This document shows, one piece after another, positions 1 through 64,000 of a stretch of 64,000 nucleotides of DNA (its first letter is position 1; the number at the start of each line of letters is the position of its first letter). Where the stretch lies: the NCBI RefSeq assembly GCF_025136295.1, contig NZ_CP062788.1:3365588-3429587 (forward strand), in the 5' to 3' direction. The stretch comes from Aestuariispira ectoiniformans. Lineage in GTDB: Bacteria; Pseudomonadota; Alphaproteobacteria; UBA8366; Aestuariispiraceae. The translations under genes were made by a program, and so were the position numbers. Under the pieces are notes generated by a model. The model was not told where the DNA came from, did no database searches, and saw only the letters and a program-made list of their open reading frames with translations.

Positions 1-1265
1 CGGCACTCAGCGTATTGCGCAACATCGAGGAAGAAGGCCTGCGCCGTCGTTCCTCCGAAGTGACCGTGCGCATCAATCCGGATGTGGCCATGTATATCAT
101 GAACCACAAACGCCAGACGCTGAACGAGATGGAACGCAACTGCGAATTCCATGTTGTTCTGCAGATTGACGACAAGCTGCTGCCCGCCCAGTTCGAAATG
201 ACCCGGATCGGCAAGAGCGACGAAGATCAGCAGGCACAGCCTGTTGAAGCGCAGCCCGTACCGGTCAGCCCGCAGGCTGAGGAAGAAAGCGGGGAAAGCC
301 GCAGCAAGAAGCGCCGCCGTCGTCGTCGTGGCAAGAAACGCGGTGACGAAGCCCAGGCTGCCCAGCAGGAAGAGACCACCCAGGTTTCCGAAGAGCCGGG
401 CGAGGAAAATGAAGCCATCGCCGCTGACGACAGCGAAGACGATAGCCAGAAGAAGCGCCGCAAGCGCGGCCGCCGTGGCGGTCGCCGTCGTGGCCGTGGC
501 CGTCGTGGTGACGAGATGGATCAGGAAACCGGCGGCGAACAGCAGCAGGCTCAACCGGCCGATCAGGGCGGAGAAGAACAGCCGCAGGTAACCGACGGTG
601 ACAAAGGCGAAGCACAGCCGGAAGCGGCACAGGCCGAAACCGGCGACGAAGGCCAGAAGCCGCGCCGTCCGCGTCGCCAGCGTCGTCCCCGCAAGGCAGA
701 ACAGTCAGGTGAAGCCCAGGTGGCAGAACCCGCTCAGGCCGCCGCAGCCGAAACTACAACAGCAGACGTTGTGACGATCCCCATAGAGGTTCGTGACCAG
801 GCTGCTGACAGCCCGCAGGCGGACAACGCTGCCAAGGCCCCCGAAAGCGGTGAAAATGCGGCGAATGCTCCGGCGGAAGCCGCGGCTGACCCGGCACCGG
901 CAGAGGCCAAGGAAGAAGCCAAACCCGCCAAAAAGACGCGGGCTAAGAAAACCCGGGCGAAGAAGGCAACGGCCAAGAAGACGACCGCTAAGAAAACCCG
1001 GGCGAAGAAAGCTTCTGCCAAGAAAGCGGCTGCAGCAAAACCGGCCGCCAAAGCCCAGGAAGCGGCCAAGGAACCCGCAGCAGCCGCTGAAAGCAGGCAG
1101 CCGAAGACGGTTTCCGAACCTGCGGCCAGCCAACCGGCAGCCCCGGCACCGCAGCCGCAACCGGCTGCCAAGCCGGAACCGGCCCCCGCCCCGCAACAGC
1201 AGGCGGAGGAAGCCCCCAAAGGGCCGAAACGAAAGGGCTGGTGGAGCAAGGTTCTCGGTAGCTAA
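1..1265 (+). CDS. rne: Ribonuclease E C-terminal part (5' truncated by window)
   Basis: The gene is open from the window edge, so only the end of the protein is present. The first ~65 residues (ALSVLRNIEEEG..., then VTVRINPDVAMYIMN) match the end of the RNase E/G catalytic region, which cuts single-stranded RNA in mRNA turnover and rRNA processing. After residue ~70 the chain becomes the low-complexity scaffold tail expected of RNase E. It has arginine clusters (KKRRRRRRGKKRG and KKRRKRGRRGGRRR), acidic/Gln stretches, about ten tandem K-K-T/A-R/T-A motifs resembling a histone H1 tail, and a Pro/Ala/Gln region. It ends in GWWSKVLGS, a Trp-containing tip often seen in alphaproteobacterial RNase E. 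An intrinsic terminator follows 20 bp after the stop. The identity is firm; the catalytic domain lies outside the window. Confidence 0.9.
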   Translation, partial: ALSVLRNIEEEGLRRRSSEVTVRINPDVAMYIMNHKRQTLNEMERNCEFHVVLQIDDKLLPAQFEMTRIGKSDEDQQAQPVEAQPVPVSPQAEEESGESRSKKRRRRRRGKKRGDEAQAAQQEETTQVSEEPGEENEAIAADDSEDDSQKKRRKRGRRGGRRRGRGRRGDEMDQETGGEQQQAQPADQGGEEQPQVTDGDKGEAQPEAAQAETGDEGQKPRRPRRQRRPRKAEQSGEAQVAEPAQAAAAETTTADVVTIPIEVRDQAADSPQADNAAKAPESGENAANAPAEAAADPAPAEAKEEAKPAKKTRAKKTRAKKATAKKTTAKKTRAKKASAKKAAAAKPAAKAQEAAKEPAAAAESRQPKTVSEPAASQPAAPAPQPQPAAKPEPAPAPQQQAEEAPKGPKRKGWWSKVLGS

Positions 1266-1285
1266 AGCCGATATCACCAAGCATT

Positions 1286-1315
1286 AAAAAGGGAGGGCTT
1301 CGGCTCTCCCTTTTT
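1286..1315 (+). terminator. Intrinsic terminator of rne
   Basis: A ~13-bp stem (AAAAAGGGAGGGC / GCTCTCCCTTTTT, one G-U pair) is closed by a C(UUCG)G tetraloop and ends in a T-run. It lies 20 bp after the rne stop. Confidence 0.9.
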
Positions 1316-1462
1316 GCTTTGAATGAGTAGGCGACACAAACATTCCTTCCGGGCAGGCAAGACAAAACTACATAGCTGGCTACCAAAAAATATAAAAGAC
1401 TGCTACTATAACCGGCATTGCATAAACCTCACTCTCGGGAGGGGGATTTCCCTGCTGCTGCA

Positions 1463-2026
1463 ATGAGTTCGGGACAGTCGAAATGCTGCGTCTGCCTGAA
1501 GTCGATTGAACCGGGGGCCAAGAAGTGTACTGAATGCGGCTCCTATCAGGATTGGACGCGATATATCTTCCGCTATACCTCTTTGGCCACGGCGCTTCTG
1601 GGGGTAATCCCCGTTATCACTATCGCCGCCTCACTTTATCAGATCGCCTTTGCCGAAAAATCAGCAGACATCCGCGTAGCGCTTGTCCGGTGCGACGCCC
1701 AACAGCTTGATATCGGCATCACCAATGTGGGCGAAGTGCCCGCCATCATCTCACAAGTCAGTTTCGCCTCACCGGATACACCTGTTACCGGCACATTGCC
1801 GGTGATCAGGCGCATGGATGCGGATCAGGCGGCAAGTTTTCTGGTGGACCCTAAGGATGGCGCCAGGGTTGTTTCCTACCGGCCCTACATCGGCAATACG
1901 CCGACCCGATTCCCCGTAGCCCCGTCGGACGGCGGGCAGTGTAATTATCACATTACGGTGGAAAGTCTTCAGTTCGACCTCACGACCAAACATCAGGAGG
2001 TGACATGCGCCTGTTCGTCCTCCTGA
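1463..2026 (+). CDS. Zinc-ribbon, single-TM protein of unknown function
   Basis: The protein has about 187 residues. The N-terminus carries two CxxC knuckles (CCVC and CTEC, 11 residues apart), a small zinc ribbon. One hydrophobic helix follows at about residues 40-60 (ATALLGVIPVITIAASLY), and the remaining ~125 residues would be on the other side of the membrane. I do not recognise that C-terminal domain. ATG 1463 lacks a well-spaced Shine-Dalgarno, because the GGGAGGGGG lies 17 bp away. An in-frame TTG at 1418 is an alternative start. The gene overlaps the next by 22 bp and heads a four-gene run of membrane and exported proteins (1463-4159), which suggests one envelope-linked function. Confidence 0.65.
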   Translation: MSSGQSKCCVCLKSIEPGAKKCTECGSYQDWTRYIFRYTSLATALLGVIPVITIAASLYQIAFAEKSADIRVALVRCDAQQLDIGITNVGEVPAIISQVSFASPDTPVTGTLPVIRRMDADQAASFLVDPKDGARVVSYRPYIGNTPTRFPVAPSDGGQCNYHITVESLQFDLTTKHQEVTCACSSS

Positions 2027-2685
2027 GCCTCCTCCTTGTCATGGGAAGCCCCGCCCCTGCCCTTGGACAGACGGAACAGCCACGCACCTCGATCGCGCTG
2101 TTCCGCTATCGCGGCGCGGTTCCCGGTTCTCCTGCCGGGGCCGGTTTCGATGCTTTTCGCGGCCTGATCGAACAGAAGATAGAAAACCTCCGCTTTCGGC
2201 TGGAGACAGAAATCGGCACCAGTGCCAATGGCGCCAACGACCTGGATTACATGAACAATCTTTATGTCGATTTCCGGCAGGAGGACAGCTTTCACGGCCC
2301 CGCCGAAGTCGAAAACTGGATGCGGAACGAACATAAGGTGCTGGAGACCATGCGAGGAACGGTTCTGCCAACAGGAGACGGCTTTTACTTCACCACACGT
2401 CTTCATGTCATCGCCGATCCGCCGTCCGGGCGAATGCGTGTTTTCTCACTCGATCTGGCCCTGACGCCGGCGGAATTCGCCAATACCCGAGACAGTCATT
2501 CTCTGGTCATTCTCTACTCGATCGCTGTTGAGGCCCACCGCCTGGGCCTGTCACGGGACAAAATCGCAATCATGATCGGAGAGGCTTTTAACGCTCTGGC
2601 GGACCTGGAACGCCGTCAGGGCCAGCTTTCCGGCAACATTCTGGAAATCAAGGACGCCCTGCATGCGCTGGAAGATGAACTTTAG
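2005..2685 (+). CDS. Exported protein of unknown function
   Basis: A 226-residue protein starts with a clear signal peptide (MRLFVLLSLLLVMGSPAPALG, cleavage likely after ALG). The mature part is mixed alpha/beta with no motif I recognise, and its C-terminal ~60 residues are strongly helical (EAFNALADLERRQGQ...). The start is well supported by AGGAGGTG at 1994-2001, 3 bp before the ATG, although the ATG lies inside the upstream gene. Its 3' end overlaps the next gene by 23 bp. This tight coupling implies co-translation with its neighbours, probably as subunits of one periplasmic assembly. The function is unknown. Confidence 0.7.
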   Translation: MRLFVLLSLLLVMGSPAPALGQTEQPRTSIALFRYRGAVPGSPAGAGFDAFRGLIEQKIENLRFRLETEIGTSANGANDLDYMNNLYVDFRQEDSFHGPAEVENWMRNEHKVLETMRGTVLPTGDGFYFTTRLHVIADPPSGRMRVFSLDLALTPAEFANTRDSHSLVILYSIAVEAHRLGLSRDKIAIMIGEAFNALADLERRQGQLSGNILEIKDALHALEDEL

Positions 2686-3760
2686 GCGGGCCTCCTTCGG
2701 CCTCGCCCTGGCGACCGTGCTAATGGCAACGGCTTTTGTGCAAGCCGGGGCCGAACCATTGCGCATCCTGATCCCTGCCTTCAAGGGAGAACCGGTCATC
2801 TCGCGCGTTATATCCATGACCGTCTATTTCAACATGATCAAAGCCTTGAGTGGTCCCAATACAGCGGAACGTGGAATATGGATTCTCTATGGCGAAGAAG
2901 AGATGCAGCACGCCAGCCATAAAAGCGCAGAAGCCGCCGCGAGCTGGCCGTCCGTATCGGCGGATATCGCGATCTGGGGAAAGACCACACGCGTCGGCAA
3001 GGGCTTTGTGGTGGAGCCTTTTATCACCCTGAGTTCCATAAGCCAGAAACGGCGGGTCCGCCCGGACAAGCTGAAAGCTGTTTTTTCCACTCCCGAAGGG
3101 CGTTACGACCTCTCTATCGCCAGCCCCGTCCGCTTTTTCGATCTGGAACCTTTTGCCGTCTCGGCAGATATCACCGAACGCTATGGGGATTATGCCGACG
3201 GGATCGCCATTTATGACAGCGAAACCGCCACCACACCCAAAGCGCATACCCGCGATGTGGTGCATTTTCTTGAGATAAGGCGCAACGCGGCCCGCATTCG
3301 CGACAGTCACAACCGGGAGGGCTGGATTCACCTGCCGGAGCTGTCCAGAGACAATCTGACCATCGTGTCTTTCGGCCATGGCATGATCCAGTTTCTGCGC
3401 GGCGACTGGAAGGATGCAATCGCCAGCTTCACGGATGTGAACAAGTTTACCGATCTTCCCAATGCCCTGCGGATCGACACCAATCTCTACCTGGGAATTT
3501 CCCGTTACAACCTGGGCCAGAGCGGCCTGGCCGACTTCCGGCGCGCAATGGCACTAAACGCCTATGACCGAAACGCCGCACGCTTCCTTCTCCTCGGTTA
3601 TCTGCTGGACTATCGCCGGTCACACAATTCCGCACTTCTGAAGAGTTTCGATGAAACCATGAAGCGGACCCGCATTCTTTTTGCCAATGATAACCGGTGG
3701 TTCCAGAACCTGCAGCAGGTTGCCAGAGAACTGCGCCTGGGCGGAACCGACAATCAGTAA
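2663..3760 (+). CDS. Exported protein with TPR-like C-terminus, unknown function
   Basis: A 365-residue protein has an N-terminal signal sequence (hydrophobic core FGLALATVLMATAFVQAGA). ATG 2663 has AAGGA 8 bp upstream; ATG 2675 is a possible alternative. From about residue 230 the sequence shows tetratricopeptide-like helical pairs (GMIQFLRGDWKDAIASFTDV and LYLGISRYNLGQSGLADFRR), with the typical W/L/G/Y/A spacing, so the C-terminus probably binds a partner protein. The middle of the protein matches nothing I know. It is the third gene of the overlapping run starting at 1463. Confidence 0.7.
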   Translation: MRWKMNFRRASFGLALATVLMATAFVQAGAEPLRILIPAFKGEPVISRVISMTVYFNMIKALSGPNTAERGIWILYGEEEMQHASHKSAEAAASWPSVSADIAIWGKTTRVGKGFVVEPFITLSSISQKRRVRPDKLKAVFSTPEGRYDLSIASPVRFFDLEPFAVSADITERYGDYADGIAIYDSETATTPKAHTRDVVHFLEIRRNAARIRDSHNREGWIHLPELSRDNLTIVSFGHGMIQFLRGDWKDAIASFTDVNKFTDLPNALRIDTNLYLGISRYNLGQSGLADFRRAMALNAYDRNAARFLLLGYLLDYRRSHNSALLKSFDETMKRTRILFANDNRWFQNLQQVARELRLGGTDNQ

Positions 3761-3784
3761 CCCAGAAAAGAAAAGGACAAGGCC

Positions 3785-4159
3785 ATGTCTGGTAGCAAGA
3801 CCTCACGAATTACCGCCGCCGCCCTTGCCTTCGCCATCACGATGATACCGGCGATAGCCTTTGCCGGCGGGCCTGCCGGCCACCCGGATTCGATTGAATA
3901 TGAGCTACGCAAGGAGTTGCAGGATGTGCTGACACACTCCCGAACAGCCGATGCCCCCACTTTCACCCTCCTGCTGAAGGCCTTTCTGCTGGACAATCGC
4001 AGGCTCATCAATCTGGCTCAGGTCGAAGACCATCGCGTTGTCGATGCCGTGATCTGCGTCTACCTTCGCGACTATGACTATCGAGGGTTTGAAAAATATC
4101 AGGATAATGCACAGTTCCGGGACTGGTGCGAAATGCTCCACCAGACAGTTGGGCAGTAG
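3785..4159 (+). CDS. Small exported protein of unknown function
   Basis: A 124-residue protein has a signal peptide (TAAALAFAITMIPAIAFAGG, cleavage after AFA). The mature ~95 residues are predicted helical, with two cysteines (one in VICVYL, one in DWCEML) that could form a disulfide. AAAAGGACAAGG lies just upstream of the ATG. It is the last gene of the run 1463-4159, 24 bp after the TPR-like gene. I do not recognise the family. Confidence 0.6.
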   Translation: MSGSKTSRITAAALAFAITMIPAIAFAGGPAGHPDSIEYELRKELQDVLTHSRTADAPTFTLLLKAFLLDNRRLINLAQVEDHRVVDAVICVYLRDYDYRGFEKYQDNAQFRDWCEMLHQTVGQ

Positions 4160-4209
4160 ACAGGCTTCCTCCCGCCCTGAAGGCAAGAGGAGCCCCGTCG
4201 CGCGCTCTG

Positions 4210-5190
4210 CTACGGAACCAGAACCACTTTGCCGCTGGTCTGGCGGCTTTCCATGGCCGCGTGGGCGGCAGATGCCCGCTCCAGCTTGAATTGTACAGGG
4301 TCCGGCAATTTCAGGTCTCCCGATATGACCATGTCGAAAAGCGCACTCAAGTCCTGATTGACCTGCTCCGGGCCGCCCAAAAGAGGCAACAGGGCAAAGC
4401 CCCGGATTGACTGGTTGCGTTCAAACAGGCCGTTGATATCTGCGACCGTCAGGTCATTACGCCCCAACGCACCGAAGACCAGTTCGCCTCCTGGCGCAAG
4501 GGCCCGCAGGCCCTGTTTGGTAACCGCACCGCCAACAAGATCATAGATAACGTCAACACCGTCTCCGGTGGTCGCCTCGCGGACCTTCTCCGGCCAGTCC
4601 TGCATGCCATAGTCGATCGCGATATCCGCGCCGATGGCGCAGGCCAGATCACGCTTTGCCGGTGACCCGGCTGTGGCCAGCACAGTCTTCGCACCATGCA
4701 CCTTCGCCAGTTGCACCAGCAACGACCCGACACCACCCGCCGCGGCATGGACCAACACCGATTTGCCTGAAGGCGGGCTCTGCCGGACAAGGTGCAACGC
4801 GGTAAGCCCCTGAACCATCAGGGCCACCGCTTTTTCAGGCGGCAAACCGTCCGGCAATGTCACGGCCATCGCCGCATCGATCACGACAAAATCGGAATAT
4901 CCGCCCATCCTTCCATGGGCAAACAGGGGAACGGCAACCGCCTGCCCGGTTTTCACCCCGGAAACATCATCCCCCACGGCCTCGACAATTCCGGCAATTT
5001 CTACGCCGGGTGCCATAGGCAGATCAGGGGTCATGGCATAACGGTCCTGGCGCATAAGCACCTCGAAGAAATTCACCCCGCTGGCAGCGACACGAACCAG
5101 AACGTCGCCAGCCTTGGGTCTAGGCGTCGGACTTTCTGACACCGTCAGCACATCAGGGGTGCCGAACTCTTTGAATTGAACATATTTCAT
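4210..5190 (-). CDS. Quinone oxidoreductase, MDR family (no structural zinc)
   Basis: A 326-residue medium-chain dehydrogenase/reductase of the NADPH:quinone oxidoreductase type. The N-terminal GroES-like half contains PKAGDVLVRVAASGVNF and APGVEIAGIVEAVG. The NADPH-binding Rossmann motif is AAAGGVGSLLVQLAKVHGA, and DGVDVIYDLVGG follows. The cysteines that bind structural zinc in alcohol dehydrogenases are missing. ATG 5190 is preceded by GGGAGAG at good spacing; further in-frame residues upstream lack that support. It is divergent from an HxlR-type regulator 101 bp away, the usual pairing for quinone- or electrophile-responsive reductases. Confidence 0.85.
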   Translation of the reverse strand: MKYVQFKEFGTPDVLTVSESPTPRPKAGDVLVRVAASGVNFFEVLMRQDRYAMTPDLPMAPGVEIAGIVEAVGDDVSGVKTGQAVAVPLFAHGRMGGYSDFVVIDAAMAVTLPDGLPPEKAVALMVQGLTALHLVRQSPPSGKSVLVHAAAGGVGSLLVQLAKVHGAKTVLATAGSPAKRDLACAIGADIAIDYGMQDWPEKVREATTGDGVDVIYDLVGGAVTKQGLRALAPGGELVFGALGRNDLTVADINGLFERNQSIRGFALLPLLGGPEQVNQDLSALFDMVISGDLKLPDPVQFKLERASAAHAAMESRQTSGKVVLVP

Positions 5191-5291
5191 TGGGTTCTCT
5201 CCCGGGTTGTCTTGGCATTTCGGGAACCCTAGAGGTACAGTCGCAATGTTCGCTACAGACACATTCGTTCCATAGACACCGATTGGTAACC

Positions 5292-5669
5292 ATGGCCGAC
5301 ATCATCAAAAAGCTGCCCGCCCGCCCCGCCGAACGCGCCCTGAAGGTTATCGGCGGACGTTGGAAGGTGGTGATTCTCTACCATCTTTTCGACCAGCCAA
5401 AGCGCTTGTCCGAGTTGAAACGACTGATCCCGGACATCAGCCAGAAGGTGCTGGTACAGCAACTCCGTGAAATGGAGGAGCACGGTATTGTCAGTCGCAA
5501 AGTCTTCGCGGAAGTCCCGCCCCATGTGGAATATTCCGCAACACCTTTGGGACTGAGCCTGGAACCGGTGTTGGTCGCGCTATGTGAATGGGGACAGCAT
5601 CACGCCGCCGAACTGGATGAGATTGAAGAATTGGCGGAATGCGTGATCACCCCCAGGGCAGAGGAATAG
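5292..5669 (+). CDS. HxlR-family transcriptional regulator
   Basis: A 125-residue winged-helix protein of the HxlR type. The core reads ALKVIGGRWKVVILYHL, then PKRLSELKRLIPDISQKVL (recognition helix), then EVPPHVEYSATPLG (wing), which is the family signature. These are dimeric, often redox- or electrophile-sensing regulators that control a divergent oxidoreductase. The partner is the MDR quinone oxidoreductase at 4210-5190, and the shared 5191-5291 region must hold both promoters. ATG 5292 is the start that fits the family; a weak longer reading back to TTG 5190 would cover the divergent promoter. No conserved cysteine is seen in the DNA-binding core. Confidence 0.85.
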   Translation: MADIIKKLPARPAERALKVIGGRWKVVILYHLFDQPKRLSELKRLIPDISQKVLVQQLREMEEHGIVSRKVFAEVPPHVEYSATPLGLSLEPVLVALCEWGQHHAAELDEIEELAECVITPRAEE

Positions 5670-5961
5670 CCTGACGCCGCTGCGACACTATAATCGCCCA
5701 GGGGACAGCAGAACCAACCTCAGTAATGACCTAGATCAGTGCGACAGGTTGTCTGTCTTGCGATACCAGAAAGTATCTCTATGGTATCCCCAACTTCCTC
5801 AGACCGGTCTGATTATGTATAGAAACGGCGTTATTCCCTGCAAAAAAGAACAGAGCGATCTTTCGATTGAGGAAGCAGGACGGCTGACCTATAGTTCGGC
5901 TGTTTCGGTGGAGGGGAAGAATAAGGCATCAAAAGAAAATGCCGTCGATGGAGCCAAGGGA

Positions 5962-7236
5962 ATGCGTCAGCTTTTGCTCGTGGAGGACACTAGGTTCTTC
6001 TCCAACCTTGTTAAGAAGAATATCGAGCAATCCCTGAATATCGAGGTGATCTGCGCCGAACGCATGGATGAGGCACAGGCCATCCTGGAAAGTGGCGAGC
6101 ATGACTTTTTCCTGGCTCTCCTGGACCTGAACCTGCCGGATGCCAATGACGGCGAAGTGGTGGACCTGGCCCTTTCCCATGATATTCCGTCCATCGTTTT
6201 CAGCGCTGAATTTTCTGACGACGTGCGGGATACCATCCTGCAGAAGGGCGTCATCGACTATGTACTGAAGGAAAACCCCGCAAGTCTCGACTATCTGGTC
6301 TCGCTGGTTGCGCGCATTTATGCCAACCAGCAGGTAAAGACCATGATCGTGGATGATTCCGGTGTCGCCCGAAAAACCATGGCGACCCTCATGCGGCGCT
6401 ATCAGTTCGAGGTTTTTGAGGCTGCCAACGGCAAACAGGCGCTTGAGACACTGGCCGAAAATCCGGACATCAAACTGGTTATCACCGATTACAACATGCC
6501 GGATATGGACGGGTCTGTCCTGACGCGCGAAATCCGCCGTAAATTCAAGAAGGAACGGCTCGCCATCATCGGTATCTCGTCATCGGGAAGCAATGCCCTG
6601 TCCGCACGCTTTATCAAAAGCGGCGCCAATGACTTCATCAACAAACCCTTCCTCCAGGAGGAGTTTTTCTGCCGTATCTGCCAGAATATCGATATCATCG
6701 ACTATATCGAGAACCTGCAGCAAACCGCCAATGAAGACTTCCTTACAGGGGTTCACAACCGCCGCTTCTTCTATGACGCAGGGAAAACCCTGCATGCGAA
6801 GGCTAACCGCGATAATCAGGATGCAACACTGGCCCTGATCGACATCGATCATTTCAAGGCCATTAATGACAGTCACGGCCATGACACCGGCGACCAGATC
6901 CTGATCCAGTTGGCCCGGCTGCTGGCATCACGCAGCCGGGAATCGGATATTCTCGCCCGCCTCGGCGGGGAGGAATTCGCCCTGCTCGCCACGGGTCTGG
7001 CCCCGCTCCAGACACCGGCCTTTTTTGAGGAAATGCGGGCCTCCATCGAGGCACATGACTTCAAGGTGAAGAAGAACACTTACAAGATCACGGTCAGCAT
7101 CGGGGTGGAAACGCGTTCCTCCAAAGCCCTGACCGATATGATCACCGCCGCCGACAACGCGCTTTATGGCGCCAAGAATACCGGTCGCAACCGCGTCATG
7201 TTCAGTGACCCGCGCCTGCAGAATAACGGCGACTGA
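5962..7236 (+). CDS. PleD-like response regulator diguanylate cyclase (REC-REC-GGDEF)
   Basis: With ATG 5962 the protein has 424 residues, the usual PleD length. GGAG lies 8 bp upstream; a longer reading from TTG 5749 adds ~70 unconserved residues. REC1 has acidic ED at 8-9 and phospho-acceptor D55 (LLDLNLPD). REC2 has VDD and D176 (ITDYNMPDMDG) with the conserved Lys in INKPF. The GGDEF domain carries GGEEF at 335-339 and an RxxD inhibitory site (RESD, 326-329). It therefore should make cyclic di-GMP on phosphorylation and be product-inhibited. No kinase is adjacent; its cognate kinase is unknown. Confidence 0.9.
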   Translation: MRQLLLVEDTRFFSNLVKKNIEQSLNIEVICAERMDEAQAILESGEHDFFLALLDLNLPDANDGEVVDLALSHDIPSIVFSAEFSDDVRDTILQKGVIDYVLKENPASLDYLVSLVARIYANQQVKTMIVDDSGVARKTMATLMRRYQFEVFEAANGKQALETLAENPDIKLVITDYNMPDMDGSVLTREIRRKFKKERLAIIGISSSGSNALSARFIKSGANDFINKPFLQEEFFCRICQNIDIIDYIENLQQTANEDFLTGVHNRRFFYDAGKTLHAKANRDNQDATLALIDIDHFKAINDSHGHDTGDQILIQLARLLASRSRESDILARLGGEEFALLATGLAPLQTPAFFEEMRASIEAHDFKVKKNTYKITVSIGVETRSSKALTDMITAADNALYGAKNTGRNRVMFSDPRLQNNGD

Positions 7237-7544
7237 TCACAAGCCACACATCCCGATAAAGCCCAATACCAAAGGTGCGAAAACCATCGCTTTCGCGCCT
7301 TTCCTCTTATGGCCTGCACCAGCGTCGTAAGACCAACGGGCGCGATCAACCTATTGAATTTAATTAAATTTTTATCAATCCACACACAACGAAATAATTG
7401 TGTTGAATACGAATTGTCTACTACAATACCGCACGGTTGGCTGTAGTGAGTGAATGGAAAAACAAAAACAAGTTAGAGGCAAAGCATAGCAGGACAGGGC
7501 AATGCGGGTCTCAGTCGTAACCGTTGTAAAAGGAAGAGATTGAG
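7237..7544. promoter_or_regulatory. Intergenic region with terminator and AT-rich promoter
   Basis: This 308-bp stretch has no credible gene. It contains a hairpin at 7271-7302, a 14-bp perfect AT palindrome AATTTAATTAAATT at 7357-7370, a dyad ACACAA-N8-TTGTGT at 7384-7403, and a likely -10 TACAAT at 7422-7427. The promoter would drive the chemoreceptor gene. Confidence 0.5.
7271..7308 (+). terminator. Probable terminator of the diguanylate cyclase gene
   Basis: A 12-bp stem AAAGGTGCGAAA / TTTCGCGCCTTT (one G-U pair) with a short loop ends in a pyrimidine run (CCTCTT). It is 35 bp after the stop. Confidence 0.5.
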
Positions 7545-9248
7545 ATGAAGGTAAGTCTTATTGCAAAGGCAACGGCCACCGCCGTTGTAATTCTGGTCAT
7601 TGGCATACTGGCCATCGGTATCGCCATTATTCAAAGGATCGACCAAAGGGTCGCCAATTCCAGTCTGGAGGCGCAGAAGCTGAATATACGCGTCGCCTCC
7701 CTCCTCTTTCAGGACGCCTATCCGGACCTGAAAGTGAGCATCAAGAAAGACGGCGAAATATCGAAAATCGTCATCCCGGAAATTCCGGACCTTTCAGACC
7801 ACAAACTGATCGACCGCATCGCCCAGGCCACAGAACAAACCGCCACGGTCTTCGCCTGGGTTCCGGAAAAGAAGGATTTCATCCGCGTTTCCACAAATAT
7901 CATCAAGCCGGATGGCAAGCGCGCCGTCGGCACCATGCTGGGCAGGAAAAGCGCGGCCTACGATCCGATTGTTTCCGGCAAGACCTTCCGGGGGGAAGCC
8001 GTCATTCTGGGAACCGAATACATCACCCAATACACCCCCCTCTTCACTCCAGACAATCAGGTGATCGGCATCCTGTATGTCGGTATCCAGAAAGCGGAAA
8101 TCGTAGCGCTCCAGAATGAGATATTCATGCGTATCGCCGTTATCGGTGCGGTGATCGCCCTGATCGGCATTGCCGTATTGATCGCAGTTCTGCGCTGGCA
8201 GCTCGGGCCGCTGCGTATATTGGGCGCCACAATCGCAAGCTTTGTCGACCGGAAATTCGACGAGGATGTCCGTTTCACCGATCGTGGCGATGAAATCGGC
8301 ACCATCGCCCATGGTCTGGTCCGCTGGAAAACCGCTGCACTTGAAATGGAAAAAGCCGAGCAGGCCCGCCATGAAGCAGAGGCAAAAGCCAGCCAGGAAC
8401 GGGCGCAGCAGCGGCTTCATCTGGCGGAAGACCTGGACAAGTCCATCGGCCAGATCGTCACCTCCGTAAAAACATCCGCGGAAAGCATGGCCCAGTCGAC
8501 CACGAGGATGCGCGGGGCCACGGATAATTCCATCAAACAAAGTGAAACCGTCAGCTCCGCCTCCAACGACGCGGCGCAAAACGTCCAGACCGTCGCCGCG
8601 GCAACAGAGGAGCTGTCCGCCTCTATCAGTGAGATCGGCAGTCAGGTTGGGGAATCCACCAATATTGCCAATCTCGCCGTCAGCGAGGCTTCCCGCGCCA
8701 ATGACATGGTCAGCGGCCTGGCCGGGTCTGCGGAGCGGATCGGCGAGGTGGTGAACCTGATCACCGACATTGCCGAACAGACCAATCTGCTGGCGCTGAA
8801 CGCGACCATCGAGGCCGCCCGCGCCGGTGAGGCGGGCAAAGGCTTTGCCGTGGTTGCCCAGGAAGTCAAAGGCCTGGCAAGCCAGACCGCCAAGGCAACC
8901 GACGACATTGCACAGCAGGTCAGTTCCATCCAGGCGGAAACCCGCAGCACGGTCGAGGCGATCGAAAAGGTGACGGATACCATCGCCTCGATCAACAAGA
9001 TCACCACGGGTATTTCCTCCTCTGTCACGGAACAGGATGCGGCCGTCTCGGAAATAGCCGAAAGCGCCCAGCGTGCCTCCCACATCTCGACTACTGTGGT
9101 CAGCCATATCGGCGAGGTTCGCGTGGCTGCCAGCGAGGGGGCAACCGCCGCTGGTGAAGTGGATGGCATGGTCCGAAGCCTCTATGAGGAAATTGACGGG
9201 CTGCAAGCCCAGATGACCGACTTCCTGGAAAAACTCCGCTCCAACTAG
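7545..9248 (+). CDS. Methyl-accepting chemotaxis protein with periplasmic Cache domain
   Basis: A 567-residue chemoreceptor. TM1 lies at about residues 10-30 and TM2 at about 187-212 ([20 protein letters not shown]). Between them is a single Cache-type sensor ([16 protein letters not shown], then [19 protein letters not shown]), resembling the Cache_3/Cache_2 fusion family that often binds small organic acids. A HAMP linker follows, then the signalling coiled coil with the invariant hairpin tip ([21 protein letters not shown]). No CheR-binding pentapeptide is present at the C-terminus, and no che genes are nearby. AGGAAGAG lies 7 bp before the ATG. The ligand is unknown. Confidence 0.92.
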
Positions 9249-9263
9249 ACTGTCTCCCTCCAT

Positions 9264-9297
9264 GCCGGTTCCAGCCTTCTGGAACCGGCCCTTTTTC
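9264..9297 (+). terminator. Intrinsic terminator of the chemoreceptor gene
   Basis: A perfect 11-bp stem GCCGGTTCCAG / CTGGAACCGGC with loop CCTT is followed by CCTTTTT. It is 15 bp after the stop. Confidence 0.9.
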
Positions 9298-9495
9298 CTC
9301 CAATTCTCCAACCGGTGTGCAAATACCCCTTCTACCCTCTCAACCTGCTGTAACCCCTATCTGCCACCTTTTCTGGTGAAGAACAGTCTGCAAAGGTCGC
9401 ATAGTTGACTTTCACGCTGGGGCACTAAGTCAATATTAGGTCACCTGACCTGATACAAAAAAGGCCGATTTATATGGTCGTTGAAAGCGGGAAGC

Positions 9496-10452
9496 ATGAT
9501 GGATGTTGGATTCCGCATTATTGTCGCGCTGTTGGCGGCTTTTCTGGCGGCGCTGGCCTCGTCCGGCGTTTGGGCGAGCCAGCATCGTGACGGGGCCATT
9601 GTCCTCATTCTCAACAATTGGGCAAGCCAGCAGGTACTCACCGAGGTTTATGCCGACCTTCTGCGCCGAAACGGCTTTGACGTTGCTGAAACAGAACTCG
9701 ACATTGCAAACCAGTTTGGCGCATTGGCCCGGGGGGCGGCCCATGTTCAGGTCGAAGCCTGGGCAACGTCAGCGGCCTATGCATTCGATAGCGCAATAAA
9801 AAGCGGTGATATCAAGGTGGTCGGATATCATACCGCCCACGGTCGGGAGGGCTGGTGGTATCCCGGCTATATGAAGGAACGCTGCCCCGGCCTGCCCGAC
9901 TGGCATGCGCTCAGGAAATGCGCCAAGGTCTTCCAGACCGGTGAAACCGCACCCAAGGGCCGCTATATTGCGGGTATCTGGGATAACGCGGAAAACCTGC
10001 GGATCGATGCGCTGGGCCTGCCCTTCAAGGCCTTACGCGTGCGCTATGACCGGGCTTTCTGGACCGCCTTCCGCAACGCCTATCGCAACCATGAACCGAT
10101 CCTGTTCTATAACTGGACGACCCATTGGAGCAATGTCACCTTCAAGGGCGAATATGTGGATTTCCCCGCCTTCGAACCCGCCTGCCTCACCGACCCGGCC
10201 TGGGGCCCGAATCCGAAGAAAACCCATGACTGCAACATCATCGTGCGCGACCGGTTGATGAAAGTGGCCTGGGCCAATTTCCAATACGCCCACCCCTGCG
10301 CCTATCGTATCCTCAAAAACATGGAATTCGACGACCACGACCTGCAACAACTCGCCTATCGGGTGGATATGCAGAACAAACCCGCCCAGACCGTCGCCCA
10401 AAGCTGGCTCGACAAACATGAAGATACCTGGTCCGACTGGATGTGCCGTTAG
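9496..10452 (+). CDS. Orphan substrate-binding protein, glycine betaine/choline (OpuAC/ProX) type
   Basis: The protein has about 318 residues with a signal peptide (VALLAAFLAALASSGVWA). The mature part has the aromatic-rich OpuAC fold: LNNWASQ, VEAWAT, GREGWWYPGYM and YNWTTHW provide the Trp/Tyr cage that typically binds quaternary amines such as glycine betaine or choline. Two adjacent ATGs (9496, 9499) follow a GCGGGAA ribosome-binding site. No permease or ATPase gene lies next to it; purC, a different function, follows. It is therefore either an orphan binding protein sharing a transporter elsewhere or a ligand-sensing partner. Confidence 0.82.
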   Translation: MMDVGFRIIVALLAAFLAALASSGVWASQHRDGAIVLILNNWASQQVLTEVYADLLRRNGFDVAETELDIANQFGALARGAAHVQVEAWATSAAYAFDSAIKSGDIKVVGYHTAHGREGWWYPGYMKERCPGLPDWHALRKCAKVFQTGETAPKGRYIAGIWDNAENLRIDALGLPFKALRVRYDRAFWTAFRNAYRNHEPILFYNWTTHWSNVTFKGEYVDFPAFEPACLTDPAWGPNPKKTHDCNIIVRDRLMKVAWANFQYAHPCAYRILKNMEFDDHDLQQLAYRVDMQNKPAQTVAQSWLDKHEDTWSDWMCR

Positions 10453-10470
10453 GCCGCTGCGCTTTTTCCA

Positions 10471-10502
10471 TCATGCCCGGACTTGATCCGGGTATCCACG
10501 AG
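10471..10502. repeat. Dispersed palindromic repeat, copy 1
   Basis: The core ATGCCCGGACTTGATCCGGG is a near-palindrome and recurs inverted at 19015-19034 in this window. It resembles the short intergenic palindromes common in alphaproteobacterial genomes. It lies in the gap between the binding-protein gene and purC. Confidence 0.7.
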
Positions 10503-10668
10503 TTTAAATACTGTCAGCAAGGATTTCATTTCCCGCAAAACAGCCCTTACCGATTGTATCCTCCAGAGACTCCTGTTATAGGAACGCCGCACACTGGCGG
10601 TAGACCTTTTTGGACATTGTTCGGGTCCCGCCCCCGTTGACCCCTTATTTGCAGGGAAGTCGCGTAAA

Positions 10669-11445
10669 ATGGCCAGACGCACCAAGCTCTACGAAGGCAA
10701 GGCAAAGGTTCTGTTCTCCGGACCGGAGCCGGGTACTGTCATTCAGTATTTCAAAGACGACGCAACCGCGTTCAACGCCCAGAAAAAGGGCACCATCAAT
10801 GGCAAAGGCGTGTTGAATAACATCATTTCGGAGTTCCTGATGCTCCGTCTGCATGATATCGGCATCCCGACCCATTTCATCCGCCGCCTGAACATGCGCG
10901 AACAGCTTGTTCGCGAAGTGGAGATCATCCCGGTAGAAGTGATCATCCGCAATGTGGCGGCCGGTTCCATGTCCAAACGATTGGGGATCCCGGAAGGTAC
11001 CGTCCTGCCCCGCTCCATCGTTGAATATTGCTACAAGTCCGACGAGTTGGGCGACCCGCTGATCTCCGAAGAGCATATCACCGCCTTCGGCTGGGCCAGC
11101 CCTCAGGACATCGACGACCTGCTCGCCATGTCCCTGCGTATCAACGACTTCCTGTGCGGCGTATTCACGGGCATCGGCATCAAACTGGTCGATTTCAAAC
11201 TGGAATTCGGCCGTATCTATGACGAAAACGGCGAGATGCGCATTGTCCTGGCTGATGAAATCAGCCCCGACAACTGCCGTCTGTGGGACGCCAAGACCAA
11301 CGAAAAGATGGACAAGGACCGCTTCCGCCGTGACATGGGCGGGGTGGAAGAGGCCTATCAGGAAGTGGCCCGGCGTCTGGGTATCCTGCCGGAAGGCGGC
11401 GTTGCCGAACTTCAACTGGTTGAGAACGAATCCGGCGACGAGTAA
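10669..11445 (+). CDS. purC: Phosphoribosylaminoimidazole-succinocarboxamide synthase
   Basis: A 258-residue SAICAR synthetase that condenses CAIR with aspartate using ATP in purine synthesis. Hallmarks are [11 protein letters not shown] at the N-terminus (nucleotide loop), [21 protein letters not shown], and [14 protein letters not shown] followed by [11 protein letters not shown] (metal and substrate loop). Length and order are standard. It is the first gene of purC-purS-purQ-purL, and the downstream spacing is 48 bp. GCAGGGAAG lies upstream of ATG 10669. Confidence 0.97.
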
Positions 11446-11493
11446 TCGCAGTCATTCTCCCCACCGTCAAAAGCAAAGCTGGAGGATTTTATA

Positions 11494-11733
11494 GTGAAAG
11501 CAAAAGTTTACATCACGCTGAAGACCGGCGTTCTCGACCCGCAGGGCAAAGCCATCGAACATGCCTTGGGCGCGCTCGGCTTCGACGGTGTGAACGAGGT
11601 GCGCCAGGGCAAGGTGATTGAATTGGATATCGCCGAGACCGACACCGCGAAGGCGAAAGAGCATGTGGACGCCATGTGCAAGAAGCTGCTCGCCAATACA
11701 GTGATCGAAGACTACGCGATCGAGCTGGCATAA
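11494..11733 (+). CDS. purS: FGAM synthase subunit PurS
   Basis: A 79-residue subunit that bridges PurQ and PurL in the split formylglycinamidine ribonucleotide synthase found in alphaproteobacteria. The sequence shows the family pattern: VYITLKTGVLDPQGKAIEHAL, then GFDGVNEVRQGKVIELDI. It starts with GTG at 11494 behind a strong GGAGG 8 bp upstream. It sits between purC and purQ, the expected order. Confidence 0.95.
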   Translation: MKAKVYITLKTGVLDPQGKAIEHALGALGFDGVNEVRQGKVIELDIAETDTAKAKEHVDAMCKKLLANTVIEDYAIELA

Positions 11734-11812
11734 TGCCGCCTAAAGGTCCCGCCGATGCGGGACCTTCGCATATCGGACAAAGTAAAAACCTATTCGCAAG
11801 GGACGACATCTC

Positions 11813-12498
11813 ATGAAGTCCGCTGTCATTCTCTTCCCCGGCATCAACCGGGAAAATGACGCCATCGCCGCGCTGACGCAGGCGACCGGCTCCACGCCGG
11901 AACTGGTCTGGCATGGCGAAACCGACCTGCCCAAGGCCGATATCATCATGGTGCCGGGCGGGTTCTCCTATGGGGACTATCTGCGCGCAGGCGCCATGGC
12001 CGCCAAATCGCCGGTCATGCGTGCGGTTGCCGAACGCGCCAAACAGGGTGTGACCATCCTGGGTGTGTGCAACGGCTTCCAGATCCTGACCGAGGCAGGC
12101 CTGCTGCCGGGTGCGCTGATGCGCAACGCCAGCCTGAAATTCATCTGCAAGCGCGCGCATCTGAAAATCGAAAACGAAGTCACCCGCTTTACCAACCAGT
12201 ATGACGAAGGTCAGGTGGTTGAATATCCGGTGGCCCATCACGACGGCAACTATTTCGCAGACAGCGAAACACTGGACCGCCTGGAAGGCGAAGGCCGCGT
12301 GGTCCTGCGCTATTGCGATGCGGACGGCACGGTCGACCCCGCCACCAACCTGAACGGGTCCCAGCGTAACATCGCGGGCATCCTGAACGAGGAAGGCAAT
12401 GTGCTGGGCATGATGCCGCATCCGGAAAACGCCATCGACCCGCTGCACGGCGGGACCGACGGTTGTGGCCTGTTCAAAAGCATGGTGGAGGCAGCATC

Positions 12499-12502
<4 letters not shown>
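11813..12502 (+). CDS. purQ: FGAM synthase glutaminase subunit PurQ
   Basis: A 229-residue class I glutamine amidotransferase that supplies ammonia to PurL. The nucleophile C86 is in [11 protein letters not shown], and the His/Glu pair is in [10 protein letters not shown] near the C-terminus. The oxyanion loop [14 protein letters not shown] is intact. The stop codon overlaps the GTG start of purL (GTGA), so the two subunits are translationally coupled. Confidence 0.97.
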
Positions 12503-14718
<2,216 letters not shown>

Positions 14719-14753
14719 GACGCCTTGAGCTTATTGTTAGGGAGAGAACAAGC

Positions 14754-14993
14754 ATGCCGATGAACCAGGCGGATATCGAACGCTTCATCAAGGAATCGCT
14801 ACCGGATGCGGAGGTCATCATCAACGACCTGCGCGGCGATGGCGACCATTATGCGGCCTATGTGAAATCCTCCGCTTTCAAAGGCAAGTCCCGGGTGCAA
14901 CAGCATCAGATGGTCTATGACGCGCTCAAGGGGCGCATGGGCAACGAGCTTCACGCTCTTGCCCTGCAGACCGCTGTTCCCGAGGACGCATAA
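14754..14993 (+). CDS. BolA/IbaG-family protein
   Basis: A 79-residue BolA-fold protein ([24 protein letters not shown], then [29 protein letters not shown]). The conserved His in [10 protein letters not shown] is the residue that, with a monothiol glutaredoxin, coordinates a shared [2Fe-2S] cluster. The CGFS glutaredoxin gene follows 59 bp downstream, the usual pairing in alphaproteobacteria. It likely acts in iron-sulfur trafficking or iron sensing. AGGGAGAG precedes ATG 14754, and ATG 14760 is an alternative. Confidence 0.92.
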
Positions 14994-15052
14994 ACCTTTT
15001 AGACTTGTCCCTAAGCGGGCCCGACACTGATCAAGATTAGGAAGAGACGATT

Positions 15053-15394
15053 ATGAGCGACAATCCGGTAGCAGAACGGATCCAGGCGGAAATCAACGGC
15101 ACCGACGTGGTGCTGTTCATGAAAGGCACCCCGGTCTTCCCGCAATGCGGTTTCTCCGCAGCGGTCGTCCAGGTGCTGAACCACATTGGCGCGCCGTTCA
15201 AAGGCATCAACGTGCTGGAAGACATGGCGATCCGCGAAGGCATCAAGGAATTCTCCAACTGGCCGACCATCCCCCAGCTCTACATCAAGGGTGAATTCGT
15301 CGGCGGCTGTGACATCATCCGGGAAATGTTCGAATCCGGCGAACTGACCCAGACGTTCGAAGCCAAAGGCGTAGAACTCCAGCAGGACGCCTAA
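15053..15394 (+). CDS. grxD: Monothiol glutaredoxin (CGFS type, Grx4/GrxD)
   Basis: A 113-residue monothiol glutaredoxin. The active site is C32-GFS within KGTPVFPQCGFSAAVVQ. The cis-proline and glutathione site are WPTIPQLYIKGEFVGGCDI. It ligates [2Fe-2S] with glutathione and BolA and delivers clusters to apoproteins. It lies directly after the bolA-like gene. GGAAGAG is upstream of the ATG, and a strong terminator follows. Confidence 0.95.
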   Translation: MSDNPVAERIQAEINGTDVVLFMKGTPVFPQCGFSAAVVQVLNHIGAPFKGINVLEDMAIREGIKEFSNWPTIPQLYIKGEFVGGCDIIREMFESGELTQTFEAKGVELQQDA

Positions 15395-15425
15395 GCCCCA
15401 CGCGCCCAACGCGCGACGACAAGAC

Positions 15426-15468
15426 ACAAAAAAACCGCCCCTCGAGAGATCGGGGGGCGGTTTTTTGT
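15426..15468 (+). terminator. Terminator after the bolA-grx genes
   Basis: A-tract/T-tract flanked hairpin: AAAAAACCGCCCC pairs with GGGGCGGTTTTTT around a ~12-base loop. It probably works in both directions and closes the pur-bolA-grx run. Confidence 0.9.
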
Positions 15469-15569
15469 CCTTCTCCCCCTCGCCCTGTTGAAAAACGTCC
15501 CCTTCTTTTCATAAGATTAAACCATTGGAAGAATTGGCACTTTGGCACATTCAAACTAACGGGGGGAGA

Positions 15570-16379
15570 ATGAGTAGGTGTAGCGACCTGAAGTCAGCGA
15601 GAGAGGACAGAAGCGCGGCACCACTTTTCAAAAACAACATGACAGACAACGAACAGAACAACGATTTCACCTTTATCTCCGAGAACGACCGCAATTATTT
15701 CATAGAGCTTTTCCTGAAAGGTTGTGGCATGGGCCAGGCCTGGAATGGTGAGGGCCGTGCGCCGGTCATCCGGAAACGAACATCCCCAACCCGGATCATC
15801 ATCTGGCCTTCGACGCAGAAAATGGCCGACTATCGGGATTTTCTACAGGAATTTCTGGCGGAACTGACCTGGATCTACAATGAGTTGAGCCTCGACCCAC
15901 AATTGGTCCACGAAGGAGACTGGGACTATGGTCTGATGCCCTATGCCTCTATCGAGGAAAATGCGGCATGCGCCAACTTCCTTACCGAGGATCATCACCT
16001 GACCGCTATCGATATTCAACAACAAGGCCTGCGCAGCGGGCGCATGTCCTTGAAGGATACGGGCATGACCATCAGCTCCACGGCTCCGAACGACAGAGGA
16101 ATCGCGCAGACGCTGTCCCTGCTGCCACTGGCTGGATCACGGGAAGAATTGAAGTTCTGCCTGACCCGGCAGATTTTCCAAACCCTCGGGCTTAACGACT
16201 TCACGGATGGAAATGCCCACGGCTACTCCACCTTCCTGGACCGCGAACAGGGGCGGATCGAAGGCACAGAGACCGACCTGAACCTGCTCAAAACCCTCTA
16301 CCACCCCGCCCTCAAGCCGGGCATGGACGAGGCACAGGTCCGCGCGGTTCTGAATGATATCCTGACGGTTGCGGGATAG
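15570..16379 (+). CDS. Conserved protein, possibly DUF2927-like
   Basis: A 269-residue protein if started at ATG 15570, where GGGGGGAG abuts the start, or 246 residues from ATG 15639. There is no signal peptide. The layout is a basic strand RIIIWPSTQ, a helix DYRDFLQEFLAELTWIY, an AACANFLTEDHHL segment, and LKFCLTRQIFQTLGLNDF. This loosely recalls DUF2927 proteins of alphaproteobacteria, but I cannot confirm it. It stands alone between the grx terminator and an accessory gene. Confidence 0.6.
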   Translation: MSRCSDLKSAREDRSAAPLFKNNMTDNEQNNDFTFISENDRNYFIELFLKGCGMGQAWNGEGRAPVIRKRTSPTRIIIWPSTQKMADYRDFLQEFLAELTWIYNELSLDPQLVHEGDWDYGLMPYASIEENAACANFLTEDHHLTAIDIQQQGLRSGRMSLKDTGMTISSTAPNDRGIAQTLSLLPLAGSREELKFCLTRQIFQTLGLNDFTDGNAHGYSTFLDREQGRIEGTETDLNLLKTLYHPALKPGMDEAQVRAVLNDILTVAG

Positions 16380-16593
16380 AGGCCTCCGACAGGAAAACCA
16401 ACCCGCACTTGTTGATCTCTCCCAACCCGCCACCAACTGACGATCCTATTCGGTCGCGCTCCACCGCAGAGCGTGATATGATTAGCCTTCTAATCACCTT
16501 AGACGACAGTATGGGATCGATGCGCGCCAGGGCTGGCCGCATGAGGACTATCTTTGACAGCGCGGTCGTTGCGACAATCAGGGGAGATCAGCC

Positions 16594-17298
16594 ATGCCGG
16601 AGGAAGAACAGGACCCTTTCGACCCCTATGTGCAGGAATTGCAGGGGCAGGAAGAAGCCATTGAGCTGAAAATCGAAATCATCAAGGAAATCGCCAAGGA
16701 TGTCGGCCTGACCGACCTGGCAAAGGAAATCCTGCAGGACGTGCCGGACCGCTTTGCCGACCTGCAGGAACTGATCCTGGAGAAGAAGGCCGAAGACCTC
16801 GACCAGGAGATGAAGGACCTGGGGGAGCTGATCGAGCATCCCGAAAACTTCACCCCGCCCCCGCCGCAACCGCCCGTCGGGCCCCAGCCGCCCTGGTGGC
16901 CGCCCTTCTGGCCCTGGCCGCCGGTCTGGCCGCCCGCAGGCGGCGGTTCCAGCAGTTCATCCTCCTCCTCATCGGGTGCCGTCAGCGGCGACGACCAGAC
17001 GCCGCCCAATGCGGCCACCGTCACACTCGGCGTGCAGGACCGCGACTTCATCGTCGCCCGCTCCAAGACCAAGGTCTGGGTCTGGCATCCGCTTGACCTG
17101 AAATGGGTGGCGGAACTGGACGCCGGAGGCGAGACCGTGGAAATGGCCCAGGTCGACGGCTCAGTCGCCGTGCGGACCGCCGACGCGCTCTGGCTGTTCG
17201 ACCCGCTGCATTATCGCTGGATGGGCCCGCTGCAAGCCCCGGTGGAGGAAGTCACCTCCTACACCCTGGCCGTCCCCGCCCCGGTGCAGAAGGAGTGA
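16594..17298 (+). CDS. Coiled-coil / Trp-Pro-rich / beta-domain protein, unknown function
   Basis: A 234-residue protein in three blocks. Residues 1-85 are acidic and helical with heptad-like Leu/Ile (LTDLAKEILQDVPDRFADLQEL). Residues ~88-112 are almost only Pro and Trp (PPWWPPFWPWPPVWPP). A run of nine serines follows, then an ~85-residue beta-rich domain resembling one or two blades of a propeller (VWVWHPLDLKWVAEL and LWLFDPLHYRWMGPL). The two blade segments are internal repeats. No signal peptide. AGGGGAGA precedes the ATG. I do not recognise the family; a surface- or polymer-binding role for the Trp/Pro block is only a guess. Confidence 0.7.
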   Translation: MPEEEQDPFDPYVQELQGQEEAIELKIEIIKEIAKDVGLTDLAKEILQDVPDRFADLQELILEKKAEDLDQEMKDLGELIEHPENFTPPPPQPPVGPQPPWWPPFWPWPPVWPPAGGGSSSSSSSSSGAVSGDDQTPPNAATVTLGVQDRDFIVARSKTKVWVWHPLDLKWVAELDAGGETVEMAQVDGSVAVRTADALWLFDPLHYRWMGPLQAPVEEVTSYTLAVPAPVQKE

Positions 17299-17477
17299 GG
17301 TGGGTGGGAGTGGGAAGCTTGAGCGGTTAATGTGTTAGCGAGACTTGAAACCCGCCCCTCAAAGGGCGGATTCTTGACCTTAGATCGCATTTTCAACACG
17401 AGTTATTCGCTTTTACTGAAACTCAAAAAATCTCTTATGCTACCCTTGGAAGAATTTATAATTGTTTCTCTCATAAT

Positions 17478-18911
17478 ATGGAGTCCGGCGTGAAGACAAC
17501 TACTCTAAGCGATGAAGAATACAAAGCTCTCACCGATAGAGATGAAAGTCATTTTTTCGACGTTAAAGAATCATCCATTAAAGGCCGAGGTATCCAAAAG
17601 ATTGCAGTCGCCTTCTCTAACGCCGATGGTGGTGAGCTTATTGTTGGTATTCGTGATAAAGAAAACGGGCAAACGCCAGAGGATCGTTGGGAAGGCATAG
17701 CTGAAATTGAAAAGCTAAATGGGCATCTACAGGCACTGTTTAATGTCAAGCCTTCGCTAGATTTGCGTTATGAGTTTCTAAAGAGGAGTAGTACACCAGG
17801 GTATGCATTGCGGGTACTTATTGAAAAGGGTTCCGAAGTAGCGGCAACTTCAGACGAAAACATTTACTTGCGTCAAGGAGCCCAGTCATTGCCCGTCAAG
17901 GATCCGGAAAGAATAAGTCAATTGAGTTTCGCTAAGGGGGCAATGTCCTATGAGGACGCACTCCTGACCGCCACCCCAACAGAACAAGTAATTGAGACCG
18001 ATGAGATTTCCACCTTTCTCGCGGATCACTCTCCTCATACAGATCCCTTGGAATTTGCGATCAACCAAAACCTTTTAGATTATAAGACTTGGCAGCCTAG
18101 AACAGTTTGCGCATTGTTGTTTCACCCAAACCCTAGCGTTGTAGTACCCAAAAAATGCGCCATAAAAATATCTAGGTACCAAACCAAAGAAGAAGACCCA
18201 GAGCGGGACCATCTCGCCGAGCAAATTACAGTAGAGGGCCCAAGTTACCGCGCAATTAATGAAGCAGTTCGTAAAACAGTAGACATTATGTCTGCTGTAG
18301 AGGTTTGGACACCAGACGGACTAAAAAGTCTTAATTACCCGCCAGAAGCCATCTGGGAAACCATAGTGAATGCTGTGATTCACCGTGACTACTCAATATC
18401 CGACGATTGCCATATTCTCATATTTGATAACCGAATTGAAATCCTAAGCCCCGGCAAGCTTCCTGGTTATGTTAATGTCGACAACATTCTAGAAGCCCGT
18501 TTTTCCCGGAACCCCAAGCTCGTTAGGACATTGAATCGGTATAAAAATCCACCTAATAAGGATTTGGGGGAAGGCCTGAATACCACTTTCCAAAAGATGA
18601 AAGAGTTTGGGCTTAAAGCACCCATTATTGAAGAGCAAGGAAACTACCTAAAGGTTACATTACCTCATTCGCCTTTGGCCGCTCCTACTGCCGCCATAAT
18701 TCAGTTCCTACAGTCCAATGACCAAATAACAAACCGACAAGCCCGAGATATCACGGGAATAAAATCTGAGAACCTCGTCAAAATTGAATTCTATAAACTG
18801 CGGGACGAAGGCTACATCGAAAGAGTACCTGGGCTCGCTGGACCGAAATCAGCTTGGCGCCTTACGGAGGCTGGCAAATCGTACTCGTCAAACAACAGCA
18901 TTGAAAGCTAG
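17478..18911 (+). CDS. Schlafen AlbA_2 / HATPase_c_4 transcriptional-regulator-like protein, probably acquired
   Basis: A 477-residue protein. Residues ~15-110 form an AlbA_2 (Schlafen-like) domain, with SHFFDVKESSI and IAVAFSNADGGELIVGI. Residues ~280-390 form the HATPase_c_4-type C-terminal region (WETIVNAVIHRDYS, DNRIEILSPGKLPG, RNPKLVRTL, DLGEGLNTTFQKMKEFGL), with a winged helix at the end. Such proteins are annotated as putative regulators or RecG-like ATP-binding proteins, and some sit in defence islands. Base composition is clearly more AT-rich than the neighbours, suggesting transfer. GTG 17490 with GGAG 6 bp upstream is a better-supported start than ATG 17478. No partner gene is present. 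Confidence 0.8.
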   Translation: MESGVKTTTLSDEEYKALTDRDESHFFDVKESSIKGRGIQKIAVAFSNADGGELIVGIRDKENGQTPEDRWEGIAEIEKLNGHLQALFNVKPSLDLRYEFLKRSSTPGYALRVLIEKGSEVAATSDENIYLRQGAQSLPVKDPERISQLSFAKGAMSYEDALLTATPTEQVIETDEISTFLADHSPHTDPLEFAINQNLLDYKTWQPRTVCALLFHPNPSVVVPKKCAIKISRYQTKEEDPERDHLAEQITVEGPSYRAINEAVRKTVDIMSAVEVWTPDGLKSLNYPPEAIWETIVNAVIHRDYSISDDCHILIFDNRIEILSPGKLPGYVNVDNILEARFSRNPKLVRTLNRYKNPPNKDLGEGLNTTFQKMKEFGLKAPIIEEQGNYLKVTLPHSPLAAPTAAIIQFLQSNDQITNRQARDITGIKSENLVKIEFYKLRDEGYIERVPGLAGPKSAWRLTEAGKSYSSNNSIES

Positions 18912-19214
18912 CCATAGCCCTTGGGCGATGCGCACGTGGCCCGCCAACTTAGCCGACTTATATAGCCTCCGCTTTATTGGAATTCCATCGGAAGCACCAT
19001 TGCCCTCATAGATGCCCGGATCAAGTCCGGGCATGACGATGGGGTGTGAATGGCCAATTGACACCCCGCCCCCTTCACCCTTAATGTCCCTATGCGCATG
19101 GGCGATGGCGTCGCCCGGTTAGTCGCGATTTTCATCACATGATGATCACCGTCCTGTACGCCCGGATGAACCGCCGGGCGGTCATCGCCCGTCCGGCCAG
19201 ACGTGGAGACGATG
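18912..19214. other. Intergenic region between the Schlafen-like gene and creatinase
   Basis: About 300 bp without a credible gene. It contains an inverted copy of the palindromic repeat at 19010-19040. The rest is GC-rich, with no clear promoter or terminator that I can support. Confidence 0.5.
19010..19040. repeat. Dispersed palindromic repeat, copy 2 (inverted relative to copy 1)
   Basis: CCCGGATCAAGTCCGGGCAT at 19015-19034 is the exact reverse complement of the 20-base core at 10473-10492. It lies between an AT-rich, probably acquired gene and the creatinase gene. Confidence 0.7.
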
Positions 19215-20429
19215 ATGTCTAACGAAATCAAACGCCCGGATACATTCACCTGCCACAACGGCGACAAAGCCCCCCTGCCCTTCAGCCAGGGTGAATATGA
19301 CCGCCGCCTGGCGGGCCTGCGCCGGATCATGGCGGAGCGTGATATTCCCGCCGTGCTGCTGACATCCATGCATAACATCGCCTATTATTCGGGCTTCCTC
19401 TATTGCAGTTTCGGCCGTCCCTATGCCTGTGTGGTGACGCAGGACAAATGCACCACCGTCAGCGCCAATATCGACGGTGGACAGCCCTGGCGGCGCTCCC
19501 ATGGCGACAATGTGATCTATACCGACTGGCAGCGGGACAATTACTGGCGCGCCGTGCGTGACCTGATCGGCGGGGCCACGCGCCTCGGCATCGAGGGGGA
19601 TCACCTGACGGTCAGTGCCTGCAACACGCTGGAAGACATGCTGGACATGCCGGAGCTTGTGAATATCGCCCCGGACACCATGGCCCAGCGCATGTTGAAA
19701 TCGGACGAGGAACTGGCCCTGATCCGCGAGGGCGCGCGCATCGCCGATATCGGCGGGGAAGCCATTCATGCCGCCATCCGCGAGGGCGCCCGGGAAATCG
19801 ACGTGGCAATCGCCGGGCGCGATGCGATGGAGCTGGAAATCGCGCGCAGCCATCCCGACAGCGAGCTGCGCGATACCTGGGTCTGGTTCCAGGCAGGGCT
19901 GAACACCGACGGCGCGCATAACCCCGTCACCACACGGGAGCTCAAACAGGGCGATATCCTGAGCCTCAACTGCTTCCCGATGATCTCCGCCTATTACACC
20001 GCGCTGGAACGCACCCTGTTCCTGGGCCAGCCGGACGCGGAGAGCCTACGCCTGTGGGAGGCCAATGTGGCCGCGCATGAACTGGGCCTGTCGCTGATCA
20101 AGCCGGGGATATCCTGTGCGGAAATCTGTGAGGAGCTGAACCGTTTCTTCGCCGAACTGAACCTGTTGCAGTATCGCAGCTTCGGCTATGGCCACAGTTT
20201 CGGCATCCTCAGCCATTACTATGGCCGCGAGGCGGGGCTGGAACTGCGCGAGGATATCGACACGGTCCTTGAGGCAGGCATGGTGGTTTCCATGGAACCC
20301 ATGCTCTGGGTCCCCGAAGGCACGACCGGCGCCGGCGGCTATCGTGAGCATGACATCCTGATCGTGGGGGCGGACAGCGCCGAGAACATCACCAAATTCC
20401 CCTATGGACCGGGGCATAATATTATTTAA
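19215..20429 (+). CDS. Creatinase (creatine amidinohydrolase)
   Basis: A 404-residue M24-fold enzyme, near the 403 residues of Pseudomonas creatinase. It hydrolyses creatine to sarcosine and urea. Long segments match the family: YYSGFLYCSFGRPYACVVT, NIDGGQPWRR and TDWQRDNYW in the N-domain; GINTDGAHNPVTT-like GLNTDGAHNPVTT carrying the catalytic His; GYGHSFGILSHYYGREAG; and MVVSMEPM with GAGGYREHDILI holding active-site acids. The pita-bread fold lacks the full metal set of aminopeptidases, as expected for creatinase. ATG 19215 has GGAG 6 bp upstream. A FAD amine oxidase (21370-22707), a possible sarcosine-using step, and a binding protein lie next to it on the other strand. Confidence 0.9.
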   Translation: MSNEIKRPDTFTCHNGDKAPLPFSQGEYDRRLAGLRRIMAERDIPAVLLTSMHNIAYYSGFLYCSFGRPYACVVTQDKCTTVSANIDGGQPWRRSHGDNVIYTDWQRDNYWRAVRDLIGGATRLGIEGDHLTVSACNTLEDMLDMPELVNIAPDTMAQRMLKSDEELALIREGARIADIGGEAIHAAIREGAREIDVAIAGRDAMELEIARSHPDSELRDTWVWFQAGLNTDGAHNPVTTRELKQGDILSLNCFPMISAYYTALERTLFLGQPDAESLRLWEANVAAHELGLSLIKPGISCAEICEELNRFFAELNLLQYRSFGYGHSFGILSHYYGREAGLELREDIDTVLEAGMVVSMEPMLWVPEGTTGAGGYREHDILIVGADSAENITKFPYGPGHNII

Positions 20430-20496
20430 CGGCAACGCCTTATCCGTCGCCCCCGCCATCGCGGGGGGTGGCGGTCTTCAGGTCGGCATAGACTGG

Positions 20497-21294
20497 TCAG
20501 AAAATCTCGCGTTGAAGCATATCCAGCTCGCCGCTGACGCGCAGCTTCGCCAAGGCATCGCGCAGTTTCCGGATCAGCTTGTCGCTGGTGTCCAGGTTAC
20601 AGGCCATGCTGACGCGGACCTTGCGCAGGCGGTAGACTTCCCGGATGGCGTCCGCCTGCCCGGCCTTTTTGGCGATATAATGGCCGATCACCCGGCCCGA
20701 CGGCCAGACGTCGATCCGCCCCGCCAACAGCTTTTTCAGGTTCTGCTCTTCGGAGCGGGCCGCGTCGATATTCACCCCCTGCTCTCTCAGATAGCTGGTG
20801 ATGGCATCCCCCACATAGCCGCCCACATTCAGGCTTTTCAGGTCCGCCAAATCGACGATGGTCATCGGCTGATCCTTGCGGGTGAAGAGGACCCAGTCAT
20901 TTTCCAGGATCGGCCCGATCCAGCGAAACTCGTCCGTCCGGTCCGGCGTTTCGGCGGTTGAATAGAGGCAGGTATTGGCGGTGCGCCGGGTTTCCAGATA
21001 GGCGCGCTTCCACGGCAAAAGCGTCAGGCTGTGGTCGATCTTCGCCACATCCAGAATGCGGCGCACGATATCCGTCGACAGGCCCGCAACCTCGCCATCT
21101 TCGGTTGGATAGTTAAAGGGCGGATAATTTTCGGTCAGGATGCGCAAAAACTCCGCTTGGGCGGATGGCCCCCACAGAACCGGTATACTGACAGCCGCGG
21201 TGACCACGACCGACCGCAGCACTTTCAGTACTTTACCTCTACCCAAGCCTTTCAACGCATGCCTTCTCTTTCCCCCCGAGAAGCCAGCAGCCAT
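20497..21294 (-). CDS. Periplasmic solute-binding protein, amino-acid (SBP_bac_3) type
   Basis: A 265-residue exported protein with an N-terminal basic stretch and signal core VVVTAAVSIPVLWGPSAQA. The mature part has the extracellular-solute-binding family 3 pattern: LTENYPPFNY, GLSTDIVRRIL, LLPWKRAY and AETPDRTDEFRWIGPI. These bind amino acids or similar ligands, but there is no permease or ATPase gene nearby. It lies between creatinase (convergent) and the FAD oxidase (same strand, 75 bp upstream), so it may sense or capture a related nitrogen compound. The exact start is uncertain. Confidence 0.8.
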   Translation of the reverse strand: MAAGFSGGKRRHALKGLGRGKVLKVLRSVVVTAAVSIPVLWGPSAQAEFLRILTENYPPFNYPTEDGEVAGLSTDIVRRILDVAKIDHSLTLLPWKRAYLETRRTANTCLYSTAETPDRTDEFRWIGPILENDWVLFTRKDQPMTIVDLADLKSLNVGGYVGDAITSYLREQGVNIDAARSEEQNLKKLLAGRIDVWPSGRVIGHYIAKKAGQADAIREVYRLRKVRVSMACNLDTSDKLIRKLRDALAKLRVSGELDMLQREIF

Positions 21295-21369
21295 CTACCA
21301 ATCCGGCAGATATATCACTAGGTTATATAAATTCATAACCGCTGTCTAATACTATGCCTGCGACGACAA

Positions 21370-22707
21370 TCAGAGCGCGGGGCCAAGTTTCAGCTTGCTG
21401 CCATCGGTAAAGCGGGAAAAGCGGAACCGGCTGAGATTATAGCCACTGTCCCGTCCCTGTATCATATCCGCCAGCACCTTGCCCGCGCCGGGGCCGATGC
21501 CGAAACCATGGCCGCTGAACCCCGTTCCGATAAACAGGCCCTCGATGCCCGGCGCCTTGTCCATCACCGGCACCACATCGGGCATGGCGTCGATCATCCC
21601 GGCCCAGGTCTCGGCGATATCCACATCCGCCAGGGCAGGCAGACGTTCCGCCAGCCGCTTTTTCAGCGCCGCAATCATCGCCGGACTGGCCTGCGGGTTC
21701 AGGACGCGGGTTTCCTCAAACGGTGTTTTCTCCGTGCCCGACCAGCGGCGGTTGCCCATCCAGAACGGGGTCTCACTGCCCGCCAGACGCAGTTTCATGC
21801 CGCCGAAGCTTTCTTTCATCACCGGCATGAAGTCGAAGAAATAGCGGAAGCTGTCAGCACTGATGAAATGCTCCTGGGTATCGCCCAGCGCCACGGTATA
21901 CCCCCCGTCCAGACGCGGCCGGAAGGACAGGTTGCTCGCCGAGGCATTCCCGTCAAAGATTTTGCCCGCCGCCGTCGTCCGCGCCACGCAGGATTTCACC
22001 GCCAGTTGCGGCAGGGAAATCCCCAGGTTCCGCAGGAACAGCGACGACCACGCCCCGCCTGCGCAAAGCACCGCCTGGCATTGAACCGGACCGTCTTCGG
22101 TCACCACGGCAGACACCGCCCCGTTGGTGGTTTCCACCACGCGGGCCGCACAGTTTTCACGGACTGTTACCCCTGATTTCTGCGCCAAACGCGCCAGTGC
22201 CGGCACGGCGAGACTGGGTTCCGCCCGGCCATCGCTGGGCGTCACAAGCGCCCCGGCGAATTGGCCCGGCTTGCCGCTATCCAGTCGCTTGTCAAGTTCC
22301 GCACCGGAAATGATATGGCTGTCCAACTGGTGCTGTTTGGCAATTGCTACCCAGGCCTCATGGTCCGCCAGCGCCTTTTCATCGTCGGCCAGATAATAGA
22401 TGCCCCGCTGGGTAAAGCCGATATCCTCGCCGACGCGCTGCGCCAGATCCTGCCACAGGGTGAGACTTTCCATCATGATCGGCAGTTCGTCTTCGTCGCG
22501 GCCCTGCTGGCGAATCCAGCCCCAGTTGCGGCTGGACTGTTCACCGGCAATGCGGCCCTTCTCGCATAACAAGACCGATTGCCCGCGTTCCGCCAGATAC
22601 AGCGCGGTCGATACACCGATCACGCCACCGCCGATAACCACGACGTCAACGGCCTGCGGCAGGTGATCCTGAAACCGGATCGGCGATTTGTCACTGATGG
22701 TAAGCAT
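21370..22707 (-). CDS. FAD-dependent amine oxidase/dehydrogenase, DAO family
   Basis: A 445-residue DAO-fold flavoenzyme. VVVIGGGVIGVSTALYLAERG is the dinucleotide-binding motif. SSRNWGWIRQQGRDEDELP is a signature seen in sarcosine/glycine-type and opine-type oxidases, and the C-terminal FIGTGFSGHGFGIGPGAGK closes the FAD site. Members oxidise secondary amines such as sarcosine or N-methyl amino acids. Its neighbour creatinase releases sarcosine, so sarcosine is a reasonable substrate, but that is inference. AGGGGAC lies upstream of ATG 22707. Confidence 0.85.
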   Translation of the reverse strand: MLTISDKSPIRFQDHLPQAVDVVVIGGGVIGVSTALYLAERGQSVLLCEKGRIAGEQSSRNWGWIRQQGRDEDELPIMMESLTLWQDLAQRVGEDIGFTQRGIYYLADDEKALADHEAWVAIAKQHQLDSHIISGAELDKRLDSGKPGQFAGALVTPSDGRAEPSLAVPALARLAQKSGVTVRENCAARVVETTNGAVSAVVTEDGPVQCQAVLCAGGAWSSLFLRNLGISLPQLAVKSCVARTTAAGKIFDGNASASNLSFRPRLDGGYTVALGDTQEHFISADSFRYFFDFMPVMKESFGGMKLRLAGSETPFWMGNRRWSGTEKTPFEETRVLNPQASPAMIAALKKRLAERLPALADVDIAETWAGMIDAMPDVVPVMDKAPGIEGLFIGTGFSGHGFGIGPGAGKVLADMIQGRDSGYNLSRFRFSRFTDGSKLKLGPAL

Positions 22708-22813
22708 CTTGTCCCCTGAGCCACCTTATTTTTATGCAGCGGGGACGTTACACGGGCCTATATGCACGTACAATTGAGAAAACGGAATAATTCCAGACCA
22801 AAAAGTCATAACG

Positions 22814-23122
22814 TCATTGCCGGTCCAGCAACACTTTCGGGATGGTCAGCATATCCCAGGCAAGGGACAGGACAACGCCCATCAACACGACACCCCCGGT
22901 CAATCCCCAGCCCAGATTCACCATCAGGAGGCCAAGCAGACAGGCAATCAATTGGCAGGCCCCGTAAATCGGCCTGCGCAGATAGAAATTATGGATTCCG
23001 AACGCCCCCACCAGAACCAGCAATCCATAGGCAATTGCCAGGGTCCAGGGTGAAGAGGCCCACGCCCGCCTGGACCGGCGGGGCCTGGGTTCGAAAATCC
23101 GATGATCGTCACTTTCGCTCAT
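22814..23122 (-). CDS. TM2-domain membrane protein
   Basis: A 102-residue protein with a basic, Arg-rich N-terminal tail and two to three membrane helices. The TM2 signature is visible as GAFGIHNFYLRRPIYGACQL, followed by a second helix pair. TM2 proteins are small and of poorly known function. Two more TM2 proteins occur in this window (31043-31276, 31308-31634). It stands alone and is divergent from the orphan terminator region upstream of bioG. Confidence 0.75.
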   Translation of the reverse strand: MSESDDHRIFEPRPRRSRRAWASSPWTLAIAYGLLVLVGAFGIHNFYLRRPIYGACQLIACLLGLLMVNLGWGLTGGVVLMGVVLSLAWDMLTIPKVLLDRQ

Positions 23123-23190
23123 GCCCCTTGTCTACCACCGGGCGCATCCCGTGAAAATCAAAGATACATCAGATTGTATATCCATTTTCT

Positions 23191-23219
23191 TTGCATCTTT
23201 AACGATAAAATTCTATATT
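23191..23219 (+). promoter_or_regulatory. Sigma-70-type promoter candidate
   Basis: TTGCAT (23191-23196), a 17-bp spacer and TATATT (23214-23219) form a good promoter in an AT-rich segment with no gene start until 23454. It would begin a transcript near 23226. Confidence 0.5.
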
Positions 23220-23225
23220 TGATTT

Positions 23226-23358
23226 TGTTAGGCGAGATTTTGGGTTGATCACTAAACCCCTTCCTCACAGCCCATATTCCCCTACCCTGCCTTAGTTGAC
23301 CGAGGCAGGCAAATGAGCGCACTGCCCCGGACTTTTCAAAGGTCCGGGGCCTTTTCTG
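23226..23358 (+). ncRNA. Candidate small RNA or bioG leader/attenuator
   Basis: About 130 bases bounded by the promoter at 23191-23219 and the terminator at 23324-23355. Three hairpins are visible: GGGTT/AACCC (23242-23259), CTGCCT/AGGCAG (23287-23308), and the terminator stem. No credible protein is encoded. A pyrimidine-rich CCCCTTCCTC single strand lies between hairpins 1 and 2, a type of seed seen in some alphaproteobacterial sRNAs. It resembles no RNA family I can name. Because bioG starts 95 bp later, a premature-termination leader is the main alternative. Confidence 0.45.
23324..23355 (+). terminator. Intrinsic terminator without an upstream gene
   Basis: A perfect 9-bp stem GCCCCGGAC / GTCCGGGGC with loop TTTTCAAAG is followed by CTTTTC. 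No + strand gene ends near it, which points to a non-coding transcript or attenuator. Confidence 0.85.
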
Positions 23359-23453
23359 TGCCTTGCCCTGATTGACAAACCGCCTTCCGACAGGCCACAA
23401 GACCGCCTGATAGTATGCGCAATGCATCAACACAGTCGCACGCGGGAACATGA

Positions 23454-24086
23454 ATGCAGGTCGGATGGCTGAAACAAACCGCTGATGCCAGTGGGATCAT
23501 CGTGATCTTCGGGGGCTGGGCCGTCGGGTCCGGCGTCTTCTCGCATCTCCAAGGCGATCAGGACCTGCTGTTTGTTGACGATTACCGCACTCTGGACAGC
23601 GACCTGCCCGACCTGTCTGCCTACAGCCAACGCACCGCAGTCGCCTGGTCGTTCGGCGTTGCCGCCTTTGCGCATTGGCTGGCCGGTCGGCCCGATATTT
23701 TCAACCGCAAAGTCGCCATCACGGGCAGCCTGTCCCCGGTGGACCGGCGGATGGGCATTCCACCGGTCGTGTTCGAACGAACCGTCAAAGGCCTCACGGA
23801 AGAAAGCTATCAGGGCTTCCTTGCCCTTTGTTTTGGTGAGGCACAGCCCCGCCAGGACATCGACGTCGATGCACGCCGGGCGGAACTGGAGGCCGTGCGT
23901 GATCGAGGCTCCGCCCCCGATACACAATTCGACCGCATCTGGATCAGCCGCAATGACCGTATCTTCCCCGCGGCAAATCTGACACGAAGCTGGGAAGCAC
24001 AGGCAGACCGTGTCCTGACGGTTGACGCCCCACATGTGCCCTTTCCCCTGTGGCATCACTGGAATGAAGTCCTGGGTGTATCGTGA
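23454..24086 (+). CDS. bioG: Pimeloyl-[acyl-carrier protein] methyl ester esterase BioG
   Basis: A 210-residue DUF452-type alpha/beta hydrolase. GIIVIFGGWAVGSGVF is the typical BioG oxyanion start. The nucleophile Ser is in TAVAWSFGVAAFAHW, and the Asp and His are likely in ISRNDRIFP and DAPHVPFPLWHHW. BioG removes the methyl ester from pimeloyl-ACP methyl ester at the end of pimelate synthesis. The next gene, bioC, overlaps by 4 bp and makes the methylated starter, so the pair frames the pathway. bioA, bioB, bioD and bioF are not here. Confidence 0.88.
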   Translation: MQVGWLKQTADASGIIVIFGGWAVGSGVFSHLQGDQDLLFVDDYRTLDSDLPDLSAYSQRTAVAWSFGVAAFAHWLAGRPDIFNRKVAITGSLSPVDRRMGIPPVVFERTVKGLTEESYQGFLALCFGEAQPRQDIDVDARRAELEAVRDRGSAPDTQFDRIWISRNDRIFPAANLTRSWEAQADRVLTVDAPHVPFPLWHHWNEVLGVS

Positions 24087-24865
24087 CTGACAGCAAAATG
24101 AACAGCTTCAGCAAGGTGCAACAGAGCTTCCGGCGCAGTCTGGGCAATTACCATCAAAATGCCCTGATACAGCAAGGCATCGCCGTAGAGCTTGTCGCCC
24201 TGTTGGCGGCGGCACCCCCCCAACGGCTGTTCAACCGCGTCTTCGAGTTCGGTGCGGGAACCGGCTTCCTGACGCAAAGCCTGCTCAAGACTTTCACGAT
24301 CAAGGCGTTGACCCTGAACGATATCGTTTCAGAATCCCGGGATCGCCTGCTTGCCGGCGCGGCTGACCAGGTGAAAAGCCTGAATTTTATCGAAGGCGCG
24401 ATAGAAACATGCGAGTTGCCCTCAAATCAGGACCTGATCGCCTCTGCCTCCGTCGTGCAATGGATTGGCGATCATCACGCCTTGCTAGCACGCCTGACCC
24501 AACAGCTTAACGCAGGCGGCTGGCTGGCCATGAGCGGCTTCGGCCATGACCACTTCCACGAACTGCGCGCCCTGGGGTCAGAGGCCGCCGCCCCCGGATA
24601 TCGCGACGCAGATGAATGGGAAGGCCTGCTGCCCGACGGTCTTGAGCTGGTCCACGCCCATCAGGACCGGCATGTCCTCTATTTTGACACGGCGCTGGAC
24701 CTGCTCAGGCATCTCCGCGATACCGGCGTAAACGCCCTTGCCAACCAGTCCTGGAGCCGCCGTCGCCTGACACAATTCGAAGCAGATTATCGCAGCCGGT
24801 TTTGCGTAGACGGCAAACTGACACTAACCTATTGTCCTGTCTGGGTAATCGCCAGAAAGCAATAA
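24083..24865 (+). CDS. bioC: Malonyl-ACP O-methyltransferase BioC
   Basis: A 260-residue class I SAM methyltransferase. The start VQQSFRRSLGNYHQNALIQQGIA matches BioC, the glycine-rich loop is VFEFGAGTGFLTQSLL, and post-motif segments DLIASASVVQW and GGWLAMSGFG follow. BioC methylates malonyl-ACP so that fatty-acid synthesis can build the pimeloyl chain. It overlaps bioG and lies 11 bp before fetA, so it may share a transcript with the iron exporter genes. Confidence 0.9.
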   Translation: MTDSKMNSFSKVQQSFRRSLGNYHQNALIQQGIAVELVALLAAAPPQRLFNRVFEFGAGTGFLTQSLLKTFTIKALTLNDIVSESRDRLLAGAADQVKSLNFIEGAIETCELPSNQDLIASASVVQWIGDHHALLARLTQQLNAGGWLAMSGFGHDHFHELRALGSEAAAPGYRDADEWEGLLPDGLELVHAHQDRHVLYFDTALDLLRHLRDTGVNALANQSWSRRRLTQFEADYRSRFCVDGKLTLTYCPVWVIARKQ

Positions 24866-24876
24866 AGGAACCAGCC

Positions 24877-25488
24877 TTGGCCCTGACCGTCAAAGACCTG
24901 CGCCATCCGTTTCTGGGCCCAGTGTCACTGACGCTGGACAAGGGCGACTGCCTTGCCATCATGGGGCCCTCCGGGGCAGGCAAGTCTCTTCTGCTGCGCG
25001 CCATCGCCGATCTCGACCCCTGTGACGGCAGCATCCTGCTTGATAACCGCGATTGGCGCGGCATGACCGGCCCGACATGGCGCCGACTGGTTGCCTATCT
25101 TCCGGCGGAACCCGGCTGGTGGGAGGATACGGTCGGAGACCATTTCCCGGATCGCGAAAAAGCTGCAGATATGGCAGAACATTTGCTGCTGCCCCGCGAA
25201 ATCATGGACTGGACCATTGCCCGACTGTCCACCGGAGAACGCCAACGCCTCGCCCTGATCCGCAGCCTCCTGAATAAGCCGTCGGTTCTGCTACTGGACG
25301 AGCCGACCGCCGCTTTGGACCGGACCGCGCGGGATGCCGTTGAGGATCTGTTACAGGACCAAATGGCAACCGGGACTTCCATCCTTCTCGTCACTCATGA
25401 CCCGGAACAGGCCGACAGGCTCGCCCGGTGTTGCCTGCGCATGGCAAAAGGCCGCCTGCAGGGCGATGAGGAGAAGGCCGATGGCTGA
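24877..25488 (+). CDS. fetA: ABC transporter ATPase, FetA (YbbL) type
   Basis: A 203-residue ATP-binding protein. The start TTG 24877 has AAAGGA 6 bp upstream; earlier in-frame codons lie within bioC. Walker A is GPSGAGKS at 30-37, the signature is LSTGERQRL, Walker B is VLLLDEPTAALD, and the switch His is in LLVTHDPEQ. Together with the next gene it matches FetA-FetB, an exporter reported to lower iron and aid peroxide resistance in E. coli. It overlaps the permease gene by 8 bp. Confidence 0.85.
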   Translation: MALTVKDLRHPFLGPVSLTLDKGDCLAIMGPSGAGKSLLLRAIADLDPCDGSILLDNRDWRGMTGPTWRRLVAYLPAEPGWWEDTVGDHFPDREKAADMAEHLLLPREIMDWTIARLSTGERQRLALIRSLLNKPSVLLLDEPTAALDRTARDAVEDLLQDQMATGTSILLVTHDPEQADRLARCCLRMAKGRLQGDEEKADG

Positions 25489-26284
25489 CTATATCCAGCT
25501 CAGCTATGTCGATCTGGGCCTTGCCTCTCTTCTGGTATTGTTGAATGCGGCCTTGTCGCTGGTGTTGCAATTGCGGCTGGAACGCCGGTTGCTGATCGCC
25601 GCGGCGCGCATGGTGGTACAGCTCTTTCTCGTCGGGCTTGTCCTGAAAACCCTTTTCACTCTGGTTTCGCCCTGGCTGACCGCGCTGGCAATGCTAGCCA
25701 TGGGCCTGTTCGCCGGACGCGAGATCATGGCCCGGCAGGAAAGACGGCTGCGTGGCTGGTGGGGCTATGGCCTGGGGACGCTGACCATGATTACCGCCGG
25801 TATGCTGATCACCATACTGGCGCTGACAACGCAGATCGGCGCCGACCCCTGGTATAATCCGCGCTTCGCAATCCCGCTTTTCGGCATGGTGCTGGGCAAT
25901 TGCATGACCGGCATCAGCCTGGGCCTGCATAACCTGACGACCCAGGTGGTGCGGGAAAAGCCAGCGATCGAGGCACAACTGATCCTGGGGGCCAGCCGCT
26001 GGCAGGCCTTGCGCCCCTTCACCCGACAGGCGCTCAGCAGCGGCTTCATGCCGATCATCAATTCCATGGCCGCCACCGGGCTTGTTGCCCTCCCCGGCAT
26101 GATGACCGGCCAGATTCTCGCCGGAGTCCCGCCGACAGAAGCCGTCAAATACCAGCTTCTGATCATGTTCCTTATCGGCGGTTCCACAGGCATCGGCGTC
26201 TTGATGGCCGTCCATGGAGCCGTCTGGCGCCTGACCGACACACGCGACCGGCTACGCCTGGACCGGTTACAGGAGAAGAAATAA
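25481..26284 (+). CDS. fetB: ABC transporter permease, FetB (YbbM/UPF0014) type
   Basis: A 267-residue membrane protein with about seven hydrophobic helices. ATG 25481 (MADYIQLSYVDLGLAS) overlaps the end of fetA. The family hallmark is in the C-terminal half: YNPRFAIPLFGMVLGNCMTGISLGLHNL, then IEAQLILGASRWQALRPF (coupling helix), and MPIINSMAATGLVALPGMMTGQILAG. UPF0014 permeases pair with FetA-type ATPases. The proposed substrate is iron, but this is from the E. coli homologue. Confidence 0.87.
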   Translation: MADYIQLSYVDLGLASLLVLLNAALSLVLQLRLERRLLIAAARMVVQLFLVGLVLKTLFTLVSPWLTALAMLAMGLFAGREIMARQERRLRGWWGYGLGTLTMITAGMLITILALTTQIGADPWYNPRFAIPLFGMVLGNCMTGISLGLHNLTTQVVREKPAIEAQLILGASRWQALRPFTRQALSSGFMPIINSMAATGLVALPGMMTGQILAGVPPTEAVKYQLLIMFLIGGSTGIGVLMAVHGAVWRLTDTRDRLRLDRLQEKK

Positions 26285-26310
26285 GGGCGAAGTTTCCTCC
26301 GCCCTTTTCA

Positions 26311-27513
26311 TCAGCCTTCCGTTGTGACAGGGAAACCATGCGACTTTGCCCGCCAGATCGTCAGCAGAACCGGCAGCAAAAGAACGAGGGCCGCCCAGGG
26401 AAAGCTGGCGGCACCCTGGCTTTCCAGTAGAAGGCCGCCGACAAGACCGCCAGCCGCAGTTGCCATATTCCAGACGGTCACCATCATCGACTGGGCCACA
26501 TCCGCCGCTTCGCCTGCCGCTTTGGCGCAGGCTGTCTGGAACAGGGTCGGCACGCCGCCAAACGCCAGCCCCCACAGGGCGATCGCCGCAAAGACCAGGA
26601 TGGCCGCATCGCCCCACAGCCCCAACGCCAGCATAGCCAATCCAAAGAACATCACACTTGCCAACACCAACTGACGAAGCCAGCGGTCAATGACCAGGCC
26701 GGTGATCCAGGTGCCGCCAATGGACGTAATGCCAAAGGTCAACAGGACCAGATCCACCTGATCCGCCAGTCCCGCCCGTGCAACGAAGGGGGCGATATAG
26801 GTGTAAAGGCTCATATGGGCCAACACAAAGGCCACCGTCACAAAAAGGACGGAGCGGATGCCCGGCATCATGAAAACCCGGATGAGAGAGCGCCGTTGTC
26901 CCGCCGCCTGTCCGGGAAAATCCGGAACGGTCGCCAGGACCCAACCAATAAGGATCACGGTGAAGAGGCTCATAATACCAAAGGCGGCACGCCAACCGAC
27001 AATTCCGCCCAAGAAAGTGCCTGCCGGAATGCCCAGGGCAAGCGCCAGGGGCACGCCAATCATCGCCACGGCGATGGCCCGTCCCTGCAAATGCGGCGCG
27101 ACCATACGCGTGGCATAGCCCGCCATCAATGACCAGAACAATCCTGCAAAAACACCTGCAAAGAAGCGGGCCACCAGGATCAGGTTATAGTCATCCGAAA
27201 CAGCCGTAACTGTATTCACAATCGCAAAACCGCAAATGGCAGTCAGCAACAGCGGTCGCCGCCGCATACGATTGGTCGCCATCGTTAGCGGTATCGCAGC
27301 AGCGACGATCCCAATGGCAAACACCGTCACCATCTGCCCGGCCATGGCCTCGGTCACAGCAAGGCCGGCACTGATCTGGGGCAACAGGCCTGCCGGCATT
27401 GCCTCTGTCAGGACGGTAAGAAAACAGGTCATGGCCAGGGCCAACAAGCCCGCCATAGGCAGTCTGTTTGACGGTGACGCCGCCGCCAAAGTCTCTTCAG
27501 TTGTCGATGTCAT
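26311..27513 (-). CDS. MFS transporter (DHA1 drug-efflux-like)
   Basis: A 400-residue, 12-helix major facilitator protein. The N-half reads LTEAMPAGLLPQISAGL, then the loop TNRMRRRPLLL, and the C-half starts after the VPDFPGQAAGQRR cytoplasmic linker. The pattern resembles AraJ/YdhP/NepI-type DHA1 exporters of sugars, purines or drugs. ATG 27513 has GGGG 6 bp upstream. It is divergent from a LysR regulator with a 156-bp shared region, so it is probably regulated by it. Confidence 0.88.
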   Translation of the reverse strand: MTSTTEETLAAASPSNRLPMAGLLALAMTCFLTVLTEAMPAGLLPQISAGLAVTEAMAGQMVTVFAIGIVAAAIPLTMATNRMRRRPLLLTAICGFAIVNTVTAVSDDYNLILVARFFAGVFAGLFWSLMAGYATRMVAPHLQGRAIAVAMIGVPLALALGIPAGTFLGGIVGWRAAFGIMSLFTVILIGWVLATVPDFPGQAAGQRRSLIRVFMMPGIRSVLFVTVAFVLAHMSLYTYIAPFVARAGLADQVDLVLLTFGITSIGGTWITGLVIDRWLRQLVLASVMFFGLAMLALGLWGDAAILVFAAIALWGLAFGGVPTLFQTACAKAAGEAADVAQSMMVTVWNMATAAGGLVGGLLLESQGAASFPWAALVLLLPVLLTIWRAKSHGFPVTTEG

Positions 27514-27669
27514 GAATTTCCCCATCTGATGCGTTGGATTTCTGCAAATTTCGGCCGAACCCTGTCCGGCATCCATCTGTCCGCGAAGATGGGGAGACGA
27601 AAGACTATTGATAATTGGGCCTTAATTCCAAATATATCGGACAAAATAGTCCGCAATTGGAGATTACTC

Positions 27670-28557
27670 ATGGATAATCTGGGCGCATTGCAGGTCTTTG
27701 TCCGGGCAGCCGACAGCCGAAGCTTCACCCGTGCCGGGCAGCAATTGGGGATATCGTCTTCCGCCGTCGGCAAGGCCATCGCAAGACTGGAGGAACGGCT
27801 TCAAGTAAGGCTTTTCCATCGGTCCACCCGTTCCATCACACTCACCGAGGAAGGGGGCATTTTTCTGGAACGATGCCGCCGTATTTTCTGTGAAGTGGAA
27901 GCCGCTGAATTGGAACTGGCACAGCTTCAGGAGACCCCGCGCGGCAAGCTGCGGATCAGCCTGCCCTATGCGAGCATGAGGCTGACCATGCCCCTTATCG
28001 CCTTCATGCAGCGATACCCGGACATAGAACTCGACCTGGATTTCAACGATCAGATGGTCGATGTCATCGAAGATGGATTCGATGCAGTGATCCGCGGGGC
28101 GGATATCAACGATTCCCGCCTTATGGCCCGCAAACTGGGCGATGTCCGGCTCCAGATCATGGCAGCCCCGGATTATCTGGCGGCAAGAGGAACCCCCAAG
28201 ACACCTGAGGACCTTCTCGACCACAACTGCCTGCTTCACCGCTTTGCCGGGACCGGCCATCTGGAACCCTGGCCACTGGTCCGGGATTCCCAGCCAATAG
28301 ACCTTCCCCTACCGAAATCAGCCATATCCAACACCATTGAACCGCTGGTCCATATGACCAGCGCAGGTCTCGGCATTGCCAGCCTGCCGGATTTCGCCAT
28401 CAAGTCACACCTGCAGGACGGACGTCTGGTGCCGGTCCTGGAAGACTTCACGGAATATTCCCGCCCGGTCTACCTTCTTTGGCCGTCCAGCCGATACCTG
28501 TCTCCAAAGCTGCGGGTTTTCATCGACTTCATGGCCAACAGGCTTTTTGCTGATTAA
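27670..28557 (+). CDS. LysR-family regulator
   Basis: A 295-residue LysR protein: helix-turn-helix DNLGALQVFVRAADSRSFTRAGQQLG with SSAVGKAIARLEERL, then the substrate-binding half (GKLRISLPYASMRLTMPLI). GGAG lies 7 bp before ATG 27670. Ten codons back the leader is AT-rich, with ATATATCGGACAAAATAGTCCG-like dyad elements (TCGGAC...GTCCGC around 27636-27654), a possible operator. It probably controls the divergent MFS exporter at 26311-27513. Confidence 0.9.
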   Translation: MDNLGALQVFVRAADSRSFTRAGQQLGISSSAVGKAIARLEERLQVRLFHRSTRSITLTEEGGIFLERCRRIFCEVEAAELELAQLQETPRGKLRISLPYASMRLTMPLIAFMQRYPDIELDLDFNDQMVDVIEDGFDAVIRGADINDSRLMARKLGDVRLQIMAAPDYLAARGTPKTPEDLLDHNCLLHRFAGTGHLEPWPLVRDSQPIDLPLPKSAISNTIEPLVHMTSAGLGIASLPDFAIKSHLQDGRLVPVLEDFTEYSRPVYLLWPSSRYLSPKLRVFIDFMANRLFAD

Positions 28558-28598
28558 AGAGCCGTATTTGACGGCATCAGGGAAATCAGCGCACAGAA

Positions 28599-28632
28599 GA
28601 AAACCGACAGTCCCGACGGACTGCCGGTTCGC
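28599..28632 (-). terminator. Terminator after the ABM-family gene
   Basis: On the minus strand, AACCGGCAGTCC pairs with GGACTGTCGGTT and is followed by TTCTTCTG. It sits just after the stop of the minus-strand gene at 28636. It may also stop the LysR transcript. Confidence 0.6.
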
Positions 28633-28635
28633 ATA

Positions 28636-28953
28636 TCAGGCCTTCGGTGCAACCTGGGTCGAGGCCATCTGCAGGCTTTGCAGTTGCAATTCCTCTGCCA
28701 GCAGGTCCTGTGCATATCCGATGAATTCCTGGATATGCGGCGTCTCGAAATGGGCATCGAGCGCAGCCTTGGACTGCCAATTCTCATAGACAACCCAAAT
28801 GTCACCATTATCCGTCGTGCGATGCACATCATAGCTGATGCAGCCCGGCTCCGCCCGTGTGGGTTCAACCACCGCCAGCAAACGTTGCCCCAGTTCAGCC
28901 CCCATCCCTTCTTTCGCTTTCAACGTTGCGATCGTCGTCAGTTTGTCACTCAT
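28636..28953 (-). CDS. Antibiotic biosynthesis monooxygenase (ABM) family dimeric barrel protein
   Basis: A 105-residue ferredoxin-like alpha/beta barrel protein. The family core is LTTIATLKAKEGMGAELGQRL, then PGCISYDVHRT, then WVVYENWQSKAALDAHFETPH. ABM proteins include quinone-forming monooxygenases (YgiN type) and proteins of unknown function. ATG 28953 is the natural start. It is divergent from the SRPBCC-ArsR operon, and the 214-bp gap holds two ArsR-type dyads, so it may belong to the same regulon. Confidence 0.82.
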   Translation of the reverse strand: MSDKLTTIATLKAKEGMGAELGQRLLAVVEPTRAEPGCISYDVHRTTDNGDIWVVYENWQSKAALDAHFETPHIQEFIGYAQDLLAEELQLQSLQMASTQVAPKA

Positions 28954-29092
28954 ATCACAGTCCTGTTCAGGATTTACAGTTGCAGCCGTATTACGCACTA
29001 CGCGTATATCCGCGCAGTCGGATGTTGATATCGCCTTGATCAAAAAGAAGAAATCAAAAAATTCCCTCAAACATGCCTTCCGGCTTTCCGAA

Positions 29093-29147
29093 ATATATGC
29101 AACTTTTTTGTTGCCTTTACAAAAAGCAACAATTATGTTGCATATAT
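29093..29147. promoter_or_regulatory. Twin 16-bp dyads, likely ArsR-type operators
   Basis: Two perfect dyads GCAAC-N6-GTTGC lie at 29099-29114 and 29126-29141, 27 bp centre to centre. The outer arms extend as ATATATGCAAC (29093-29103) and GTTGCATATAT (29137-29147). They end 21 bp before the SRPBCC start, at the promoter. The operon they precede encodes an ArsR repressor, so autoregulation is expected. Confidence 0.65.
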
Positions 29148-29167
29148 CAGGAGATATGGAGGCACTG

Positions 29168-29626
29168 ATGGAAAACCAGATTGAGAAGACAATCCGACTG
29201 AAGGCACCGATGTCACGGGTCTGGCGGGCTTTGACCGATCACCGGGAATTCAGTGAATGGTTCAAAATGAACCTGAACGCCCCCTTCGTCGCCGGGAGCG
29301 AAACCATTGGCCATGTAAACTGTGGGGCGGCAGAGAATTTGGAAGTGCGCATCAAGGTCGTGAAGATGGAACCGGAGACGCTTTTCTCCTATACATGGCA
29401 CCCCTATGCGATCGATCCGGACCGTGATTATTCGGCGGAAGAACCGACCCATGTCACGTTCCGCCTGGCCGGTCATGGAGGGGAAACAGAACTGACCGTC
29501 ACAGAAACCGGCTTCCCCAACCTGCCGGCTGACCGCCGGTTGGAAGCCTTCCGCATGAATACTGAAGGTTGGACAGTACAGGTGGACAATATCAAACGCT
29601 ATGTTGAAGCCAGAATTGACGCATAA
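29168..29626 (+). CDS. SRPBCC (AHSA1-like) domain protein
   Basis: A 152-residue START-fold protein of the AHSA1/activator-of-Hsp90-like type. Characteristic parts are IEKTIRLKAPMSRVWRALTD, a hydrophobic cavity lining, and the WTVQVDNIKRYVEA C-terminal helix. Such proteins commonly come with an ArsR regulator gene, as here (29601-29948, overlapping by 26 bp). The ligand is unknown. Of two ATGs, 29168 has GGAGG 5 bp upstream; ATG 29156 lies only 2 bp after AGGAG. Confidence 0.88.
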   Translation: MENQIEKTIRLKAPMSRVWRALTDHREFSEWFKMNLNAPFVAGSETIGHVNCGAAENLEVRIKVVKMEPETLFSYTWHPYAIDPDRDYSAEEPTHVTFRLAGHGGETELTVTETGFPNLPADRRLEAFRMNTEGWTVQVDNIKRYVEARIDA

Positions 29627-29948
29627 TTCCCTGAAACAGGACCACCTGGCGGGAATTTTCTCCGCCTTGGGCGATCCGACGCGACTGGGGCTTGTCGCAA
29701 GCCTGCTGAAAGAAGACGAGCAGACTTTGTCCAGCCTTGCCGACACGTCCCCCCTCACCCGCCAGGGCCTGACCCGGCATCTCCAGGTCCTGGAGGATGC
29801 CGGGGTGGTGGAAAGCACCCGTGTCGGCCGGGAGCGGCTCTTCCGGCTGTCACCAGAGCCCTTCCGGGATATGCAGGACTATCTCGCACAGGTGTCCCAG
29901 CGTTGGGACGAGGCTTTGCTGCGCCTGCAATCCTTTGTCGAAGAGTAA
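29601..29948 (+). CDS. ArsR-family transcriptional repressor
   Basis: A 115-residue winged-helix protein. FSALGDPTRLGLVASLL is the ArsR entry helix, SPLTRQGLTRHLQVLEDAGVV the recognition region, and GRERLFRLSPEPFRDMQDYL the wing plus the last helix. No metal-binding cysteines (CVC) are present, so it is not the arsenic sensor type; it is the SRPBCC-associated type. The gene overlaps the SRPBCC gene. It probably binds the dyads at 29099-29114 and 29126-29141. Confidence 0.88.
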   Translation: MLKPELTHNSLKQDHLAGIFSALGDPTRLGLVASLLKEDEQTLSSLADTSPLTRQGLTRHLQVLEDAGVVESTRVGRERLFRLSPEPFRDMQDYLAQVSQRWDEALLRLQSFVEE

Positions 29949-30079
29949 GACGGCTGAAGGCAAATCTTTCCGGCAAAATGATCGAAAGATTTGCCTTCAC
30001 GCCGGACTGGCCTATGCTCGACCGCTCCAGGTCTTTGCATAAAGACCACCCGCGCAATACGGAGAGTCACACAGCCGGT

Positions 30080-30799
30080 ATGAGTTTATTGTTCGAGGAA
30101 CTTGACTACCGCCACACCCCCATCGGTTTAATCAGCTTGCGCCGTCGTCGCGAGTTGTCTCTGGATGTCGATGTTTTTGAAATCAAGCTGGGTGATGAAT
30201 TCCTGATGTCCAGCCTGTTTACCGCCTCGGAGATCGCGCTGGCGAAACTGGGCATGGATGCCTGTTCCGGTGATGATCTCGATGTGGTCGTCGGCGGGCT
30301 GGGCCTTGGCTATACCGCGCAGGCCGTATTGGAAAGCAAGCGGGTCCGATCACTGGCGGTTGTTGAATATCTCGATGCCGTGATCCACTGGCATGAAAGC
30401 GGTCTGCTGCCCGTCGGGCCCTCGCTGACGGGTGACAAACGGTGCCGCTTTGTCGAAGGGGATTTCTTTGCCCTGTCGGCAAGTGACGATGGCTATGACC
30501 CTGATCAGGCCGGACGCCGGTTCGACGCGGTCCTGCTGGATATAGACCATTCACCGGATGCGTTGCTGGATGATCGCAGCAGCAGCTTCTATCGGCTCGA
30601 CGGCTTGCGCAGCCTGTCCCGCCATCTAAAACCCGGCGGCATTTTCGGCCTTTGGTCCAACGATGCCCCCGATCCGAGTTTTACCGAGCGGTTGGAAAAG
30701 GTTTTCGACAAGGCCTGGGCGGAACCCGTCACCTTCCACAATCCTCTGCAGAACCGGGACTTCACCCAGACGGTCTATCTGGGCCGCACGACCGGTTAG
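30080..30799 (+). CDS. Spermidine-synthase-like (methyltransferase-fold) protein
   Basis: A 239-residue protein with a Rossmann-type nucleotide loop VVVGGLGLGYTAQAVLES, a following acid (AVVEYLDAVIHWH), and DAVLLDIDHSPDALL in the position of the aminopropyl-transferase catalytic Asp. It resembles the small spermidine synthase-related family of alphaproteobacteria, whose substrate is not established. ATG 30080 is chosen since the protein begins with MSLLFEELDY. An element with IS-like ends follows its terminator. Confidence 0.72.
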   Translation: MSLLFEELDYRHTPIGLISLRRRRELSLDVDVFEIKLGDEFLMSSLFTASEIALAKLGMDACSGDDLDVVVGGLGLGYTAQAVLESKRVRSLAVVEYLDAVIHWHESGLLPVGPSLTGDKRCRFVEGDFFALSASDDGYDPDQAGRRFDAVLLDIDHSPDALLDDRSSSFYRLDGLRSLSRHLKPGGIFGLWSNDAPDPSFTERLEKVFDKAWAEPVTFHNPLQNRDFTQTVYLGRTTG

Positions 30800-30827
30800 G
30801 GCCGCCCCGGCTGACAAAAAAAGAAAA

Positions 30828-30848
30828 AGGCGGGATTACCCCCCGCCT
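30828..30848. terminator. Terminator hairpin, left duplicated copy
   Basis: AGGCGGG-N7-CCCGCCT with an A-run on the left (AAAAAAAGAAAAA), so it works as a terminator on the minus strand. It is a near-identical copy of the hairpin at 30999-31018, which carries the T-run on its right. The pair flanks the element at 30849-30998, and the two halves together make one original bidirectional terminator. Confidence 0.75.
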
Positions 30849-30998
30849 CAGACTGCTGACAAAGGTCAGGCGTCAAAAAATCAAGCAAGATTCCCTGAAC
30901 GTTCCAGAGTCAAAGGGTGAACAAACAGGAATCAAATGCCCAATTTCCACCATGAGAAAACCCCCTGCTCAAAAAACAGGGGGTTTTTCATCAATCTG
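30849..30998. mobile_element. 150-bp non-autonomous element (MITE-like) with IS1182-type ends
   Basis: The left end begins CAGACTGCTGACAAAGGTC, identical over 19 bases to the right terminal sequence (reverse complement of 58920-58938) of the insertion sequence at 57485-58938. The right end, read inward, is CAGATTGATGAAAAA, matching the left end at 12 of 15 bases. It is flanked by direct copies of a 20-21-bp terminator hairpin. There is no gene inside; an internal terminator hairpin is at 30956-30989. It is probably a deletion derivative mobilised by the related transposase. Confidence 0.6.
30956..30989. terminator. Terminator inside the 150-bp element
   Basis: GAAAACCCCCTG / CAGGGGGTTTTTC around a 9-base A-rich loop; A- and T-tracts on both sides allow termination in both directions. 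Confidence 0.85.
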
Positions 30999-31022
30999 AG
31001 GCGGGATTACCCCCGCCTTTTT
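30999..31022 (+). terminator. Terminator hairpin, right duplicated copy
   Basis: AGGCGGG-N6-CCCGCCT followed by TTTTT, a + strand terminator. It is the second copy of the hairpin at 30828-30848 (one C shorter). Confidence 0.75.
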
Positions 31023-31042
31023 GACTGCCTTAGGGCCCGGCA

Positions 31043-31276
31043 TTAACGCGCCAACGGCAGGCCTTCCTTGTCCTTGAAGCTGCCGACAGCAATCAGGACG
31101 AAATCGATAATGGTCCAGATGCCAAGACCACCAAGGGTGATCAGCATCAGAATGCCCGTGCCGATTTTACCGACATAGAAACGGTGGATTCCCAGGCTTC
31201 CCAGGAAGAAGCACAGCAGGAGAGCGGGTACGAAACCCTTTTCGCTAACTTGAGTCGATGCAGCAGCGTCAGTCAT
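31043..31276 (-). CDS. TM2-domain membrane protein
   Basis: A 77-residue protein with the full TM2 signature: ALLLCFFLGSLGIHRFYVGK, then GTGILMLITLGGLGIWTIIDFVLIAVG. Two membrane helices are joined by the short FYVGK turn. The function of TM2 proteins is not settled. It lies downstream of another TM2 gene (31308-31634) on the same strand, 31 bp away, so they are probably co-transcribed. Confidence 0.85.
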   Translation of the reverse strand: MTDAAASTQVSEKGFVPALLLCFFLGSLGIHRFYVGKIGTGILMLITLGGLGIWTIIDFVLIAVGSFKDKEGLPLAR

Positions 31277-31307
31277 AACAAATTTCCTTATATGTATTTT
31301 CTTGGGT

Positions 31308-31634
31308 TCAGGGGCTCGTCACACGCTGGCCCGGGTAGGTCACCAGCAGCCCATTTCCATCCCGGTACTGGCCGATAAGCAGCAAGATGGTAATCCAGAG
31401 GGTATGGATGATGTCTATCGCGAAGATGATGCCGCCAATCAGGACGAAACTCCCCTGTCCTGCGCCGACACCATAGATATAAAGCACAAAGGCCACGAGG
31501 GTCATTCCCAGGTCCACGAGTCCGTGCAGGTAACGGCCCAGATAGAAATGATGAATACCCAATACACCGAAGATGCCTGACAGGCATACGGCAACGCCAT
31601 AGCTCTTTTCGGATACGCGAACGGATGTCTCCAC
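31308..31634 (-). CDS. TM2-domain-like membrane protein
   Basis: A 108-residue protein with a divergent TM2 pattern: LSGIFGVLGIHHFYLGRYLHGLVDL, an extra helix AFVLYIYGVGAG, and a final IDIIHTLWITILLLIGQYRDGNG that mimics the TM2 C-terminal helix. The start is GTG 31634 with GGGGG upstream. With the smaller TM2 gene downstream it probably forms a two-gene unit. Confidence 0.8.
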   Translation of the reverse strand: METSVRVSEKSYGVAVCLSGIFGVLGIHHFYLGRYLHGLVDLGMTLVAFVLYIYGVGAGQGSFVLIGGIIFAIDIIHTLWITILLLIGQYRDGNGLLVTYPGQRVTSP

Positions 31635-31902
31635 GTAATCCCCCTTTTTTTAACTTGCATACCAACCTCGCCTGATTTTCCAGAATCGCCCAACGCTGGC
31701 AAGCTTTTTTGACGGCAATTCAGATGGCAAAAATGTGACATCCTGCCGTCGTGCCTTGCATTTTCATGCTGCCATAACCATCAATGCCCTCGCATAAACG
31801 CCAGGTTATGCAGCACATCCCTGCGCCCCGATACATTAGCCTTGATAGATATTTCGTCCTGCGCCATAAATTCCTACGGATGGGTCTACATTGGGGGTAG
31901 AA

Positions 31903-32256
31903 ATGGCCAGCGATAAAGTTCTGGAAATATTGCAATATGTATTGAAAGCGGGTAGCGGCGCGGAATTCCACACAATCATGGATAAAATCAGCGTGCCCCT
32001 TCATCGCCAATCCGGCATGGACGTCGTCGCCTATGGCCAGTCACAGCATAATCCCGATGCCTATTTCCTGATGCGCGCCTTTGACGATATGGATCACCTG
32101 GAACACGCCCAGGCGGATTTTTACGCCAGCGAGGCCTGGCGCTATGGCCCGCGCAACGAGATCGTCCCGCGCATTTCCACAAGCGTGAAGACGGTGATCC
32201 CACTACCGGCATCAACCATCGACACGCTGCGGCGCAACGGCGGCACCCCGGACTAG
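31903..32256 (+). CDS. NIPSNAP-like dimeric barrel protein
   Basis: A 117-residue protein with a ferredoxin-like barrel. The core reads GSGAEFHTIMDKISVPLHRQSGMDVVAYGQS, then AYFLMRAFDDMDHLEHAQADFYASEAW, then PRNEIVPRI. This matches the NIPSNAP/ABM-type small barrel fold. ATG 31903 has GGGGG 5 bp upstream. Its function is unknown. It converges on nadC. Confidence 0.72.
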   Translation: MASDKVLEILQYVLKAGSGAEFHTIMDKISVPLHRQSGMDVVAYGQSQHNPDAYFLMRAFDDMDHLEHAQADFYASEAWRYGPRNEIVPRISTSVKTVIPLPASTIDTLRRNGGTPD

Positions 32257-32283
32257 CCCGGCGATTTACCCCTGGGCCTCGCG

Positions 32284-33126
32284 TTAGTCGAAATCCAGGC
32301 CCAGGTCGAAATTGGGCGCGCTGTGGGTCAGGCGGCCGATGGAAATCATATCGACGCCTGCCTCCGCAATGGTGCGCACTGTTTCCATGGAAACAGAACC
32401 CGACGCCTCAACCAGCGCCCTGCCGTCGATCTGCGCGACACCTTCCGCCAGTTCCTCCGGCATCATATTGTCCAGCATGATCACATCTGGCTGATGGGCC
32501 AGCGCTTCCGGAATATCCTCCAGACGGTCCAGTTCCACCTCGATCTTGACCATATGCCCCACGGCTTCCCGCGCGGCATCCAGGGCCTGGCCGATGCCGC
32601 CACAGGCCGCGATATGGTTATCCTTGATGAGCACCGCGTCATAAAGTCCAAACCGATGGTTCGCCCCGCCGCCGCAGCGCACCGCATATTTCTCCAATAC
32701 GCGCAGCCCCGGCGTCGTCTTACGGGTACAGCAGATCTTGGCTCTCGTGCCCTTCACCGCCTCTGTATAGGCGGCGGTCAATGTCGCAATCCCGCAGAGA
32801 TGACCCAGGAAGTTCAGCATCACCCGTTCCGCAATCAGGATGGAACGCGCATCTCCGCTGACCGTCAGCAGGCTCTCCCCCGCCTTGATCGGATCGCCAT
32901 CCACCGCATGCAGCATCACCCGGAGATCGCTATCAACCTCCCGCAGGCAGGCCAGCGCCACCGGCACGCCTGCGACCATGCCATCCTCACGCGCCCGCAG
33001 GTGGGCCGTCGCCTGGGTGCCTTCCGGGATTGTCGACATGGTTGTGATGTCACCCGCATCACCCAGGTCCTCTGCATAGGCCGCGCGGATCAGGGGAAGC
33101 ACTTTTGCCATGGGCAATTCAGACAT
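32284..33126 (-). CDS. nadC: Nicotinate-nucleotide pyrophosphorylase (carboxylating)
   Basis: A 280-residue quinolinate phosphoribosyltransferase that makes nicotinate mononucleotide from quinolinate and PRPP. Conserved parts are TRKTTPGLRVLEKYAV, RCGGGANHRFGLYDAVLIKDNH, VEVDL-like IEVELDRLEDIPEAL, and EASGSVSMETVRTIAEAGVDMISIG. It is the last gene of nadA-nadB-nadC, overlapping nadB by 8 bp. It is of normal length. Confidence 0.95.
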   Translation of the reverse strand: MSELPMAKVLPLIRAAYAEDLGDAGDITTMSTIPEGTQATAHLRAREDGMVAGVPVALACLREVDSDLRVMLHAVDGDPIKAGESLLTVSGDARSILIAERVMLNFLGHLCGIATLTAAYTEAVKGTRAKICCTRKTTPGLRVLEKYAVRCGGGANHRFGLYDAVLIKDNHIAACGGIGQALDAAREAVGHMVKIEVELDRLEDIPEALAHQPDVIMLDNMMPEELAEGVAQIDGRALVEASGSVSMETVRTIAEAGVDMISIGRLTHSAPNFDLGLDFD

Positions 33127-34684
33127 GGGCCAGGGTCCTTTCCAGGGGGGCGGCCTTCAGCTCCTCGCCCCGATAATTTCGAATGGCGTCCAGCGACAGG
33201 AAGCGCCGCCGCTCTTGCGCGAGGTCGGTCGCGGGATAGTCGCTGCGGTAATGCCCGCCGCGGCTTTCGCGGCGCACGGCGGCTGCGACCAATACGGCCT
33301 GCGCCGCCAGTTTCATATTCCGTTCCGCCTCGCTCAGCGGCTGCCAATAGTGAAGCATGTCCAGCGCCTTCTCCAAGCCATAGGCATCGCGAACAAGACT
33401 TGCATGAGTATACATCATTTGACGCAACCAGGCAGGTACCGTGGGTGCAGTCGCATCCCCGGCCGACAGGTCAACCTTCCCGCCTGTCACGGGCACGGGG
33501 CCCAGCACGGCCCTGATATCCTCCGCCACAATGGGGCCGTAGACCGCCGCCTCCAGAAGGGAATTACTGGCAAGGCGGTTCGCGCCATGCAAACCGGTAC
33601 AGGCAACCTCGCCAACGGCCCAAAGGCCGGGCAGGCTGCTGCGTCCATGACCATCCACGGCAACACCACCCATATGATAATGAGCAGCCGGGGCAACGGG
33701 AATCGGCTGTATCCGCGGATCAATGCCCTGCTCCATCGCCAGACGGAAAACGGTCGGGAACTGATCAGGGAAAGCCTCACCGACGGCCTGCGTCGCGTCC
33801 AGACAGACACGCCCCGTCTGTTTGACTGCCTCAAAGACCGCACGGGCAACCACGTCGCGCGGCGCGAGCTCCGCCAGCGGATGAATATCCGGCATAAATC
33901 GATGCCCATTTCCATCCACCAAAATCGCCCCCTTGCCGCGCAGGGCCTCGGTTGCCAGCGGATTGGGTGAGAGATGGGGCAAATCGAAGGCGGTCGGGTG
34001 GAATTGTACGAATTCCATATCCACTGCCGTGGCTCCTGCACGCAGCGCCATGCCGATACCGCTGCCACAAACACCCTGCGGGTTGGTGGTACGGTCGAAC
34101 AATTGGCCCAGACCGCCTGTCGCCAGCACCACCGCCAATGCCTTGATCAATACCGGATGACCGTCTGCAGCAAGCTGGACCCCTGTCACACGACCGTCCT
34201 GGGTAGACAGGCGTTCCGCCAGCACGGGCGACAGGACCTGTATATGATCCGCCGCCTCTATCTTTTCCCACAAGGCGCGCATGATGCCCGCCCCACTGGC
34301 ATCGCCGTCACAATGCAGGATACGGTCAACACTATGGGCCGCCTCACGCCCCAACGTCATCTTGCCACCTCTGTTGTCAAACTTGACACCAAGGTTTTCA
34401 AGTAACGCAATCCGGGCTGGCCCTTCGCGGGTGACGGTTTCCACTGCCGCCAACACATTCAGCCCCGACGAGGCCTGCAATGTATCCTGTGCATGCAGTG
34501 CCGGACTGTCCTCCGCCCCGACTGCCGCGGCAACACCGCCTTGGGCCAAGTGGCTGCAGCCCTCGCCAGCCCCCACCAACAGCACCGGCAGCGGCGCCAG
34601 CTTCAGCGCCGTCATGACGCCTGCCAGTCCTGTCCCTACAATCACAACACCGGGAAAATCTATGGTCTTGGGCCGTTCCGCCAT
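33119..34684 (-). CDS. nadB: L-aspartate oxidase
   Basis: A 521-residue FAD enzyme that oxidises L-aspartate to iminoaspartate. VVIVGTGLAGVMTALKLA is the dinucleotide fold, VLATGGLGQLFDRTTNP follows, and GLHGANRLASNSLLEA with the Arg/His pair near the middle of the protein is the active-site region. Length and order are standard. It lies between nadA (24 bp gap) and nadC (overlap). Confidence 0.95.
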   Translation of the reverse strand: MAERPKTIDFPGVVIVGTGLAGVMTALKLAPLPVLLVGAGEGCSHLAQGGVAAAVGAEDSPALHAQDTLQASSGLNVLAAVETVTREGPARIALLENLGVKFDNRGGKMTLGREAAHSVDRILHCDGDASGAGIMRALWEKIEAADHIQVLSPVLAERLSTQDGRVTGVQLAADGHPVLIKALAVVLATGGLGQLFDRTTNPQGVCGSGIGMALRAGATAVDMEFVQFHPTAFDLPHLSPNPLATEALRGKGAILVDGNGHRFMPDIHPLAELAPRDVVARAVFEAVKQTGRVCLDATQAVGEAFPDQFPTVFRLAMEQGIDPRIQPIPVAPAAHYHMGGVAVDGHGRSSLPGLWAVGEVACTGLHGANRLASNSLLEAAVYGPIVAEDIRAVLGPVPVTGGKVDLSAGDATAPTVPAWLRQMMYTHASLVRDAYGLEKALDMLHYWQPLSEAERNMKLAAQAVLVAAAVRRESRGGHYRSDYPATDLAQERRRFLSLDAIRNYRGEELKAAPLERTLAHV

Positions 34685-34708
34685 GGGAGGCCTCCATCCG
34701 TTACCGCG

Positions 34709-35740
34709 TTATTTAACCGCGAGCATACGATCCACCGCCCCGCGGGCTTTTTCCGCCAGCGCCGGGTCCACATCCACCTCATGCACACCATCGCGCAGGG
34801 TGGTCAGGATTTTCGCCAGCGTGATGCGCTTCATATGCGGGCAGACAGTGCAGGGTTTGACGAAATCCACCTCCGGGTTTTCGGCAGCCACATTGTCACT
34901 CATGGAACATTCGGTCACCATGAAGACCTTGTCCGGATGGTGATCGCGCACGTAATTTGCCATTTGCGCTGTGGAACCGGAGAAGTCCGCAACATCGACC
35001 ACTTCCGGCGTACATTCCGGATGGGCGATCACAACCACACCCGGGTTCTGATCACGGAAATCCTGAACCTGTTCGGGGGTGAACTGCTCATGCACCTCGC
35101 AACGGCCCTTCTCCCAGGTGATCACTTCCACGCCGGTCTGTTTGGCGATATTTGCCGCCAGATATTTATCCGGCAGCATGATGACCCGGTCCGTGCCCAG
35201 GCTCTCGATCACCTCCACCGCATTGCCGGAAGTACAGCAGATATCGGAAACCGCCTTCACCTCAGCGGTCGTATTCACATAGGTCACAACGGGCACGCCC
35301 GGATATTGCGCCTTCAGCGCCAGAACATCGTCCGCCGTGATGCTTTCTGCCAGAGAACAACCCGCCTTGGGATCGGGGATCAGCACGCGTTTTGCCGGGT
35401 TCAGGATCTTGGCGGTTTCCGCCATGAAATGCACACCGCAAAGCACGATGGTATCGGCCTCTGCCTCGACCGCATCGCGGGCCAGTTTCAAACTGTCGCC
35501 CACCACATCGGCGACGCAGTGATAAATCTCCGGCGTCTGGTAGTTATGCGCCAGGATGACTGCATTTTTCTCTTTTTTGAGGCGATTGATCTCGTCGATC
35601 AGGGGAGCAAAATAGACCCAATCCAGCTCATCAATCTGGTTTTTCACCTTGTCGAAAAGCGGCGCAGTGCGCGCCTTGACCTCATCGGTAAAGGGCAAAA
35701 CCAGATCATCGGTGGTGACGGTTTGTTCGACAGCGGCCAT
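34709..35740 (-). CDS. nadA: Quinolinate synthase
   Basis: A 343-residue [4Fe-4S] enzyme that joins iminoaspartate and dihydroxyacetone phosphate to make quinolinate. The three cluster cysteines are visible in [26 protein letters not shown] and [33 protein letters not shown] segment opens the first domain. It is the first gene of the nad operon; the promoter carries two 16-bp motif copies consistent with NadQ control. Confidence 0.95.
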
Positions 35741-35775
35741 GACAGCCCCCTTTCGTCGCTATTTATAATCAAATC

Positions 35776-35824
35776 GAGTATTAATTTACTCATTAATAAA
35801 TAATATGAGTATAATTTAAGTCAA
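35776..35824 (-). promoter_or_regulatory. nadA promoter with two candidate NadQ operators
   Basis: On the minus strand, a perfect-arm dyad GAGTAAATTAATACTC (35791-35776) and a similar GACTTAAATTATACTC (35822-35807) match at 12 of 16 bases and are centred 31 bp apart. A -35-like TTGACT (35824-35819) overlaps the second copy. The paired sites on core promoter positions fit repression by NadQ. Confidence 0.5.
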
Positions 35825-35825
35825 G

Positions 35826-35850
35826 AAAAAATGGCCCGGGAATGAGCCAT
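35826..35850 (-). terminator. Probable terminator after the fatty acid hydroxylase gene
   Basis: On the minus strand, ATGGC and GCCAT close a 5-bp stem followed by TTTTTTC, 34 bp after the stop at 35884. The stem is short, so support is moderate. Confidence 0.45.
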
Positions 35851-35883
35851 ATTCCGCACAAGACAAAGCACCTGACCTCGAAG

Positions 35884-36747
35884 CTATGCCTCCTTGGCGG
35901 CCTTCACCTTTTGCGGCGCTAACAACGCGCGATAGCTGCTGGGCCGCAGGCCATAGGTCAACTGCCCCCAGGCGCCCTTGCCCATGTCATGGGACACCCC
36001 CAGAGGGATGGTGCAGGGCCCCGGCATGTAAAAGGTGCCGAAGGCACGGTCGAAGAGAGAGAAGATCGAGGCGTAGTTCGTATTATAGGCGCGCGGGTCT
36101 TTGGCGTGATGCCAGCGATGCATGACCGGCGAGACGAGAATCCGGCCCAAGACCGGCCCATAGGTCCAAGGGAGATCCGCATGAACGAAATAGCCGTAGT
36201 AATGGCGCACAAGGTTATTGGCGATCACCACCTCTGGCGGAAAGCCCAGCAAAAGCAGCATCCCGGTATCGATCACATAGGTCGACAGGCGATTGACCGG
36301 ATGAAAACGCTCCAACGTCAGCCAGGTAACGGCCGTATCAGAGTGATGAACCGCATGAAAAGGCCAAAGCAGCTTGCTATGTTCCAGGCGATGCCGCCAG
36401 TAACAGACGAAATCGGCAAAGAATATGGCGATAACGACCGTCACACCGAAGGGCAGCCGCTGCCAAAATTCCGGTTCCAGAAGCTGCAGGCCTGCCCCGA
36501 CAAACAGGGCATTCATCTGCACGGCGATCACCGCCACCAAGGGGGTGATGAAAACGATGTTGAACAGCATCAGCCACAGCGTCGTGCGCGTTTCCGGGAT
36601 CGCGCGGCTGATATCCGCCAGCGCCTGCTTGCGTTTTACCGCCAGGGCCAGCAACAGGAAGAAGACTGCTGGCAAAACCAACGCCAGCGACGCATCCCCA
36701 AGCACAGCAAGGGATTTGGTTACGACATCGACAAACCAAGCGAACAA
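35884..36747 (-). CDS. Fatty acid hydroxylase / sterol desaturase family membrane protein
   Basis: A 287-residue integral membrane protein with four or more helices and the di-iron histidine motifs of the family: WRHRLEH, FHAVHHS and HRWHH, with another His near VRHYYGYFVH. These enzymes hydroxylate or desaturate lipids using oxygen. The substrate is unknown here. The start is TTG 36747, with GGAGAGG upstream; there is no closer ATG. Confidence 0.87.
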   Translation of the reverse strand: MFAWFVDVVTKSLAVLGDASLALVLPAVFFLLLALAVKRKQALADISRAIPETRTTLWLMLFNIVFITPLVAVIAVQMNALFVGAGLQLLEPEFWQRLPFGVTVVIAIFFADFVCYWRHRLEHSKLLWPFHAVHHSDTAVTWLTLERFHPVNRLSTYVIDTGMLLLLGFPPEVVIANNLVRHYYGYFVHADLPWTYGPVLGRILVSPVMHRWHHAKDPRAYNTNYASIFSLFDRAFGTFYMPGPCTIPLGVSHDMGKGAWGQLTYGLRPSSYRALLAPQKVKAAKEA

Positions 36748-36852
36748 AACGGCCTCTCCTGATCAAAAGCGACCTCAGCATTAACAGGAAAGCGTTAACA
36801 ATCTGCAAATACCCGCCCAACGCCGCACGCCCCCTGCATAGCCTGCAAATTT

Positions 36853-36866
36853 TTGACGGAAATCAA
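36853..36866. promoter_or_regulatory. FNR/FixK-type box upstream of feoA
   Basis: TTGAC-GGAA-ATCAA matches the FNR/FixK consensus TTGAT/C-N4-ATCAA. Its centre (36859.5) is about 42 bp before a start site implied by the -10-like AAGAAT at 36891-36896, the class II activation position. It implies induction of feoAB at low oxygen. Confidence 0.6.
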
Positions 36867-36935
36867 AGCGATCCAGATTGCCCGACAAGTAAGAATGACT
36901 TTCAGTATCAGTATTAGATCGAGGATCACGCCACC

Positions 36936-37196
36936 ATGCCTCCCCTGCCCCGCACAGCGTCGTTGTCTTTACAACAGGCGAAACCTGGTGAGACCTATCT
37001 TATCCATCAAATATCCGGTGATAATCATGCGGCCCTGGAATTAACGGTGCTGGGCCTGCCGGTCGGACGGGAATGCCGGTTGATGCGTCGCCTGCCCGGC
37101 GGCGGTGTGGTGGTCGCCCGCGACAATCTTCGTATCGCACTTGGCCCGGACCTGGCGGAGACTATCGCCGTCCTCCCGCTGGAGCCAGCCCTATGA
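36936..37196 (+). CDS. feoA: Ferrous iron transport protein A
   Basis: An 86-residue SH3-like FeoA protein: LSLQQAKPGETYLIHQISG, then LTVLGLPVGRECRLMRRLP, and ARDNLRIALGPDLAETIAVLPL. FeoA assists the FeoB iron channel, probably at its cytoplasmic face. The stop overlaps the feoB ATG (ATGA), so translation is coupled. Confidence 0.95.
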   Translation: MPPLPRTASLSLQQAKPGETYLIHQISGDNHAALELTVLGLPVGRECRLMRRLPGGGVVVARDNLRIALGPDLAETIAVLPLEPAL

Positions 37197-39370
37197 CAAA
37201 CCTCACCATTGCGCTCGCAGGCAACCCCAACTGCGGCAAGACCACACTGTTCAATGCACTGACCGGACGACGGCAGAAGGTCGGCAACTGGCCCGGCGTC
37301 ACCGTGGAAAAACACTGGGGGCAACGAGCAGACGCGAATGGTGTGGTCACAGTCGTCGATCTGCCGGGACTTTATTCCCTCAATCAGGCAACCGGGGCCG
37401 ATGCACTTGATGTTAAGGTCACCCGCGATTTCCTGGCCTCCAATGAATTCGATATCCTGGTCAATGTTGTCGATGCCAGCAATCTGGAACGTAACCTGCT
37501 GTTGACGGCAGAACTTCTGGATCAGGGGGTGCCGATGATGATCGCACTCACGAAAATGGATCTGGTTGCGCGCCGGGGCATGGAAATCGACCTGTCTGCA
37601 CTCCCCAGGAAGAGCGGCTGCCCCATTATCGCCCTGTCAGCCCTGAAGAACCCCGATGTGACGCCATTGGTCACCAAAGCGCGCCGCATGGCAAAGCCAA
37701 TACCGGATACATCCTCTCAGCCCGCAAAGGCAAAAGGCGGGGCACAGCAGACGGAAGCGCACCTGAAATTCGCCCGGGACGCGGCTGACGCAGCCATTAA
37801 AACCCCGGCCAATCCGGCCCCCTCCTGGTCGGACCGGCTGGACAGCATTGCGCTGCATCGGATTTTTGGTCCAATAGTCTTTCTCGGCCTCATCTATCTG
37901 ATGTTCCTCATGACCATAAACCTGGGCGGGGCCTTCATCGATTTCTTCGACCAGGCGGCGGCAGCAATTTTTGTTGATGGGCTGGGCACCCTCATCACCG
38001 CATTGGGCCTGCCGGACTGGCTGCGCGTGATCCTCGCTGATGGCATAGGCGGCGGCATCCAGGTGGTCGCAACCTTTATCCCGATCATCGGCCTGCTTTA
38101 CCTGTTTTTGGCCTTTCTGGAGGATTCCGGCTATATGGCACGTGCCGCCTGTCTGATGGACCGGGCCATGCGCAGGATAGGCCTGCCGGGCAAGGCATTC
38201 GTGCCACTGATCATCGGCTTTGGCTGTAACGTACCGTCGATCATGGCAACCCGAACTCTGGAAAGGCAGCGGGAGCGGGTCATGACCGCCATGATGGCGC
38301 CTTTCATGTCCTGCAGCGCGCGACTGGCGGTTTACGCCCTGTTCGTGGCGGCCTTTTTTCCGACCGGCGGCCAGAATATGGTTTTCGCGCTTTATCTGAC
38401 CGGCATTGCCATGGCCATCCTGACCGGCCTGTTGCTGAAAAAGACTTTGCTGCCGGGTGAAAGCGCCCCCCTGGCCCTCGAACTGCCCCCCTACAACCTG
38501 CCACACCCGAAAGGCCTGATGATCAGCGCCTGGACGCGGCTACGCGGCTTTGTCATGGGGGCGGGCAAAATCATCGTGATCGTTGTAGCAATCCTGACAG
38601 TGACTAACTCCCTGGGCCGGGACGGCACCTTCGGCCATCAGGATAGCGAAAGCTCCGTTCTGTCCGCTGTGGGGCAGATCATCACACCTCTACTTCACCC
38701 GTTGGGCATCGAACAGGAAAACTGGCCCGCCGCTGTCGGCGTCTTCACCGGTGTTTTCGCCAAGGAATCGGTGGTCGGCACATTGGATGCGCTTTACGCC
38801 GGGATGGCGGACAATCCCGCAGAAGCCGTTGCAACCGCCCCGTTCGACCTGGGCAACTCCCTTCTGGCAGCCTTGCAGACTATTCCTGAAAATCTGCAAG
38901 CCCTCGCCACACAGTTTCTGGACCCCTTGGGCGTAAGCATTGCTACGACGGGCCAGGATGGAATCTCGGCAGAACTGGCGCTGAGTGATGGAACACTGGG
39001 CGCGATGGCCGCCCGGTTTGACGGACAGGCAGGCGCCTTTGCCTATCTGTTGTTTATCCTGCTCTACACACCCTGTGTTGCGGCCCTGGGTGCAATCAAC
39101 CGGGAGTTGGGCGGACGCTGGACCGGCTTTGCGATCTTCTGGACCACCGGCACGGCCTTTGCCGTCAGCACGGCCTTTTACCAACTGGCGCGCTTTGGTC
39201 ACCACCCGCTGGAATCGGGCCTATGGTTCGCCGGTATCGGCGCGGCACTGGCCGCCTGTTATGTCGCACTACGCAGGATTGGCCAGAACAGTTCACTGGA
39301 TAACCTGATCACACCAGCCCCCGCCCCAAAACGCAGCAGCGCCTGCGGCAGTTGCACGAAATGCAGTTAA
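37193..39370 (+). CDS. feoB: Ferrous iron transporter FeoB
   Basis: A 725-residue protein. The N-terminal GTPase domain has GNPNCGKTT (9-17), NWPGVTVEK, DLPG and TKMD, then a regulatory helical domain. The C-terminal part has about eight helices with paired Gate segments (FVPLIIGFGCNVPSIMATRT). It imports Fe2+. It ends with a cysteine-rich tail (SSACGSCTKCS) that could bind metal or a cluster. ATG 37193 overlaps the feoA stop. No feoC is seen. Confidence 0.96.
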   Translation: MTNLTIALAGNPNCGKTTLFNALTGRRQKVGNWPGVTVEKHWGQRADANGVVTVVDLPGLYSLNQATGADALDVKVTRDFLASNEFDILVNVVDASNLERNLLLTAELLDQGVPMMIALTKMDLVARRGMEIDLSALPRKSGCPIIALSALKNPDVTPLVTKARRMAKPIPDTSSQPAKAKGGAQQTEAHLKFARDAADAAIKTPANPAPSWSDRLDSIALHRIFGPIVFLGLIYLMFLMTINLGGAFIDFFDQAAAAIFVDGLGTLITALGLPDWLRVILADGIGGGIQVVATFIPIIGLLYLFLAFLEDSGYMARAACLMDRAMRRIGLPGKAFVPLIIGFGCNVPSIMATRTLERQRERVMTAMMAPFMSCSARLAVYALFVAAFFPTGGQNMVFALYLTGIAMAILTGLLLKKTLLPGESAPLALELPPYNLPHPKGLMISAWTRLRGFVMGAGKIIVIVVAILTVTNSLGRDGTFGHQDSESSVLSAVGQIITPLLHPLGIEQENWPAAVGVFTGVFAKESVVGTLDALYAGMADNPAEAVATAPFDLGNSLLAALQTIPENLQALATQFLDPLGVSIATTGQDGISAELALSDGTLGAMAARFDGQAGAFAYLLFILLYTPCVAALGAINRELGGRWTGFAIFWTTGTAFAVSTAFYQLARFGHHPLESGLWFAGIGAALAACYVALRRIGQNSSLDNLITPAPAPKRSSACGSCTKCS

Positions 39371-39383
39371 CGGGGACCGGGGA

Positions 39384-40349
39384 TCAATAGCCGTGTTTTA
39401 CGCCGGGGCGCAGACGCTCGCGCAGGACTTCCCGCCGGAAACGGTAGAGTTTGGCCGGACGACCGCGCCCTTCGGCGAAAATTTCACCGGTTTCCTCCAC
39501 CAGGCCCTGCGCTTCGATCAGGCGTCGGAAATTCTGTTTATGCAGGCGTTTGCCAGCCAGCGCCTCGACGCAACGCTGAAGCTGCAACAGTGTGAATTTT
39601 TCCGGTAGAAGCTCGAAGACCACGGGGCGGAATTTAACCTTGCCGCGCAAACGCCCCATGGCGGTCGCCAGGATGCGGCGATGGTCATAAGCCATCACCT
39701 TGCCGGGCACCAAGGCCAGATTGGAGGGGATTGCCTCACCCCGGTCGCGCCAGGCTTCCTCAACGAGCCCCGCCTCATATAGCAGTTCATAGCGATCCAG
39801 TGCCCGGTCACTGTCCCAGACATCGCTGGCGAGACCAAAGACCTCATCCATACGATGCTGACGCTTGGCCTTGCCATCTGCTGTCGAGGCAGCATCCACC
39901 CAACCGGTAAGGGCTGGAAGGATCTGCGCCCTTAACATCGGCGGCTCACCGGCGCGCCAGTCCTCCCAGGGCAGGTAATCATACCAGCTTTCCCAGGTTG
40001 CATTGCCTGCCACCTGCCCCGCAGCCCGGGTCAGCGCCAGATAGCAGACCGAAATCACGCGGCCGCCATCCGTAAAGGCGGATTGATGCCGATCCCGGTC
40101 GCCAAAGGTGTAAAGCTGTTCCACATAGCCAAGAGGCTGTTTCGCCACCTCCTGCACCCAGGCCCGCAGGCCCTCTTCCAGGGTCCGGTGACGTTCCGTA
40201 TCCAACGGCCCGAAGGGCAAACCCACAGTCGGTTCAGTCGCGATATCAGTGAATTGACGCACGGTCATCACGCAGGGCGTCTCCGCCACCAGCGCCACAA
40301 CCACCACATTCAATCCGACGATAACCTGTTGGCTCACAACCCGTTCCAC
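39384..40349 (-). CDS. nadQ: NadQ-type NAD biosynthesis regulator (Nudix-like plus HTH)
   Basis: A 321-residue protein. The N-terminal domain resembles a Nudix hydrolase (VIVGLNVVVVALVAETPCVMTVRQ, LPFGPLDTERHRTLEEGLRAWV), and a YVEQLYTFGDRDRH segment follows. The C-terminal domain is winged helix (FTLLQLQRCVEALAGKRLHKQNFRRL). This matches NadQ (COG4111), predicted to repress NAD synthesis genes in alphaproteobacteria. Catalytic Nudix residues are not obvious. The start is GTG. nadABC lies 3.6 kb away, separated by feoAB. Confidence 0.85.
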   Translation of the reverse strand: MERVVSQQVIVGLNVVVVALVAETPCVMTVRQFTDIATEPTVGLPFGPLDTERHRTLEEGLRAWVQEVAKQPLGYVEQLYTFGDRDRHQSAFTDGGRVISVCYLALTRAAGQVAGNATWESWYDYLPWEDWRAGEPPMLRAQILPALTGWVDAASTADGKAKRQHRMDEVFGLASDVWDSDRALDRYELLYEAGLVEEAWRDRGEAIPSNLALVPGKVMAYDHRRILATAMGRLRGKVKFRPVVFELLPEKFTLLQLQRCVEALAGKRLHKQNFRRLIEAQGLVEETGEIFAEGRGRPAKLYRFRREVLRERLRPGVKHGY

Positions 40350-40553
40350 AGAAAAAGAAAACCCGCCTTCACTATGGGAAGGCAGGTCACGGTGTCAAGC
40401 TAGCGGCATGCCGATAACCAAATTGGCGAATACATGCTCCAAAAAGACAATCACCTTTGGCTCATTGTCTTGCTCAGTTGCAACACAAAGAAAACTAATA
40501 TATTTATAGTTGCATATAAAACCACAACGCAACCCAGAACAGGGAGAAATACA

Positions 40554-40694
40554 ATGAACAAGGTAACCTCCACACTCGCCAAAAAATCTTTGAGCCAGCC
40601 TTCCGCCGACGCGAAGAAAACGACACAGTTCAAGATCAAGCTGAGCCACGGCAAGGCATTCTGCGGCAAGCTGTGCATGCCGCTGCGCAACTGA
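40554..40694 (+). CDS. Small cationic Cys-containing peptide, possible modified-peptide precursor
   Basis: A 46-residue peptide starting at ATG 40554 with GGGAG at about 8 bp. It has nine Lys and one Arg, one Asp, and no signal peptide. The N-terminal ~30 residues are Ser/Thr/Lys-rich and leader-like. The C-terminal 15 residues are HGKAFCGKLCMPLRN, with a C-x3-C pair, a shape typical of a RiPP core. A hairpin (40726-40752) and a GRDP/DUF1399-like gene follow. The promoter region is AT-rich. It matches no family I can name; a stand-alone antimicrobial or metal-binding peptide are alternatives. Confidence 0.55.
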   Translation: MNKVTSTLAKKSLSQPSADAKKTTQFKIKLSHGKAFCGKLCMPLRN

Positions 40695-40725
40695 TCACGC
40701 GTTCATAAACGCCTCAGTTTGGTTA

Positions 40726-40752
40726 CCGGACGGGCTTACCAATCCCGTCCGG
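40726..40752 (+). other. Intergenic hairpin between peptide and DUF1399-like genes
   Basis: CCGGACGGG pairs perfectly with CCCGTCCGG around loop CTTACCAAT. There is no T-run, so it is more likely an RNA-stabilising or partial-termination structure, which would favour the upstream peptide mRNA over the downstream gene. Confidence 0.6.
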
Positions 40753-40796
40753 CGGCCTTGCCGAAGACTGTCGAACATTAGCGAGGGGAAACCTGC

Positions 40797-41282
40797 ATGG
40801 AATTGCTGGCCGTAGATGTGGAAGGCATTGAGGATAATCTCAGACTGCCTCTGAACCTGCAGGGCATTCGGTTTCTGGACCGGCTTGAAGACGCGAAGGA
40901 CTATATTTTCGGCATGGATATGTCGATGATCCTGTTCAAGATGACCAACGAGGAATCCGCAGGTGAACTGGGCCTTCTATGGGACAAGGAAGATGCTGAA
41001 TTCGCCATAGAGCAATACCGGCAGTATCTCTATCTCCTGCGCAAATACGATGCCGACATCTCCCCCACACTGGCGATCGACGCTGTCTGGCATAACCATA
41101 TCCTGGACACGCGCAAATATGTTGCCGATTGCCAGACGATCTTCGGCTTTTACCTGCATCACTTCCCCTATTTCGGCTCCAGAAGCCAGGAAGACAGGCG
41201 ACAGCTTGAACGAGCCTTTGAAAACACCAATCGCTTGTTCAAAGATGAATTCGGCATTGACCTGGCGACGGCAACGCCATGA
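40797..41282 (+). CDS. GRDP/DUF1399-like protein with WHxH motif
   Basis: A 161-residue protein. The central segment PTLAIDAVWHNHILDTRKYVADCQTIFG has the DxxWHxH signature (D95, W98, H99, H101) of the glycine-rich domain-containing (GRDP, DUF1399) family, followed by H121-H122 in LHHFPYFG. The four histidines and Asp could bind a metal. The N-terminal half is helical, with no signal peptide. ATG 40797 has GAGGGG upstream. It follows the small Cys peptide by 102 bp, so a joint function, such as peptide maturation or binding, is proposed. Confidence 0.7.
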   Translation: MELLAVDVEGIEDNLRLPLNLQGIRFLDRLEDAKDYIFGMDMSMILFKMTNEESAGELGLLWDKEDAEFAIEQYRQYLYLLRKYDADISPTLAIDAVWHNHILDTRKYVADCQTIFGFYLHHFPYFGSRSQEDRRQLERAFENTNRLFKDEFGIDLATATP

Positions 41283-41293
41283 CTAGCGCAAGT

Positions 41294-41339
41294 CCCCTCA
41301 CCCTCCCATGCGATGCGTGAGAGGGTGACGGGGTGAGGG
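41294..41339. repeat. Imperfect inverted repeat after the DUF1399-like gene
   Basis: CCCCTCACCCTC and GAGGGTGACGGGGTGAGGG form a hairpin with a ~15-base loop between convergent genes. There is no clear T-run. It may stop both transcripts weakly or be a dispersed repeat. Confidence 0.5.
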
Positions 41340-42563
41340 TTACCCGTGCTTGCGTACGAATTCCGCGATCCGGGGTTTGATCTGTTCGCGCCAGCGGCGA
41401 CCGTTGAAGATACCGTAATGGCCAACAGTTTCCTGGATATAGTTCAGATGCTTTGATTTCGGCAGGTTCTTGCACATGTCATGGGCGGCAATGGTCTGGC
41501 CGGGGGCGGAGATATCGTCCAGTTCTCCTTCCACCGTCATCAGGGCGGTTTTCTTGATCGCAGACGGATCAACCACCTCACCACGCCAGGTCATGGTGCC
41601 ACGCGGCAGACTGTGTTCCTTGAAGATTTCACGAACCGTGTCGAGATAGAAGGCAGCGGGCGTATCCATCACCGCCAGATATTCATCGTAGAAGCGGCGA
41701 TGGGCATCTGCGGAATCACCGTCACCTTCGATCAGATGGTTATACATCCGCCAATGGGCCGTCGCATGGCGCGCCGGGTTCATGGAGATAAAGGCGCGCA
41801 ACTGCAGGAAGCCCGGATAAACCTTGCGGTTCGCGCCCGGATAACGCGGCGGCACGCGATGGACACAATGGCTTTCAAACCAACTCATCGGCCGGTTTTC
41901 CGCAAGCTGGGTCACCACGGTTGGGGCCGCCCGCGTATCAATCGGCCCGCCCATCAGAACCATGGATTTCGGCTGTGCCGGGTCGTCATTCTGCGCCAGG
42001 AGGCTCACCGCCGCCAGAACCAGCGGCGCCGGCTGACAAACCGCCATGACATGCAGGTCCGGCGAGAGGAAGCGCATGAAATCCATCAGATAGTCGATAT
42101 AGGTGTCGATACCGAAGCGCCCTTCTTCCTTGGGCACAAGCGATGCATCGATCCAATCGGTGACATAGACCTCATGATCCTGGATCAGCGCCTGGACCGT
42201 GCCACGCAGAAGCGTTGCAAAGTGACCCGACATGGGCGCGACCAGCAGGATTTTCGGATCGTTGCGCTTTTCCGCGCCTTCACGGCGGAAATGGATCAGA
42301 TTGCCGAAGGCGCGCGGACGCACCACGTCGACATGAACCGGCATCTGCTCACCATCCACATCGGCAAATTCAATCATCCAGTCGGGCTTGCTGCGTTCCC
42401 GCAGGATGCTTTCCAACACATCCGACCCTGCCGCCAGGGTCCGCCCGATGGGCGTATAGCTCCACGGATTCAGGGGGTTGGTATAGGTCATACGCGTCAG
42501 TTCCGCCATCCAGCGGACGGGTGACAGCGCCTGATTTCGAGCATCATGCAGATTGTAAAGCAC
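41340..42563 (-). CDS. phaZ: Intracellular polyhydroxybutyrate depolymerase
   Basis: A 407-residue alpha/beta-hydrolase-fold enzyme of the PhaZ intracellular type. MLYNLHDARNQALSPVRW opens it and MAVCQPAPLVLAAVSLL holds the Cys nucleophile at the usual elbow (CQPAP). His and Asp are likely in LMTVEGELDDISAPGQT and VGHYGIFNGRRW. It breaks down stored PHB in the cytoplasm. The start is GTG 42563. It is divergent from nothing and stands alone. Confidence 0.93.
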   Translation of the reverse strand: MLYNLHDARNQALSPVRWMAELTRMTYTNPLNPWSYTPIGRTLAAGSDVLESILRERSKPDWMIEFADVDGEQMPVHVDVVRPRAFGNLIHFRREGAEKRNDPKILLVAPMSGHFATLLRGTVQALIQDHEVYVTDWIDASLVPKEEGRFGIDTYIDYLMDFMRFLSPDLHVMAVCQPAPLVLAAVSLLAQNDDPAQPKSMVLMGGPIDTRAAPTVVTQLAENRPMSWFESHCVHRVPPRYPGANRKVYPGFLQLRAFISMNPARHATAHWRMYNHLIEGDGDSADAHRRFYDEYLAVMDTPAAFYLDTVREIFKEHSLPRGTMTWRGEVVDPSAIKKTALMTVEGELDDISAPGQTIAAHDMCKNLPKSKHLNYIQETVGHYGIFNGRRWREQIKPRIAEFVRKHG

Positions 42564-42711
42564 CGGCCTTGTCCCTTGTTATTATGCCCTGATCCTAGAG
42601 TGATTCGCCGCTATAGACCAGATTATGTTGTGCGCTGCAATATCCAGCGCTGCACTGCATATAACACAGCTTTATTGCCCATTGGTTAACTATTTGGTTA
42701 CCCCAGCAAGA

Positions 42712-42738
42712 CAAAAGGGGTGGCCAAAGCCACCCCTC
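42712..42738 (-). terminator. Terminator of serC-serA
   Basis: On the minus strand, AGGGGTGGC / GCCACCCCT with loop TTTG is followed by TTTTGTC, 30 bp after the serA stop. Confidence 0.8.
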
Positions 42739-42767
42739 GTCACAAGAACGAATGCGATTTCAAACGC

Positions 42768-44345
42768 TTAGAAATGCAACGCCTTCACCTGCTTGACCAG
42801 CGGGATCTGCTTAATTTTTTCCAGCGATGCCTCGTCCAGCGGTCCATCAAGCTGAATCAGGGACATGGCGTCCCCGCCTGCCTCCGCGCGGCCCAGGTGG
42901 AAGGTAGCAATATTGGCTTTCGCCTCGCCCAGAACCACACCCAGGTTGCCAATCAGGCCCGGTTTGTCTTCGTTGGTGACGTAAAGCATGTGGCTGGTCA
43001 GCTCGGCCTCGATCTCGATGCCTTTGATATTGACCAGACGCGGCTTGTTGCCACCAAACAGCGTGCCACTGACGGACCGTTCCATACGTTCGGTCTCTAC
43101 CGTCAGCTTGATCAGCGTCTGGTAGTCGCCCGGACGGTCATGGGTTACTTCCGCCACCTCGATGGAACGCTCGCGCGCGATTACCGGGGCGTTGACCATA
43201 TTCACACTGTCGCTGAAGGGTTTCAGCAGACCGGCCAAAGCGGCCTGGACCAGCGGTTTCACATTCAGTTTCGCCACATGGCCTTCAAACTCGATGCGAA
43301 CCTTGGACAGGCCGGTTTCCGTTACCTGACCGGCGAAGGAACCAAGCTGTTCCGCCAGCTTCATATAAGGCTTGAGGCGCGGTGCGTCCTCTGCGGATAC
43401 CGACGGCATGTTCAGCGCATTGGTCACGGCCCCGGTCAACAGATAGTCGGCCATCTGTTCCGCGACCTGGATTGCGACATTCTCCTGGGCTTCCGCCGTG
43501 GATGCGCCCAGATGCGGCGTGCAGACCACCTTGTCATTGCCAAACAGGACGTTTTCCTTAGCCGGTTCAACCTCATAGACATCCAGTGCCGCACCGGCGA
43601 CCTTGCCGCTGTTGAGACCTTCCAGCAGGTCCGCCTCACAGACAATGCCACCGCGTGCACAGTTCACGATGCGCACACCATCCTTCATCTTGGCAATGGT
43701 GTCCTTGTTGATCAGGTTGCGGGTGCTGTCGGTCAACGGCGTGTGGATCGTAATGAAATCCGCACGGGCCAACAAATCGTCCAGTTCAACCTTTTCAACG
43801 CCCATTTCCGTGGCCCGTTCCTGGGACAGGAAGGGATCGTAGGCAACAACGCGCATCTTCAGGCCCTGGGCCCGGTCTGCAACGATGGAACCGATGTTCC
43901 CGGACCCGATCAGGCCAAGCACCTTGCCGAAGAGTTCCACGCCCATGAATTTGGACTTTTCCCATTTCCCGGCATGGGTCGAGGCGTTGGCCGCCGGGAT
44001 CTGGCGGGCGCTTGCCATCATCATGGAAATCGCGTGTTCCGCGGTGGTGATGGAGTTGCCGAAAGGCGTGTTCATCACGACGATACCGCGCTGGGTTGCC
44101 GCCTCGCGGTCCACGTTATCCACACCAATACCGGCGCGGCCGACCACTTTCAGGTTGGTTGCTGCTTCCAGAATATCGGAAGTCACCTTGGTGGCGGAGC
44201 GGATCGCCAGCCCGTCATACTCGCCAATAATGGCGCGCAACTCATCCGGGCTGAGGCCCGGCTTGACGTCGACTTCGACGCCACGCTCTTCGAAAATCTC
44301 CTTCGCACGCGGCGAAAGCTTATCCGAAATCAGAACTTTAACCAT
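42768..44345 (-). CDS. serA: D-3-phosphoglycerate dehydrogenase (long form)
   Basis: A 525-residue enzyme that oxidises 3-phosphoglycerate in serine synthesis. Motifs: VLGLIGSGNIGSIVADRA (NAD), NCARGGI (catalytic Arg), and CTPHLGAST (catalytic His). The long form has an extra ~110-residue substrate-binding insertion and a C-terminal ACT domain (LYVTNEDKPGLIGNLGVVLG), where serine feedback usually acts. ATG 44345 is chosen over longer readings into serC. It lies 28 bp downstream of serC. Confidence 0.95.
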   Translation of the reverse strand: MVKVLISDKLSPRAKEIFEERGVEVDVKPGLSPDELRAIIGEYDGLAIRSATKVTSDILEAATNLKVVGRAGIGVDNVDREAATQRGIVVMNTPFGNSITTAEHAISMMMASARQIPAANASTHAGKWEKSKFMGVELFGKVLGLIGSGNIGSIVADRAQGLKMRVVAYDPFLSQERATEMGVEKVELDDLLARADFITIHTPLTDSTRNLINKDTIAKMKDGVRIVNCARGGIVCEADLLEGLNSGKVAGAALDVYEVEPAKENVLFGNDKVVCTPHLGASTAEAQENVAIQVAEQMADYLLTGAVTNALNMPSVSAEDAPRLKPYMKLAEQLGSFAGQVTETGLSKVRIEFEGHVAKLNVKPLVQAALAGLLKPFSDSVNMVNAPVIARERSIEVAEVTHDRPGDYQTLIKLTVETERMERSVSGTLFGGNKPRLVNIKGIEIEAELTSHMLYVTNEDKPGLIGNLGVVLGEAKANIATFHLGRAEAGGDAMSLIQLDGPLDEASLEKIKQIPLVKQVKALHF

Positions 44346-44373
44346 AATATCCCCACAAGTTACGTCTGATTGA

Positions 44374-45525
44374 TCACTGGTTCTGCTGCGAAATCTGCTC
44401 ATAGGCCCAGTCGAGCCAGGGCATCAGGGCTTCCATATCGGTGGGTTCCACCGTTGCCCCGCCCCACAGGCGCAGTCCTGCAGGCGCATCGCGATAACCG
44501 TTGATGTCGAAGGCCACGCCTTCCTCGTCCAACAGCTTGGAAATCTGCTTGGGCGCATTGGCCCGCGCATCCCCGGTCAGGGGGCAGGCGTCGGACAGCT
44601 TCACACAGATAGAAGTGTTCGACCGCGTTGCCTTGTCGGCACAGAGGAAGTCCACCCAGTCGCGGTTGGCGACCCAGTTTTCAACCACCTGCAGGTTTTT
44701 GGTCGAACGGTCGATCAGGCCTTTAAGCCCGCCGATATTCTTCACCCATTTCAGCGCATCCAGCACATCTTCCACGCACATCATGGAGGGGGTGTTGATG
44801 GTCGCACCGGTAAAGATACCGTCGATCAGCTTGCCGCCCTTGGTCATGCGAAAAATCTTGGGCAGCGGCCAGGCCGGGGTATAGTTTTCCAGGCGTTCCA
44901 CCGCACGCGGCGACAGCACGATCATGCCATGGGCACCTTCCCCGCCCAGGACCTTCTGCCAGGACCAGGTGGTCACGTCCAGCTTGTCCCAAGGCAGCTC
45001 CATGGCGAAAACAGCGGATGTTGCATCGCAAATGGTCAGGCCTTTGCGGTCGCTTGCAATCCAGTCACCGTTGGGAACCTTCACGCCGCTGGTTGTACCG
45101 TTCCAGGTGAAGACCACATCGCGGTCGGTATCAACCTGGGTGAGGTCGGGCAATGCGCCGTAATCCGCCTCAAACACCCGGACATCATCCAGTTTGAGCT
45201 GTTTCTGCACATCAGTAATCCAGCCCTTGCCGAAGCTTTCCCAGGCCAGCATATCGACGCCGCGTGCGCCCAGCATGGACCACAGCGCCATTTCCACAGC
45301 GCCCGTGTCGGAGGCCGGAACAATGCCGATTTTATAATCTTCCGGGATGCCGAGAATGTCGCGGGTCTCGTCGATAACGGCCTTCAGCCGCGCCTTACCC
45401 GGACCGGAACGATGAGATCGACCCAACAGCGCATTTTCCAAACCGGACCAGGACCATCCCGGACGTTTTGAACAAGGGCCAGAGGAGAAAAAGGGCCGTT
45501 CCGGCCGAACTGTCGGCTGGGTCAT
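44374..45525 (-). CDS. serC: Phosphoserine aminotransferase
   Basis: A 383-residue PLP enzyme of the alphaproteobacterial SerC type. [13 protein letters not shown] opens the chain, [19 protein letters not shown] and [13 protein letters not shown] line the cofactor, and the PLP lysine is in [17 protein letters not shown]. It converts 3-phosphohydroxypyruvate to phosphoserine. serA follows on the same strand. A 10-bp-stem hairpin lies in the leader. Confidence 0.95.
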
Positions 45526-45916
45526 TACTCTATCCTTCCAAAGCTTTAAATGATGGGAACAATGTCGAATCCCTGTGCTTCACTGCTTGGGTGCAGTGCA
45601 GCGAGGTATAATGCTTTCTTGTTCAAAGGCAACTGGTTTTTGTCGCGAAATAACAGAAAAGGGTCGCAAAAAAACATAAAATGTTTCCACCCTATGGATG
45701 TGTGACAAATCGAAAGTCAAAAAAGCAATTCCTGACAATTGGTTATCGCAAATTTCTCAGAGAGCATTTTCTGCCAGTTTTTTTGTTGGACTGCCTCATT
45801 CCTCATAACGATTTTTTTACGACTGTAATGGTAATTTCCCACTCGCAAGTAGAACGGGGATCGGACAAATCCACCAATATCGCGCAAAGACGACAGGACA
45901 ACGGTACATCATTCAC
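45526..45916. promoter_or_regulatory. Intergenic region between serC and the hybrid kinase; serC leader hairpin
   Basis: A 391-bp gap. On the minus strand a 10-bp stem (45577-45586 with 45593-45602, one mismatch, loop ACCCAA) sits in the serC leader, close to a likely -10 (TATACC) and -35 (TTGCCT) around 45605-45635. A conserved serC leader RNA is known in alphaproteobacteria; identity with it is not shown. On the + strand nothing supports a gene, only an AT-rich promoter region for the kinase. Confidence 0.45.
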
Positions 45917-48900
45917 GTGCAGACATTTATTGAGAACACAATTGGCCGGCGCTTCTTTGGCGGACAGCCTGCAGTGCGCTTGATTGCAATTGCAGTAACA
46001 TATTTCCTGCTGGGTTATGTGGGATTGCAGCTACCCTATTACGGCACAACAGTGACACTGGTCTGGGCACCTGCCGGGGTCGCCCTGGCGGTTATGTTGC
46101 TGTATGGCTATCGAATCTGGCCAGCCGTCTATCTGGGCGCCCTTCTGGTTAATTTCACGACCGATACCCCCGCCCTGACCAACATCATGATTGCCGCGGG
46201 TAATACGCTGGCCGCCGTGACCGGCACCTGGCTGTTGCGCACTTTCAAGCAGGATGGACGCCTCACTCACAGCGTCAATCTTCTGCTTTTCATCCTGCTC
46301 GGTGCAGTCATCAGCCCTTTGATCGCCGCAGTAAACGGGGCGCTCACCCTTTGCCTGACCACCGGAACCGGCTGGGGGGAATTTCTGACGATCGTCCAGG
46401 GCTGGTGGCTGGGCGATGGTGTCGGTGTCCTGTTCTTCGGACCCTTCACCCTGCTTGCCCTCACCCACCCCTGGCGAAGCATGTCGCGTACCTGGTATCT
46501 GGAAGGCCTTGTCCTCCCTGCGACCGCCGGTCTGGCCTCCCTGCTGATCCACAACGCGGAATCCTTCGCCAGCCCGGAGATTCTATACCTTTTCGGGATC
46601 ATCCCCTTTCTCGTCTGGGCTGCTGTTCGCTGTGGCCTGTTGGGCGTTGCCGCCATCAATGCGCTCTCTGTCGCGATTGCCATTTTCATGATGTCACGCG
46701 GCACCTCTGCCGTCTTCAGCAACGACGACATACAGGGCAATATCCGTGAACTTTATAATTTCCAGATCGTCATCGCAGTGGCCAGCTTTCTGGTCGCCGC
46801 CTACGTACAACGCAAAACCTCGACCATAATCAATCTGGCCGGCCCTCTGGAGAGCGACACCGGGCGAGGCACTTCTTCCCATATCCTGACCATCGGCGCG
46901 GCCGTTGTCGGGATCGCCCTGTCAGTCGCAGCCTCCCTGGTTGCACTGGAGCAAATCGACCACACGCAGGCAGAAAATGCCCTTGAGCAGGCGCAGAGAC
47001 TTGAAGGCACAATTCGCCATGAGGCGGACCTTGTGATAGCGCCGCTCTTTACAATCAAGACATTGTTTGAAACACAGAAAGAGGTAACCCGCGAAAGTTT
47101 CGAAACCTATATCGCGCCCTGGGTCGACAAAACCCCGACCGTTGCCGCCCTTGAATGGGTCGCACGCGTTCACCCGGGTGACAGAGACGCCTTTGAAAAG
47201 AAAATGCGGCAACTCGGCTACAAGGACTTCCAGATTACGGAAAAAGTGGATGGCAAACTGGTTCGCGCACCGGCGCGCGATATCTATTTCCCAGTGACCT
47301 ATGTCGTTCCCTATGCCCCCAATGCGCCTGCGCTCGGCTATGCGCCGGACAATCTGGAAACACGACGCAACGCCATCAAACAGGCGCTGAGCAGCGGTGA
47401 CGTTGCTATGTCCAACGTCATTTCCCTGGTCCAACAAAAGAAAACGCACAACGGCCTGCTCGTCTTCCTCCCCACCTTTTCCAGCCCGGCACCGGACGGA
47501 ACCCGGATCAATACCGGCTTTGCGCTGGGCATCTACGATTTGGATATTTTTTTCGAGCATTTATTCCAACGGCTGCCAGCCGCGAAAAAGCTCAATATCC
47601 GTATCGTGGATTATGAAGACGGCAATAAAGAACGCCTCCTCTACAACAGCGCGCCTACCCCGGACCAACATCAAGAGTTTTTCCTGGGCCATGAGGATCA
47701 CCTGGCCCAGCTCGACATGGTTTTGGCCGGGCAGCGTTGGCGTATAGATGTCGATTCCAAACAATTTGGCCAGTTGCATGGGGTGCCTTATGAAGTGGTC
47801 GGCATACTGCTCCTCGGGTTACTTCTCACCACGGCGCTAACCGTTTATTTCCATACCCTGCATCGCCGCCGCGATGAGGTGCAGGCCCTGGTGGAAATCC
47901 GCACCCGGGAACTGTATGAGGCAAAGTCCGAAGTGGAATCGGCTTTGCTGAGCGCGCGCGAGGCAAACAAGGCCAAAAGCCTGTTCCTCGCCCAGATGAG
48001 CCATGAATTGCGAACGCCGCTCAACGCGATCATAGGTTATGTGGACCTGATCCGCAGCCACCCTCACGGCCCCCTGGGGCATACCATGTACGAAGAATAC
48101 CTGGGTCACGTGAAAAAGGCGGGAAAACATCTGCACGACCTCATCGGTGATGTCCTGGACATGGTCAAAATCGAGACAAAAAATCTCGAGTTGGAGCACA
48201 TTTCCTTCCGGTTGACCGAGATTCTCGACGAATTGCGCAGCGTCTTTTCCATATCCGCAGCAGAACGGAACAACCACCTTTCCCTCCTGATCGACAGCAC
48301 CATCTGTGAGGGGTACCTGGGAGACCCGACACGTCTGCGCCAGATTTTGAGCAATCTTCTGTCCAACGCGGCCAAATTCACCGAAAATGGGAACATAACC
48401 CTGCGCGTGGAAACCCTGTCGGATATGCGTAATGCACAACGCCTGAAAATATCCGTGACCGATACCGGTATTGGCATTGAGCCGGGTCAGATTGCACGGC
48501 TGTTTGAAAACTTCACGCAGGCAGACAGCTCAATCCGACGCCGTTACGGCGGCTCAGGCATGGGGCTGGCAATCAGCAAACGTCTGACCCAGGCAATGGG
48601 CGGCAACATCGGTGTCGACAGTATACCAGGCCAGGGCAGCACCTTCTGGATTACCCTTACTCTGGACAAGGCCTCCGCGGCACAGAATGCGCAGGCGACA
48701 GAAGACGACGCCGACAGCCTGCGCCCGCTGACCCTGCTTCTGGCGGATGACGTTGCCATTAACCGCGCATTGACCACCAATCTGCTGGCAACCCGCGGCC
48801 ATCACACGGACACGGCCAGCAATGGCATCGAGGCGCTCGAGGCGGTAAAGCACAAAACCTACGACGCCATTCTGATGGACATCCATATGCCGGAGATGGA

Positions 48901-49540
48901 CGGCATGGAGGCCACGCAGGCAATCCGCGCCCTGGCAGACCCGGAACGGGCACAGATACCGATCATCGCCCTGACTGCCGATGTGGATAAGGATAAAATC
49001 CGGCAATATAAAGCCAGCGGCATGGATGACATATGCCCGAAACCACTGGACATTGAAAAACTGCAGGACGCCCTGCGCCATGTTGTCGGCGACGGACCGG
49101 CCGCAATGCCGGGCAATGGCCCGGAAGCAGCCTCCGCCAAAGCTCTGGAGATGGACAATAGCGCAGGCATAACGCCAGACGTTAACACTCTGGCGATCAA
49201 CGATGACACACTGAAAATGGCCCTGGAAATGGTGCCTGACGCAGCAGCCCTATTCGAACAGGAAGGCAGCAAGCAGATACAGATGATGCGAAACGCAATT
49301 ACCAATGAGAACTGGTCCCAACTTGCCCGCGCGGCCCACACCTTGAAAGGCGTTGCCGGCAATATTGGCCTGACGGGACTAAGTCGGGAATGTCAGGCCC
49401 TGCAAAGCCAGGCATCCAACGCCGAACAAGGCACAAAACCCGATGCGGAGTCCACCGTAATCCAGCATCAGTTCGACCGCATCGAACAGGGCTACCGATC
49501 AGCCAACATCCATATCAGGAACATCGGAACGGCAGCCTGA
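45917..49540 (+). CDS. Hybrid sensor histidine kinase (MASE1-CHASE-HisKA-HATPase-REC-HPt)
   Basis: A 1207-residue multidomain kinase. Residues ~15-310 form the MASE1 membrane module (eight helices, LVWAPAGVALAVMLLYGYR). Residues ~335-620 are a CHASE periplasmic sensor. HisKA has H696 (MSHELRTPLNAIIGY). HATPase has the N-box (NLLSNAAKF), DTGIGI and GGSGMGLAI. REC has phospho-acceptor D988 (LMDIHMPEMDG). HPt has H1141 (AAHTLKGVAG). It should sense an extracytoplasmic cue and relay phosphate His-Asp-His to an unknown response regulator. The start is GTG 45917 with a poor ribosome-binding site. Confidence 0.92.
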   Translation: MQTFIENTIGRRFFGGQPAVRLIAIAVTYFLLGYVGLQLPYYGTTVTLVWAPAGVALAVMLLYGYRIWPAVYLGALLVNFTTDTPALTNIMIAAGNTLAAVTGTWLLRTFKQDGRLTHSVNLLLFILLGAVISPLIAAVNGALTLCLTTGTGWGEFLTIVQGWWLGDGVGVLFFGPFTLLALTHPWRSMSRTWYLEGLVLPATAGLASLLIHNAESFASPEILYLFGIIPFLVWAAVRCGLLGVAAINALSVAIAIFMMSRGTSAVFSNDDIQGNIRELYNFQIVIAVASFLVAAYVQRKTSTIINLAGPLESDTGRGTSSHILTIGAAVVGIALSVAASLVALEQIDHTQAENALEQAQRLEGTIRHEADLVIAPLFTIKTLFETQKEVTRESFETYIAPWVDKTPTVAALEWVARVHPGDRDAFEKKMRQLGYKDFQITEKVDGKLVRAPARDIYFPVTYVVPYAPNAPALGYAPDNLETRRNAIKQALSSGDVAMSNVISLVQQKKTHNGLLVFLPTFSSPAPDGTRINTGFALGIYDLDIFFEHLFQRLPAAKKLNIRIVDYEDGNKERLLYNSAPTPDQHQEFFLGHEDHLAQLDMVLAGQRWRIDVDSKQFGQLHGVPYEVVGILLLGLLLTTALTVYFHTLHRRRDEVQALVEIRTRELYEAKSEVESALLSAREANKAKSLFLAQMSHELRTPLNAIIGYVDLIRSHPHGPLGHTMYEEYLGHVKKAGKHLHDLIGDVLDMVKIETKNLELEHISFRLTEILDELRSVFSISAAERNNHLSLLIDSTICEGYLGDPTRLRQILSNLLSNAAKFTENGNITLRVETLSDMRNAQRLKISVTDTGIGIEPGQIARLFENFTQADSSIRRRYGGSGMGLAISKRLTQAMGGNIGVDSIPGQGSTFWITLTLDKASAAQNAQATEDDADSLRPLTLLLADDVAINRALTTNLLATRGHHTDTASNGIEALEAVKHKTYDAILMDIHMPEMDGMEATQAIRALADPERAQIPIIALTADVDKDKIRQYKASGMDDICPKPLDIEKLQDALRHVVGDGPAAMPGNGPEAASAKALEMDNSAGITPDVNTLAINDDTLKMALEMVPDAAALFEQEGSKQIQMMRNAITNENWSQLARAAHTLKGVAGNIGLTGLSRECQALQSQASNAEQGTKPDAESTVIQHQFDRIEQGYRSANIHIRNIGTAA

Positions 49541-49621
49541 CTTTGGCGCACCAAATCCTGCCAGGCCTTCGACCGGGCAGTCACTCAGTGTAGAAATTTT
49601 CAAAGGTGCCCAGACCTGGGC

Positions 49622-49903
49622 TCAGTAAGGGCAGTTCTTCTTGCCGCAGTTATGGCCGCTTTCAACGGTGAAATAGACCCCGCAGGCCGGGCATTTTTCC
49701 GTGTCTTCCACTTCTGCCCGATAGGCATGGTCGTTGTTTTTCTGCTGGGCTGCGCGGCGCACGCGCTCTCCCATCGTCCGTTCGCCGTGACGACGTTCCC
49801 CCCGCTCTACCCGGTTGATGCGGCCCAGATATTTAAACCCGTACCAGACCAGCCAGATGATTGCGGCAAGCAGAAGCAGTTTTTGAAAACCAATACCAAA
49901 CAT
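49622..49903 (-). CDS. Small membrane-anchored zinc-ribbon protein
   Basis: A 93-residue protein. One N-terminal helix (LLLLAAIIWLVWYGFKYL), a charged linker (RVERGERRHGERTMGERVRRAAQQ), and a C-terminal zinc knuckle with CPAC and a second pair around CGKKNC. This layout is widespread in alphaproteobacteria but its function is unknown. It lies 89 bp downstream of the S49 protease gene on the same strand. Confidence 0.75.
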   Translation of the reverse strand: MFGIGFQKLLLLAAIIWLVWYGFKYLGRINRVERGERRHGERTMGERVRRAAQQKNNDHAYRAEVEDTEKCPACGVYFTVESGHNCGKKNCPY

Positions 49904-49992
49904 GGATTATTTCTACCGGGCGGCAACGCCCAACGTCAAGCGCCTCATGGTCGCAGCCGCCGCCTTTCTCGTCGTCACAAATTCCCGGAGGA

Positions 49993-50862
49993 TCACAGCC
50001 CCAGGCGCCCCCACCACCAGCGTTCTTCAACCTGGTTCATAAGGCCTCGGCCCACCGCATCCAGGCGGCTCTCCATACCAAGCTTTCTCTGCAGCCAGCC
50101 CTTGGGCTTGCTGACGTCCTTGAAGCTGACCTTATCGCCAAACTTGTCGCGGCAAACCGCCTTCAACTCGCCAAGGCCGTCAACCAGCCCCAAATCCGCT
50201 GCCGCAGCCCCGGTCCAGAAATTGCCGTTGAAGAGGTCTTTTTCCTCCTTCTGCAATTTGCCGTCGCGACGCGCGCGCACATAGCCCTTGAACTGCTCGT
50301 GGATATCGTTCTGCAACTCCTTGAGATGCTTGATATCGTCTTTCTTTTCCGGCTTGAACGGGTCCAGTTGGGATTTGCTGTCGCCGGAGGTGTAGACGCG
50401 GCGTTCCACACCGATTTTTTCGATCAACTCGGTAAAGCCGAAGCCTGCGGAAATCACGCCAATGGAACCGACGATGGAGGCAGATTGTGCGTAGATTTCA
50501 TCGCCCGCACAGGCCAGCCAATAACCACCGGATGCTGCGGCATCTTCACAAAAGGCATAGACCGGCACCTCGTTCTTCGCAGCCAGTTCACGAATCCGGC
50601 CCGCAATCAGCGCGGATTGCACCGGCGACCCGCCCGGCGAGTTGATCGACAACGCCACGGCCTTCAGCTTTTTGACCTCAAAGGCCTGTTCAAGGCTCTC
50701 TTCGAGGTCCTGCAGGTTAAGCCCCTTTTTCATGAGCCCTGCCTGACCAATGACACCATATAGGCGGATTACCGCAACATTGCCGGATTTGCCAAAACGG
50801 TCCGCCAGCTTTTTCCCGACAAAGGGAAGTTTACGCAACCAGCCGCCATTTTCATTCGTCAT
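49993..50862 (-). CDS. S49 family serine protease (SppA/SohB-like)
   Basis: A 289-residue single-domain member of peptidase family S49. The catalytic Ser is S111 (EDAAASGGYW) and the Lys is K163 (SGDSKSQLDPFKP), 52 residues apart as in SppA. There is no obvious N-terminal membrane helix. It may cut signal peptides or membrane protein fragments. NSPGGSPVQS is the typical oxyanion segment. Confidence 0.9.
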   Translation of the reverse strand: MTNENGGWLRKLPFVGKKLADRFGKSGNVAVIRLYGVIGQAGLMKKGLNLQDLEESLEQAFEVKKLKAVALSINSPGGSPVQSALIAGRIRELAAKNEVPVYAFCEDAAASGGYWLACAGDEIYAQSASIVGSIGVISAGFGFTELIEKIGVERRVYTSGDSKSQLDPFKPEKKDDIKHLKELQNDIHEQFKGYVRARRDGKLQKEEKDLFNGNFWTGAAAADLGLVDGLGELKAVCRDKFGDKVSFKDVSKPKGWLQRKLGMESRLDAVGRGLMNQVEERWWWGRLGL

Positions 50863-50954
50863 CAGTCAATCAACCTGTTTTAATCAAAGAAAACTCCTGC
50901 TCGGAGGAGTAGCGCCTCAACATATGGGAGGCAACCTGTCTTTTTCCAGTCCGC

Positions 50955-51860
50955 TCAGCCGCCTTCCACATCCGCTTGCGCCTCATCCCGCACCCATTGC
51001 AGAAAGGCCGCAACATTGGGATGACCGGCATCCTTGGCCCGGTACACCAGATGATAACCGGATGTATAATTCTTGCCCTCATCATAAAGGGCGATCAGGC
51101 GGCCTGCCTCGATATCCTTTCGGACCAGCGATTCAACTGTCAACGCCACGCCCTGCCCCGACAACGCCGCCTCATAGGACAGCGAGGTCATGTTGAAAAC
51201 GATGCCATGTTCCACATCGACATCTTTCCACTCATTTTCCATGACCCACTGTTTCCATTCGGCATAATCCGCGTCATGCAACAGGTTATACCGGCTGAGG
51301 TCCGCCGGTTCCAAGGCGGTCTTGCCCGGCTCCAGGAGGTCGGGATGGCAGACCGCCACCATCCGTCCCGCCATGAAACGCTCTGCTACCAGGCCGGGCC
51401 ATTGGCCATTGCCATAGCGGATCGCCACATCAACCGCCTCGCGGTCAAAATCCACCAGTTGTCGGCTGGGGTTCAGGCGTAACTGGATGTCCGGATAGGC
51501 GGCCTGAAATCGTCCGAGTCGTGGAACAAGCCACCGCGACACGAAGGCCGTTGTCGTGGAAACCTCCAAGGGCCGCGTTTCAGACTGACGGCGGGCATCG
51601 CGCGTCGCCTCCTCCATAATCTCGAAAGACCGCCGCAACTGTTCCGCATAGCAGGTCCCTTCCGGGGTCAGCATAACGCCTTTTCCCTGACGCACGAAAA
51701 GACGCAGCCCCAATCGTTCCTCCAGGGCGCGCACCTGCTGACTGACTGCGGCATGGGTCACGTTCAACTCATCCGCCGCGCGGCTCATGGACAGATTTCG
51801 CGCCGCCGCTTCAAAGGCGCGCAGGGCCGTCAGGGGCGGTAAGTCCCAACGAATCGACAT
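50955..51860 (-). CDS. LysR-family (GcvA-like) regulator
   Basis: A 301-residue LysR protein. PPLTALRAFEAAARNLSMSRAADELNVTHAAVSQQVRALEERLG-type helix-turn-helix at 9-50 is typical of GcvA-type regulators. The C-terminal effector half follows (PLEVSTTTAFVSRWLVPRL). It is divergent from the small gene at 51959-52123 across a 98-bp gap, so it may regulate that gene. Confidence 0.88.
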   Translation of the reverse strand: MSIRWDLPPLTALRAFEAAARNLSMSRAADELNVTHAAVSQQVRALEERLGLRLFVRQGKGVMLTPEGTCYAEQLRRSFEIMEEATRDARRQSETRPLEVSTTTAFVSRWLVPRLGRFQAAYPDIQLRLNPSRQLVDFDREAVDVAIRYGNGQWPGLVAERFMAGRMVAVCHPDLLEPGKTALEPADLSRYNLLHDADYAEWKQWVMENEWKDVDVEHGIVFNMTSLSYEAALSGQGVALTVESLVRKDIEAGRLIALYDEGKNYTSGYHLVYRAKDAGHPNVAAFLQWVRDEAQADVEGG

Positions 51861-51958
51861 ATGTTAGTTCACCTTACACAACCAAAAGTATTGCTGCGTG
51901 GCATATAAATCCAAAAACCATCATATTGGAGGTAACACAAAGCGCAAGGAGACGGAAG

Positions 51959-52123
51959 ATGATGAATATCTTTGCCGAGTCCATATTCACCGCAACCCGC
52001 ATTCCTCCGTATGATCCGACGGGAATGAACCCCTATGCGGGAACGGAGCTTCCCGCCCGGAAAAAAATCCACAAGCAAGAGGGGTGGGTTTTGTTCCGGA
52101 CCTATAAAAAGTTGAAAGACTGA
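51959..52123 (+). CDS. Small protein of unknown function
   Basis: A 54-residue protein (MMNIFAESIFTATRIPPYDP, then a Lys-rich C-terminus GWVLFRTYKKLKD). AGGAG lies 7 bp before ATG 51959, a well-formed start. It is divergent from the LysR regulator, as a typical LysR target. The mRNA end forms a hairpin (GTTGAAAG / CTTTCAAC, 52111-52131) that overlaps the stop and the 3' end of the convergent trmN6 gene. I do not recognise the family. Confidence 0.5.
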   Translation: MMNIFAESIFTATRIPPYDPTGMNPYAGTELPARKKIHKQEGWVLFRTYKKLKD

Positions 52124-52130
52124 CTTTCAA

Positions 52131-52898
52131 CTAGCTGATTTCCAAAGCCTCTTCCAGCGACGCGCCATGCATCAGAATGGCCGTCGTTTTTTTTGTATAG
52201 CGTTCGGAATCCGTGTGCAGCGTCAGCCCGGCGGTCATTCTTGCAGGCCCTTTCACCGCCTTGCGGGCACGGACGAGGACCCGTTTTGCCTCCCGTCCCG
52301 GCTTGGGCCAAAGGGGAATTACCGTCACTTCGCCGGCCCGGCCATGAAGGGCCGCCAGAATATCGTCCAGGCGATCGGCACGCTGAACAATCACCAGCGT
52401 TCCTTTTTGCTTCAGCATTTTAAGACAGAAATCCAGCCATTGGGCCAACGGCACATGACTTTCCACATTGGCCGTCTGGCGAATGGCATTGGGCGACGGG
52501 CTGGCGGCCTCCCCCGGCATGTAAGGCGGGTTGGTGATAACCAGATCAAAGGAGTTGGGCACGACATGGCCACAGCGATGCTGCGACAAATCGCCCCTGA
52601 CGACCGTCACTCGATCATCCATGCCATTGGCAGCAACATTGCGTTCCGCCAGCGCCGCCAACTCGGGCAATAACTCCAGCGCCACCAGTTCCGGTCCGGG
52701 CACGCGGGCAAGATAACAAAGCCCCGCCGTGCCGACACCTGCGCCGACATCCAGGACCCTGCCCCGCCGCAACGCCGGGGCTGCCGCTGCCAGAAGAACC
52801 GGGTCCATGGCTGCCCGATATCCAACCTTGGGCTGGCATATGCTAAGCTTTCCGCCGAGGAAGTCGTCCTGCGTCGTCTCAAAAGGCACTGCGCTCAC
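52131..52898 (-). CDS. tRNA(Val) (adenine-37 N6)-methyltransferase-like
   Basis: A 255-residue class I methyltransferase of the TrmN6/YfiC type. LDVGAGVGTAGLCYLARV is the SAM loop and the catalytic motif is ITNPPYM (NPPY, adenine-N6 methylation). The N-terminal DDFLGGKLSICQPKVGYRAAMDPVLLA is family-specific. The start is GTG 52898 after GGAGAG, overlapping the DUF2007 gene by 4 bp. Confidence 0.85.
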   Translation of the reverse strand: MSAVPFETTQDDFLGGKLSICQPKVGYRAAMDPVLLAAAAPALRRGRVLDVGAGVGTAGLCYLARVPGPELVALELLPELAALAERNVAANGMDDRVTVVRGDLSQHRCGHVVPNSFDLVITNPPYMPGEAASPSPNAIRQTANVESHVPLAQWLDFCLKMLKQKGTLVIVQRADRLDDILAALHGRAGEVTVIPLWPKPGREAKRVLVRARKAVKGPARMTAGLTLHTDSERYTKKTTAILMHGASLEEALEIS

Positions 52899-53104
52899 CA
52901 GTCCTCTCCCAGATCCTTGAGGATGGTTTTGGCGTCGTCATAGTCATCCTCGTCCACCATCAGGCGGCGCGGAATGGCCCCCAGCGATCCTTCCGCCACG
53001 CTGAATCCACGGTCAAATACCTCTGCCTCGATTCCCCGCTGCCCGAGCATCGCAATCAGGTAGGACAGGCGGACTTCGTTGTTCGTTCGAAGCAGTTCTT
53101 TCAT
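52895..53104 (-). CDS. DUF2007 protein
   Basis: A 69-residue protein matching DUF2007 (MKELLRTNNEVRLSYLIAML, then GIEAEVFDRGFSVAEGSLGAIPRRLMVDEDDYDDA). Proteins of this family are small alpha/beta folds suggested to have a signal-transduction role, with no proven function. It overlaps the following methyltransferase gene. Confidence 0.88.
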   Translation of the reverse strand: MKELLRTNNEVRLSYLIAMLGQRGIEAEVFDRGFSVAEGSLGAIPRRLMVDEDDYDDAKTILKDLGEDW

Positions 53105-53225
53105 TAAATGTTTCCATGTATGGTAATATGATATTCACTCCCCGTAACGCCGCTTGACCGGGAGGCGGGGATAACTATGGTGTCGAGGGATTTTAGTAAC
53201 GTCAAGAACGGGCAGGAGCCGATCA

Positions 53226-54245
53226 TTGGGCGTGGTAGTCAATATCGGGGACAAACAGCCTGAAAAGGCCCCCAGCGTAGATCAGTTGGTGAAACTGACC
53301 GAAGCGGACATCGTCCGGGTCAACCAGCATATTATCGACAACATGCAAAGCCCGGTGGCCTTGATTCCGCAGCTTGCGGGTCACATCATCGCCGCAGGCG
53401 GCAAACGCCTGCGTCCGATGTTGACGCTGGCTGCTGCACAGCTTTGTGGTTATACCGGCTCGCGCCATATCGGCCTGGCCGCCTGCGTCGAGTTCATCCA
53501 TACGGCGACCCTGCTGCATGACGACGTAGTCGACGAAAGCGACCTGCGCCGTGGCCAGGACAGTGCCAATGCCGTTTGGGGTAACAAGGCATCGGTGCTG
53601 GTCGGGGATTTCCTTTTCTCCCGTTCCTTCCAGTTGATGGTCGCTGACGGCAGCCTTCCTGTGTTGAAGATTCTGTCCGAAGCCTCCGCGGTCATCGCCG
53701 AAGGCGAGGTCATGCAGCTCATGACCGCCAATGACCCCAAGGCAACGGAAGAAGCCTATCTGGAAGTCATCCGGTCCAAAACGGCCAAACTTTTTGCTGC
53801 CGCAAGCCAGATCGGCGCGGTTGTCGCCGAAAAGCCCAAGACCCAGGAAGAGGCGCTGGAAAGCTTCGGCATGAATCTGGGCATTGCCTTCCAGTTGATC
53901 GACGACGTCCTGGATTACTCCGCAAAACAGGCGGAGCTGGGCAAAAATATCGGCGACGACTTCCGCGAAGGCAAAGTCACCCTGCCGATTATCCTGGCAT
54001 GGCGTCGCGGCAGTGAGGAAGAACGCGACTTCTGGCTGCGCACGATTGAACGTGTGGAGCAGGAAGAAGGCGACTTCGAACACGCCGTATCGCTCATGGA
54101 AAAACACAACACCCTGGAAGACACCATTGACCGGGCCCGCCATTACGGCGCAATCGCCCGCGATGCATTGGGCATCTTCCCTGACAGCGACATCAAGGAT
54201 GCGTTGGTCGAACTCATCGACTTCTGCATCTACCGCGCCTATTAA
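53226..54245 (+). CDS. ispB: Polyprenyl diphosphate synthase (octa/decaprenyl type)
   Basis: A 339-residue trans-prenyltransferase making the long isoprenoid tail of ubiquinone. The first Asp-rich motif is LLHDDVVDESDLRRG, the second is IDDVLDYSA, and GGKRLRPMLTLAAA is the upstream substrate motif. The start is TTG 53226 with AGGAG 7 bp upstream. A strong terminator follows. It is divergent from the DUF2007-trmN6 pair. Confidence 0.92.
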   Translation: MGVVVNIGDKQPEKAPSVDQLVKLTEADIVRVNQHIIDNMQSPVALIPQLAGHIIAAGGKRLRPMLTLAAAQLCGYTGSRHIGLAACVEFIHTATLLHDDVVDESDLRRGQDSANAVWGNKASVLVGDFLFSRSFQLMVADGSLPVLKILSEASAVIAEGEVMQLMTANDPKATEEAYLEVIRSKTAKLFAAASQIGAVVAEKPKTQEEALESFGMNLGIAFQLIDDVLDYSAKQAELGKNIGDDFREGKVTLPIILAWRRGSEEERDFWLRTIERVEQEEGDFEHAVSLMEKHNTLEDTIDRARHYGAIARDALGIFPDSDIKDALVELIDFCIYRAY

Positions 54246-54266
54246 GCGGGACAAAACATCAAAACG

Positions 54267-54297
54267 AAAAACCGGTCTTCATGGCCGGTTTTTTTTA
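54267..54297 (+). terminator. Terminator of the prenyl synthase gene
   Basis: AAAAACCGG / CCGGTTTTT hairpin with a 8-base loop and a run of eight Ts. It is 22 bp after the stop and reaches the end of the convergent flavodoxin-like gene. Confidence 0.9.
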
Positions 54298-54891
54298 TGT
54301 GGCATCGGTCAGGCGCACTGCCAGTTGCTCTACCTCCGCCAGCCAGGCAGCCCGTTCCGCCGCCGTACTGGTCGCGATCACACCGAACAGGCGGCGTTCC
54401 ATCCGTTCAATGCCGCAGAAGTCGAGTACGCAGTCGCGCCAGATTCGCTCCAGAGGGTCACCGAAGACATTCTTTTCACGATCCTGCGGCGTATTCCCGG
54501 TATTGAGAACCAAAGCCGCCCTGGTTTTCAACAGGCCGATAGGTTCATCCCCCATGTCATCGCCTTTGGCAAAGGTATAGGCGGCATTGGGCGCGAAAAC
54601 GCGGTCGATCCAGCCCTTCATGATCGCCGGTGGCGCGCCCCAGCAATTGGGATGGATGACGCCCAGCAGGTCGCTGGCGCGCAATTCCTCGATATGCTGC
54701 TGGACCAGCGGGTCTTCGGTTGCCGCGCCACGCGCTTCCGCTGCGGTGAGACAGGGATCAAAGCCCTCTGCCGTCAGGTCATGCAGGGTGACATCGTAAC
54801 CTGCCTTCTGCCAGACCTCCCGCACCTGTTCCGCCAGAGCGTGATTGAAACTGTCCGCAGCCGGATGCCCAATAATGATCTGCGCCCTCAT
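54295..54891 (-). CDS. NAD(P)H oxidoreductase, flavodoxin-like fold (KefF/MdaB type)
   Basis: A 198-residue flavoprotein of the NAD(P)H dehydrogenase (quinone) type. The FMN/FAD loop is IIIGHPAADSFNHALA, then PNCWGAPPAIMKGWIDRVF and NTGNTP. These enzymes reduce quinones by two electrons. It lies near another quinone oxidoreductase gene (55010-55999) on the same strand, 118 bp apart. Confidence 0.87.
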   Translation of the reverse strand: MRAQIIIGHPAADSFNHALAEQVREVWQKAGYDVTLHDLTAEGFDPCLTAAEARGAATEDPLVQQHIEELRASDLLGVIHPNCWGAPPAIMKGWIDRVFAPNAAYTFAKGDDMGDEPIGLLKTRAALVLNTGNTPQDREKNVFGDPLERIWRDCVLDFCGIERMERRLFGVIATSTAAERAAWLAEVEQLAVRLTDAT

Positions 54892-55009
54892 GCTTCCCCC
54901 GATTGCAAAATGTTACAGGCGGCCCAAGGATGAGAATGATGCAGCTTTTTTACAAGAGAAAACCGGCGCGGGCTTTCCCACGCCGGTTACAGCAATCTCA
55001 CAGTCCACC

Positions 55010-55999
55010 CTAGTCGATATCAACCACGAGCTTTCCCGACGCCGTCCTCTCTTCAACAGCCTTATGGGCGTCGATGACGGTCTCCAGTGTGAAGCGGCGC
55101 GGATCGAGATTCGGTGCCAGTTTACCGGCTTCCACCAGTTTTGCGGCCTCACGCATGATCTCGCCGTGATGTTCGCGCCCCTCCCCGCTCAACAGCGGCA
55201 ACAGGGTAAAGACGCCGGAATAGGTTCCGCCCTTGAAAGAGAGCGGTGCCAGGGCGTGGGTTCCCCAACCGAGGCTCGTCACTACATGGCCGAACCGTTT
55301 CACCGCCTTAAAGGCATTGTCCAGATTCGGCCCGCCCAATGTGTCATAGACCACATCGAAGCCTTTGCCGTCGGTATAACGGGCTACATAATCCTCGACC
55401 GTCTCCACCGTATAGTCGATCGGCGTCGCGCCCAAACTACGGATATAGTCCGCTTTCGTGGCGCTATCGACGGCATAAACCTCTGCCCCGACCGCACGGG
55501 CGATCTGCACGGCAATATGGCCGACGCCACCGGCACCGCCAATCACCAGCACGCGCTGCCCGGCTTTCACGCCAACGCGATCCACCAGACCTTCCCAGGC
55601 GGTAATGGTCACCAGTGGCAGTGCGGCGGCTTCGCGCATGGAGAGGTTGGAAGGTTTCAAGGCCAACAGCCGCGCATCAACTGCGGCATATTCCGCAAGC
55701 GATCCCTGATGACCGCCGACACCACCTGTCATGCCATAGACTTCATCGCCGGTCCGAAAGCCGGTGACACCGGGGCCAACAGCCTCGACAACGCCAGCAA
55801 GATCAATTCCCAGGATCGCAGGCAGCGGATGGCGGGCGTGATCGGCCTGGCCGGCACGGATCTTGGTATCCAGCGGGTTCACCCCGCTTGCCTTGATACG
55901 CACCAGAACCTGCCCTTCCGCAGCAACCGGGCGGGCAATATTGTTGAGACTGAATTCGTCGCCATAGGTTTCAAGAACAAGAGCTTTCATACTGGTCAT
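55010..55999 (-). CDS. Zinc-free MDR oxidoreductase (quinone oxidoreductase-like)
   Basis: A 329-residue MDR enzyme. KALVLETYGDEFSLNNI opens it, GVNPLDTKIRAGQ follows, and VIGGAGGVGHIAVQIARAVGA is the NADPH loop. The zinc-binding cysteines are absent. ATG 55999 has AAAGGAG 9 bp upstream. It is divergent from a LysR regulator, with two direct repeats ATTTGCATGA in the shared region. It probably reduces a quinone or enal. Confidence 0.88.
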   Translation of the reverse strand: MTSMKALVLETYGDEFSLNNIARPVAAEGQVLVRIKASGVNPLDTKIRAGQADHARHPLPAILGIDLAGVVEAVGPGVTGFRTGDEVYGMTGGVGGHQGSLAEYAAVDARLLALKPSNLSMREAAALPLVTITAWEGLVDRVGVKAGQRVLVIGGAGGVGHIAVQIARAVGAEVYAVDSATKADYIRSLGATPIDYTVETVEDYVARYTDGKGFDVVYDTLGGPNLDNAFKAVKRFGHVVTSLGWGTHALAPLSFKGGTYSGVFTLLPLLSGEGREHHGEIMREAAKLVEAGKLAPNLDPRRFTLETVIDAHKAVEERTASGKLVVDID

Positions 56000-56047
56000 G
56001 GCTTGTTACTCCTTTAAATGCCGTTTCCAGTATATTTGTTCAGTTAA

Positions 56048-56098
56048 ATTTGCATGAAAATCATATATACTGCACAATCATCATTCATATTTGCATGA
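56048..56098. promoter_or_regulatory. Direct-repeat operator candidate between MDR and LysR genes
   Basis: ATTTGCATGA occurs at 56048-56057 and 56089-56098, 41 bp apart (about four helical turns), in an AT-rich divergent promoter region. It fits a two-site binding by the LysR regulator that follows. Confidence 0.45.
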
Positions 56099-56105
56099 GG
56101 CTTTC

Positions 56106-56966
56106 ATGGAATGGAGCGACATACGGCTTTTTCTGGCAATCGCCCGGGAAGGAACTCTGGGTGGAGCAGCCAGGACTGTCGGCCTGACGCAACCGACAAT
56201 GGGCCGTCGCCTGAGGACCCTTGAGGATGCCATCGGCCATAGGTTGTTCCAACGCACTGCCGACGGCTTTGTCCTGACCCACGAGGGACATATCATGCTG
56301 GGTCATGCGGAACGTATGGAAGACGAGGCACTCGCATTCCAGCGTGAATTGACAGGCGACGACGGCGGTTTGACCGGGTTGCTCAGAATTTCCTGCTCCG
56401 ACTGGTTTGGCCTGCATATCCTTGCACCAATCCTTGCTGCCTTTGCCAGACAGCATCCCAATGTCGAGGTCGAAATCCTGACCGAGGCACGCCTGGCCGA
56501 CCTGACACGCCGCGAAGCGGACCTTGTGTTTCGCATCACCCCCTTTACCGAACCGGATGTGGTATCGCGAAAACTGATGCATATTCCCTATGGGCTTTAT
56601 GTCCCGGAAGCGGCAGGTGATCCCTCACCAGGAAACGGCAAGGGGTGGCACGTCATCACCATGGACGAGGCCTTTGGCAGCATGCCCGATGCGGTCTGGA
56701 TGGCACAACGTTTCCCCGACGCCAGGATTGCCATGCGCAGCAACAACCGGGATGTGCAAGCCGCCCTATGTGCAGACGGTGTCGGTATGGCCGTGCTTCC
56801 GCGCCCACTGGGCGACAAAACGATGGGACTACGCCTAATCGAACTGGCCGATCCCCCACCCGGGCGGGATACCTGGTTAGGCTATCACCGTGACCTGAGA
56901 CGCCTGGCGAGGCTACGCGCCTTCCTCGACCTCATTCTTGAAGCACCGCAAACGCGGCAGGTTTGA
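56106..56966 (+). CDS. LysR-family regulator
   Basis: A 286-residue LysR protein: MEWSDIRLFLAIAREGTLGGA with QPTMGRRLRTLEDAIG as the helix-turn-helix, then the ligand domain (GLLRISCSDWFGLHILAPIL). GAGG lies 6 bp before ATG 56106; a TTG at 56091 is an alternative. It is divergent from the MDR oxidoreductase gene and probably controls it. Confidence 0.88.
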   Translation: MEWSDIRLFLAIAREGTLGGAARTVGLTQPTMGRRLRTLEDAIGHRLFQRTADGFVLTHEGHIMLGHAERMEDEALAFQRELTGDDGGLTGLLRISCSDWFGLHILAPILAAFARQHPNVEVEILTEARLADLTRREADLVFRITPFTEPDVVSRKLMHIPYGLYVPEAAGDPSPGNGKGWHVITMDEAFGSMPDAVWMAQRFPDARIAMRSNNRDVQAALCADGVGMAVLPRPLGDKTMGLRLIELADPPPGRDTWLGYHRDLRRLARLRAFLDLILEAPQTRQV

Positions 56967-56983
56967 CAGACGACGCAAAGGCT

Positions 56984-57400
56984 TCAGGAACCAAACAGGG
57001 CCTTTGTGTGACGGGGTGCTGGCGTGCCATAGTCCGGATTGGCGCGGCCGTGCCAGCATTTTCGACGCTTGGCATCGCAAGTAACACCGTCACTAAGCGT
57101 AAACAGAGAACTGTTGAAGCTGTCCCCCGCCTCCTTGATCATTGCCATGACACGATCCTGTGCGGTATGGCCCAGATACACCTCGGTCAGTCCAAGGGAA
57201 ATGCCGTATCGGTCAAAACAGGCGTCTGCCAGTCCCTCACCCGGTTCGTCGCAAATTACACCTGCATGTGGGGAATAGGTTGTCGGTTCCGTCAAATAGA
57301 CAGCCCCTTCCGGCAAATGCCGTGTCGCTTCCCCCGTACAACCCGCCAGAAGCACGGGAACCAAAGCAGTTAAATATATAAATCGGAAATATTTGGTCAT
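56984..57400 (-). CDS. Putative lipoprotein of unknown function
   Basis: A 138-residue protein with a lipobox at residues ~17-21 (VPVLLAGC), so it is likely anchored to a membrane by Cys21. The mature part has four more cysteines (in GVICDEP, ADACFDRY, GVTCDAK and KCWHG), which could form two disulfides. I do not recognise the family. Confidence 0.7.
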   Translation of the reverse strand: MTKYFRFIYLTALVPVLLAGCTGEATRHLPEGAVYLTEPTTYSPHAGVICDEPGEGLADACFDRYGISLGLTEVYLGHTAQDRVMAMIKEAGDSFNSSLFTLSDGVTCDAKRRKCWHGRANPDYGTPAPRHTKALFGS

Positions 57401-57461
57401 TAGACAATCGAATCAGAAGGTTACTCTTCCGGGATTAAAGAAAATGACTGTGACCAGAAAA

Positions 57462-57486
57462 AGGCCGATCCATAGGACCGGCCTCA
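57462..57486. repeat. Direct repeat flanking the IS, left copy (terminator hairpin)
   Basis: A 25-bp copy beginning AGGCCGATCCATAGGACC and ending GGCCTCA, itself a hairpin (AGGCCG / CGGCCT-like arms). An identical copy is at 58939-58963. The flanking A-run on the left is the T-run of the original minus-strand terminator. Confidence 0.85.
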
Positions 57487-58938
57487 GACCGTTGACAAAC
57501 CCCGTCGATATTCGGCGGGGTTTAGTTTTGGATGTTTGCCGGTTGTTTTTGAGGGAGAGTGATAAGTCCCCTTTCGATCAGATCGGGCTGGTTTCGGTTT
57601 TTGGGGCCATTGCGAGGGCGATTTTCTTGATGTTTTGGGCGGCGGCGGCGAGCAGGCATTGCGTTTTGACGGCGATGAGGCCGCGGAAGCGGGCGTATCG
57701 GTGTCCGAAGAGCTGCTTTGCGTCGGCAAAGGAGCGTTCTACAGTTTCCTTGCGTCTTTTATAGAGCCTTTTGCCCCAGTCGGTGAGACGGTGGGCGTCC
57801 GTGCGCTCCCGGGCGTCCTGCCAGACATGGCGGGTGACGGTTTTGGTGTGTTTGGCGCTGCCGGTGCAGGAGGCAAGCAGCGGGCAGGTGGCGCAGACCT
57901 TCGGGGCGCTTTTGTAATGGCGATAGCCGTTGCGGTCGGTGGTGGCATAATTCAGGAGCTGGCCCTGCGGACAGCGGTAACCGTCTAACTGCCGGTCACA
58001 CCGAGGATATCCCTGTCTTCCAGCCCCTTGGCGATGCCCGCCGTGGCATAGCCTGCATCCAGCCCGACCGCCTGGACATCCAGGCCGAAGCGATCCCGCT
58101 GCCGGTCGAGCCGGTCCAGATAGGGGATACTGTCATGCACAGTGGCCGGGGTGGCGTGAGTATCGGTGATGATGCCATAACGCCCGTCCACCGTGCGGTG
58201 ATCCAGATAAAAGAACCCCTTGGGCTTGCCTTCACGCACCATGTAACCGGCTTCCGGGTCGGTGCGGCTGACCTTGGTCTCCTTTTGCCCGGGCGCGCGT
58301 TCCTTCGCCTTCAGCGGCTTTTTGGCATGGGCCGCCCGATCCTCCTCAACCGCCAGGTCCAGCGCGTCCCAATAGTCGGCCCGGGACTTGGCGACCACTT
58401 GGCTGTCCCATTTGTTCTTGTTGGCATTGGCCTTCAGATGGGTGCTGTCGGTATAAAGCACCGTGCCGTCCACAAGACCCTTGGCAATCGCCTGTTCGAC
58501 AATGTGATCGAAAATATCCTGCGCCACAGACACATCCCGGTAGCGGCGGCGGCGGTTCTGCGACAGTGTCGAGGCATCGAACACCTTGTCGGTGAGGCCC
58601 AAGCGCAGAAACCAGCGATAGGCCACATTCACCTCGATCTCCCGCACCAACTGCCGCTCCGAGCGGATGCCGAACAGGTAGCCGATGAACAGCGCCTTGA
58701 ACAGCATCACCGGGGCAAGCGCCGGGCGGCCGTTATCCGCGCAATACAGACCGGCCACCCGGTCGTGGATAAACGAAAAGTCGATCACCGCATCGATCTT
58801 GCGAAGCAGGTGATCCGCAGGCACCAGACCCTCCAATGTCACCATCTCAAGTCGGCCCTGTTCAGGCTGGGGCTTCTTCAACATAAGACAATAGAATCAC
58901 AAAGGCCCCGCTTGCGCGAGACCTTTGTCAGCAGTCTG
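57485..58938 (-). mobile_element. IS1182-like insertion sequence with defective transposase
   Basis: A 1454-bp element. Terminal inverted repeats are CAGACCGTTGACAAA (left, 57485-57499) and CAGACTGCTGACAAA (right, reverse complement of 58924-58938), matching at 13 of 15. It is bounded by a 25-bp direct repeat that is itself a terminator hairpin. It encodes one transposase gene, disrupted in the middle. The right end is identical over 19 bases with the left end of the short element at 30849. Confidence 0.85.
57578..58884 (-). pseudogene. IS1182-type transposase, interrupted
   Basis: The N-terminal 299 residues (57985-58884) have the IS1182 pattern: VPADHLLRKIDAVIDFSFI, RPALAPVMLFKALFIGYL, DSTHLKANAN (first Asp) and VGLDAGYAT (second Asp). 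After DILGVTGS the frame hits a stop at 57985-57987. The C-terminal part continues in another frame (DGYRCPQGQLLNYATTDRNG, then YKRRKETVERSFADAKQLF holding the catalytic Glu) to the stop at 57578-57580. About 20 family residues between the two parts are missing, so an internal deletion plus frameshift inactivated it. Confidence 0.85.
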
Positions 58939-58963
58939 AGGCCGATCCATAGGACCGGCCTCA
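58939..58963. repeat. Direct repeat flanking the IS, right copy (terminator hairpin)
   Basis: Identical to 57462-57486. It lies 29 bp downstream of the minus-strand DUF465 gene and would be its terminator hairpin, now cut off from its T-run by the IS. Confidence 0.85.
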
Positions 58964-58991
58964 TTTTCTCTGCAGTGGCGTTTACAGGGGA

Positions 58992-59231
58992 TCACGCCGC
59001 CTGCAGGATCTTGAACAATTCGTCTTTCAGTGCCAGGCGCTTTTTCTTTTCTTCCTCCAGGGTTTCGTCGGAGACGTTTTCCACCCCTTCTTCCATACGC
59101 AGGACAGACTTGTTCACGCGATGATATTCATCAAAAAGCCGAGCGAAATGGTTGTCCTTGGTTTTCAGTTCATGAATAAGGTCACGAAATTCCGGCAATT
59201 CGTGAACCAAGTCATGCGTTTCACTCAACAT
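58992..59231 (-). CDS. DUF465 (YdcH-like) protein
   Basis: A 79-residue small protein with the DUF465 pattern (HDLVHELPEFRDLIHELKTKDNHFARLFDEYHRVNKSVLRMEEG, shown in part) and a C-terminal basic helix LEEEKKKRLALKDEL. It is largely helical. Function is unknown. AAGGAG lies 9 bp before ATG 59231. Confidence 0.85.
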   Translation of the reverse strand: MLSETHDLVHELPEFRDLIHELKTKDNHFARLFDEYHRVNKSVLRMEEGVENVSDETLEEEKKKRLALKDELFKILQAA

Positions 59232-59324
59232 CAACGCTATCTCCTTCTAATACCCAAGTTATTTGGTCTGTCTGAAAGATAGCGCAGGGCGTTTCCCGTC
59301 GCTTTGTCCTGGATCAAGCATCGA

Positions 59325-59873
59325 TTAAAAAGACGAGCCCGGCTGTGTGAGAAATTCCTCTTCCTCCTGCGTCGACTTCCGGCCCAGCACTTTGTTGCGA
59401 TGGGGAAAACGCCCGAAACGGTCGATAATCACCTTATGCTGAATGGCATAATCCGTTGTCGTCTCGTCGCCATTGGCCGTGAACAGCTCTACAGCCTGCT
59501 CCTGATCCTTGACGTCCTCGCTATGCTCCAGCGGCAGATAAAGGAAATTGCGCTGGGCCGTCGTCAATTCCTGATCGAACCCATGGGCCAGGGCATGATG
59601 CAGGCAGGCGCGTGCCTGCGGGTCCGCCTCGAAAGCCTTTGGATTGTCCCGGAACATATTACGGCTGAACTGATCCAGCAGGATGATTTCGGCCAGGCAT
59701 CCTTCTGCGGTCTCCCGCCAGTCACCGTGATTCCCCGCCACCAGCTCCTCATAGGTCTCAAGGAAGCGACTACGGATCAGGGCATCGAACTGATCATCTT
59801 TTTTAAACCATTGTTCCGGCGAACATTCCTCAAACCAGAAAGTGAGAATTTCGTGAATTTTCGTTTCCGACAT
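59325..59873 (-). CDS. DUF924 family protein
   Basis: A 182-residue protein of the DUF924 type: ILTFWFEECSPEQWFKKDDQFDA, LAEIILLDQFSRNMFRDNPKAF and HALAHGFDQEL. It is all-helical, TPR-like, with no known enzymatic role. It stands alone, upstream of the tRNA gene and divergent from it. Confidence 0.85.
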   Translation of the reverse strand: MSETKIHEILTFWFEECSPEQWFKKDDQFDALIRSRFLETYEELVAGNHGDWRETAEGCLAEIILLDQFSRNMFRDNPKAFEADPQARACLHHALAHGFDQELTTAQRNFLYLPLEHSEDVKDQEQAVELFTANGDETTTDYAIQHKVIIDRFGRFPHRNKVLGRKSTQEEEEFLTQPGSSF

Positions 59874-59982
59874 GGCTGTCTCCCAAGGCTTTTTAACCCT
59901 GCCTATAATGACTGTAAAAAAACTTTATTGAAACCACTTGCCAGACCCCCAACCAGCGTTTATAAGGCGCGTCGTCGGCCAA

Positions 59983-60059
59983 CGGAGTGTAGCTCAGCCT
60001 GGTAGAGCACTGTCTTCGGGAGGCAGGGGCCGCAGGTTCAAATCCTGCCACTCCGACCA
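59983..60059 (+). tRNA. tRNA-Pro (CGG)
   Basis: A 77-base cloverleaf with encoded CCA. The acceptor stem CGGAGTG pairs with CACTCCG, and the anticodon arm is CTGTC-TTCGGGA-GGCAG, giving anticodon CGG for proline codon CCG. The T-arm has GGTTCAAATCC. Confidence 0.95.
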
Positions 60060-60223
60060 TTTATCCGACACAAAAGCGGCGTTTTCGACAGTGTTCGAAG
60101 CGCCGTTTTTCTTTGCGGCATCCAGTCGCGCGACAGCCTGTCACGCGGCAAGTAACCACATCCCATAATCAACTACTCCCAGTTTATCTTGTCATCAGTG
60201 ATAACCGAGCGGAGGTCAGAATT

Positions 60224-60886
60224 ATGGCCCAACAATCCCATACGGCAGTCAGGCTTGACCGTCACCATACACCCAAAAGCCCGAGTGACACTGTCGCCTA
60301 TCGTTTCGTTAAACTGCTTCGTTTCTTCGCCGATACCTTCTTTGCCAAAAGATATGGCCACAGGGCCATTGTTCTGGAGACAGTCGCCGCCGTACCGGGC
60401 ATGGTTGCCGCCTCGTTGATCCATCTGCGTTGTCTACGCCGAATGGAAAAGGACGACGGCTGGATCGCAACCCTGCTCGACGAAGCGGAAAACGAACGCA
60501 TGCATCTGATGACCTTCATCGAGATCGCAAGGCCGTCCTGGCTGGAACGTGCGCTTATCCTCACGGTGCAGGGCATATTCTACAATCTGTTCTTCCTGAC
60601 CTATCTGATCTCTGCAAAAACCGCACATCGGATTGTCGGTTATTTCGAGGAGGAGGCGGTTATCAGCTATACCCAATATCTGGCGGAAATAGACAGGGGC
60701 CGACACGACAATCTCCCCGCCCCCGATATCGCCATAGATTATTGGCAGTTGCCGCAAAACGCCCGCCTGCGGGATGTGGTTGAAGTCATCCGTGCGGATG
60801 AGGCCGGACACCGGGACGTGAATCACAACTTCGCCAACGAATTGGCCAGCCAGCAAAGGCAGCCAGCACATACGCCGTCGCATTAA
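60224..60886 (+). CDS. aox: Alternative oxidase (cyanide-insensitive ubiquinol oxidase)
   Basis: A 220-residue di-iron oxidase. The iron-ligand motifs are [32 protein letters not shown] and [12 protein letters not shown]. It transfers electrons from ubiquinol to oxygen without pumping protons. Two hydrophobic segments (e.g. [18 protein letters not shown]) anchor it to the membrane. ATG 60224 has GGAGG 8 bp upstream. No regulator of the NorR or NsrR type is adjacent. Confidence 0.92.
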
Positions 60887-60918
60887 AGGTCGCTAACCCA
60901 ACGCTGCCCGGCGGCGTT

Positions 60919-60945
60919 CGCCCCTCTCCGGTCCGGAGAGGGGCG
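60919..60945. terminator. Bidirectional hairpin between aox and the GGDEF-EAL gene
   Basis: CGCCCCTCTCCG / CGGAGAGGGGCG, a near-perfect palindrome between convergent stops (60886 and 60952). T-tracts are weak. Confidence 0.5.
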
Positions 60946-60951
60946 TTCAGA

Positions 60952-63453
60952 TTAGGTCTGCGGCTTCTCTTCCTGCTGATGCATCAGGGCTTCCAGCTCC
61001 TCCACGGACAAGGCCTTTCCATATCGAAAACCCTGCAAGCGGTCACAGCGGTGTTTGACGAGAAAATCTTCCTGCTCTGCGGTTTCCACGCCTTCCGCTG
61101 TAACTTTTTTGCCCATGATCTGCGCCAGTGCGATAACCGCGTTAGCAACCGCCATATCGCTTGGATCGTCGGGAATATTCATCACGAAGGAACGGTCCAC
61201 CTTCAGGGTGTCGACCGGAAGCTGTTTCAACCGGCTCAACGAAGAATATCCGGTACCGAAATCGTCGATGGCGACCTCGATGCCCAGGCCGCGTAACCGC
61301 GTCAGGACAGGCGTAATACTTTCAAGATTATCCATCGCCCAGCCTTCGGTTATCTCAATCTCGAGATATTCCGGCGGCAACCCCGACTCATCAAGGATAT
61401 CAAGCAGGCTGTCGGCAAAGGTCATCTGTTCCAGTTGCACCCCGGCGACATTCACTGCGACACGCTGCAACTTGTATCCCTGTTCCAGCCAGCTTTTCAT
61501 CTGTTTGCAAGCCTGCCGCAGCGCCCATTCGCCCAACAGAATGATCAGGTCCGTTTCCTCGGCCAACGGCACAAAGACCGACGGCGGTATAATCCCGAAA
61601 TCCGGGTGCTCCCAACGTGCCAGCGCCTCGACCCCTGACAGCAAGCCGCTCTCAGCATCCACCTGCGGCTGATAATACTGCCTGAGCTGGCCTTCGCGCA
61701 GGGCGACCCGCAACGCGTTTTCCAGCTGGACCCGCTGCATGGCCTCATCGGTCATTTCCCCGGTGTAGAAGGCATACTGGTTCCGCCCCCGACGTTTGGC
61801 CTGATACATGGCTGCATCCGCATTCTGGATCAGGCCCCGTGCGTCTTCCGAATCCTTCGGCCAGAAGGCGATCCCGCAACTGGGTGTGATATGCAGTTCC
61901 CGACCGGAACATTTAAACGGCTGGTCAAAGGCGTTTATCAGGCGCGGTGCAATGCGCTGAACCACGGCAAGGTCTGTCGGGGTACTCAGGAGGATGACAA
62001 ACTCATCCCCGCCAAGCCTGGCAACCGTATCCATATCGCGCACGGTCGCCTTCAGGCGATGTGCCGTGGCATCCAGCAGTTCATCGCCGACACTGTGCCC
62101 CAGGCTGTCGTTGATGTATTTGAAATGGTCCAGATCCAATACGATCAGGGCAAATTCGGCTTTTTCGCGCCGCGCCAACTGAATCTGCTGGTTCACGCGG
62201 TCAACCAACAGGTTCCGGTTCGGCAGACCCGTCAGCGGGTCGTGATTCGCCAGAAACTCGATCTCTTCCTGGGATTCCTTGATCTGGGTGATATCGGAAA
62301 AGACCGCCACATAGTTGGTGATGCGGCCAAGGTCGTCCTTGACGGCGTTGATGGTTTGCCATTCAGGAAAGACCTGACCGTTTTTACGCCGGTTCCAGAT
62401 TTCGCCGCTCCAGCATCCCTCTTCCTGAAGGCATTGCCACATGTCCGCGTAAAAATGCTTGTCGTGACGCCCGGAGGTCAGAAAGCCCGGAGACTTCCCC
62501 CGGATTTCATCCAATTCATAGCCGGTAATCCGGGTAAAGGCATCATTGATACTAAGGACACGCGAATCCGCATCTGTCACCATGATGCCTTCACTTGTTG
62601 CATCAAAGACCGAGGCGGCAAGACGCAGGCGGCGCGCGGTGTTGTCATATTCAGTGATATCCTCGATGGCAAAGACCACTTCTTCGATCTCACCATCCTC
62701 CCTGCGCAAGGCACTGCCATTTACCTGCACAAGCCGCCGCTGCCCCCAGGGGGGCGTAATCGCCAGAACCGACCCATGCACCGGCAATCCCTTTTTGAGG
62801 GTTTTCGCAAAGGCCGTTTTATCCGGCGTCAGGGCATTACCGTCCCGATCCTCAAACCGCCACATGTCATCAAGGATGGAAAATCCAAGGATATCCTGCC
62901 GCCCGTCCCCCAGGGTCAACTTGGCCAAACGGTTGGCAAAGCAAATGCGCCCGTCCGCGTTGACCCGGATAAGGGCCGCTACACTCGTCTGGATAATACG
63001 CTGGTGAATTTTGCGCTCATGGTCCAGTTCCTGCCGGACCTGATGGCTTTGTGACAGATCGCGAATCACGACCTGGCAAGCATTCTGCCCCTGGAAATAA
63101 GCCGGTGCCGAGGTAACCGCCGCCGGGAAGCGCGTCCCATCGAGGCGCAGCAATTGTTCTTCGACTATCTCGGACACCTGCCGCCCATCTCCGGTTCTCG
63201 TAATACGCTCCCGAACCAGATCCAGATAGTCTTCGGCCACGAAGGAAAGCACGGACCGGCCAAATAAATCCGCTTCGTCTTTTGCCCCGAACAATTCCGC
63301 CGCCGCCGAATTCGCATGCACAACATTGCCGTCCACATGCAACAGAACAGCTTCGGGAAGGAAATCAATCAATCGCTGATAGGCATCGGCAACTTCGCGA
63401 AGGGCGCTTTCGCTGTCTTCCTCTGAAACGCTGTGGAGCCAGCCAACCCCCAA
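60952..63453 (-). CDS. PAS-PAS-PAS-GGDEF-EAL protein (cyclic di-GMP turnover)
   Basis: An 833-residue protein. Three PAS-like sensor domains cover residues ~15-400 (IDFLPEAVLLHVDGNVVHA; TSVAALIRVNADGRICFAN; SEGIMVTDADSRVLSINDAF). The GGDEF domain has GGDEF at 481-485 and an I-site RDMD nine residues before it. The EAL domain has EAL at 609-611 in GVEALARWEH, with DDFGTGYSSLS and EGVET intact. Both catalytic sites look competent. It has no membrane helix. TTG 63453 has GGAGGGG 5 bp upstream; TTG 63546 is a longer alternative. Confidence 0.9.
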   Translation of the reverse strand: MGVGWLHSVSEEDSESALREVADAYQRLIDFLPEAVLLHVDGNVVHANSAAAELFGAKDEADLFGRSVLSFVAEDYLDLVRERITRTGDGRQVSEIVEEQLLRLDGTRFPAAVTSAPAYFQGQNACQVVIRDLSQSHQVRQELDHERKIHQRIIQTSVAALIRVNADGRICFANRLAKLTLGDGRQDILGFSILDDMWRFEDRDGNALTPDKTAFAKTLKKGLPVHGSVLAITPPWGQRRLVQVNGSALRREDGEIEEVVFAIEDITEYDNTARRLRLAASVFDATSEGIMVTDADSRVLSINDAFTRITGYELDEIRGKSPGFLTSGRHDKHFYADMWQCLQEEGCWSGEIWNRRKNGQVFPEWQTINAVKDDLGRITNYVAVFSDITQIKESQEEIEFLANHDPLTGLPNRNLLVDRVNQQIQLARREKAEFALIVLDLDHFKYINDSLGHSVGDELLDATAHRLKATVRDMDTVARLGGDEFVILLSTPTDLAVVQRIAPRLINAFDQPFKCSGRELHITPSCGIAFWPKDSEDARGLIQNADAAMYQAKRRGRNQYAFYTGEMTDEAMQRVQLENALRVALREGQLRQYYQPQVDAESGLLSGVEALARWEHPDFGIIPPSVFVPLAEETDLIILLGEWALRQACKQMKSWLEQGYKLQRVAVNVAGVQLEQMTFADSLLDILDESGLPPEYLEIEITEGWAMDNLESITPVLTRLRGLGIEVAIDDFGTGYSSLSRLKQLPVDTLKVDRSFVMNIPDDPSDMAVANAVIALAQIMGKKVTAEGVETAEQEDFLVKHRCDRLQGFRYGKALSVEELEALMHQQEEKPQT

Positions 63454-63691
63454 AGGCTTCCCCTCCTCTTCCGTCCTGCAGCCTCTAAACAAATCACACC
63501 ATCCCACAAGGTTATTCTTTTGAGATTTCCATCTGGAACACCTCAATACATTTATGAGGCTTTCCTAAGCTTGCAGGCCAATTTGCAGCCATGACCTAAG
63601 TCAAATTTTCCAATTAACAATTTCAAGTATACCTAAATACCAATAAAACCAGCAAAGGTTTGTATCAGGATACCTTGCTCTGGAAGCGAGA

Positions 63692-64000
63692 CTAAAAACG
63701 AGAGTGGAGTCGCCGATGAAAGACTGGCGATTTCGGACTGATATCCTTGGCCAGCACCATCAGTCTTTCAATCCTTTCGCCTATGTCCGGATGGCTTTGC
63801 AGCAGCGTGGGAAGGTCCCGGTCCTTCTCGACGCCAAACAGACGTTTGAACATGCTGCGGGAATGATGATCGATTTTCATCAGGGCTGTTACCAGGGCTT
63901 CAGGGTCCTCCATCAGCTCAACCGCTTTCATATCCGCAGCAAACTCCCGAAGGCGCGAAATGGCCCTCTGGCACAGGAAAGCAGCCATGGGGGCAAAAGC
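63692..64000 (-). CDS. M48 family metallopeptidase, C-terminal part (truncated by window)
   Basis: The gene is open to the window edge, so only the last ~100 residues are seen. SRLREFAADMKAVELMEDPEA carries the conserved E-x3-D of M48 proteases (third metal ligand region), followed by LPTLLQSHPDIGERIERLMVLA. The HExxH motif lies outside the window. It is likely an HtpX- or Oma1-like membrane-associated protease. Confidence 0.75.
   Translation of the reverse strand, partial: AFAPMAAFLCQRAISRLREFAADMKAVELMEDPEALVTALMKIDHHSRSMFKRLFGVEKDRDLPTLLQSHPDIGERIERLMVLAKDISPKSPVFHRRLHSRF

Follow-up and report, generated by a model that had tools for sequence, protein, structure and literature searches.

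The locus raises the question why a gene for a DUF1399/GRDP-like protein is preceded by a short ORF for a cysteine-bearing cationic peptide, and whether the two products act together. It lies in a window of 64,000 nt from Aestuariispira ectoiniformans (the window being the whole stretch of DNA that was analysed), for which an earlier note had proposed a minimal RiPP or peptide-metal system made up of a 46-residue peptide, a 9-bp hairpin without a T-run and a DUF1399/GRDP-like gene. We find all three elements as claimed, as ORFs, as an inverted repeat and by the WHxH and HH motifs (Table 1). The unit probably belongs to a RiPP-like family as a pair of precursor and partner, the GRDP-like protein handling, and probably modifying, a cysteine core supplied in trans or in cis.

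Table 1 Features of the two-gene unit and a sensor gene in the window
Feature	Coordinates	Strand	Remarks
46-aa precursor-like peptide	40554..40694	+	basic Ser/Thr-rich first part; invariant KAFCGKLC in C-terminal part; conserved in 7 loci; start codon kept
Perfect 9-bp hairpin, no T-run	40726..40752	+	stems 40726-40734 / 40744-40752, 9-nt loop; gap between the two genes
161-aa GRDP-like (DUF1399-type) protein	40797..41282	+	PF07173-like; candidate partner or maturase; without a Cys tail of its own
MASE1-CHASE-histidine kinase-receiver-Hpt sensor	45917-49540	+	4.6 kb downstream of the pair

Conservation of the peptide and its partner gene

The ATG of the peptide ORF is preceded by 'cagggagaaataca' and the product reads MNKVTSTLAKKSLSQPSADAKKTTQFKIKLSHGKAFCGKLCMPLRN; the 161-aa protein carries the motifs DAVWHNHILDT and LHHFPYFG. 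Both neighbours of the pair, a gene for an NrtR-type regulator and a gene read as PHA depolymerase, are encoded on the opposite strand, and the peptide/GRDP-like unit therefore stands alone. Within the window no exporter or protease gene adjoins it, and a search of the + strand ahead of the peptide gave no promoter-like site. The peptide matched no curated family, and PADLOC and PHROGs gave no match for the unit, so that an identity as a defence or phage protein was dropped. The closeness of the CHASE-containing sensor gene to the pair is probably a coincidence, because none of the neighbouring genes checked in close relatives encodes a CHASE domain.

We searched 59 genomes (the window's own and 58 relatives) and obtained strong peptide matches in two of them, the own genome and one of another genus, and it is also in these two that the close form of the partner gene occurs. 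Scanning a genome collection gave 527 relatives of the GRDP-like protein, 80 loci of which were listed. Among the matches listed, the six nearest relatives share 66–73% identity with the window protein and come from Kiloniella (two), Aestuariispira, Marinomonas (two) and a Saccharospirillaceae bacterium; in all six a 46–47-aa peptide with KAFCGKLC is encoded upstream of the GRDP-like gene. The peptide thus stands beside the GRDP-like gene in 7 of 7 window-type loci, which span the Alpha- and Gammaproteobacteria and form one group in the tree (SH-aLRT 98).

The seven peptides further show where selection has acted. Across them KAFCGKLC, usually followed by MP, has a pN of 0 at a pS of 0.94, with synonymous sites near saturation, and pN/pS amounts to 0.25 in the last 18 codons compared to 0.50 in the first part. 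Retention of the peptide next to DUF1399-like genes in related species and constraint on its C-terminal end, the two points on which the earlier note had staked its reading, are therefore both borne out. A short peptide that lacks a curated family match might still be a chance reading frame ahead of an ordinary hypothetical gene, but start codon and core are kept across two proteobacterial classes, and we regard this reading as refuted by conservation and pN/pS, leaving it practically no probability. Since the peptide occurs in all six closest relatives and its core is invariant at near-saturated synonymous sites, the pair is not a product of chance: it is evidently real, conserved and linked. 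Two marks of a RiPP system are present, (i) a short ORF with a variable leader part and a conserved core and (ii) a precursor kept beside its partner gene while the flanking genes differ from genus to genus. A linked known maturase was not found; the window-type group keeps only the GRDP-like gene beside the peptide.

Cysteine segments in trans and in cis

Judged by sequence comparison, the window pair belongs to a wider family, many members of which have the cysteine part fused to the GRDP-like protein. The pairing that had struck the earlier note as unusual is indeed without a description in the literature searched, but it is not isolated. Most of the bacterial GRDP-like proteins found carry a C-terminal Cys-containing extension, and cysteine makes up 8.1% of 59 such tails compared to 1.35% of neighbour ORFs. 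The commonest cysteine context in the tails is A-[W/Y/F]-C-[S/A/G], in many cases with periods of 7–16 residues, and units such as AAWCSLEAGKP, NAFCGAPEKQA, AYCGAA, AYCARVA and AMCGVAVT occur in up to about 12 copies, often 5–12. Short tail ends such as CRTACKPMKCR and CWHDCENRCWHACSD are also found. The A-F-C-G of the window peptide is itself one A-[W/Y/F]-C-[S/A/G] unit and recurs as AFCG in two tails (L032, L070). A tailless Nonomuraea protein (L025, 4704-5393) has four near-perfect N-terminal repeats with ADRCAVAFE, and an MFS gene follows. In later samples, drawn from the class and the phylum, cysteine lies within the last 25 residues in 41 of 50 loci, compared to 31% of the neighbour ORFs of the first set; the 50 include near-duplicates and one locus that is probably a false match. 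A model of a fused member leaves the tail disordered (pLDDT under 50) and is uninformative on docking between tail and domain. Two further arrangements were observed: seven GRDP-like proteins ending in CWHDCxxRCWHAC (L043, L046, L048, L073, L078, L088, L091) all have a related short gene upstream, the one scanned encoding a TauD-type dioxygenase, and one genome (G599) has two GRDP-like matches in tandem, separated by some 1.5 kb, whose long tails consist of AYCAGPHIG repeats (L124 and L150).

Loci without a tail frequently encode the cysteine segment separately. A small Cys-ended ORF, defined by an ATG behind a Shine-Dalgarno-like site, a length of 20–70 aa and a Cys among the final 20 residues, lies within 420 bp upstream in 22 of 31 tailless loci, where shuffling predicts 3.6 and the reverse strand yields 2. 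This count is not fully blind, because the data had been looked at once before the rule was drawn up. The better control is given by the tailed loci, where such an ORF is present in 3 of 57 (expectation 4.6); some loci are closely related, and the counts are to that extent not fully independent. Two Kiloniella peptides lie farther upstream than the rule allows and raise the 22 to 24 if counted. A peptide ending in ...GGGGHCQGGGGW or a near variant is found in Pseudomonas, Halomonas, Yersinia and a Legionellaceae bacterium; other separate peptides end in ...AARCMFE (Moraxella), ...FVTCHAGCMFENRF (Endozoicomonas) and ...MRCDCIGIGPV (Nocardia). Several members have neither a tail nor a recognised peptide (e.g. 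L028, L030, L049, L061, L069, L102, L107, L108). In the tree, the trans form falls mostly into one clade, and the arrangement has changed at least nine times overall. Because the cores differ greatly among subfamilies (KAFCGKLC, HCQGGGGW, RCMFE, A-W-C-S repeats), one shared chemistry is not assured.

Most two-gene loci have a strong hairpin of unrelated sequence in the gap between the peptide and GRDP-like genes, with z-scores of −5.3 in Legionellaceae, −5.0 in Moraxella, −5.9 in Endozoicomonas, −5.8 in Nocardia and about −4 in Pseudomonas; the exceptions are Piscirickettsia, which has no gap hairpin, and two loci with hardly any gap. In the window, the arms CCGGACGGG and CCCGTCCGG form a perfect inverted repeat, and the 102-nt gap folds with −35.1 kcal/mol (z −1.6), weaker than the gap hairpins scored above. 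No known RNA element was matched by Rfam between positions 40000 and 41500. Hairpins are common after the small precursor genes of bacteriocin-type operons, and by this analogy the gap hairpin may favour precursor over partner mRNA.

Among the neighbouring genes scanned in other loci, transporters and oxygenases predominate. Ten loci, most of them of the HCQGGG type, share a transporter-like gene downstream; two of these genes were scanned, one of which encodes a clear MatE protein and the other has no Pfam match. MFS genes come next in three other loci. In 16 of 88 loci, mainly of Burkholderiales, a CHASE sensor gene lies directly beside a GRDP-like gene with an A-[WYF]-C repeat tail (L016, L031, L032, L034, L039, L050, L051, L057, L064, L066, L070, L072, L080, L084, L086, L096); the CHASE genes scanned encode histidine kinases or GGDEF-EAL proteins. 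This adjacency suggests that some GRDP-associated products are sensed outside the cell. On a Halomonas plasmid, genes for LuxR and an acyl-homoserine-lactone synthase adjoin a unit of peptide, GRDP-like and transporter genes (L010, 1086-4805), and in Nocardia (L068) the GRDP-like gene is followed by a gene (directly after position 5411) for a 471-aa protein with an HETGH motif that ends in CHARCR and has no Pfam match.

The GRDP-like domain and competing explanations

The window protein matches the Pfam family PF07173 (GRDP-like) weakly, with an E-value of 5.5e-4 and 21.1 bits, below the cut-off of 22.7, and 56 of 67 aligned family sequences match it at E up to 0.01. The WHxHxLD and HHxPY signature is common to the window protein and its relatives, and D95, W98, H99, H101, L103, D104, Y108, D111, H122, P124 and Y125 are invariant over the 67 sequences. 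The predicted structure of the 161-aa protein is all-helical and confident (pLDDT 91.5) and places the conserved residues in two consecutive helices and the loop after them, where the His/Asp/Tyr set could form a metal-type site. Foldseek found no match to this model in the PDB at E up to 0.001, the best VIA-align hit reached Z 3.0, and a sequence search of solved structures returned a single match with E 0.95. The Foldseek and VIA-align matches are weak, scattered and helical; we thus assign no known fold, and this absence does not show a new one, as a close relative may belong to families outside those sets. The domain also matched no known RiPP maturase family. Since neither a maturase match nor a close solved relative guides the assignment, catalysis by the GRDP-like domain is a guess. 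To our knowledge, no biochemical role has been assigned to the window protein or to the plant protein AtGRDP2.

We propose the following mechanism. The 46-aa ORF would encode a ribosomal precursor with a variable basic leader-like part and the conserved Cys core KAFCGKLC. The GRDP-like protein would recognise this core and most likely modify it, and its invariant His/Asp/Tyr residues would provide an active site of the metal type. Recognition of the Cys segment by the domain is the simplest account of the cis/trans exchange: relatives present the same kind of core as a fused tail, often in 5–12 copies, or once N-terminally, while the window unit and its nearest relatives present it in trans. 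The hairpin behind the precursor gene may keep precursor mRNA above partner mRNA, and in other members, unlike in the window, an adjoining MatE or MFS exporter could release the product. The recurrent hairpin, the exporters of other members and the cis/trans swap fit a RiPP-like system, and they strengthen that half of the earlier proposal of a minimal RiPP or peptide-metal system, which is weakened in turn by the lack of a linked known maturase.

The same data also allow a reading in which nothing is modified. The GRDP-like domain and the peptide or tail would then act together as a binding unit: either a metal or redox site would be completed by the thiols, or the protein would be under the control of the peptide, and the trans form would amount to one protein split in two. 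The Cys and His residues found in tails and in separate peptides (HCQGGGGW, CWHDCxxRCWHAC, CRTACKPMKCR), the conserved His/Asp set and the absence of a known modifying enzyme conserved beside the window-type pair all agree with it, as does the Gly-rich, Cys-containing C-terminal region of AtGRDP2 (PMC4299439). Yet the long arrays of near-identical A-W-C-S units and the MatE or MFS exporters that adjoin some loci suit precursors with repeated cores better, and a hairpin after the small ORF suggests a peptide made in excess. Repeated cores, exporters and hairpin appear to tip the balance towards a modified peptide and away from a simple metal or thiol site, and we consider the unmodified binding unit rather unlikely.

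Alternatively, the modification could be carried out by an MNIO (DUF692) enzyme whose gene lies elsewhere, and the GRDP-like protein would serve as partner or carrier. TIGR04222 proteins with Ser/Gly/Cys-rich tails are often encoded beside MNIO genes and have been proposed as their substrates (PMC12452194), a TIGR04222 domain is also fused to one of the GRDP-like proteins, and a single MNIO (PF05114) gene (G000:C1:365821-366615) is present in the window genome. That gene lies megabases from the pair, however, and MNIO genes are missing from Aestuariispira and the two Kiloniella genomes, where close relatives of the pair occur, as well as from 13 of the 24 genomes searched; GRDP and DUF1399 are unmentioned in PMC12452194. 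The absence from these three genomes and the lack of linkage in the window genome argue that the window-type pair is independent of MNIO and make a dependence improbable. Still less probable is a peptide that acts alone as a cationic antimicrobial or toxin-like agent, with the GRDP-like protein as immunity protein or antitoxin. The small size and basic character of the peptide, its tight linkage to a partner gene and the related units on Halomonas and Pseudomonas plasmids would suit such a pair, but a fusion of the Cys part to the GRDP-like domain in most members would be odd for toxin and immunity protein, and the defence and phage searches described above found no match.

Relation to known systems

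In the literature searched, which largely leaves subscription journals outside, we found no link of DUF1399, PF07173 or GRDP to RiPPs, no account of GRDP-like proteins with small Cys peptides and no mention of HCQGGG, which does not by itself establish novelty. We know of no modified product of a GRDP-like system. Together with the precursor/partner reading, this points to a family of ribosomally made, probably modified Cys peptides that is undescribed in the literature searched. Whether the family amounts to a new and widespread class of ribosomal peptides, in which GRDP-like domains modify a Cys (often aromatic-Cys) core in a fused array or a separate precursor, we can propose only tentatively; the Burkholderiales products might then be extracellular signals. 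A domain of unknown function in bacteria and plants is thereby given a concrete, testable role, namely to handle peptide segments that contain Cys, whether fused or separate. If it modifies the core, it would represent a new peptide-modifying family with hundreds of ready substrates (527 relatives from one scan), in many of which the core is repeated. The two-gene form of the window would then be a minimal system for an assay.

Compared with RiPP precursor/maturase pairs, the window unit shares the small leader-plus-core ORF, the conserved core, the linked partner and the hairpin, with exporters in some loci, but its partner lies outside the RiPP enzyme families known to us. The cis forms resemble borosins and BURP-domain peptides in that core repeats are fused to a globular domain that possibly acts on them, although no methyltransferase or BURP domain was seen in the GRDP-like forms. 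Cys-rich low-complexity segments like those of the GRDP-like tails also occur in bufferins and TIGR04222 proteins, which are MNIO-modified or proposed to be so (PMC12452194), whereas the window-type pair is found in genomes without MNIO. The closest named family is that of the plant proteins AtGRDP1 and AtGRDP2 (GRDP-like/DUF1399, PF07173), known mainly from plants. AtGRDP2, whose C-terminal Gly-rich region has interspersed cysteines, follows the same order of parts as the bacterial fused forms, the domain first and the Cys-bearing end last (PMC4299439); it is long (787 aa) and contains an RNP-1 motif, whereas the window protein consists of one short domain, with its Cys segment on a separate peptide.
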